Assembly: GCA_947175605.1 (NCBI GenBank)
Contig: CAMWNH010000017.1
Coordinates: 1-34,243, forward strand
Direction of reading: 5' to 3'
DNA from: an uncultured Porphyromonadaceae bacterium
Lineage (GTDB): Bacteria; Bacteroidota; Bacteroidia; Bacteroidales; Muribaculaceae
Length of the DNA: 34,243 bases
The translations under genes and the position numbers were made by a program. Below are positions 1 to 34,243 of this stretch, one piece after another; positions within the stretch are counted from its first letter, which is position 1; the number at the start of each line of letters is the position of its first letter. The notes below the pieces were generated by a model that saw only the letters and a list, made by a program, of their open reading frames with translations, was not told where the DNA came from and did not search any database.

Positions 1-40
1 ACACGATGTAGAAGGGGGTAGGGAGTTGATCGGGTGTCAT
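1..40 (-). CDS. Start of an unidentified gene running off the left edge (partial)
   Basis: An ATG lies at 40-38 on the minus strand, 15 nt beyond the stop of the upstream helicase gene. The 13 visible codons read MTPDQLPTPFYIV. The position suggests it is the fourth gene of the helicase operon. A TPFY segment near the N-terminus occurs in fold-type III PLP decarboxylases such as diaminopimelate decarboxylase, but 13 residues are far too few for a confident call. A run of nine Cs (minus strand) lies just upstream of the start. Confidence 0.4.
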   Translation of the reverse strand, partial: MTPDQLPTPFYIV

Positions 41-55
41 ATATGGGGGGGGGAA

Positions 56-2389
56 TCAGTCAAGAATGGTAAAACGTGCGAATTTCAGTAGCAGTGTGCG
101 CCTCGAGCCGTCGTCGAAGCTCACTTCGATGCGCGTGTCCGGCGAGTCCGTGTCAATGCGCTCTATAACTCCGTTGAGGAACCGCGGATGACGGATGCGC
201 ATGCCCTCACGCAGCTCGGCCGCTCCGTGATAGATGTCCGTACTGCCCGCTACGGGGGCTGCCGGGCGTGCGCTGGCCGCCGGACGGAAGTTGGATTGCG
301 GTCGAGGCATGGCGCTCGTTGTCGGCGACTTGGCCGCGTTCGTGGAAGCGATTGTTTCCCGGCGGTATGAAGCTGTGCCCGAGCCTGCAGGACGATGTCC
401 GAGTGTAGTGCCGGACATCAGGCGCAGATAGCGGCTGTCGAGTTCGTGCAGGAAGCGCGAGGGCGCGCACTGGCGTGTCTGTCCGTTGACCATGCGCTGC
501 GAGGCGTAGCTCACCACACAACGCTCCTTGGCACGTGTGATGGCCACGTACATAAGGCGTCTCTCCTCCTCGATTTCTTCCGCCGAGTTCATGCTCATGC
601 CCGAAGGCAGCAACTCTTCCTCCACGCCAACGATAAAGACGTTTGAGAATTCCAGACCCTTGGCCGCGTGGATGGTCATGAGCGTGACCTTTTCGTCATT
701 ACCGTCGTCCTCGTCCTGATCCGTCAGCAGCGAAACTTCTGCAAGAAAATCGCCGAGGCCGGGCGCTGCTTCCGTGCCTCCCTGTTCTATGCGCGCCGAA
801 GCGAAATCGTCCACAGCCTTCAACAGTTCCAGAAGGTTGTCCTTCTTGGAGATGCTTTCGGGAGTATGATCCGTCATCAGCACCTGAAGCAGTTGTGTCT
901 TCGATATGATTTCGCGTGCCAGCTCGGGTGCAGGCATGCCCTTGTCGTTATGCCTGTTGAAGCTGCGTATCATCTCTGCGAAGTCCTTCAGCTTGCCCGC
1001 AGTGCCTTTATTGACGTTCAGTTCCGAGCCTTCAGGATTCGAGACCACGGACCAGAGGCTCACGCCTGCCGCAATGGCAGCCGACACTACTTTCTTCATG
1101 GTTGTGTCGCCAATGCCTCGAGCAGGCTTGTTTATCACTCGGCGCAGAGCCTCGTCATCGTCAGGGTTCACGGCCAGTCGGAAATAGCTCAGGGCATCCT
1201 TGACTTCCGCGCGCTGGTAGAAGGACAGACCGCCGTAGATGCGATAAGGGATGTTGCGGTTGCGCAAGGCCTCCTCGAGCACACGGCTCTGGGCGTTGGT
1301 GCGGTATAGTACGGCAAATTCCGACAGCGGGTCGTGGCTCCGCATGGCTATCGAGCGTATGCGTGTGGCAAGCGTATAGGCTTCCTCGTAGTCGTTGTAA
1401 GCCTTGTTCACCTCGATCGGCTCTCCCGTGGCTTTGTTAGAGTACACTTCCTTGGGAATCTGCATCGAGTTGTTGGCTATCAGCGAGTTCGCTGCGCCGA
1501 TGATGCTCTTGGTGGAGCGGTAGTTTTCTTCGAGTTTGAATGTCCGCAGATTCGGGAAACTCTTTTCGAGATTGAGGATATTGCGGATGTTGGCGCCACG
1601 GAAACTGTAGATGCTCTGGGCGTCATCTCCCACGACACACAGGCGCTTGTGCTTGGCGCACAGCTGCGATATGATTAGATGCTGGGCGAAATTCGTGTCC
1701 TGATACTCGTCAACGAGCACATAGCTGAAATACTCCTGCAATTCCTCTTTTACGTCGGGAAAATCGCGCAGAAGCACGTTCGTGTAGTAGAGTAGGTCGT
1801 CGAAATCCATGGCTCCTGCTATCTTGCAGCGCTGCGTGTAGATGCGGTAAATCTCGGCCGTTCGCGGGCGCTTGCAGTCGGCGGCGGCACGCATCAGATC
1901 GCGGTCGCGCTCGTAGTCGGCAGCCGAGAAAAGCGCGTTCTTGGCTTTGGATATGTCTGCAGCCACAGCTCCCGGACGATAGAATTTATCATCGAGGTTC
2001 AGCTCCTTAATGATGCTTTTTATAAGCGACTTGGAGTCCGAGGAGTCGTAGATCGTGAAGTTGCTCTTGAAGCCGAGCTTCTCGGCATGCATGCGCAGTA
2101 TGCGCGAGAAAATCGAGTGGAAGGTTCCGGCCCACAGACGCGCGGTAGTCTCCTCGCCTACAAGTCCCTGAATGCGTTCGAGCATCTCGCGGGCGGCCTT
2201 GTTGGTGAACGTCAAGGCCATGATGCGCCGGGGTTTGTAGCCGAGATGAAGCAGGTGGACGATTTTGTATGTGAGCACACGTGTCTTCCCCGAACCCGCA
2301 CCGGCTATGACCAGTTCGGGCCCGTCGCAATATTCCACGGCTGCACGTTGAGCCGGATTCAGACGGTCGAGGTAGCTCTCTTCGCTCAT
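56..2389 (-). CDS. UvrD/PcrA-like superfamily 1 DNA helicase
   Basis: An ATP-dependent 3'-5' DNA helicase of 777 residues, acting on chromosomal DNA in repair or replication-fork maintenance (family knowledge). All SF1A motifs are visible: Q motif (LNPAQRAAV, about 10-18), Walker A AGAGSGKT (29-36), Ia LTFTNKAA (59-66), II VDEYQD (226-231), III GDDAQSIYSFRGA (254-266), IV LEENYRS (286-292), V LMTIHAAKGLEF (570-581) and VI RRLMYVAITRAK (610-621). A Ser/Thr/Ala/Pro-rich linker (about 655-725) leads to a small C-terminal beta domain (about 728-775) of the kind that ends PcrA/UvrD proteins. Its ATG overlaps the stop of the upstream DUF4250 gene as TGATG, which fixes the start and suggests translational coupling. 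It is the second helicase of its type in this operon. The family is clear; whether it is the true UvrD or PcrA orthologue is not. Confidence 0.95.
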   Translation of the reverse strand: MSEESYLDRLNPAQRAAVEYCDGPELVIAGAGSGKTRVLTYKIVHLLHLGYKPRRIMALTFTNKAAREMLERIQGLVGEETTARLWAGTFHSIFSRILRMHAEKLGFKSNFTIYDSSDSKSLIKSIIKELNLDDKFYRPGAVAADISKAKNALFSAADYERDRDLMRAAADCKRPRTAEIYRIYTQRCKIAGAMDFDDLLYYTNVLLRDFPDVKEELQEYFSYVLVDEYQDTNFAQHLIISQLCAKHKRLCVVGDDAQSIYSFRGANIRNILNLEKSFPNLRTFKLEENYRSTKSIIGAANSLIANNSMQIPKEVYSNKATGEPIEVNKAYNDYEEAYTLATRIRSIAMRSHDPLSEFAVLYRTNAQSRVLEEALRNRNIPYRIYGGLSFYQRAEVKDALSYFRLAVNPDDDEALRRVINKPARGIGDTTMKKVVSAAIAAGVSLWSVVSNPEGSELNVNKGTAGKLKDFAEMIRSFNRHNDKGMPAPELAREIISKTQLLQVLMTDHTPESISKKDNLLELLKAVDDFASARIEQGGTEAAPGLGDFLAEVSLLTDQDEDDGNDEKVTLMTIHAAKGLEFSNVFIVGVEEELLPSGMSMNSAEEIEEERRLMYVAITRAKERCVVSYASQRMVNGQTRQCAPSRFLHELDSRYLRLMSGTTLGHRPAGSGTASYRRETIASTNAAKSPTTSAMPRPQSNFRPAASARPAAPVAGSTDIYHGAAELREGMRIRHPRFLNGVIERIDTDSPDTRIEVSFDDGSRRTLLLKFARFTILD

Positions 2390-2571
2390 CAGCGGAATTG
2401 ATTCACTGGCGCAGGCATATATTCGAAGCCTGCAGCCTTGAGTTTTGTTTCAATCTGGTCCTTGTCCAAGTCGAGTGCTTTACACAGCTCGTCGAAAGAG
2501 TCGTAGCCTCCGTCGCGCAACTTCATGTTTATCACGCTTAGGAGCATATTGGGATCGTCGGGTAGATACAT
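2389..2571 (-). CDS. DUF4250 family small protein
   Basis: A 60-residue protein resembling the DUF4250 family: it starts MYLPDDPNMLLSVINMKLRD and ends in NQF plus one residue. The middle (about 20-50) looks like two or three short helices, with SFDELCKALDLD followed by a KLKAAGFEY stretch, compatible with a small helix-turn-helix-like fold. There is no signal peptide or membrane segment, so it should be cytoplasmic. It lies 11 nt after one UvrD-family helicase gene and overlaps the start of another by one base. I know of no established function for this family. The context suggests a helicase accessory factor, which is inference only. Confidence 0.85.
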   Translation of the reverse strand: MYLPDDPNMLLSVINMKLRDGGYDSFDELCKALDLDKDQIETKLKAAGFEYMPAPVNQFR

Positions 2572-2582
2572 CTCGTTTCGTT

Positions 2583-4808
2583 TTATTTGTGGGGCACGGG
2601 AGTCAGCGCCGAATATCGCAGATTCACGGTGCGTGAGCCGAAGTCCACGCGTGCGGACCCTCGGTCGGGATTGTTTTCCACGACCGTGCCTCGTCCGAAG
2701 CGCTTGTGGAGCACTTCGGTGCCCGGGGCGAACTCATCGCCGTCGTTGGCATCAATGAATTCTTCGGCGAATATTTCGCTGTCGAGTTTGCGCACGAGTT
2801 TGGCCGTGCCTTTGAGTAGTGTTTCGTCAATGTCGCCCTCGATTTCCACGAGGCCTTTTCCTATCTCGGTGAGGAAGCGCGAGGGGTATTTGGATTGTTT
2901 GGAATTGAAGTCAAAGCCTTCGCTTTCTGTGAGCACGACGGCTTTCTCACCTCGTGTCACAGCCACATACATCAGACGCCGTTCCTCCTCCAGACCCTTG
3001 AGCTTACGTTCGCGGATGCTTCGGTGGCTCGGGAATATTCCTTCCGTGAGCCCTACAACGAAGACATAGGGAAACTCGAGCCCCTTGGCCTGATGGATGG
3101 TCATGAGACGCACGCTGTGTGTGTCCTTGCGGTAGTCTGCATTGGTGTAGAGCGCCACGTCCTGAAGATATTGTTCGAGCAGGGTAAGCGGGCGCTGACC
3201 GTCAGGACCCTCGGTTAGGGGAGGAAGATCGTCGGAATGCTGCTGCTCGTAAAGTTTTACGGCGCCCAAGAGCTCGTTGATGTTCTGCAGACGGTCCTCG
3301 TCCATATCCTTGCGGATTGCTTTCTTGAGGCCGCTTTCCGTGAGGATTCCTTCGAGAAGGTCGCTCGCCTTGATGCCCTCTCCGGCGCTCGTGGCGTGAT
3401 ATTTCTCAATGAGATATGTGAATTCCCGAGCCTGTGTGCGGGAAAATTCCTTGTTGTCGATATTTTCCACCAGTGTGGCGAACAGCGACTTACCCAGAGT
3501 CTCCGCCACAGCCTTGAGGCGTCCGAGCGTGCTCTCTCCGAAATGGCGCGAAGGCACATTCACAACCCGTTCGAAAGACATGTCGTCATCCGGATTGGCT
3601 GCCAGACGCAGATATGCCAGTGCATCCTTGATTTCTTTACGCTCAAAAAAGCGCACGCCACCCCAGACAGTATATGGAACTTCCTCTTTGATAAGGGCCT
3701 GCTCGAAGGCTCGCGAGAGGTGGGCGGCACGATAAAGTATGGCCATGCCGCTATATGGTTCGCCGGCATCCGCGAGACTGCGTATGCGTTTTGCAACCCA
3801 TTCGGCTTCCTCGGGTTCAGAGTCGGCATGGAGGTGAAGCACCCGAGCGGCATGGCTCTTGCTGGTTCGCAGCTGCTTGGGAATGCGCATGCGGTTGTGG
3901 TCGATAACGCTGTTGGCCACGGCAAGAATATCGGGCGTGGAGCGGTAGTTTTCATCCAGGACTATGGTGCGGTCGGCAGGGAAGTCCACAAAGAAGTCGG
4001 GCTTTGCCCCGCGCCATTCGTATATTGCCTGATCCGGATCGCCCACGATGAATAGATTGCCGCAGCGTTGGCTGACGATATTGATTATCTCCCAGTCGGT
4101 TGCGTTACAGTCCTGAACCTCGTCGACCTGTACGTAGTCGAGCTCATTCTGCCAGTACTCTCTTGCATCCGGGAAGGTGTGGAGGATGTAGAGGGTGGCA
4201 TATACGAGATCATCGAAGTCGAGTGCGAGAAATTTGAGCTGCCGCTGCAGATAGCGCATGAACACACGTTCCCGCTCGTCCATGGCCTCGCCGAGTTTTT
4301 CCATGCCGCCAGGCAGCAAGAGCGGTATGTAGCCGCCGGCACCAAGTTCGCTTTTTTTGTAGGCTATGTGGCTCAGAACCTGCTTTACGGTAATTGCGGA
4401 ACGGTCCATGCCCAGCTCTTTCATTACTTCTTTGGCAAAGGTCTTGGCATCGTCCTCATCTACGATGTTGAAGTTCTTGGGAAATCCGATACGATAAATC
4501 TCCCGACGAAGAACCTTGACGCAGAAGCCATGTATGGTGCATACGAAATCATTGACGTGAGCCGTGTCTTTCAACAGCGATCCTATGCGCTGTTTCATTT
4601 CCTGGGCGGCTTTGTTGGTAAAGGTCATACACAGGATGTTGGCGGGATCCACACCGATGTCTTCGACCAGATAAGCATATCTCGTGGCAAGCACACGCGT
4701 TTTTCCCGACCCGGCTCCGGCCACGACGCGCACACGCCCCTCGGTGGCCTCCACGGCCTCGAGTTGCTGTGCGTTAAGTCCGGAAATGTCAAGTACGCTG
4801 TCTGCCAT
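2583..4808 (-). CDS. UvrD-family superfamily 1 DNA helicase (second copy)
   Basis: A 741-residue ATP-dependent helicase. Visible motifs: Walker A AGAGSGKT (30-37), Ia MTFTNKAA (61-68), II VDEVQD (228-233), III GDPDQAIYEWRGA (256-268), IV LDENYRS (284-290), then LMTIHQAKGLEF (V) and RRLMYVAVTRGEK (VI) towards the C-terminus. Like its neighbour it ends in a small beta domain (GTEVLHKRFGRGTVV onward), but lacks the low-complexity linker. An in-frame TTG at 4820 would lengthen it by four codons, but that codon lies inside the promoter -7 box, so the ATG at 4808 is preferred. First gene of the operon with DUF4250 and the other helicase. Motif details differ from the neighbour (GDPDQ versus GDDAQ), so these are diverged paralogues, not a recent duplication. 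Confidence 0.95.
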   Translation of the reverse strand: MADSVLDISGLNAQQLEAVEATEGRVRVVAGAGSGKTRVLATRYAYLVEDIGVDPANILCMTFTNKAAQEMKQRIGSLLKDTAHVNDFVCTIHGFCVKVLRREIYRIGFPKNFNIVDEDDAKTFAKEVMKELGMDRSAITVKQVLSHIAYKKSELGAGGYIPLLLPGGMEKLGEAMDERERVFMRYLQRQLKFLALDFDDLVYATLYILHTFPDAREYWQNELDYVQVDEVQDCNATDWEIINIVSQRCGNLFIVGDPDQAIYEWRGAKPDFFVDFPADRTIVLDENYRSTPDILAVANSVIDHNRMRIPKQLRTSKSHAARVLHLHADSEPEEAEWVAKRIRSLADAGEPYSGMAILYRAAHLSRAFEQALIKEEVPYTVWGGVRFFERKEIKDALAYLRLAANPDDDMSFERVVNVPSRHFGESTLGRLKAVAETLGKSLFATLVENIDNKEFSRTQAREFTYLIEKYHATSAGEGIKASDLLEGILTESGLKKAIRKDMDEDRLQNINELLGAVKLYEQQHSDDLPPLTEGPDGQRPLTLLEQYLQDVALYTNADYRKDTHSVRLMTIHQAKGLEFPYVFVVGLTEGIFPSHRSIRERKLKGLEEERRLMYVAVTRGEKAVVLTESEGFDFNSKQSKYPSRFLTEIGKGLVEIEGDIDETLLKGTAKLVRKLDSEIFAEEFIDANDGDEFAPGTEVLHKRFGRGTVVENNPDRGSARVDFGSRTVNLRYSALTPVPHK

Positions 4809-4817
4809 ATCGTACTG

Positions 4818-4848
4818 CAAAGATACAAAAGAATTTCACTTTGCCCAA
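4818..4848 (-). promoter_or_regulatory. Bacteroidetes-type promoter of the helicase operon
   Basis: On the minus strand a TATCTTTG box (4825-4818) matches TAnnTTTG, and a TTGG box (4848-4845) sits 19 nt upstream. The predicted transcription start is only a few bases before the ATG at 4808, so the leader would be very short. Confidence 0.7.
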
Positions 4849-4897
4849 GCACGGCATGTAAAAAAGTTAGCGGGCTGATGCAGCGTCGGTTCGGACC

Positions 4898-5701
4898 TTA
4901 GCGGACGGGTGCTACGGCATCCAGCCATGCATTCAGGGAATCTGCCAGCAGGGAGTCGCCGGGAGCGACTGCCCAGGTCTGGAACATGCTGAAACTTACC
5001 GGCGTGCTGAGGTTGAGAACGGGATAATCGGCGGCTATTTTGCGGGCAGCTTCCTCGCTAACAACGGCATAGGGAATCTCACCTATCGCCACTGCAATCG
5101 CAAGGTGTTCGGATGTGGCTCCGGGAGCTTCGACAAAGTGAATGGTATCTCCCGTCTCGGCTGCGAGATTGGAGAGTCTGCGACGGTAATGAACGCCCGA
5201 GGGCACGTATATCGTATCCGCCGAGCCCAGTTTGAGCTGCGAATCTATTGCGGGGCCTGATTCGGAGGCAGTGTCCACGCGTTGTGCAAGTACCTGTTTG
5301 TCAAGATAGACTTCTCGAGTAAGTATGTAGCCGCGCTCACGCAGGTCGGTAGTGGACGTCAGGTCGCCTACCACAAGATCGTACTTCCCTGTTTTCAGTC
5401 CGTGCAGGGCTGCTTCAACGTCGGTGTAAGGGTGATACACAATATCCAGCTTGTGCTCGCGGGCTATGCGGCTCAGCAGCGCATAGTCATAACCAAGGAT
5501 GGTGTCGCCCGGACTGGGGTCGTAGGTCTGCGGGGAAAGCTCGATTGCTACTGAAAGAACGTTCCGCCCGTCGGGGCGTTCGAATCCGGCCACCAACTGC
5601 GAGCGTTGACTGAAATGACGGTAAACGCTGACGCCCGAAACGGCGAGAATAAACAATATGATCACCGCGGGCATTGCGCGGCGTAATTTCGAAGTCTTCA
5701 T
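4898..5701 (-). CDS. Membrane-anchored solute-binding protein (SBP_bac_3 type)
   Basis: A 267-residue protein with one hydrophobic segment near the N-terminus (about 10-26), after basic residues (KTSKLRR), and no lipobox Cys. It is probably anchored in the inner membrane facing the periplasm. Residues from about 47 to the end resemble family 3 periplasmic solute-binding domains, including the regions around GYDYALLSRIAREHKLDI and LKTGKYDLVVGDLTSTTDLR; the same fold forms the N-terminal half of MltF lytic transglycosylases, whose catalytic domain is absent here. No ABC permease or ATPase lies nearby, so it may sense or bind a small solute (often amino acids) rather than feed an importer. It follows the porin gene by 49 nt and is likely the last gene of that operon. 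Confidence 0.8.
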   Translation of the reverse strand: MKTSKLRRAMPAVIILFILAVSGVSVYRHFSQRSQLVAGFERPDGRNVLSVAIELSPQTYDPSPGDTILGYDYALLSRIAREHKLDIVYHPYTDVEAALHGLKTGKYDLVVGDLTSTTDLRERGYILTREVYLDKQVLAQRVDTASESGPAIDSQLKLGSADTIYVPSGVHYRRRLSNLAAETGDTIHFVEAPGATSEHLAIAVAIGEIPYAVVSEEAARKIAADYPVLNLSTPVSFSMFQTWAVAPGDSLLADSLNAWLDAVAPVR

Positions 5702-5750
5702 ATACTTCTAACGTCACAACAGGCATTAGGGTTTGCCGCGCCGGGCCGGC

Positions 5751-7769
5751 TCAGTTAGCGAAGTCAACCGAGACTCCGAACTGGAAGCGGCGCCCGTTCA
5801 TGGGGTATAGTGGCATGGCAAAATAATCCCTGCCTCCGAACAAGCCCTGATTTACATGCGACACAAGCACATAGAATCTGGCCTTCTTCAGTTTCATGTT
5901 GGCATATACGTTGCAGAACGGATAGTTGCCTACGAGCACAGCGTTCGACTTGTCTTGCACGGCAAAGCTCATCGTAGCAGGCTGATACAGCATGCTACGA
6001 TAGCGGGTGTAATAATCGCAGTCAGCACCTAACTGCACCGTGAGTGTATGGAATCGGAACAGGATGTAGAGGTTGGTGTTCACGGCCAGGGCAGGCAAGG
6101 GAAGGACATCCTGATTGGACGACGCCTGATAGTTGATTCGGTTGTCCCAGTGGAGAATGCCCACGTGCAGACCTTGGCGGAGCGCAGCCGAAAAAACCTG
6201 TATACTGCCCGAATACTGGCGGGGCATGAAATCGGGAGCGAAGTATATGTAGTTCTGCAGGTTGGTTACGCCAACACGCAGATGGGTGTCCCATCCTCCT
6301 ATGTGGAGCTCGCCGCCGAAGCCCACACGCCGCTGCTTGCCGAAGTCGTTTTCCCAAACGAAATGGTTGGACCTGTAATGGTTCATCAGGTAGGGCGCGT
6401 GCTCGTTTCTGAATTCGCCGTATGCCGTAACGGTAAGTGTATCTGTTACAGGTAGATGAAAATGGGTGGACACGCGGCCTTCCAGCTTCAGGTCGCCGGC
6501 AGCGGCGCCGAGAAGTCCGAAGCGCGCATCGGCGGAGTAGGTCAGGATGGAACCGCGTTGCTTGGTGAGCTGTCCGCCTACCCACAGAAGGCTCTGCGAT
6601 CCTTTCCCGGGAACATCAGCGGGTAAGGGAGTCAGATCGCCATATAGGGAGCGGTCCAGAGTATCGGTGGTCTGACGGAATTTGCGGAACTCGTATGTGG
6701 CATAGGCCGCAAGCCCGAACTTGGCGAGACGATGAAAGCCTTCGAGCATCGACACACCCAGGGTGTTGCTTAGGCTCCAGTAGCTTGTATTATCGTCGGT
6801 TATGTCCGGGTCGAGGTATGTGTTCTCAAAAAAGTCTAATGCCTCATCGGGCCTTTTGTTTTTGAAATTGTGGTCGGTGCCCTTGTAATGCAGCGTATGG
6901 ATAAAGGATGTCACAGGAATATAGGTGCGCGAGACAACGGAATCCGTGTAAACGCTGTCGCGAGTTTCCTCCCAGTATCCGACCTTGTATCGGTGGTTAA
7001 GCCACAGTTCTTCGCCTTTGATGCGCGATGAAGCACTGTTGAGGTTGGTGGGAATGCTTTTGGGGTCTATTTCGCTTATTCCGCCCTGAAGTTCAGCCGG
7101 ATCGGTGATGTAGAGAGGGTCCGTGATGCCGCCGTTCTCCTTGTTGAGCATGTTGTAGTGGTTGTAAAAGCCCTGAAATTCATATCTGTCGCCGAGATAT
7201 GAACCGTTGAAGCCCCATGTCAGGTCCTTCACAGCCTGATTGGCGTATGCGCCTTTGGAATAAAGATAGTCCACGTTGGCGCCAACCTGAGCCCGCGCGT
7301 TGATATTGCCGGAAAAGATAGCCTTCAGGCGATCCTGATTGCTTTCCTTGCCCATGGATGTGTTGTAGCTCAGAAGGGTCATGGGCTGGGCGGTATTGTA
7401 GAAGCGCATCTTCTTGAAGTCCAAGAGCCAGGGCTCGAGCGCGTCGCGGAAGAAGAAGTCGCTCATCATGGAACGACCCGAGAATATCATGTCGATGCCT
7501 TCGGCGCCAAGGTTGCCTGTAGAGGCCCATGCATCAGAAACTTCCGAGGGGACAGACTTCTGCCAATAGTTGTAAAGGAGCGTGTCTATTGTTGCCGGTT
7601 CGCGAAGGCCAAGCGGCTCGGTGAGGCTCCAGGCCCGTGACTTCACGAGATTCTGGTTCTTGCTGTGTCCCGAATGGCTGTGACCGTCATGTCCGGAACT
7701 CTGGGCCCGGGCAGTCGTCGTGACTAAAACGATGATTGCCGCCGTAAGTATGCGAATTATATTTCTCAT
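5751..7769 (-). CDS. Putative outer-membrane porin (Porin_10-like)
   Basis: A 672-residue outer-membrane protein. A signal peptide (residues 1-22, ending ARA) is followed by a mature N-terminus rich in His (H27, H30, H32, H35), then a long region of alternating polar and aromatic beta-strand segments typical of a large barrel, ending in FAN after strands such as RRFQFGVSVDFAN. This resembles the Bacteroidetes 'putative porin' family. It would allow solute diffusion across the outer membrane; the substrate cannot be read from the sequence. Its ATG overlaps the stop of the upstream LysE-type gene as ATGA, implying translational coupling, and a solute-binding protein gene follows. The His cluster might bind a transition metal. 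Confidence 0.8.
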   Translation of the reverse strand: MRNIIRILTAAIIVLVTTTARAQSSGHDGHSHSGHSKNQNLVKSRAWSLTEPLGLREPATIDTLLYNYWQKSVPSEVSDAWASTGNLGAEGIDMIFSGRSMMSDFFFRDALEPWLLDFKKMRFYNTAQPMTLLSYNTSMGKESNQDRLKAIFSGNINARAQVGANVDYLYSKGAYANQAVKDLTWGFNGSYLGDRYEFQGFYNHYNMLNKENGGITDPLYITDPAELQGGISEIDPKSIPTNLNSASSRIKGEELWLNHRYKVGYWEETRDSVYTDSVVSRTYIPVTSFIHTLHYKGTDHNFKNKRPDEALDFFENTYLDPDITDDNTSYWSLSNTLGVSMLEGFHRLAKFGLAAYATYEFRKFRQTTDTLDRSLYGDLTPLPADVPGKGSQSLLWVGGQLTKQRGSILTYSADARFGLLGAAAGDLKLEGRVSTHFHLPVTDTLTVTAYGEFRNEHAPYLMNHYRSNHFVWENDFGKQRRVGFGGELHIGGWDTHLRVGVTNLQNYIYFAPDFMPRQYSGSIQVFSAALRQGLHVGILHWDNRINYQASSNQDVLPLPALAVNTNLYILFRFHTLTVQLGADCDYYTRYRSMLYQPATMSFAVQDKSNAVLVGNYPFCNVYANMKLKKARFYVLVSHVNQGLFGGRDYFAMPLYPMNGRRFQFGVSVDFAN

Positions 7770-8422
7770 GCCCGGGGCGGATATAGAAAGTCATACAATG
7801 CCATGCCCACACCGGCAAGCGCCATGACGAACAGCAAGCCTGCGATGATGCGGTTGATGAGCCACAGCGAGCGGACGTTGAAACGGCCCTTAAGTCGGCT
7901 CACCAGAAGTGTGATGAGGTACCACCATCCCACAGCGCCGCCTATTATGCACAGATAGGCAACGATATAGTGGTGGACCATATACTCCGGCTGAAGGAAG
8001 TTGAAGCGGGCGAACAGTCCGACTATAAAGAAGAGTATCAGCGGATTGGAGAATGTGAGGAAGAAGCCCGAAATGGCATCTGTCCAATAGTTTGTGGCCG
8101 GCGGAAGATTAGCGGTCTTCAGGGCTCGGGTGGGATTCTTCTTGATAAGATATAAGCCGAAGGCTCCCAGGACTATAGCTCCGAAAAACTGTATGAGGAT
8201 CTCATGCTTGTCGATGAAGTCTGTGACGAAACTCATGCAGAAGCCTGTCAGCAGACAATAGATGAGATCGCTGAACGAGGCTCCGAATCCTGTGAAGAGG
8301 CCTGCGAGGCGTCCTTTGGAAAGCGTGCGCTGAATCACGAGCATGCCTATCGGGCCCATAGGCGCGGAAATCAGCGCACCTATGGCAATGCCTCTGGGGA
8401 TGATGTGCAGCAGCTGGTCCAT
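7766..8422 (-). CDS. LysE/RhtB-family exporter
   Basis: A 218-residue inner-membrane protein with six predicted hydrophobic helices (about 8-30, 41-63, 74-94, 115-138, 151-173, 186-209). The family signature near the N-terminus is present as SAPMGPIGMLVIQRTL (about 19-34), followed by GFGASFSDLIY (45-55), and LTFSNPLIL (122-130) matches the conserved Asn-Pro region. LysE/RhtB proteins export amino acids or related small molecules using the proton gradient. The substrate here is unknown. It is the first gene of an operon with a porin and a solute-binding protein, under a promoter with near-consensus boxes. Confidence 0.88.
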   Translation of the reverse strand: MDQLLHIIPRGIAIGALISAPMGPIGMLVIQRTLSKGRLAGLFTGFGASFSDLIYCLLTGFCMSFVTDFIDKHEILIQFFGAIVLGAFGLYLIKKNPTRALKTANLPPATNYWTDAISGFFLTFSNPLILFFIVGLFARFNFLQPEYMVHHYIVAYLCIIGGAVGWWYLITLLVSRLKGRFNVRSLWLINRIIAGLLFVMALAGVGMALYDFLYPPRA

Positions 8423-8450
8423 TTAGTTTTTTAGAGAGCTTTACAATATG

Positions 8451-8481
8451 CAAAGTTACAAACTTCCCATCACTCGGCAAA
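8451..8481 (-). promoter_or_regulatory. Promoter of the LysE-porin-binding protein operon
   Basis: On the minus strand TTTG (8481-8478), a 19-nt spacer and TAACTTTG (8458-8451) match the Bacteroidetes sigma-ABfr consensus exactly. The predicted leader before the ATG at 8422 is about 25 nt. It lies back to back with the pncB promoter. Confidence 0.8.
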
Positions 8482-8486
8482 ATATA

Positions 8487-8518
8487 TTTCCGGCTTCGGA
8501 CAAAATTGTGTATATTTG
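8487..8518 (+). promoter_or_regulatory. Promoter of pncB
   Basis: TATATTTG at 8511-8518 fits the -7 box. A TTTC at 8487-8490, 20 nt upstream, is a one-mismatch -33 box. The predicted leader to the ATG at 8550 is about 26 nt. It is divergent from the exporter promoter. Confidence 0.65.
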
Positions 8519-8549
8519 CATCCACAACCCATAAAAACACTCATTCAGG

Positions 8550-9755
8550 ATGCGACAGATCATTACTCATTTCACAGATGACGATCTCTACAAGTTCACA
8601 ATGTGTTGTGCCGTGATCGATAACTTCCCGCGCACACAGGTGAAGTATGAATTCATCGATCGGGCGTCGAGGGTTTATCCGGCAGGATTTTCTGCGGAAC
8701 TCGAGCGCCAGATCGCTATGCTCGAGGAGCTTGTCATCACCGATGAGGAGATAGACTTCATGCGCCGGCGCTGTCCGTACATACCGGGCTGGTTCTATTC
8801 GTTTCTCAAGGGATTCAGATATGATCGCCGTTGGGTGCGAGTGTCGCAGGATGAGGTCGGACACCTGCATGTAGGGTTCGAGGGTAATTGGTCTGACACT
8901 ATTTTGCTTGAAGTGAAGGTCCTGGCAATTATATCCGAGCTCTATTACATAATGACCGGACAAGATGGGCTCATTGATTGTGAGGCCCATTATGCAAGGT
9001 CTTACGAGAAAGGCCGGGCTCTCCTTGAAGGGGGCTGCTCCTTCAGCGATATGGGCACGCGTCGGCGTGCGTCCTTCGCTGCGCAGGATGCCGCTGTCAG
9101 GGCCATGAAGGATGCTTCGGAGGCATACGCCGGGGCCCACGGCACCTTTGTCGGGACGAGCAATATTTACTTTGCCATGAAGTATGATCTGACTCCAATA
9201 GGCACTATGGCTCATGAACTTATGTGCGCTGTGGGAGGAATGTACGGTCCGCAGATGGCCAATCATCTGGTGATGAAGGCGTGGTCCGCAACTTATCGCG
9301 GAGCGCTGGGAACCTTCCTTTACGACACGTATGGATGGCGCATTTTCAGCCTCAATTTCTCCGAGGACTATGCCAATATGTTCAAGGGCCTAAGAGTGGA
9401 TAGCGGCGATAACCGTGAGCAACTGGCGCTTATCGAGGAAAAGTACCGCTCGCTGAATATCGACCCGCGCACCAAGCAGGTGGTTTTCAGCAATGCACTG
9501 GACACACAGAGGGCGATTGAACTTCAGCGTTATGCGGAAGGTCGCTGTTTGCCTTCATTCGGAATCGGAACGCATTTCACCAACGACTTCCCGGGTCTGA
9601 AGCCGCTTAATATTGTCATTAAGCTGGTTGCGGCAAAGATTACGGAATCATGGCCCTTCTACTGCGAGACATGCAAGCTTAGTGAGGACCACGGCAAGTA
9701 TTCCGGATCACCGGAGACCGTGGCCCGTTTCCGTGCGGCTCTGCATCTCGACTGA
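8550..9755 (+). CDS. pncB: Nicotinate phosphoribosyltransferase
   Basis: Makes nicotinate mononucleotide from nicotinate and PRPP, with ATP hydrolysis, in the Preiss-Handler NAD salvage pathway (cytoplasm). The 401-residue length is normal for the bacterial enzyme. It begins with the typical ITHFTDDDLYKFTM stretch and carries FSDMGTRRR (165-173), GTSNIYFAMKY (202-212), PIGTMAHE (216-223), whose His222 aligns with the autophosphorylated His, GLRVDSGD (280-287) and IGTHFTND near the C-terminus. It has its own promoter and stands alone between divergent and convergent neighbours. Its stop codon directly abuts that of surE on the other strand. Confidence 0.95.
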   Translation: MRQIITHFTDDDLYKFTMCCAVIDNFPRTQVKYEFIDRASRVYPAGFSAELERQIAMLEELVITDEEIDFMRRRCPYIPGWFYSFLKGFRYDRRWVRVSQDEVGHLHVGFEGNWSDTILLEVKVLAIISELYYIMTGQDGLIDCEAHYARSYEKGRALLEGGCSFSDMGTRRRASFAAQDAAVRAMKDASEAYAGAHGTFVGTSNIYFAMKYDLTPIGTMAHELMCAVGGMYGPQMANHLVMKAWSATYRGALGTFLYDTYGWRIFSLNFSEDYANMFKGLRVDSGDNREQLALIEEKYRSLNIDPRTKQVVFSNALDTQRAIELQRYAEGRCLPSFGIGTHFTNDFPGLKPLNIVIKLVAAKITESWPFYCETCKLSEDHGKYSGSPETVARFRAALHLD

Positions 9756-10523
9756 TCAACAGTCGAAACGTTTGCTCATGTCCTTTATCGCAGGAAGATA
9801 GCTCTGATCGGGGGTCACGGGTACTATACTGATGTACTTGTGTCCCAACCAGTATTCGTCGGTATCGGTAGCTTCCGGCTCCGTGTTCACGAAACGTCCC
9901 GTAAGCCAGTAGAAGGGATTGCCCGCGGGATCGAGATAGCGTTTGTATTCCTCGCTCCAGTGTCCTTTTGCCGCACGGCAAACGCGTATGCCTTCGGGCG
10001 TTATTTTGGCGGGAATATTCACGTTGAGGCATATTCCTTCGGGGAGCCCATGCTCCAGCACATCGCTCGCTATGCGGCTGACATAATCGATGGACAGCGA
10101 AAAATCGGCCCTTATCGAGTGGTGCAACAGCGAGAAACCTACGGATGGAATTCCCTCCATACAGCCTTCGAGCACGGCACCCATAGTGCCGGAATAGGTA
10201 ATTGCTGTGCCGGAGTTCGAACCATGGTTGATGCCGCTTAGAAGCAGGTCGGGCTTGCGGGGCACAATTGCATGAAGCGCGAGTTTCACGCAGTCTACAG
10301 GCGTACCGCTAACAGTGAAAACCCGAATGTTTTCGCGGCCTTCGAGTTCGCGTATGTGCAGCGGAGCACCTACTGTCAGGGCTGAGGATTGGCCCGAGTG
10401 AGGTTCGGCCGGGGCCACGATATAAATGTCGCCACCCATTGGTGCGATGCAATCTGCGAGCGCGTGTATGCCCGGAGCATTCACGCTGTCATCGTTCGTA
10501 ATCAGTATCAGAGGTCTTTCCAT
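9756..10523 (-). CDS. surE: 5'/3'-nucleotidase SurE
   Basis: A metal-dependent phosphatase of nucleoside monophosphates; 255 residues from the chosen start. SurE motifs are intact: LITNDDS (7-13, metal-binding Asp pair D11/D12), VAPAEPHSGQSSA (36-48, containing S43), VSGTPVDC (71-78) and LSGINHGSNSG (95-105, with N99 as metal ligand). An in-frame TTG at 10568 would add 15 residues, but it overlaps the TATCTTTG promoter box and the family begins right before the ITNDD strand, so the ATG at 10523 is used. Monocistronic, convergent with pncB with no bases between the two stop codons. Confidence 0.95.
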   Translation of the reverse strand: MERPLILITNDDSVNAPGIHALADCIAPMGGDIYIVAPAEPHSGQSSALTVGAPLHIRELEGRENIRVFTVSGTPVDCVKLALHAIVPRKPDLLLSGINHGSNSGTAITYSGTMGAVLEGCMEGIPSVGFSLLHHSIRADFSLSIDYVSRIASDVLEHGLPEGICLNVNIPAKITPEGIRVCRAAKGHWSEEYKRYLDPAGNPFYWLTGRFVNTEPEATDTDEYWLGHKYISIVPVTPDQSYLPAIKDMSKRFDC

Positions 10524-10565
10524 ATAATTCAAACGGCCGTGCGTCAATATAGTTTTCGGATAGGG

Positions 10566-10573
10566 CAAAGATA
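10566..10573 (-). promoter_or_regulatory. -7 box of the surE promoter
   Basis: TATCTTTG on the minus strand fits TAnnTTTG. The nearest TTTG upstream is 23 nt away, slightly beyond the usual 19-21. Predicted leader about 38 nt. Confidence 0.55.
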
Positions 10574-10675
10574 CAAAATTTTTTTCATCCCATGGTCAAA
10601 GGGTTTGAAGTGTAAAAATAATTGAAAATAGACTAATAAACATTATAGCATGCGTAGTTTGATGAATTATATTGC

Positions 10676-10683
10676 TATATTTG
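10676..10683 (+). promoter_or_regulatory. -7 box upstream of the NagB-like/PIG-L gene
   Basis: TATATTTG fits TAnnTTTG and lies 34 nt before the ATG at 10718. The only nearby TTTG (10658-10661) is 14 nt away, too close for a standard -33 box. Confidence 0.5.
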
Positions 10684-10717
10684 CAATACAGAATCAACAT
10701 TTACCTATACCCTAAAC

Positions 10718-12694
10718 ATGAAGAATAATCTTACTTCGTTGATCAAGCTCACACGAATTCCGGCGCGCTACTACAGGCCCGATACGGAAATTGAGCTTGC
10801 CGCAGTGACGCGCGAAGAAAAGGTGAATACCAAAATCTTCGAGAGTTCCTCCAAAGGTGCGGATTTCCTTGCATCCGAAATCGTTCGCTATATCAAGCGC
10901 TTCGTTTCGGAAAAGGGCAAGTGCGTCATAGCGCTTGGCTGCGGCCAGGGCACGCATCCCGCTTATGCATCCCTCATCCGGATGTATCGCGAGGGACTGG
11001 TGGATTTCAAGAATGTAATCATATACAATATCAGTGAGTTCTTCCCTCTGCAGAAGGACGGTCCCTCCACGATGAAGCGTCTCCGCGAGGTGCTCATCGA
11101 CCATATTGACATTACCGAGGAGAACGTACGTACGATCGACCCGCAGATCACCAAGGAAACGATGTACGACTACTGTCAGGCTTACGATGAATCCATCGAA
11201 GCCGAGGGCGGCCTTGACCTTGTGGTTTGTGAGATAGGCCATAACGGCACTCTTGCTTTCAATGAGCCCGGTTCGTCGTTCAGCAGTCAGTTCCGTCTGG
11301 TGCTTGTGGGCAATGAAATGCGTCATGCCGTGGCATCGCAGTACAAGGTTGCGGATGTGCCCTCGACTGCGATCACCATCGGCATCGACAATATTCTCCG
11401 TTCGCGCCGTGTGCTCACAATGGCATGGGGTGAATCTTCATCGTCCACGGTGGCCAAGATCGTGGAAGGTCCGCGAACCGTGGCCGTGCCCGGATCGGCT
11501 CTGCAGGGCCATCGCCACGTGAAGCTTGTCACTGACCTTGGCGGCGCTGAAGAGCTCACTCGCATTAGCCGCCCTTGGATCGTGACTTCCTGTGACTGGG
11601 ACGACAAACTCATTCGTCGAGCTATCGTATGGCTCTGCGAACGCACAGGCAAGCCTATCCTCAAGCTCACGGACAAGGACTACAACGATGCCGGTTTGGG
11701 CGAGCTGCTGGCTCTTTACGGCTCGGCTTACAATGTGAACATCAAGGTCTTCAATGAGCTACAGCACACGATTACGGGTTGGCCCGGTGGCAAGCCCAAT
11801 GCCGATGACTCATCGCGACCTGAACGTGCCACGCCCTTCCCCAAGCGCGTGATAGTTTTCTCGCCTCATCCCGACGACGATGTAATCTCCATGGGTGGCA
11901 CGTTGAAGCGCCTGGTAGATCAGGGTCATGACGTGCATGTGGCTTACGAAACGTCGGGCAATATTGCCGTGGGCGACGAAGATATGATGCGCTACTTCCT
12001 GATGATGAACAAGATCGCTCCGATCTTCCATTTCGACACGGACGGATATAAGAAGATTTCGCATGAAGTCGCCGACTTCGTGGACCAGAAAAAGGCCGGG
12101 GATGTGGATACAGCCGATATACGCGAAATCAAGACAATGATTCGTCAGGCCGAGGCTACAATCGCATGCCACTACATCGGTGTGAAAAGCGACCACATTC
12201 ATTTCCTGCGCCTGCCATTCTACGAGACCGGTACAATCAAGAAAGGCGACCTCTCGCAGCGCGATGTCGACATTGTCAAGAAACTGCTCGAGGATGTGAA
12301 GCCTCATCAGATATTCGTGGCAGGCGACCTTGCCGACCCTCACGGAACTCACAAGATTTGCACGGACGCAGTCCTTGCAGCTATCGACGAACTCAAGCAC
12401 GAAGAATGGATGAAGGATTGCCGCGTGTGGATGTATCGCGGAGCATGGGCCGAGTGGGAAATCGACCATATTGAAATGGCTGTGCCCATCAGCCCGGAGG
12501 AACTTCGATTCAAGCGCAACAGTATCCTGAAGCATCAGAGCCAGATGGAGAATGCCCCCTTCCTGGGCGACGATGACCGTCTGTTCTGGCAGCGTGCCGA
12601 GGAACGCAACCGTGCCACAGCCAAGTTGTATGAGCATCTGGGTCTGGCATCATATGAGGCCATCGAGGCATTCGTGCAGTATCATCCAATCTGA
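10718..12694 (+). CDS. NagB-like domain fused to a PIG-L/LmbE deacetylase
   Basis: A 658-residue cytoplasmic fusion. Residues about 35-290 align with glucosamine-6-phosphate deaminase (NagB) over the stretches VIALGCGQGTHP (70-81), VDFKNVIIYNISEF (95-108) and IGHNGTLAFNEPGSS (173-187). Residues about 375-590 are a PIG-L (LmbE-like) zinc deacetylase with the HPDDD motif (384-388) and a late DPHGTHK segment that can supply the last His ligand. Compared with E. coli NagB from memory, D72 is S106, D141 is N176 and H143 is T178, while E148 is kept as E183, so the deaminase activity is doubtful although such proteins are commonly annotated as deaminases. The deacetylase motif looks functional. A role in amino-sugar metabolism or sensing is plausible; the exact substrate is unknown. 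It is the sole gene of its unit, ended by a strong hairpin. Confidence 0.85.
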   Translation: MKNNLTSLIKLTRIPARYYRPDTEIELAAVTREEKVNTKIFESSSKGADFLASEIVRYIKRFVSEKGKCVIALGCGQGTHPAYASLIRMYREGLVDFKNVIIYNISEFFPLQKDGPSTMKRLREVLIDHIDITEENVRTIDPQITKETMYDYCQAYDESIEAEGGLDLVVCEIGHNGTLAFNEPGSSFSSQFRLVLVGNEMRHAVASQYKVADVPSTAITIGIDNILRSRRVLTMAWGESSSSTVAKIVEGPRTVAVPGSALQGHRHVKLVTDLGGAEELTRISRPWIVTSCDWDDKLIRRAIVWLCERTGKPILKLTDKDYNDAGLGELLALYGSAYNVNIKVFNELQHTITGWPGGKPNADDSSRPERATPFPKRVIVFSPHPDDDVISMGGTLKRLVDQGHDVHVAYETSGNIAVGDEDMMRYFLMMNKIAPIFHFDTDGYKKISHEVADFVDQKKAGDVDTADIREIKTMIRQAEATIACHYIGVKSDHIHFLRLPFYETGTIKKGDLSQRDVDIVKKLLEDVKPHQIFVAGDLADPHGTHKICTDAVLAAIDELKHEEWMKDCRVWMYRGAWAEWEIDHIEMAVPISPEELRFKRNSILKHQSQMENAPFLGDDDRLFWQRAEERNRATAKLYEHLGLASYEAIEAFVQYHPI

Positions 12695-12740
12695 TAAAGT
12701 TGTAATACATAAGTTTCAAAAGCGTCCCAATCGGGAATAA

Positions 12741-12774
12741 AAATAGGCTATGCCGCTCGCGGCATAGCCTATTT
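12741..12774. terminator. Bidirectional hairpin terminator between two convergent genes
   Basis: A perfect 16-base inverted repeat (12741-12756 and 12759-12774) around a TC centre. The A-rich stretch on its left gives a T run for minus-strand transcripts, and ATTTAATT follows on the right. It can stop both the NagB-like/PIG-L and the amylase transcripts. Confidence 0.85.
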
Positions 12775-12791
12775 AATTACAGGATAGATTC

Positions 12792-14225
12792 TTACATGAG
12801 CACTGCAGTGCCGAGGGCGGGAAGTTTGCCTTCGATGAATCCGTTTTTGCTCTTGAACGATGCGCCGCTCACGCCGTCGGTGTATGTACCGTCGGGAAGC
12901 GTGGTTTCCATCTTGAATTTTTGTTCCTTATCGGAGAAGTTGACGAGCACGGCACCCTTCTCGCCACGGGCTACCTGGGCCACGGTGTTGTTTTTGGAGA
13001 AGAAGATATGCTCGGGTTCGCCGGACATGGCACGCTTGAATTTATTGACGGCCACTACTTCGGGCGCGAAGAATTCGTCGTTGCCTCGGGCGCCGATGCG
13101 ATTGTTGCCCCAGTAGTTCTGACGGGTGCTTCCGGCCGGACGGCTGAAGAAGAGGGGACGTCCGTTCTGACGGGCTGCGAGGAAGGCCCACGCGGCACGG
13201 ATCTGATCGTCGGTGAGACCGGCGCTCTCGTGGGCGTTGGCGTATGTGTCGTGGCTTTCCACCCATGTCACAAGATGGTCGGGAGCTTCATGATACCAGT
13301 CGAGGAGGCCTTCGCTGAACTCGCCCTTGGCGAGGGCGTCGCGGAGAACATGGCCGTAAGTGCTTGCCGTCATGTCCATGTATTCGGCGTACTCGCTTTC
13401 AGGAACACCCTTGTCCTGAAGGACTTCACCATAAATGAAAAGGCTGTCGGGCATGAGGAGCGAGAGGCCCTTTACGGCTTCGCGGCCTGTGGCGACATCC
13501 CAGAAATTATTGGTCCAGCCATTGGCGGCTACTTTGGGATCAAGGGGATCGGAATGGACGCCGATGTGTTTGGCCGTGTCGTAGCGGAAACCGCGTGCGC
13601 CAAGGTTGATAAGGTCATTGACATACTGGAGATAATAGTACTGGAAATCAGGGTTCTCCGTGTTCACGTCAGGCAGTCCTCCCATCTGGCCGGTGGTGCA
13701 TTCCATGCGGTCGTCCCAATGAGTTATGGGTGTGAATCCGTTGGCGTGGAAGAGGTTTTCGTGGCCGCCGACCGCGTTGTCGAGACCGGGGAGCACGGCA
13801 GTGTGGTCAATGGCCGTGTGGTTGGGGAGGACGTCGACAATCACCTTTACGCCATACTTGTAGGCGCTGTCGCACATGGCTTTGAAGTCATCGCGGTCGC
13901 CCAGCATATAGTTGCCGATTTTCCAATCCGTGGGCTGATAGTAGTAGTACCATTTGCCCTGCACGCTGTCGCCGGGTTCGCTGAAGAGAGCCATACCGCC
14001 GCCGTCGCCGACGAAACAGGTCTGTACGGGTGATGTCTGCACGAATGCATAGCCGGCCTCGGCGATCTTGCCCATATTGGCGGCAATGGTGTCGAGGCTC
14101 CATGACCAGGCATGGAGTATAACGTCGTCTTCGGTAGAAGCCTTAGCCGGAGCTTTGGCCATGGCGCTTGAAGCAGTCATAAGGCCGAGAGCAGCCCCTG
14201 CAAGAATAAGTTTCTTGAGTTTCAT
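12792..14225 (-). CDS. Secreted alpha-amylase (glycoside hydrolase family 13)
   Basis: A 477-residue enzyme that should hydrolyse alpha-1,4-glucans outside the cytoplasm. A signal peptide covers about residues 1-23 (MKLKK, hydrophobic stretch, AMA). The four conserved GH13 regions are present: DVLPNH (131-136), GFRYDTAKH (212-220, nucleophile D216), YGEVLQ (265-270, acid/base E267) and WVESHD (321-326, D326). A C-terminal beta domain (about 400-477) follows the catalytic barrel. No lipobox is seen, so it is predicted periplasmic or exported rather than a lipoprotein. No SusC/SusD genes lie beside it, so it is not in a typical starch utilisation locus. Glucose released from its products could enter metabolism through a sugar kinase such as the ROK gene further right. 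Single-gene unit with its own promoter. Confidence 0.93.
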   Translation of the reverse strand: MKLKKLILAGAALGLMTASSAMAKAPAKASTEDDVILHAWSWSLDTIAANMGKIAEAGYAFVQTSPVQTCFVGDGGGMALFSEPGDSVQGKWYYYYQPTDWKIGNYMLGDRDDFKAMCDSAYKYGVKVIVDVLPNHTAIDHTAVLPGLDNAVGGHENLFHANGFTPITHWDDRMECTTGQMGGLPDVNTENPDFQYYYLQYVNDLINLGARGFRYDTAKHIGVHSDPLDPKVAANGWTNNFWDVATGREAVKGLSLLMPDSLFIYGEVLQDKGVPESEYAEYMDMTASTYGHVLRDALAKGEFSEGLLDWYHEAPDHLVTWVESHDTYANAHESAGLTDDQIRAAWAFLAARQNGRPLFFSRPAGSTRQNYWGNNRIGARGNDEFFAPEVVAVNKFKRAMSGEPEHIFFSKNNTVAQVARGEKGAVLVNFSDKEQKFKMETTLPDGTYTDGVSGASFKSKNGFIEGKLPALGTAVLM

Positions 14226-14271
14226 GGTGGTTTTATGTTCTAAAGTTTATTGAAGTTTCATGTTGGTTCGG

Positions 14272-14303
14272 TAAAATTACGTAGAAAATCCGATGTGTGC
14301 AAA
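14272..14303 (-). promoter_or_regulatory. Promoter of the alpha-amylase gene
   Basis: On the minus strand TTTG (14303-14300), a 20-nt spacer and TAATTTTA (14279-14272) match the Bacteroidetes consensus except for the last base. Predicted leader about 40 nt. Confidence 0.6.
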
Positions 14304-14394
14304 TTCTTGGCGGAGAATGCTTCTCAGCATCGGGAACAAAGTGTTAAAACGTCCGAATCCGTTGAAATATCCTCGGGGTACGATAAAAATTGCG

Positions 14395-14402
14395 TAACTT
14401 TG
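14395..14402 (+). promoter_or_regulatory. -7 box just before the DAHP synthase gene
   Basis: TAACTTTG ends only 7 nt before the ATG at 14410, so a transcript from it would be leaderless or nearly so. No good -33 box is seen at the normal distance. Confidence 0.5.
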
Positions 14403-14409
14403 TCACGTC

Positions 14410-15495
14410 ATGAAAAATCTCGAATCCCTTTTCCCCGATATATTCCTTCCGGCAGATGCTCCGCTTGTGATTGCCGGTCCGTGCAGCGCGGAGAGCCGTG
14501 AGCAGACACTGTCCGTTGCGGAAGCCCTTGCCCGTGGCGGCGTGAAGATTTTCCGAGCCGGCGTGTGGAAGCCCCGCACACGTCCCGGAGGGTTCGAAGG
14601 GGCGGGGGAGGCGGCTCTTCCCTGGCTTCAGGAAGTGCGGGAACGCACCGGCATGCGGGTCATCACCGAAGTGGCTACTGCCGATCATCTCCATGCCGTG
14701 CTGGATGCAGGTCTCGACGCTGTCTGGCTGGGAGCACGCACGGCGGCCAATCCGTTTGCAGTTCAGGAGATCGCCGACGCCTTTGCATCGCTGCCTGAGG
14801 ATGAGCGCAAGCGTCTCGCCGTTCTCGTGAAGAATCCCGTGAGCCCGGATCTTGAGCTGTGGATCGGCGCTCTGCAGCGGCTGTATGGTGCGGGAGTGCG
14901 CCGCCTTGGAGCCATACACCGCGGATTCAGTTACTACTCTCATGGTCCCGGCTCATACCGCAATGCTCCTTACTGGGCTATTCCATTCGAGCTGCGCCGC
15001 CGTTTTCCAGAGTTGCCTCTGTTTTTCGATCCGAGCCATACGGGTGGCAGCCGTGAATTCATCGCTCCATTGAGCAGGGAGGCTCTGGACTTGGGCTTCG
15101 ACGGGTTGATAGTGGAAGTGCATTGCAATCCTGATGAAGCACTGTCGGATGCATCGCAGCAGCTCACGCCCGATGAATTTTTCGAGACCGTGGCAAAGCT
15201 GCGGCGCGGGGTGGAGGATCCGACCAAGGAATCTCTAAGGATTCTGCGTGAGGAAATTGATCTTCTGGATGCGCGACTGCTTGAACTGCTGGGACAGCGA
15301 ATGGACGTATCCCGTAGGATAGGTAAAGTAAAACAGGCAAGCGGCCTGTCCGTGGTGCAGCCCTCGCGCTATGCCCGTCTCATAAGCGAACGCACCGGTG
15401 CAGGCACAGTTCTGGGACTTTCGCCGGAGTTTGTGCGGCGCGTGTTTGCAGCAGTGCATGAAGAATCCGTGCGCCACCAACTCCCCGAGCGCTAA
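14410..15495 (+). CDS. Bifunctional DAHP synthase / chorismate mutase (type II)
   Basis: A 361-residue fusion for aromatic amino acid synthesis. The N-terminal domain (about 17-265) condenses phosphoenolpyruvate with erythrose 4-phosphate to DAHP, the first shikimate-pathway step. It shows VIAGPCSAES (20-29), FRAGVWKPRTRPGGFEG (48-64), KNPVSPDLELW (141-151), FDPSHTGG (206-213) and EVHCNPDEALSD (236-247). The C-terminal domain (about 273-361) is an AroQ-type chorismate mutase helical domain, with the LRILREEIDLLDARLLELL helix and a GKVK segment (305-308), converting chorismate to prephenate. This arrangement is known in Bacteroidetes, where the mutase domain can also serve in feedback control of the synthase. 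The start is fixed by the short distance to the core strand. Single gene with its own -7 box. Confidence 0.95.
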   Translation: MKNLESLFPDIFLPADAPLVIAGPCSAESREQTLSVAEALARGGVKIFRAGVWKPRTRPGGFEGAGEAALPWLQEVRERTGMRVITEVATADHLHAVLDAGLDAVWLGARTAANPFAVQEIADAFASLPEDERKRLAVLVKNPVSPDLELWIGALQRLYGAGVRRLGAIHRGFSYYSHGPGSYRNAPYWAIPFELRRRFPELPLFFDPSHTGGSREFIAPLSREALDLGFDGLIVEVHCNPDEALSDASQQLTPDEFFETVAKLRRGVEDPTKESLRILREEIDLLDARLLELLGQRMDVSRRIGKVKQASGLSVVQPSRYARLISERTGAGTVLGLSPEFVRRVFAAVHEESVRHQLPER

Positions 15496-15510
15496 ATCTA
15501 TCTCAAAATT

Positions 15511-15542
15511 CTTGTCGGATTGAATTATATTTGCTAACTTTG
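15511..15542 (+). promoter_or_regulatory. Promoter of the ROK kinase gene
   Basis: CTTG (15511-15514), a 20-nt spacer and TAACTTTG (15535-15542) fit the Bacteroidetes consensus. A second -7-like TATATTTG at 15526-15533 has no partner box. Predicted leader about 40 nt. Confidence 0.7.
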
Positions 15543-15587
15543 AACCATTGAATAAAAAATCACTAAATCATAAACCTAATACCAACA

Positions 15588-16544
15588 ATGAAACCCTACG
15601 TTCTTGGCATTGACATCGGCGGTACGAACACCGTCTTTGGTCTGGTCGATACCCGCGGTACGGTGATCGCCAGCGCTTCCATCAAAACCGCAAAACACGC
15701 AAACATCAACGACTATATAGATGAGCTCTACACCGAGGTGATGCGTCTCATCGAGGCAAACGATGCCGTTGACAAAGTACATGGTATAGGCATCGGTGCT
15801 CCCAACGCCAACTACTTTACCGGCACGATCGAGGACGGCGTAAACCTTCCCTGGCCTACGCCCATTCCTCTTGCAGAACTGGTGAGCGAAAAATTCGGTA
15901 TTCCCGTTGCCATCACCAACGACGCCAATGCCGCCGCTATCGGCGAGATGACTTACGGCGCTGCCCGCGGTCTGAAGGACTTCATTATGATCACACTTGG
16001 CACGGGCGTCGGTTCCGGTATCGTCATCAACGGTCAGGTCGTTTACGGCCATGACGGTTTTGCCGGCGAGCTGGGCCACATGATAGTGAAGCGCAACAAC
16101 GGCCGTCTCTGCGGCTGCGGTCGCACCGGTTGCCTTGAGGCATACTGCTCGGCCACGGGTGTTGCACGCACGGCCCGCGAATTCCTTGAAATCCGTACCG
16201 AGCCCTCCACGCTCCGCAATATTCCCATCGATCAGATTACTTCTAAGGATGTGTATGATGCAGCCATCAACGGCGACAAGCTTGCTAAGGATGTATTCGA
16301 CTATACGGGCAAGATCCTCGGTGAGGCGTTCTGCGATATGATGGTGTTCTCCTCTCCCGAGGCCTTCATCCTGTTCGGCGGTCTTGCAAAGAGCGGCGAG
16401 CTCCTGCTCAAGCCCCTGCGCACAGCCATGGAAATGAACATGATGGGCTGCTTCAAGGGCAAGGCAAAGGTGCTTCTGAGCGAGCTTAAGGAAGCTGATG
16501 CCGCTGTGCTCGGCGCTTCCGCTCTGGGCTGGGAAGCCAAGTAA
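15588..16544 (+). CDS. ROK-family sugar kinase, probable glucokinase
   Basis: A 318-residue cytoplasmic kinase that likely phosphorylates glucose (or a related hexose) with ATP. The phosphate-1 loop LGIDIGGTNT (6-15), catalytic ITNDANAAA (109-117, D112), phosphate-2 TLGTGVGSG (136-144) and the ROK zinc site are present: the region GELGHMIV (160-167, H164) with the CGCGRTGCLEAY cluster (175-186). There is no N-terminal DNA-binding domain, so it is an enzyme rather than a ROK repressor. Glucose specificity is inferred from overall similarity; N-acetylglucosamine or mannose kinases belong to the same family. It stands alone, with its own promoter and a hairpin terminator shared with ychF. Confidence 0.9.
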   Translation: MKPYVLGIDIGGTNTVFGLVDTRGTVIASASIKTAKHANINDYIDELYTEVMRLIEANDAVDKVHGIGIGAPNANYFTGTIEDGVNLPWPTPIPLAELVSEKFGIPVAITNDANAAAIGEMTYGAARGLKDFIMITLGTGVGSGIVINGQVVYGHDGFAGELGHMIVKRNNGRLCGCGRTGCLEAYCSATGVARTAREFLEIRTEPSTLRNIPIDQITSKDVYDAAINGDKLAKDVFDYTGKILGEAFCDMMVFSSPEAFILFGGLAKSGELLLKPLRTAMEMNMMGCFKGKAKVLLSELKEADAAVLGASALGWEAK

Positions 16545-16576
16545 GCCAAGCCTAAGCGCTCGACTATAGAAATATT

Positions 16577-16616
16577 AAACCGCCATCCGGCGCCTTGCGG
16601 CAATGGATGGCGGTTT
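16577..16616. terminator. Hairpin terminator between the ROK kinase gene and ychF
   Basis: A 12-base inverted repeat (16577-16588 pairs with 16605-16616) around a 16-nt GC-rich loop, followed by CTTTAT on the plus strand and by TTTAATATTT on the minus strand. It lies between convergent genes and probably works in both directions. Confidence 0.75.
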
Positions 16617-16654
16617 CTTTATGTGGTGATGCGGACGCAGGTGTCCGCGTGTGA

Positions 16655-17758
16655 TCAAACGTTGAAGCGGAAGTGCATGATGTCGCCGTCCTGCACGACA
16701 TATTCCTTACCTTCTACGCCAAGCTTGCCGGCCTCACGCACACCTGTTTCTCCGCCGAGCGCCACATAGTCGTCATACTTGATGACCTCGGCACGAATGA
16801 ATCCCTTTTCGAAGTCGGTGTGGATGATTCCGGCGCATTTGGGAGCCTTGGAACCGCGGATGAATGTCCATGCCCTGACTTCATCCGGGCCGGCTGTGAA
16901 GTAGGTCTGCAGGTCCAGCAGGGCATAGGCGGCGCGGATAAGACGCGATACGCCCGATTCTTCCAGCCCGATCTCGTGAAGGAATTCCTGACGTTCCTCC
17001 CAGGTGTCGAGCTCGGCTATTTCACTCTCGGTGCGGGCGGAAATAATCAGCAGGCCGGCGCCTTCGTCCTTTATGGCTTCGCGCACGGCATCGACATAGG
17101 CATTGCCGTTAGCGGCAGCAGCATCATCGACATTGCAAACATAGAGCACGGGCTTAGCCGTCAGAAGGAAAAGTTCGCGGAAGAATTTCTGTTCGTCGGG
17201 GCTGTCGAAGCTCACCGATCGTGCGGGCAAGCCTTTGTCAAGGGCCTCCTTCACCTGGCGGAGCACTTCATACTGCATCTTGGCCACCTTGTCGCCACCG
17301 GTTTGGGCCTGCTTCAAGGTCTTGGCTATGCGGCTCTCCACGGTTTCAAGGTCCTTAATCATCAGCTCCGTATCGATGATTTCCTTATCGCGCACAGGAT
17401 CGACCGTGCCGTCTACGTGCGTGATATTGTCGTCGTCGAAGCAGCGGAGCACATGAATGATAGCGTCCGTCTCGCGGATATTGGCAAGAAACTTATTGCC
17501 CAGGCCCTCGCCGCGCGAAGCGCCTTTCACCAGGCCGGCGATGTCGACAATCTCCACCGTGGCAGGCACCACCGAGCGGGGCGAGCACATCTCCACGAGC
17601 TTGGTGAGACGGTCGTCAGGCACGGTTATCACGCCCACGTTGGGTTCGATCGTGCAGAAAGGGAAGTTTGCCGACTGCGCCTTGGCATTCGACAGGCAGT
17701 TGAACAGAGTGGATTTTCCCACATTGGGAAGTCCGACTATACCGCATTGTAAAGCCAT
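16655..17758 (-). CDS. ychF: Redox-regulated ATPase YchF (Obg family)
   Basis: A 367-residue Obg-family P-loop protein, close to the usual 363. It carries GIVGLPNVGKSTLFN (7-21), NFPFCTIEPNVGV (about 32-44), DIAGLVKGASRGEGLGNKFL (switch region) and, in place of the GTP-specific NKxD, the NVDD segment; the loss of NKxD agrees with the family's preference for ATP. The C-terminal end (GGETGVREAGKLGVEGKEYVVQDGD) is the TGS-like domain. YchF proteins associate with ribosomes and act in stress responses (family knowledge). No promoter box is seen in the 36 nt upstream, so it is probably transcribed with the chloride transporter gene. Confidence 0.95.
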   Translation of the reverse strand: MALQCGIVGLPNVGKSTLFNCLSNAKAQSANFPFCTIEPNVGVITVPDDRLTKLVEMCSPRSVVPATVEIVDIAGLVKGASRGEGLGNKFLANIRETDAIIHVLRCFDDDNITHVDGTVDPVRDKEIIDTELMIKDLETVESRIAKTLKQAQTGGDKVAKMQYEVLRQVKEALDKGLPARSVSFDSPDEQKFFRELFLLTAKPVLYVCNVDDAAAANGNAYVDAVREAIKDEGAGLLIISARTESEIAELDTWEERQEFLHEIGLEESGVSRLIRAAYALLDLQTYFTAGPDEVRAWTFIRGSKAPKCAGIIHTDFEKGFIRAEVIKYDDYVALGGETGVREAGKLGVEGKEYVVQDGDIMHFRFNV

Positions 17759-17794
17759 ATCTTATCTACTATTATTTGTTTCTATATCAGTTGA

Positions 17795-19648
17795 TCAATC
17801 CTCGCAGTAGTGTCTGAGCACACGCCTGTAGGAGTTGAATATCTTACTTTTCGAGACAAAGCCCACATATTCTCCCGTTGTGTCCACGACAGGCAGGTTC
17901 CAGGCTCCGGTGTCGTCGAACAGCTTCATGACGGACTCCATGGAGTTGCCCAGCGTGATTTTTCCGGGCGGAGCGGTCATGAAGGTGCTCACTCGCATTT
18001 TCCGATAGAGATCGGCGCGGAACATGATGTTGCGAATGTCATCGAGGAGCACTATGCCCACGAGCTGTCGCTTCTCGTTGATTACGGGGAAAAGATTGCG
18101 TTTGCTTTGCGAAATCACATCCACCATTTCTTTCAGTGTCATTTCAGGATATACGGGCTTGAAGTCCGTTTCGATCACGGAGTTCACCTTAAGCAGCGTC
18201 AGCACGGCCTTGTCCTTGTGGTGGGTCATGAGTTCACCGCGTTTTGCAAGACGTGTGGCATAGATGCTGTAGGGGGCGAACATCTTTGCTGTGCCGTATG
18301 ATATCGTGCTTACGATCAGCAGCGGGAGGAACAGCGAGTAGCCCCCCGTGAGTTCAGCCGTGAGGAATATGGCCATCAGAGGAGCGTACATTACTCCGGA
18401 CATCACTCCGGCCATGCCTATCAGCGCGAAGTTCTTGGTGGACAGGACAATGCCCGCCGGCAGGATGAAGGAGTTCAGGCCGTAGGCGAAGATGAATCCC
18501 GTCATACACCCGACGTAAAGCGAGGGCGCGAAGGTGCCACCGACACCGCCGGCACCATTGGTGGAAGAGGTGGCGAAGCCCTTCATCATCACCAGAAGGA
18601 AAATAAAGAGGAGAATGAACCACTTGCTGCCTCCCTCGCCATAGAAGATGGAGCCTTCGACAATGGAGCCGGGATCGCCTGCCAGAAGCCCTGTGATGGA
18701 GCCGTAGCCTTCGCCGTAGAGCGGCGGGAAGAGGAACACGAGTCCGGAGAGTATGACACAGCCTACGAGCGTCTTGAACCATCGGTTCTTGAACTTGCGG
18801 AAGATTCCCTCCATAAAGTTCATGACCTTCGTAAAGTATATGGAAACGAAGCCGCAGACCAGTCCGAGCACGATGGCGAAGGGAATGCGCGAGGTATAGA
18901 AATCCTCGCTCTGCGCGAAGAAGAATTCGAACTCATATCCCGTGTAGACATAGGCGATGGTGGCCGAAGTGATGGATGCTATCAGCAGCGGCATCACGGA
19001 TACGGTAGTCAGGTCGAGCATGAGCACTTCGATCGTAAACAGCATGCCGGCTATGGGAGCTTTGAAAATGCCGGCGATACCGGCAGCCGCTCCGCATCCC
19101 ACGAGTATCATGAGAATTCGAGGCGACATGCGGAAGGCAGCCCCGAGATTCGAGCCGATTGCGGCTCCGGTGTAGACTATAGGACCTTCGGCACCGACGG
19201 ATCCGCCGAATCCGATAGTCACCGATGAAGCCACTACGGATGTGTAGATGTTATGCTTTTTCAGGCGGCTCTTGTTCTGCGAGATGGCATAGAGCACGCG
19301 CGTCACGCCATGCGAAATATCATCGCGCACCACATAACGCACATACAAGGCCGACAGTATAACGCCCACGGCAGGCAGGAGTATATACATATAGTTGCCC
19401 GAGTCCACACTCATATGGGCAGTGAGTATTCCTGAGATTGTATGGATCAGGAATTTGAGCACCAGAGCCGCAAGACCGGAGAAGATGCCGACAAAGAGAG
19501 CCAGCACCAGCACGAAGTTTTTCTCCTTTATATGGCGTTCGCGCCAGATGAGAAAGCGCATGAACATGTCGCGCAGACGTCCACCCGTGCGGACTTCTTC
19601 GCCGGCATCATTGCCCTTGTGCTGCGTTTTTTCTTCCGTTAGCTCCAT
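17795..19648 (-). CDS. CLC-family chloride channel/transporter with two CBS domains
   Basis: A 617-residue inner-membrane protein. Residues about 43-475 form the CLC transmembrane region, with GSVGAEGPIV (149-158; E154 aligns with the gating Glu148 of E. coli ClC), FKAPIAGMLFTIEVL (195-209), GGTFAPSL and a late PYSIY segment matching the pore Tyr. The canonical GSGIP motif is altered to ISHGV (111-115). At the position of the internal proton glutamate (E. coli Glu203) this protein has Val208, a residue found there in CLC channels. Two cytoplasmic CBS domains follow (about 488-550 and 556-612), which often bind nucleotides and regulate transport. The gene starts 7 nt after the stop of the sugar transferase gene, in the tsaB operon. 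Channel versus exchanger cannot be settled from the sequence. Confidence 0.93.
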   Translation of the reverse strand: MELTEEKTQHKGNDAGEEVRTGGRLRDMFMRFLIWRERHIKEKNFVLVLALFVGIFSGLAALVLKFLIHTISGILTAHMSVDSGNYMYILLPAVGVILSALYVRYVVRDDISHGVTRVLYAISQNKSRLKKHNIYTSVVASSVTIGFGGSVGAEGPIVYTGAAIGSNLGAAFRMSPRILMILVGCGAAAGIAGIFKAPIAGMLFTIEVLMLDLTTVSVMPLLIASITSATIAYVYTGYEFEFFFAQSEDFYTSRIPFAIVLGLVCGFVSIYFTKVMNFMEGIFRKFKNRWFKTLVGCVILSGLVFLFPPLYGEGYGSITGLLAGDPGSIVEGSIFYGEGGSKWFILLFIFLLVMMKGFATSSTNGAGGVGGTFAPSLYVGCMTGFIFAYGLNSFILPAGIVLSTKNFALIGMAGVMSGVMYAPLMAIFLTAELTGGYSLFLPLLIVSTISYGTAKMFAPYSIYATRLAKRGELMTHHKDKAVLTLLKVNSVIETDFKPVYPEMTLKEMVDVISQSKRNLFPVINEKRQLVGIVLLDDIRNIMFRADLYRKMRVSTFMTAPPGKITLGNSMESVMKLFDDTGAWNLPVVDTTGEYVGFVSKSKIFNSYRRVLRHYCED

Positions 19649-19655
19649 CGTTCAC

Positions 19656-21089
19656 TTACATTCCACGGCCCGACAACACGGTGTCTACCGTATGATACAA
19701 TATTTTCAAATCCACGCCGAGGCTCACGTTCTCAAGATACAGGAGGTCGTAGCGCAGACGTTCGATCATTTCATCTACGGTCGTGGCGTAGCCGAATCTC
19801 ACCATGCCCCACGAGGTAATTCCAGGGCGTACCTGATGGATCAGGCTATAGGCGGGCACGCGCTCGAGAATCTGCTTCACGTAGTATTCACGCTCGGGTC
19901 TCGGTCCCACGAGCGACATCTCGCCCTTAAGGACGTTCCACAGTTGCAGCAGCTCATCGAGCCTGTATTTCCGAAGCGTGCGTCCCACGCGGGTAATGCG
20001 TGGATCATCGGTCGACGAGAGTGCCGGACCATTATCTTCGGCATGCATGTGCATGGTCCTGAACTTGAGTATCTTGAAAGGCTTTTTGTGGAAGCCTATG
20101 CGTTCCTGGCGATATATCACCGGCCCTTTGGAGTCGAGCTTCACGGCAATCGCCAGCGCCAGAAGTACGGGCGACAGCACCACAAGGCCTATGGACGACA
20201 CGATGATATCGGCGAGCCTTTTCGTGTTGGCCACGCGCGGGGGGACATTTGCATTGGTAATATCCACAAGCGGCTCGGCATTCACCAAAGTCGTGCGCGG
20301 ACGCATGGTGATAAGATTGTGCAGCCCCGGAGGGATGAGCAGGGGAAGGTCCAGCGGATAAAGTTTGTCGATGACATTCAACGTGGAGTTCATGCCCGAA
20401 GGGTGGGGCATGACCACTATAGCATCCACCGTCTGCCGGTGCTTCATGTCGCGGAAATCCGTCTTATAGCCATAGACGGGCAGTCCTTCCAGCTCCGTGC
20501 CTTCTTCCACATATTCGTGCATGGGGTCGATGAATCCGACGGCTGTCATGCCCTGCTTGCGGCGGCTGTTCTCGATGCGGCGCGCTTCCTTGACGGCCGC
20601 AGGCGCCACGCCTACAATGAGTGTGCGCCACCCCCTGCCGTCGCTGCCCATGCGGCGGATGATGCGTGTGGTGATGAGCAGGCGCATGGCATAGACCGGT
20701 ATGAATAGACATGCCCAGAGAATGAGCATGAGTTCGTATGAGAGCGCACGGTTGATGAAGCTGTCGTTGAGCATGGCCGAGAAATATACGAGCAGCATGC
20801 CCGCGAAGCTCGTGCCCAGAGTGTTGGTGAAGTCATCGAGGCGCGAGCGATAGTAGAGCTGCGAGCGATTGTAGAAGCCCGAAAGCACATACAGCCCCTC
20901 CACGGCAAGCGGGAAGAAAAGTTGGCCGAGTATTACGTTGGGAAAGAGATACCACGACCAGAAGCTCCCCGTCGGTTCCACGGCCGACAGAAGTCTATAA
21001 CGCAGGACATAAAAAATCATTATCCCGACATTGAGCATCAGGAAGTCCGACGTTACGTAGATGAGTCTCTGGCGTGTAAGCTCCTTCAT
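19656..21089 (-). CDS. Undecaprenyl-phosphate sugar-1-phosphate transferase
   Basis: A 477-residue polyprenyl glycosylphosphotransferase that likely starts a surface or exopolysaccharide unit by placing sugar-1-phosphate on the lipid carrier. The N-terminal part has hydrophobic helices (about 10-30, 48-72, 93-107, 118-140), then a nucleotide-binding-like domain (about 155-235). The C-terminal bacterial sugar transferase domain begins near 288 with a further helix (293-315), followed by RQERIGFHKKPFKILKFRTM (327-346), RLDELLQLWNVLKGEM (376-391) and SLVGPRPE (392-399), and RPGITSWG (421-428). The sugar (glucose, galactose or other) is unknown. No other polysaccharide gene lies near. It overlaps the tsaC stop by one base (TGATG), pointing to shared transcription and coupled translation. 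Confidence 0.92.
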   Translation of the reverse strand: MKELTRQRLIYVTSDFLMLNVGIMIFYVLRYRLLSAVEPTGSFWSWYLFPNVILGQLFFPLAVEGLYVLSGFYNRSQLYYRSRLDDFTNTLGTSFAGMLLVYFSAMLNDSFINRALSYELMLILWACLFIPVYAMRLLITTRIIRRMGSDGRGWRTLIVGVAPAAVKEARRIENSRRKQGMTAVGFIDPMHEYVEEGTELEGLPVYGYKTDFRDMKHRQTVDAIVVMPHPSGMNSTLNVIDKLYPLDLPLLIPPGLHNLITMRPRTTLVNAEPLVDITNANVPPRVANTKRLADIIVSSIGLVVLSPVLLALAIAVKLDSKGPVIYRQERIGFHKKPFKILKFRTMHMHAEDNGPALSSTDDPRITRVGRTLRKYRLDELLQLWNVLKGEMSLVGPRPEREYYVKQILERVPAYSLIHQVRPGITSWGMVRFGYATTVDEMIERLRYDLLYLENVSLGVDLKILYHTVDTVLSGRGM

Positions 21090-21688
21090 CAGCGGATTAT
21101 CTTTATGGTGCCTCCCGCGCCAAGTTTAAGAATGGCCGAAGGCTTTGCGGAGCCGGGCGCCTCGTGGCGCCTCGATGTGCACACATAGTCCGCGGCACGT
21201 ATGATTTCAGGGTCAATCTCGGCGAAGCATGACGGAGCTTTTTGTCCGCTGATATTGGCCGAGGTGCTGACAAGCGGTCCGCGGAGTCCGCGACATATGG
21301 CGGCCGAGATGGCTTCGGAGGTCACGCGCACGCCCACACTGCCGTCCTCGGCCATGAGTTCGGGGGCAAGTGCGCCGGGCGCGGCCGCGTCGTAGATTAT
21401 CGTGGTGGGAGTATCCTCGGTAGCTTCCAGAAGCTGATATCCCACTTCGGGAATCTCGGCTACGGTGCGTTCGAGTGCAGCGACGCTGTCCACCAGGGTG
21501 ATCAGTGCTTTGGCATCCGCGCGATGCTTTATGTCAAAAATGCGGCGCACGGCCTCCGGGTTACGGGCGTCGCAACCCAGCCCCCATATCGTGTCCGTAG
21601 GATAGAGAATGACGCCGCCCTTGCGGAGCGTTTCTACGGCTGCGCGCACATCGGCGGCCTGTTCTTCTGTCAGCGACGGATGTTTCAT
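21089..21688 (-). CDS. tsaC: L-threonylcarbamoyladenylate synthase (Sua5/YrdC/TsaC)
   Basis: Makes threonylcarbamoyl-AMP from threonine, bicarbonate and ATP, the first step of the t6A37 modification of ANN-decoding tRNAs. The 199-residue protein is a single YrdC-like domain with GGVILYPTDTIWGLGCDA (24-41), KHRADAKALITLV (54-66) and VSTSANISG (140-148), all typical of the family. The extra C-terminal Sua5 domain is absent, so it is the short TsaC form. It overlaps tsaB by four bases (ATGA) and the sugar transferase gene by one, so start and stop are well fixed. Having tsaB next to it strongly supports the function. Confidence 0.93.
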   Translation of the reverse strand: MKHPSLTEEQAADVRAAVETLRKGGVILYPTDTIWGLGCDARNPEAVRRIFDIKHRADAKALITLVDSVAALERTVAEIPEVGYQLLEATEDTPTTIIYDAAAPGALAPELMAEDGSVGVRVTSEAISAAICRGLRGPLVSTSANISGQKAPSCFAEIDPEIIRAADYVCTSRRHEAPGSAKPSAILKLGAGGTIKIIR

Positions 21689-22404
21689 TCTTTATTGCCG
21701 AATATATTTTTCTTAGGCGTCGTGGCCTGGAAGTCCTTGAGGTAGAGTGGGGTGGAGTAGGCGCGGTCGATGAAGTCACGCCGTGCGTAGGCCAGTTCGG
21801 AAAGCGCCACCATGTCCACGGCGACAGGCTCAACACCATCAACAAATACGGCATTGGCGGGGGCGTCCATGCCTATGAGTTCACGGAACTTGGGCATGCC
21901 GTTGCCGAAGAAGAGCACCGGACGTCCCTGCGACAGAAGTCCGGAATAGGAATCCGAATCCAGTATGAGAGGCTGAGGCTCCATCAGCGGAACCAGTCCG
22001 AAGTCGTAGGCGGCCGTGTACACTTCCATCCGGCGAGCGTCAAGCATGGGTACGAGAATGCTCTCCGGGTCTACGTCATCCGTGGAGAACATCACGCGAG
22101 TGGCCATCAGCGCCAGCGTGTTCACACCTATCAAAGGCACGTCGAGGGCATATGCCAACCCCTTGGCCTCGCTAAGACCTATGCGCAGACCGGTATACGA
22201 GCCCGGACCGATACTCACGGCCACTGCCTCCACGGCAATCTCGCGCTCGCGGGCAAAGTCAAGACAGCCCTTCACGTAGTCGCTCAGCAGCTCGGCATGA
22301 TTGCGGCCCGTGAAGTCCTCGAAATGCGTTAGAATCTGGCCCTCGGCAGTCAGGGCCGCGGAGCATACGTTGGTCGATGTCTCGATGTTTACAATTACCG
22401 CCAT
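21685..22404 (-). CDS. tsaB: tRNA threonylcarbamoyladenosine biosynthesis protein TsaB
   Basis: A 239-residue ASKHA-fold protein that partners TsaD and TsaE in transferring the threonylcarbamoyl group to A37 of tRNA. Visible family marks are IETSTNVCSAAL (7-18), FTGRNHAELL (31-40) and VSIGPGSYTGLRIGLSEAKGLAYAL (63-87). It lacks the metal-binding HxxxH motif of TsaD, as expected for the non-catalytic partner. First gene of a compact operon with tsaC; its own -7 box lies about 44 nt upstream. Confidence 0.93.
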   Translation of the reverse strand: MAVIVNIETSTNVCSAALTAEGQILTHFEDFTGRNHAELLSDYVKGCLDFAREREIAVEAVAVSIGPGSYTGLRIGLSEAKGLAYALDVPLIGVNTLALMATRVMFSTDDVDPESILVPMLDARRMEVYTAAYDFGLVPLMEPQPLILDSDSYSGLLSQGRPVLFFGNGMPKFRELIGMDAPANAVFVDGVEPVAVDMVALSELAYARRDFIDRAYSTPLYLKDFQATTPKKNIFGNKE

Positions 22405-22447
22405 TGTTTTCTACGGATAGTGGACTGTGTACTGTATTTGCAGAATA

Positions 22448-22455
22448 CAAAATTA
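22448..22455 (-). promoter_or_regulatory. -7 box of the tsaB operon promoter
   Basis: TAATTTTG on the minus strand fits TAnnTTTG; predicted leader about 38 nt. No TTG box is seen 19-21 nt upstream, so support is partial. Confidence 0.5.
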
Positions 22456-22495
22456 CAAAACATTCCGCTATTATCCTCGTATGCCGGCGAAAAAA

Positions 22496-23020
22496 TCATG
22501 CTTCATCCAGAAGTATTATGCCCAGCTTGGCGCAGGCCACGGCGTCGTCGAGCGCGCAGTGGTGTTTTTCGAGCGGGATGCCGAAGAAAGCACACAGCGA
22601 GTCGAGGCTCTTCGAGGCCAGCATGCCTCGCGGAATGGCTTTCCTGGCGGCAGCAAGCGTGTCGGCCCACATGACTGGCGCTTCGAGGCCGTAGATGCGG
22701 CATGCCTCGGCTATGCACCGGCTGTCGAAGCCTGCATTGTGGGCCACCAGCATGGGTTCGGCGCCGTCGGGCAGGTCTGCTCGCATCCATGCATCCAGCT
22801 CCTTCCATACCGTGCCGAAGCAGGGCGCGTTCCATGTGTCGTCGTCGGTCAGACCATGTACGGCCACGCAGCGGCGCGAGTAGTAGTTGGGCTCGGGCTG
22901 CACGAGCGTGTAGCGTGTGTCCACGACGAGGCCGTCGCGCACCTTAGCCGCTCCTACGGCACAAATGCTCGAGGGACTGAAGTTGGCAGTCTCCACATCT
23001 ATGGCTATAAATTCTTTCAT
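22496..23020 (-). CDS. DnaQ-like 3'-5' exonuclease (DEDDh)
   Basis: A 174-residue single-domain exonuclease of the DNA polymerase III epsilon type. The DEDDh residues are complete: D8 and E10 in FIAIDVETANF, D99 in LVAHNAGFD, and H154 with D159 in HHCALDDA. CVAVHGLTDDD (51-61) is the usual segment after the first strand. It lacks any polymerase-binding tail, so it may act as a stand-alone nuclease in DNA or RNA trimming rather than as the main proofreading subunit. It follows ispH by 38 nt with no promoter box seen between them and is probably the last gene of the long minus-strand series. Confidence 0.9.
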   Translation of the reverse strand: MKEFIAIDVETANFSPSSICAVGAAKVRDGLVVDTRYTLVQPEPNYYSRRCVAVHGLTDDDTWNAPCFGTVWKELDAWMRADLPDGAEPMLVAHNAGFDSRCIAEACRIYGLEAPVMWADTLAAARKAIPRGMLASKSLDSLCAFFGIPLEKHHCALDDAVACAKLGIILLDEA

Positions 23021-23058
23021 TGGAGAGGGGGCGAAACATTAGTTACGCCAAAACAAAA

Positions 23059-23919
23059 TCACTGCAGCCGCGCGGCCACTTCCTCCATGAGCCAACGCGG
23101 GGTGGAGGTAGCACCGCAGATGCCTACGCTGGCGGCGCCTTCAAGCCATTCGGGCTGCAACTCCGTGGCGTTGGCAATAAGGTGTGTGCGGGGATTCTCG
23201 CTCAGACAGTGGTTGAAAAGCACTTTGCCGTTGCTGCTCTTGGTCCCGGCCACGAAAAGCACTACGTCGTGTGCGCGCGCGAACTCGCGCAGATGGTCGG
23301 CACGGTTGCTCACCTGGCGGCATATCGTGTCGTAGTAGTTGAAATCCACGCCGGGGCTGATGCGTTTTTCTATTTCGGCGATGATACCGCGGAAGCCTTC
23401 GAGGCTTTTCGTAGTCTGCGAAAATAGGGCGATGGGGCGCGTGAAATCCACGGCCTCGAGTCCTTCGGGCCCTTCCACGACGATGGCGCGGCCTTCCGTC
23501 TGTCCCACGAGGCCGTTTACCTCGGCGTGTCCGTTCTTGCCGTATATCACGATCTGCGGCCGCTCCTGCGAGCGATAAGCCTCTTTCACACGTTGCTGCA
23601 GACGCAGGACCACGGGGCAGGTAGCGTCTATCAGACGGATGCCCCGTGCTTCGGCTCGACGGTAGGTCTCGGGCGGCTCGCCGTGTGCGCGCAGAAGTAC
23701 GCTCGCACCCTCGGGCAGCCGGTCGAGTTCATCGTGCGTGATGGTTCGCAGTCCTTTGCGGCGCAGGCGTTCCACTTCGTCGGAGTTATGCACGATGTCG
23801 CCCAGACAGCACAGCGTCTCCTCGCCATCGTGCTCTCCAAGATGCTCCTCCGCCTTACGTATGGCCGTGACAACGCCGAAGCAGAATCCGGATTCAGGAT
23901 CGATTTCTACTCGATACAT
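23059..23919 (-). CDS. ispH: 4-hydroxy-3-methylbut-2-enyl diphosphate reductase
   Basis: The last enzyme of the MEP isoprenoid pathway, reducing HMBPP to IPP and DMAPP with an oxygen-sensitive iron-sulfur cluster. The 286-residue protein has the three cluster Cys: C13 in GFCFGV, C101 in IDATCPVV and C200 in YDTICRQV, spaced as in E. coli. Also visible are LLRAHGEPP (75-83), KNGHAEVNGLVGQ (128-140), SQTT (168-171), KSSNGKVL and CGATSTPRWLMEEV near the end. The longer reading from 23955 would overlap cmk by about 30 bases; the ATG at 23919 starts 4 nt after the cmk stop and matches the family's N-terminus. No ribosomal S1 fusion is present. Confidence 0.95.
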   Translation of the reverse strand: MYRVEIDPESGFCFGVVTAIRKAEEHLGEHDGEETLCCLGDIVHNSDEVERLRRKGLRTITHDELDRLPEGASVLLRAHGEPPETYRRAEARGIRLIDATCPVVLRLQQRVKEAYRSQERPQIVIYGKNGHAEVNGLVGQTEGRAIVVEGPEGLEAVDFTRPIALFSQTTKSLEGFRGIIAEIEKRISPGVDFNYYDTICRQVSNRADHLREFARAHDVVLFVAGTKSSNGKVLFNHCLSENPRTHLIANATELQPEWLEGAASVGICGATSTPRWLMEEVAARLQ

Positions 23920-23923
23920 CACG

Positions 23924-24622
23924 TCAGGCTTTCTTTTCGGCAGCTCTAAAAGCATTCAGGAGCCATGCGTCCTGCTCCTCGATGCTCATCGTGGAATTGT
24001 CAAGGTCCAGGGCGTCGTCCGCGCGACGCAGGGGGCTCTCCTCGCGGGTCTCGTCTATATGGTCGCGGCGCACGACATTGGCCAGCACATCGGCATAGCT
24101 CACCTGCGAGCCCTTGTCGGTCATCTCCTTGAAGCGGCGCTGCGCGCGGGTTTCGGCCGAAGCGTTCACGAAAATCTTCAGCTCGGCATCGGGGAAGACG
24201 GTAGTGCCTATGTCGCGTCCGTCCATGACGATGCCGCCCTCACCACCCATGGCTTGCTGCAGGCTCACGAGCGCACGGCGCACGGCCGGAATAGCTGCCA
24301 CAGGCGAGACGGCGTTGCTCACGCGCAGACGGCGGATTTCCGTCTCGACGTCCGTGCCGTTCAGCAGCGTGTGCTGCACATCCTCCGGCGAGATGGCCGG
24401 AGCGAAGTCGATGTGGATCTCAGGCAGTGCGGCCACGAGCGCGGCTTCGTCCACGGTGCCGTCCTCGCCCACCATGCCGTGGTCAAGCGCATAGAGTGTC
24501 ACGGCGCGGTACATGGCGCCGGAGTCGATATATCTGTAGCCCGTGACGGCCGCGAGGCGACGCGCCATCGTGCTCTTGCCCGACGACGAATAGCCGTCGA
24601 TTGCCACTCGTATTTTTTTCAT
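23924..24622 (-). CDS. cmk: Cytidylate kinase
   Basis: Phosphorylates CMP and dCMP with ATP. The 232-residue protein has the P-loop AIDGYSSSGKST (7-18), YIDSGAMYRAVTLYAL (31-46), VSNAVSPVAAIPAVR and MDGRDIGTTVFPDAELKIFV, all typical of bacterial Cmk. An upstream in-frame start at 24670 would run 16 codons back into porQ; the ATG at 24622 overlaps the porQ stop as ATGA and starts right at the first beta strand, so it is preferred. Coupling to porQ upstream and ispH downstream matches the porQ-cmk-ispH order I recall from Porphyromonas. Confidence 0.95.
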   Translation of the reverse strand: MKKIRVAIDGYSSSGKSTMARRLAAVTGYRYIDSGAMYRAVTLYALDHGMVGEDGTVDEAALVAALPEIHIDFAPAISPEDVQHTLLNGTDVETEIRRLRVSNAVSPVAAIPAVRRALVSLQQAMGGEGGIVMDGRDIGTTVFPDAELKIFVNASAETRAQRRFKEMTDKGSQVSYADVLANVVRRDHIDETREESPLRRADDALDLDNSTMSIEEQDAWLLNAFRAAEKKA

Positions 24623-25665
24623 TTTCGTAACAGATCTTGGATATTTAAGCTGAGATTTACCATCAGGCACGTGGCCCCGGAATGGGGCTGCGCGAAGGCC
24701 AGGCCCACACCGAATTCCTTAGCTCGGAGGCCGGCGGACAGCGAGAAGCCCGAAAAGAAATTGCGTTTGTATGTGGACATATCCGTGCGGGTCTTGTAGT
24801 TATAGCCTATGCCCACATAGAAGTTATTGCTGCTTATCAGATCGGCTCCGAACACGAGGTGGCGGAAAAGATTGCTGACGAAGCTGTCCACGAGTTCGGG
24901 TTCCGAGTCGGCCGAGCCGTCGCCCGTCTTGTAGTAGGGCAGCTTCCATTTCGTAAGATTATGCGCCGTGATGGAAAAACGCACGGGGAAGGTGCCGAAG
25001 CTTTGCGACCAGCCTAAACGAATGTCGAACGGCAGACGCGAATAGGCGTCGGTGAATCGCTTTATTTGGCCGCCGGCATTGGCCACGACGGCCGAGAGCG
25101 ACAGATCCTTGTCCGGATCGTAATAGTTGATGCCGAGGTCGGTGCTCAGCGCGAAAGCCGTATAGTCGGCATATCCGCTGTAAATCAGTTTCAGGTCTAT
25201 ACCGCCGCGAAGCCGGTCGTTGAAGTCATAGCTGTACGTGCCTCCGAAGGCCACGTCCTGCGGCGAGAAGCTGCCTATGATTTCGCCGAATTCGTTGCGC
25301 TCGTCCATGGAGCCGTAGCCGAAGTAGCGTATCTGTGCGCTCCATGTGCCGTGTTCGCCCTGCGAGTGTGCGTAGCGCACGCCGGCGAAGTGCGAGCCGC
25401 CCATGTAGTGCATGTAGTTCAGCGCAACCTGCCCGCTCATCTCTGCGCCGAGAAGGCCCGGATTCTGGTCGGAACTCATCAGGTCATCGTCCACCAGAGA
25501 TATATTCATTCCGCCAAGGCCATAGATCTTCGCCGAGGAAGTGATGTCCAGAAAGTTGTATGCCGCTCCGCCACCCTGACCGCGCGCCCCGGCGGGACAC
25601 GCAAGCGCGAGCAACACTCCGGCAAGGAGCGCGATGGCTGTGTGCGGTGCTTTCAAATTCTTCAT
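24619..25665 (-). CDS. porQ: Type IX secretion system protein PorQ
   Basis: A 348-residue outer-membrane beta-barrel protein of the PorQ/PorV (FadL-like) group. In the type IX secretion system PorQ holds PorZ on the cell surface as part of the attachment machinery (family knowledge). A signal peptide covers about residues 1-30 (hydrophobic AIALLAGVLLALACPA). The mature part opens with YNFLDITSSAKIYGLGGMNIS and has SSDQNPGLLG and HYMGGSHFAGVRYAH, as in PorQ proteins, then alternating strands to the end. An in-frame TTG three codons upstream was rejected in favour of the ATG at 25665, which begins the signal peptide. Its presence implies the organism uses type IX secretion; no other machinery gene is in the window. 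Confidence 0.88.
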   Translation of the reverse strand: MKNLKAPHTAIALLAGVLLALACPAGARGQGGGAAYNFLDITSSAKIYGLGGMNISLVDDDLMSSDQNPGLLGAEMSGQVALNYMHYMGGSHFAGVRYAHSQGEHGTWSAQIRYFGYGSMDERNEFGEIIGSFSPQDVAFGGTYSYDFNDRLRGGIDLKLIYSGYADYTAFALSTDLGINYYDPDKDLSLSAVVANAGGQIKRFTDAYSRLPFDIRLGWSQSFGTFPVRFSITAHNLTKWKLPYYKTGDGSADSEPELVDSFVSNLFRHLVFGADLISSNNFYVGIGYNYKTRTDMSTYKRNFFSGFSLSAGLRAKEFGVGLAFAQPHSGATCLMVNLSLNIQDLLRK

Positions 25666-25711
25666 ATCATACAAACGTGGCGGACGGCGATTTATTGCCT
25701 CGTCGGCGGGG

Positions 25712-28225
25712 CTATGTCAGCATTATTGCCAACTTATACACCACAAGACCTACGAGCCATGCTACGGCCGTATTGTACACGATACTGAAAAGCGCGTAGC
25801 GCCAGCGCCCCGTCTCTCGCGCAATGGCCGTGACTGTGGCCGTGCAGGGGCAGTATAGGAGGATGAATATCATGAAGGCCAGGGCCGATGCAGCCGTGAA
25901 ATCAGGGCGGTGCTGCGGGCCGCGCGGAGCGGTAAGGCGCGATGCAAGGCGCCCGTTCTCCACGGCCTCGTCATTGGTGTAGAGTACGCCCAGGGTCGAT
26001 ACCACGATTTCCTTTGCCGGCACTCCTGCCAGAGCTGCCACTGTGGCGCGCCAGCTGAATCCCAAAGGCTCCATAAGCGGATTGAGGGTCTTGCCGGCCA
26101 TCTCCAGATAGGAGTCTCGCGAGGTGTCGATGGCGCTGTCGTCAGTCAGTAGGCTTGACGCAGGTTCGCTTGCTGCAAGCTCCGCATCGTTGTGTAGGGG
26201 GAAGTAGTTCAGAGCCCAGACTATGATGCTGGCCACAAGGATTATGCCGCCCATCTTCTTGAGATACTGGCGGCCCTTCTCCCACGTGTGGCTCACGGAG
26301 GCCCTGAATGTCGGAAGACGGTAGGGCGGAAGCTCCATCACGAAAGGAGTCTCGTCCTTCTTGAAGAAGAATCGCCGGAGCATTCGCGCCGTAATCACGG
26401 CCACGAGGATGCCCGTGAGGTAGACGCCGGCAAAGACGAGCGCCGCGTGCGCCGGGAAGAACGCTCCGATTATGAGCACATACACGGGCAGGCGCGCCGA
26501 GCAGCTCATGAAGGGGTTTATAAGTATGGTTATCAGGCGGCTCGAGTGGCTTTCGATGGAGCGTGTGGCAAGCACGGCGGGAACGTTGCAGCCGAAGCCC
26601 ATCACAAGGGGGATAAAGCTCTTGCCGTGCAGCCCTATCTTGTGCATGAGCTTGTCCATGATGAAGGCTGCGCGGGCCATGTAGCCCGAGTCCTCCATGA
26701 AGGATATCATGAAGTAGAGTATCAGGATGTTGGGCAGGAACACGATCACGCCGCCCACGCCGCCTATGATGCCGTCGGCAATGAGATCCTTAAGCGGGCC
26801 CGCGGGCATAGTCTTTTCCACGAGGTGGCTTAGAAAGCTCACGGCCGTCTCTATCCATTCCATCGGATACTGGCCCACGAAGAAGGTGGCCCAGAAGATG
26901 AAGAGCATGATCAGGAAGAAAATCGGGAAGCCGAGGAAGCGGTTTGTGGCCAGGCGGTCGAGCACGCGCGTGGCCTGGCTTTTCTGCTCGCGTCCGGGGG
27001 TGTAGGTCTCGGCCAGGGCGCCAGCTATAAAGCCGTACTTCGCGCCGGCTATCATGCCCGTGATGTCTTCGTCGTGGAGCGCTTCGATGCGTCCGCGCAG
27101 CTTGTCGCGCAACAGCATCAGCCTGTGGCGCTGATGGCCTCTGCCGGGCGTCGGAGGGCCGTCGGAACTGTTCTTGCGTGCGGTCAGGCGGTCTTCTATC
27201 TCGTGGTCGCCTTCGAGTAGTTTTATGGCCGTATAGCGGGGCGAGAAGTGGGTGCTTAGTCCTGGTTCGCTTTTGATAAGGTCCACCATCTGACGCAGGG
27301 CGCCTTCCGTGTCGCCTCCGAGGTTCACGTGCACGTGGCGCACATCGTCGTTGCGTCCCTCGAACACGGATATAACCGTATCGAAAAGTTCCGGAACGCC
27401 TTCGCCCGTCTTGCTCACCACGGGCACCATGGGCACGCCTATCATCTTGCCAAGTGTGCGGTAGTCGAGCTCGGCTCCGCGAGCGCGCAGCTCGTCGTAC
27501 ATGTTCAGCGCTATCACCATCGAGCGGTCCATGTCGATAAGCTCGGTGCTAAGGTATAGGTTGCGCTCGAGATTTGATACGTCCACCACGTTTATTATCA
27601 CGTCCGGCGTGTTGTCGCGCAGATAGCGGCGCACGTACATCTCCTCGGGCGAGTATGTGGTCAGGGAGTAGGTGCCGGGCAGGTCGACGATATTGAAAGT
27701 ATATCCTTTGTAGTCGAATCGTCCGCTTTTGGCATCGACGGTCACGCCCGAATAGTTACCCACGTGTTCCTTGGCCCCCGAAGCGATGTTGAACAGCGAA
27801 GTCTTGCCGCAGTTGGGGTTGCCGATAAGCGCCACGTTCACGATGTGCGACTGACTGGAGATTATGCGCTTCATCTCCTCCTGCTGGGTGTCGCAGCCGG
27901 GCCTTTGATCGTCGGAGCGGTCGCTGCCGTGGGCTATGTCGGCCACGGGGCAGTGGGCGCATCGTTCGTCGAGGTGTTCGCATTGCCGGCAATCCTCGCC
28001 CTCCAGGGCCACGACCTCTATCATGGCCGCTTCCGAGCGTCGGAGGCTCACTTCGTAGCCCATGATGCGATAGTTTATCGGGTCGTTGAGCGGCGCCTGA
28101 AGCAGGACATGCACCACGTGGCCGCGGATAAAGCCCATCTCCAGAACGCGTTTTCTGAACGCCCCGTGTCCGAGTGTTTTCACGACCACGCCCGATTGTC
28201 CGGGCTTCAGTTCCGACAAGCGCAT
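25712..28225 (-). CDS. feoB: FeoA-FeoB fusion ferrous iron transporter
   Basis: An 837-residue inner-membrane protein importing Fe2+. Residues 1-75 form a FeoA SH3-like domain. A linker (about 76-118) has C79, C82, C89 and C92 as two CxxC pairs. The GTPase domain follows with the P-loop IGNPNCGKTS (134-143), GVTVDAKSG (160-168, the switch Thr), DLPGTYSL (181-188), ALNMYDE and VSKTGEGV (G5 region), then a helical regulatory segment. The membrane part has the FeoB gate motifs, including GFGCNVPAVLATRSIE and SCSARLPVYVLIIGAFF, a second core repeat (LAGVPAKEIVVSTLGVLY) and a PCTATVTAI segment near the C-terminus. No FeoC gene is seen. It sits between pyrF (19 nt upstream) and porQ (46 nt downstream). 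Confidence 0.95.
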   Translation of the reverse strand: MRLSELKPGQSGVVVKTLGHGAFRKRVLEMGFIRGHVVHVLLQAPLNDPINYRIMGYEVSLRRSEAAMIEVVALEGEDCRQCEHLDERCAHCPVADIAHGSDRSDDQRPGCDTQQEEMKRIISSQSHIVNVALIGNPNCGKTSLFNIASGAKEHVGNYSGVTVDAKSGRFDYKGYTFNIVDLPGTYSLTTYSPEEMYVRRYLRDNTPDVIINVVDVSNLERNLYLSTELIDMDRSMVIALNMYDELRARGAELDYRTLGKMIGVPMVPVVSKTGEGVPELFDTVISVFEGRNDDVRHVHVNLGGDTEGALRQMVDLIKSEPGLSTHFSPRYTAIKLLEGDHEIEDRLTARKNSSDGPPTPGRGHQRHRLMLLRDKLRGRIEALHDEDITGMIAGAKYGFIAGALAETYTPGREQKSQATRVLDRLATNRFLGFPIFFLIMLFIFWATFFVGQYPMEWIETAVSFLSHLVEKTMPAGPLKDLIADGIIGGVGGVIVFLPNILILYFMISFMEDSGYMARAAFIMDKLMHKIGLHGKSFIPLVMGFGCNVPAVLATRSIESHSSRLITILINPFMSCSARLPVYVLIIGAFFPAHAALVFAGVYLTGILVAVITARMLRRFFFKKDETPFVMELPPYRLPTFRASVSHTWEKGRQYLKKMGGIILVASIIVWALNYFPLHNDAELAASEPASSLLTDDSAIDTSRDSYLEMAGKTLNPLMEPLGFSWRATVAALAGVPAKEIVVSTLGVLYTNDEAVENGRLASRLTAPRGPQHRPDFTAASALAFMIFILLYCPCTATVTAIARETGRWRYALFSIVYNTAVAWLVGLVVYKLAIMLT

Positions 28226-28244
28226 ACGTCTACTTTAAGATTTC

Positions 28245-29072
28245 TCAGGCCGGTAGCAGAGCCTTCATTTCTTCAGCAAGCTTGCGGGCAGCGGCGCCGG
28301 CTGCTTCGGCATAGTCTTCGCCCGAGGAGGCGTAAATGATGCCTCGCGACGAGTTCACCAGCAGGCCGCACTCGTCGATCATGCCGTAGCGGGCCACTTC
28401 CTCGAGGCTGCCGCCCTGAGCGCCCACACCTGGCACGAGCAGGAAATGACGCGGAACGATTTCGCGGACCTTCGCGAGGTGTTCGGCCTGCGTGGCGCCC
28501 ACCACATACATCGTATCCACGGGCGAACCCCAGTGGCGCGAGCGGCGTAGCACGCGCTCATACATAGCCACGCCGTTGTGGTCCAATACCGTCTCGAAGT
28601 CCGTAGCGCTCTTATTGGAAGTCAGAGCAAGGATGATGGACCACTTATCCTTGTATTCAAGGAACGGGCGCACGGAGTCCTCGCCCATGTAGGGTGCGAG
28701 CGTCACGGCGTCGAAGTCCATCGTTTCGAAGAAGCTGCGCGCATACATGGCCGCCGTGTTGCCTATGTCGCCGCGCTTGGCATCGGCGATTATGAACTGG
28801 TCGGGATACTTTTCGCGGATGTATTTCACCGTTTCCTCAAGCACCGTGATGCCTTCGGCGCCGAGGCTCTCGTAGAATGCGAGATTGGGCTTGTAGGCCA
28901 CGCAGTAGTCGGCCGTTGCATCGATAATAGCCTTGTTGAACGTCAGCGCGGGATGCTCGCTGCCTTTTTTCTCCAAAAGGTGAGGCGGCAGTTTCTTAAT
29001 ATCAGTGTCAAGACCGACACACAGAAAGCTTCCCTTGCGGAAGATATTGTCTACGAGCTCGTTGCGTTTCAT
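28245..29072 (-). CDS. pyrF: Orotidine-5'-phosphate decarboxylase (type 2)
   Basis: Converts OMP to UMP, the last step of pyrimidine synthesis. The 275-residue length and the [15 protein letters not shown] opening (15-29) belong to the longer type 2 group. The catalytic segment [15 protein letters not shown] (93-107) supplies K99 and the Asp residues, [12 protein letters not shown] (60-71) binds substrate, and [10 protein letters not shown] lies near the phosphate-binding site. It sits 26 nt after prfA and 19 nt before feoB without obvious promoter boxes. Confidence 0.95.
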
Positions 29073-29098
29073 AATTAATGATATTTGTTTTTATAGGT

Positions 29099-30208
29099 TT
29101 ACATTTCCGCAGCCTTGAGCTTCTCGGCGTTTTCAGCTATGATCAGGTGGTCTATCACATCCTGTATGTCTCCGTCCACGAAAGCCTGGAGGTTATAGAT
29201 AGTGTAGTTTATGCGATGGTCCGTGATGCGTCCCTGCGGATAATTGTACGTTCGGATTTTGGCCGAGCGGTCGCCCGTGCTCACGAGCGTCTTACGTCGC
29301 GAGGCTATGTCGTCCAGATATTTCTGATGCTCCTTGTCGTAGATGAACGTGCGCAGGCGGCTCAGTGCCCGTTCCTTGTTCTTGGGCTGGTCGCGCGTTT
29401 CGGTACATTCGATCAGGATTTCCTCCGTCGTACCCGTCACGGGATTCTTCCACATGTAGCGCAGACGCACACCCGACTCGACCTTATTCACGTTCTGACC
29501 TCCGGCGCCTCCCGAGCGGAACGTATCCCACTTGATCTCGCCCTCGTTTATTTCCACGTCGAAGGCTTCGGCCTCAGGCAGCACGGCCACAGTCGCCGCC
29601 GACGTGTGCACACGTCCCTGAGTCTCCGTTGCCGGCACACGCTGCACGCGGTGCACGCCCGATTCATATTTCAGAATCCCGTATACACCCTCGCCCGTCA
29701 CGCTCAGCACCACCTCCTTATAGCCGCCGGCAGCGCCTTCCGAAGCCGACGTCACGGCCACGTTCCAACCCTTGCTCTCGCAGTACTTCATGTACATCTT
29801 GCAGAGATCGCCGGCGAAGATTGCCGCCTCGTCGCCGCCCGTGCCGCCCCGGATTTCAAGAATGGCGTTCTTGGCGTCTTCAGGGTCAGCCGGAATCAGC
29901 AGCAGCTTTATTTCCTCCTCCAGCGAGGGTAGGGCGGCGCTGGCCTCATCCAGCTCCTCCTTGGCCATTTCGCGCATCTCAGGATCGCTTTCCGAACTCA
30001 GGAGCTCTCTGGCCTCTTCGATATTCCCGAGCAGACTGCGGTAGCGCCGTGTGGCCTCCACAAGTCTGCCCAGGTCCTTATATTCCTTCGTCAGACGGAC
30101 GTAGCGTTTCATATCGGCTATCACGGCCGGGTCGGTTATCAGCGTGCTGATTTCCTCATAGCGGGCTTCGATGCCGTCCAGTCGGTTCAGTAGTGTGTTG
30201 TCCGTCAT
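29099..30208 (-). CDS. prfA: Peptide chain release factor 1
   Basis: Recognises UAA and UAG stop codons and releases the peptide from the ribosome. The 369-residue protein has the helical domain 1 (1-105), the RF1-specific anticodon-like PAT motif (192-194, in QRVPATETQGRVH) and the universally conserved GGQ (236-238, in RSGGAGGQNVNKVESGVRL), whose Gln is the methylation target of PrmC. The PAT tripeptide distinguishes it from RF2, which carries SPF. It starts 21 nt after alaS and leads into pyrF, probably on one transcript. Confidence 0.97.
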   Translation of the reverse strand: MTDNTLLNRLDGIEARYEEISTLITDPAVIADMKRYVRLTKEYKDLGRLVEATRRYRSLLGNIEEARELLSSESDPEMREMAKEELDEASAALPSLEEEIKLLLIPADPEDAKNAILEIRGGTGGDEAAIFAGDLCKMYMKYCESKGWNVAVTSASEGAAGGYKEVVLSVTGEGVYGILKYESGVHRVQRVPATETQGRVHTSAATVAVLPEAEAFDVEINEGEIKWDTFRSGGAGGQNVNKVESGVRLRYMWKNPVTGTTEEILIECTETRDQPKNKERALSRLRTFIYDKEHQKYLDDIASRRKTLVSTGDRSAKIRTYNYPQGRITDHRINYTIYNLQAFVDGDIQDVIDHLIIAENAEKLKAAEM

Positions 30209-30229
30209 TCCGAATCCGTTGTTTCAGTT

Positions 30230-32863
30230 TCAGCCGCGTACGGCATCCGTCATTTCCTTCAGCGCCTGCGTCAGGCCCTCGGCGCTCTTGCCGCCGGCCT
30301 GTGCAAAGCCGGGCTGGCCACCGCCGCCGCCCTTGATGTTCTTGGCCGCGCCGCGCACTATGGTCGCCGCATTCATGCCCGAAGCCACAAGGTCGTCCGT
30401 CAGCATCACCGTCAGCTGAGGCTTGCCCGTCGGATCGACCGTCGCTGCCACGAAAGCCGTAGCTTTGGGCGAAGCCTCGCGGATTGCGAAGGCCACAGCC
30501 TTGGGTATATCGGCCATGCGCACACCCGAAAGCGTGGCTATCTTGTAGCTGCCGTCGGCACTCATTTCAGCCTTGGCCAGCACATCTTCGCTCAGAGCCT
30601 TCACGCGCTCGCGGAAGTGTTCTTCCACCTGCGCCTTCAGTTCGGCGTTCTCGTCCACGAAACGGCGTATAGCCGCAAGCACGTCAGGTGCATTGTTGAA
30701 GAAGCCCGCGATCTCGCGCAGCGTAGAACCCAGATGAGCCACGGCGTCTTCCACAGCCTCGCCCGTGATTGCCTCGATACGGCGCACGCCGGCCGATATA
30801 GAGCTCTCGCTCAGAATCTTGATCATGCCGATGTTGCCCGTGTTCTCCACATGCGTGCCACCGCAAAGCTCAATGGAGTCGCCGTAGCGTATCACGCGCA
30901 CCTCGTCGCCGTATTTCTCGCCGAACAGCGCCATTGCGCCCATTTCGCGGGCCTCCTTGATCGGACAATTGCGGCGTTCGTCACGGGCGATGGCCTCGCG
31001 CACCTTGCGGTTGGCCAGACGTTCAACCTTTGTCAGTTCCTCCGGCGTAAGCTTCTGGAAGTGCGAGAAGTCGAAGCGCAGCAGCTCGGGCGATACATAC
31101 GAGCCTTTCTGCTCGACGTGCGTGCCTAATACCTCGCGCAGAGCCTCGTGCAGCAGATGCGTGGCCGTGTGGTTGCGGCTCGTGGCCAGGCGCGTCTCCT
31201 TGTCGATGGCCGCGCGGAAAGTCCCTGCCGGGTTGGCGGGAAGCTTCTTGCTCAGGTGCACGCCTGTGCCGTTCTCGCGCTTCGTGTCATAGATCTCTAT
31301 CGTTTCAACGGTTTCGGCGTCCGTCAGGGTGCCCTTGTCGCCCGTCTGGCCGCCCATTTCAGCGTAGAAAGGCGTCTTGTCCAGAATTATCTGATAATAT
31401 TCCTGCCCCTTCTGCTTCACGTGGCGGTAGCGCAGGATGCGGCTTTCCGTCTCGTCATGGTCGTAGCCCGTGAACTCCTGCTCGCCATCGCGCACGATGG
31501 TCCAGTCCGTGGCCTCCACGGCCGCAGCCTTGCGTGCGCGCTGCTTCTGGGCCTGCATCTCGCGGTCGAATTCCTCCTTGTCCAGAGTCATGCCCTGCTC
31601 CTTCAGTATCAGGTCCGTCAGGTCCAGCGGGAAGCCGTAGGTGTCGTAAAGCGTGAATGCCTGCTTACCCGAGATCTGCGTCTTGCCCTCGGCCTTGGCC
31701 GCAGCCACGGCGTCGTCCAGCAGCCGTATGCCGTTCTCAAGCGTGCGCAGGAAGGAATCTTCTTCCTCCTTGATCACGCGCATTATCAGCTCGCGCTGCG
31801 CCTTCAGTTCGGGATAAGCCTCGCCCATCGAATCTATCAGCGTATCTATCAGGCGATACATGAAAGCCTCCTTTTGTTCAAGGAAGGTATATGCATAGCG
31901 CACGGCGCGACGCAGAATACGGCGTATCACATAGCCCGCCTTGGCATTGCCCGGCAGCTGCGAGTCGGCTATGGAGAAGGCTATCGTGCGCACATGGTCG
32001 GCGATCACACGCATGGCCACGTCCACATCAGCCTGCTCGCCGTACTTCTTGCCGGAAAGCTGTGCTATCTTGTCGATGAGAGGCGTGAACACGTCCGTAT
32101 CGTAGTTCGAAGTCTTGCCCTGCAGCGCCATACACAGGCGTTCGAAGCCCATGCCCGTGTCTATCACCTTTGCCGGCAGCGGTTCCAGCGAGCCGTCGGC
32201 CTTGCGGTTGAACTGCATGAACACCAGGTTCCATATCTCGATTACCTGCGGATGGTCGTGGTTCACAAGCTCAGCGCCAGGCACGGCCTTGCGCTCCTCT
32301 TCCGAGCGGAGGTCGATGTGGATTTCCGAGCAGGGGCCGCAAGGACCCGTATCGCCCATTTCCCAGAAGTTGTCGTGCTTGTTGCCGTTGATTATGTGAT
32401 CCTTGGGCAGATGACGCTCCCAGATGGCGGCCGCCTCGTCGTCGCGGCCCAGGCCCTCGGCAGGCGAGCCCTCGAACACCGTCGCATACAGGCGCGACGG
32501 GTCAAGCTTCAGAACATCCACCAGATATTCCCACGCCAGCTCGATGGCTTCTTCCTTGAAGTAGTCGCCGAAGCTCCAGTTGCCCAGCATTTCGAACATC
32601 GTGTGGTGATACGTGTCATGTCCCACTTCCTCAAGGTCGTTGTGCTTGCCGCTCACGCGCAGACACTTCTGGCTGTCGGCCACGCGCTTGTGTTTCGGCG
32701 CCGCATTGCCTAAAATGATGTCCTTGAACTGGTTCATGCCGGCGTTGGTGAACATGAGGGTAGGGTCGTCCTTGACAACCATCGGGGCCGAAGGCACGAT
32801 ATGGTGTCCGTGCTTTTCGAAAAAGTCCTTGTAGGACTGGCGGATTTCCTTAGCTGTAAGCAT
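30230..32863 (-). CDS. alaS: Alanine-tRNA ligase
   Basis: Charges tRNA-Ala and edits mischarged Ser/Gly. The 877-residue protein has the class II catalytic core ([15 protein letters not shown] 34-48; [16 protein letters not shown] 87-102; DTGMGFERL 235-243), the tRNA recognition helices ([12 protein letters not shown] about 314-325), the editing site [12 protein letters not shown] (564-575) with H565 and H569, and C667/H671 in ELCGGTHV, completing the zinc site. The C-terminal DHHA1-type domain ends in a Gly-rich segment ([14 protein letters not shown]). An in-frame TTG at 32878 would add five codons; the ATG at 32863 is preferred because it gives the standard [14 protein letters not shown] beginning. 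Confidence 0.97.
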
Positions 32864-32900
32864 TGTATATTGGATCAATAATTGCGGTAAAAATCAACTG

Positions 32901-32932
32901 CAAAATTACTCCAAAATATCCTCATTTGCAAG
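32901..32932 (-). promoter_or_regulatory. Promoter of alaS and probably of the genes after it
   Basis: On the minus strand CTTG (32932-32929), a 20-nt spacer and TAATTTTG (32908-32901) fit the Bacteroidetes consensus. Predicted leader about 32 nt. It may drive the whole series from alaS to the exonuclease gene. Confidence 0.65.
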
Positions 32933-32943
32933 CCGTGGCACAC

Positions 32944-32978
32944 AAAAAAACACCCGCCGGACTCATGTCCGACGGGTG
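32944..32978 (-). terminator. Rho-independent terminator of the secreted-protein gene
   Basis: A GC-rich inverted repeat (32951-32962 pairs with 32967-32978, one internal mismatch, TCAT loop) is followed on the minus strand by a run of seven Ts (32950-32944). It ends transcription from the gene at 33004-34191 and insulates alaS. Confidence 0.85.
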
Positions 32979-33003
32979 AGGTGTGATATGTGTGTCGTAT
33001 TTC

Positions 33004-34191
33004 TTACTTTACGAGCATTTTTGTAGCCTTGCCGTTCTGCACGCGGATTACAACACCGTTGCGGGGGTTCTCAACGCGCACGCCCTGGAGGTTGTAGTAA
33101 ACAGCCGGGCCGTTACCCTCTTCTGCAGCCACATTCTCAATGCCGCTGGAGGGCTGGGTGTACTTCAGCACGCTCTCATTCAGTGAACCATAGTAGAAGT
33201 CTTGGCCCTTGAAGAGAGTGGTGGAGTGGAAGGGGAAGGTGATGGTCACGTTGTCGCCTTCTTTGGTCAGTTTGCATGCGAGAGCGGGATCTAATGCTTC
33301 ATCATATGTAGCTGCATACCAGCCTTCGTTGAAATAATAATAGCCAAGGCTTGTGTTGGTCAGACCGAACTTTACGTCATCAGGATCGGTGATGTCAAGA
33401 ACCAGGTCGGGGCTCAAGTATTCGCCATAGCCTAATACTACATAGAGATCTCTAAGGGGATCTTTGACAGTTACAGAGGTCTCTGTAACAAGGAGTTCTA
33501 CGTCAGCGTAGTTAGTATTTTCTTCTCCTGTAAAGTTCGGATATACCAGATTCTCAAGGAAAGAACCGACGATCGTGGGAGTAGGAGCACCGAACTGGTT
33601 CATTGCAGAGAGTACATACCAGCCTGCGGCCTCATTTTCGGGGTCACCGATTGCCCATACATTGAGCGGGGGGAATACTACTGAACCATCCTGGTAGGTA
33701 CCAACGGTAGCAATAGCAGCAGAGGCACCGTCGGTAATATCACCCGTTGTCTCGTCCATATCCTTTATATAGAAAATAATATCACCGTCTTCATCCTGGC
33801 CAAGATACTGCTTGTTGGCGATGCTGACTGTTCCTTTTGCAGCGTCAAGCGTACCTTCAAGTTTGAAACTGCCGGCGAGAAGGATTTCGAGTTTGCCGGT
33901 TGCTGCGTCTTTAACTGTGATATTAAGAGCTTTTTCCTGATCTCCGCTGGCGTTGTTGAGAAGACCATAGTATTTCCATGCATCAAGAGCCGTGATGTCC
34001 GATGCGGCTACGGCCTTGGCGGGTGCGGATTTGCGGACTGTGGGAAGGCTAATCTCGCGATCTGCGATAACGGTGGCAGCCTTCAATTCACCCTTACGTA
34101 CGAGCGTTTCACCGGTGTAGGCCTGCTTCTCGGCTGCCGAAGCACCGAGGGCTACAACTGCGGCAAGTGCAAGTGTGTAGAATTTCTTCAT
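33004..34191 (-). CDS. Secreted beta-rich protein with a C-terminal sorting-like tail
   Basis: A 395-residue exported protein of unknown function. A signal peptide spans about residues 1-19 (MKKFYTLALAAVVALGASA). The mature part is acidic and rich in Thr, Gly and aromatic beta-strand stretches (for example GKLEILLAGSFKLEG and VTITFPFHSTTLFKG), without catalytic motifs I recognise. The last 47 residues begin SGIENVAAEE and contain YYNLQGVRVENPRNGV (365-380), ending in KATKMLVK. This resembles the short C-terminal domains of Bacteroidales exported proteins related to type IX sorting tails, so surface display or secretion is likely but not proven. It has its own terminator. Its promoter is not evident in the 52 nt left before the window edge. 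Confidence 0.8.
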   Translation of the reverse strand: MKKFYTLALAAVVALGASAAEKQAYTGETLVRKGELKAATVIADREISLPTVRKSAPAKAVAASDITALDAWKYYGLLNNASGDQEKALNITVKDAATGKLEILLAGSFKLEGTLDAAKGTVSIANKQYLGQDEDGDIIFYIKDMDETTGDITDGASAAIATVGTYQDGSVVFPPLNVWAIGDPENEAAGWYVLSAMNQFGAPTPTIVGSFLENLVYPNFTGEENTNYADVELLVTETSVTVKDPLRDLYVVLGYGEYLSPDLVLDITDPDDVKFGLTNTSLGYYYFNEGWYAATYDEALDPALACKLTKEGDNVTITFPFHSTTLFKGQDFYYGSLNESVLKYTQPSSGIENVAAEEGNGPAVYYNLQGVRVENPRNGVVIRVQNGKATKMLVK

Positions 34192-34243
34192 ACTTCTTAG
34201 AAATTGTTTATTGATTGTGAATACTTGTTCTTAGCTGCCCTTC

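Follow-up and report, generated by a model that had tools for sequence, protein, structure and literature searches.

A Bacteroidales NagB/PIG-L fusion protein with a degenerate deaminase half and conserved deacetylase motifs

In the genome of an uncultured Muribaculaceae bacterium, we analyzed a protein in which a NagB-like domain with a degenerate active site is fused to a PIG-L domain with intact motifs. Our preferred reading, to which we give a probability of roughly 60%, is that it descends from a fusion of a deacetylase with a deaminase, that the deaminase half decayed once it was redundant, and that the PIG-L half was kept, probably as a GlcNAc-6-P deacetylase. The Bacteroidota family would have begun as a two-step enzyme, a single chain that combined a GlcN-6-P deaminase of the NagB type with a zinc-dependent PIG-L deacetylase. 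Deamination may have passed to a separate canonical NagB in the clade of our protein and, as independent events, in about three further lineages of the order. The catalytic base (D72 in E. coli NagB) and the histidine for ring opening (H143) would then have been lost from the NagB half, leaving this half to persist, under relaxed constraint, as a folded scaffold. As the retained enzyme, the PIG-L half would convert GlcNAc-6-P to GlcN-6-P and acetate, filling the place of a missing NagA downstream of MurQ or sugar kinases and upstream of the separate NagB. This reading draws on the fold, residue states, gene co-occurrence, relative rates and gene content of the genome, which were computed directly.

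The window, i.e., the whole stretch of 34,243 nucleotides that was analyzed, contains an ATG-started ORF with the following features.

10718..12694, + strand: NagB-like/PIG-L fusion, 658 aa (ORF; NF002557, 912.1 bits; model mean pLDDT 86.6)
10829..11542, + strand: NagB-like domain with degenerate active site, residues 38-275 (Pfam and alignments; NagB fold, Z ~35)
11033..11035, + strand: codon of S106, at the position of the catalytic base D72 of E. coli NagB (alignment)
11249..11251, + strand: codon of T178, at the position of the catalytic H143 of E. coli NagB (alignment)
11543..11833, + strand: conserved middle segment, residues 276-372, retained beside PIG-L in a homolog lacking the NagB half (genome G602)
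11834..12691, + strand: PIG-L (LmbE-like) deacetylase domain, residues 373-658 (PF02585, 73.3 bits; BshB, Z 21.3)
11867..11881, + strand: HPDDD motif, residues 384-388 (invariant in 121/121 fusions of the first set)
12335..12352, + strand: DPHGTH motif, residues 540-545 (invariant in 121/121 fusions of the first set)

The NCBIfam model NF002557 (PRK02122) matched residues 11-657, far above its cut-off of 384 bits. Pfam matches covered residues 46-264 (Glucosamine_iso) and 379-556 (PIG-L), the score of the latter exceeding the gathering score of 28.2. The protein is a member of this already known family, named 'glucosamine-6-phosphate deaminase-like protein', and resembles it in length and two-domain make-up; however, members outside its clade and a few other lineages retain D72 and H143, both of which are absent here. 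It is a variant of that family, in which a pseudo-deaminase half, probably arising from redundancy, is joined to a retained deacetylase. The first-pass annotation had envisaged an undescribed reaction, which is not supported here. NCBI already names the family 'deaminase-like'. The annotation had also warned that a plain 'glucosamine-6-phosphate deaminase' label could be wrong, and here it is supported: the protein scored 147.6 bits against the NagB equivalog model TIGR00502, under the cut-off of 236.9, and the genome carries a separate canonical nagB.

Residues were mapped onto E. coli NagB from the MG1655 record. S106, N176 and T178 occupied the positions of D72, D141 and H143, and E183 that of E148, as had been proposed from the sequence by eye. 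T41, R172 and K208, the phosphate-binding residues of the E. coli enzyme, were replaced by C75, S207 and S241. The D141 substitution had been counted as a further catalytic loss and we reject this, because B. subtilis NagB (2bkv) also has Asn at this position and the column is seldom Asp among fusions, so that D141N carries no weight. B. subtilis NagB is an active monomeric enzyme. Judged from the alignments, the true losses of the NagB half are D72, H143, T41 and K208, the two phosphate-binding positions being lost or variable. Chance misalignment was ruled out by the fold match (Z ~35), the HMM matches and a 121-row alignment. In addition, the D72/H143 pattern is beyond chance: all 51 sister-branch fusions retain both residues and nearly all members of the window's clade have lost them.

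A search for alternative conserved active-site residues revealed E172, H80, C192 and H267 as newly fixed in the clade. The acidic E172 lies near the active-site loop, and together with the kept fold and E148 equivalent, and the occurrence of D141N in B. subtilis NagB, it could be taken to mean that the NagB half still deaminates through other residues. We consider this very improbable, since H175, the only histidine beside the loop, is not conserved within the clade, a separate canonical nagB is present, and the NagB half evolves at a relaxed rate. Overall, deaminase activity is very unlikely for the NagB half.

An AlphaFold2 model of the protein was built with 39 window and locus sequences. 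In VIA-align comparisons, residues 35-286 of the model matched NagB structures (E. coli 1dea and B. subtilis 2bkv) at Z 34-35, with an rmsd of 1.5-2.0 A over 238-249 residues and 26-28% identity. The modeled NagB fold is thus retained, despite replacement of the catalytic base, the histidine and the phosphate-binding residues. Residues 375-658 matched PIG-L/LmbE deacetylases at Z 17-21 (BshB, MshB and archaeal diacetylchitobiose deacetylase, the diacetylchitobiose deacetylases scoring about 20). These enzymes share with our protein the common fold, HPDDD and DPHGTH, the latter marking the region of the later zinc-binding histidine of PIG-L enzymes; the window domain instead sits behind a NagB-like domain and the conserved middle segment. 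HPDDD had been noted previously at 384-388; together with PHGTH at 541-545 within the second conserved motif it makes up the zinc and catalytic motifs, whose presence supports the view that the PIG-L half is intact.

A first set of 121 fusions was aligned and used for tree construction. The tree split 51 sequences retaining D72, H143 and E148 from 70 Bacteroidales-type sequences with varied replacements, in which D72 was changed to S, Y, H or F and H143 to N, S, T or A, and, in a Prevotella-type subclade, E148 to V. In 60 further stretches of the phylum, D72 and H143 were present everywhere outside the order; both were gone in one large clade, which includes our protein, and in about three further lineages, with PIG-L motifs retained. 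Degenerate fusions occupied approximately four separate places in the tree: the large clade, G535, G584 with G615, and G402 (position uncertain).

We then scanned 228 genomes of the order for the fusion, nagA and nagB, and fetched sequences for residue state. Fusions were present in 51 genomes of the order. A separate canonical nagB accompanied 26 of the 27 degenerate fusions versus 4 of the 24 intact ones (Fisher p = 2.5e-9). Since degeneration arose about four times over in the tree, relatedness only inflates this p-value and did not create the pattern. With 69 extra genomes, the counts were 27/28 versus 5/92 (p = 1.0e-20, relatedness ignored), the fifth case among intact fusions (G099) being a 371-residue frame barely above the cut-off. 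The sole degenerate genome without a separate nagB (G484) measures 1.2 Mb, is 99% complete and is nested inside the degenerate clade; neither nagB nor nagA was detected in it at the thresholds used, yet the degenerate fusion was kept (L191:5746-7734). Intact fusions mostly scored above the NCBI NagB equivalog cut-off and were nearly always the only NagB of their genome to do so. In 12 of the 27 genomes with a degenerate fusion, as well as in G351, the separate nagB is the direct neighbor of the fusion gene, and 15 of the fetched loci had a canonical nagB nearby. In the window's genome the two genes are on different contigs: a search for a separate nagB, suggested in the first-pass annotation, found it on contig 18 with all catalytic residues present.

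Evolutionary rates are consistent with decay of the NagB half. With topology fixed, branch lengths of the NagB part were compared with those of the rest of the protein, and the ratio was 1.63 for degenerate branches versus 0.59 for intact ones (Mann-Whitney p = 7e-9); it was likewise raised, to 1.5 to 2.0, in the independently degenerate G402, G535 and G615. Within the window's clade, mean identity was 0.58 for the NagB half versus 0.86-0.87 for the middle segment and the PIG-L domain, and all three parts were at about 0.65 in intact fusions. However, pure decay does not predict that the degenerate pocket columns of this clade are more conserved than the remaining domain (0.71 versus 0.56, P = 0.003), nor that E172, H80 and C192 are fixed. 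This pocket conservation and the newly fixed residues leave room for a residual structural or binding role. They would also fit a NagB half repurposed as a sensor for a sugar or sugar phosphate, which would still bind this ligand and regulate or position the PIG-L deacetylase, as would the full-length NagB fold, retained with high confidence, and its clear deletion in only one case. We regard such a sensor as unlikely: the phosphate-binding T41, R172 and K208 have changed or vary, the whole half evolves fast, and the replacements at D72 and E148 differ by clade, unlike what one common new site would give. The earlier proposal of a sugar-phosphate-binding, regulatory half therefore fares poorly at best, given its lost or variable T41 and K208 and its fast evolution; a regulatory role is possible, though not the best reading.

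The window's genome is 98% complete and has, besides nagB, murQ on contig 60; the fusion is its sole PIG-L gene. No nagA was found in this genome by the family model or by a protein search with a NagA query from the same order, two approaches that agreed here, the sensitivity of the model being doubtful as it missed B. subtilis among control genomes. The sole weak nagA match was an ORF that reads as dihydroorotase. In the established pathway, MurQ makes GlcNAc-6-P and NagB consumes GlcN-6-P, and therefore the deacetylase step is a gap in this genome. NagA itself has an amidohydrolase fold, unrelated to PIG-L; its likeness to the PIG-L half would be limited to the proposed reaction. Neighborhoods of the fusion in relatives contained MurQ, ROK kinases, NagP-like transporters and nagB, and the order as a whole showed co-occurrence of the fusion with murQ (odds ratio 11.3, p = 2e-11, relatedness ignored). 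For GlcNAc-6-P as the substrate we see a chance of about one half or slightly more.

The distribution of nagA calls for this caution. Within the phylum, at least 30 genomes that encode the fusion carried nagA with the PIG-L half intact, and no anticorrelation between fusion and nagA was found when tested in the order (7/52 versus 9/176); hence, GlcNAc-6-P is perhaps not the sole or true substrate. In some genomes (G068, G339 and G347) nagA even directly adjoins the fusion. The PIG-L half may instead act on another N-acetylated sugar, such as a disaccharide or a GlcNAc-bearing precursor of a small thiol or glycolipid. Retention beside nagA, BshB and diacetylchitobiose deacetylases as nearest solved structures, and the survival of the fusion without nagA or nagB in G484 speak for such a substrate. 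Against it, fusion to a GlcN-6-P deaminase and the recurrent murQ, sugar kinase and nagB neighbors point to GlcN-6-P as the product, and the window's genome has murQ and nagB with nagA not found. On balance we consider another substrate the less probable case, albeit one to be taken seriously.

One half of a probably bifunctional enzyme has decayed repeatedly, in parallel with the presence of a separate copy, and the family thereby offers a clean natural experiment on redundancy. For a large number of proteins of the Muribaculaceae, Prevotella and Porphyromonas types, a deaminase annotation should not be transferred. A GlcNAc-6-P deacetylase in the PIG-L half, if confirmed, would explain how gut Bacteroidota without NagA use the amino sugars of peptidoglycan and mucin for glycolysis or for building the cell wall. 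A bolder version, in which the family is an unrecognized non-orthologous NagA replacement, once fused to its deaminase, and the dead half of the Muribaculaceae type now serves as a ligand-responsive regulator, appears to us a long shot. No characterized fusion member or described activity was found in the literature, which was searched mostly among papers available without subscription. For NagB of the F. johnsoniae chitin locus, expression failed and deletion left chitin use unaffected (PMC5127042).

Several relatives depart from the usual architecture. The homolog without a NagB half (G602, L200:5881-7095) is a natural protein consisting of the middle segment and PIG-L in an open frame of 405 residues, and is the only clear case of NagB-half deletion; in G219, both halves occur as separate adjacent genes. 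The converse of our protein was observed in G401 (L195:5931-7886), where the NagB half is intact and HPDDD reads RPADD; the branch-length ratio of this fusion was 0.31, and its genome has, besides a separate nagB, two nagA-like genes. Other decayed PIG-L motifs were DPNGTH in one G214 copy and HMDDD in G007, both genomes being nagA-positive like G401. A dependence of PIG-L decay on nagA presence was considered and set aside, since among fetched fusions these three isolated cases are too few to count.

A protein of 770-800 residues weakly similar to the fusion was also detected at L190:7725-10106 (+ strand) and in L129, L130, L131, L132, L133 and L138. Comparison with Pfam gave no PIG-L match for it and, for Glucosamine_iso, a sub-threshold match at best; in G590 it is encoded directly behind the fusion gene. 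It may be a further degenerated paralog of the fusion.

In the window, the fusion gene is flanked by surE and an amylase-like gene. The sequence TATATTTG at 10676-10683 (+ strand), 34 bases before the fusion ATG, fits the -7 element of Bacteroides, TAnnTTTG; no -33 element was seen at the usual spacing to it. Elsewhere in the window, two neighboring UvrD-type helicase genes lie on one strand (56-2389 and 2583-4820, - strand), and Pfam matches at 14410-15495 (+ strand) identified a fusion of DAHP synthase with a type II chorismate mutase.
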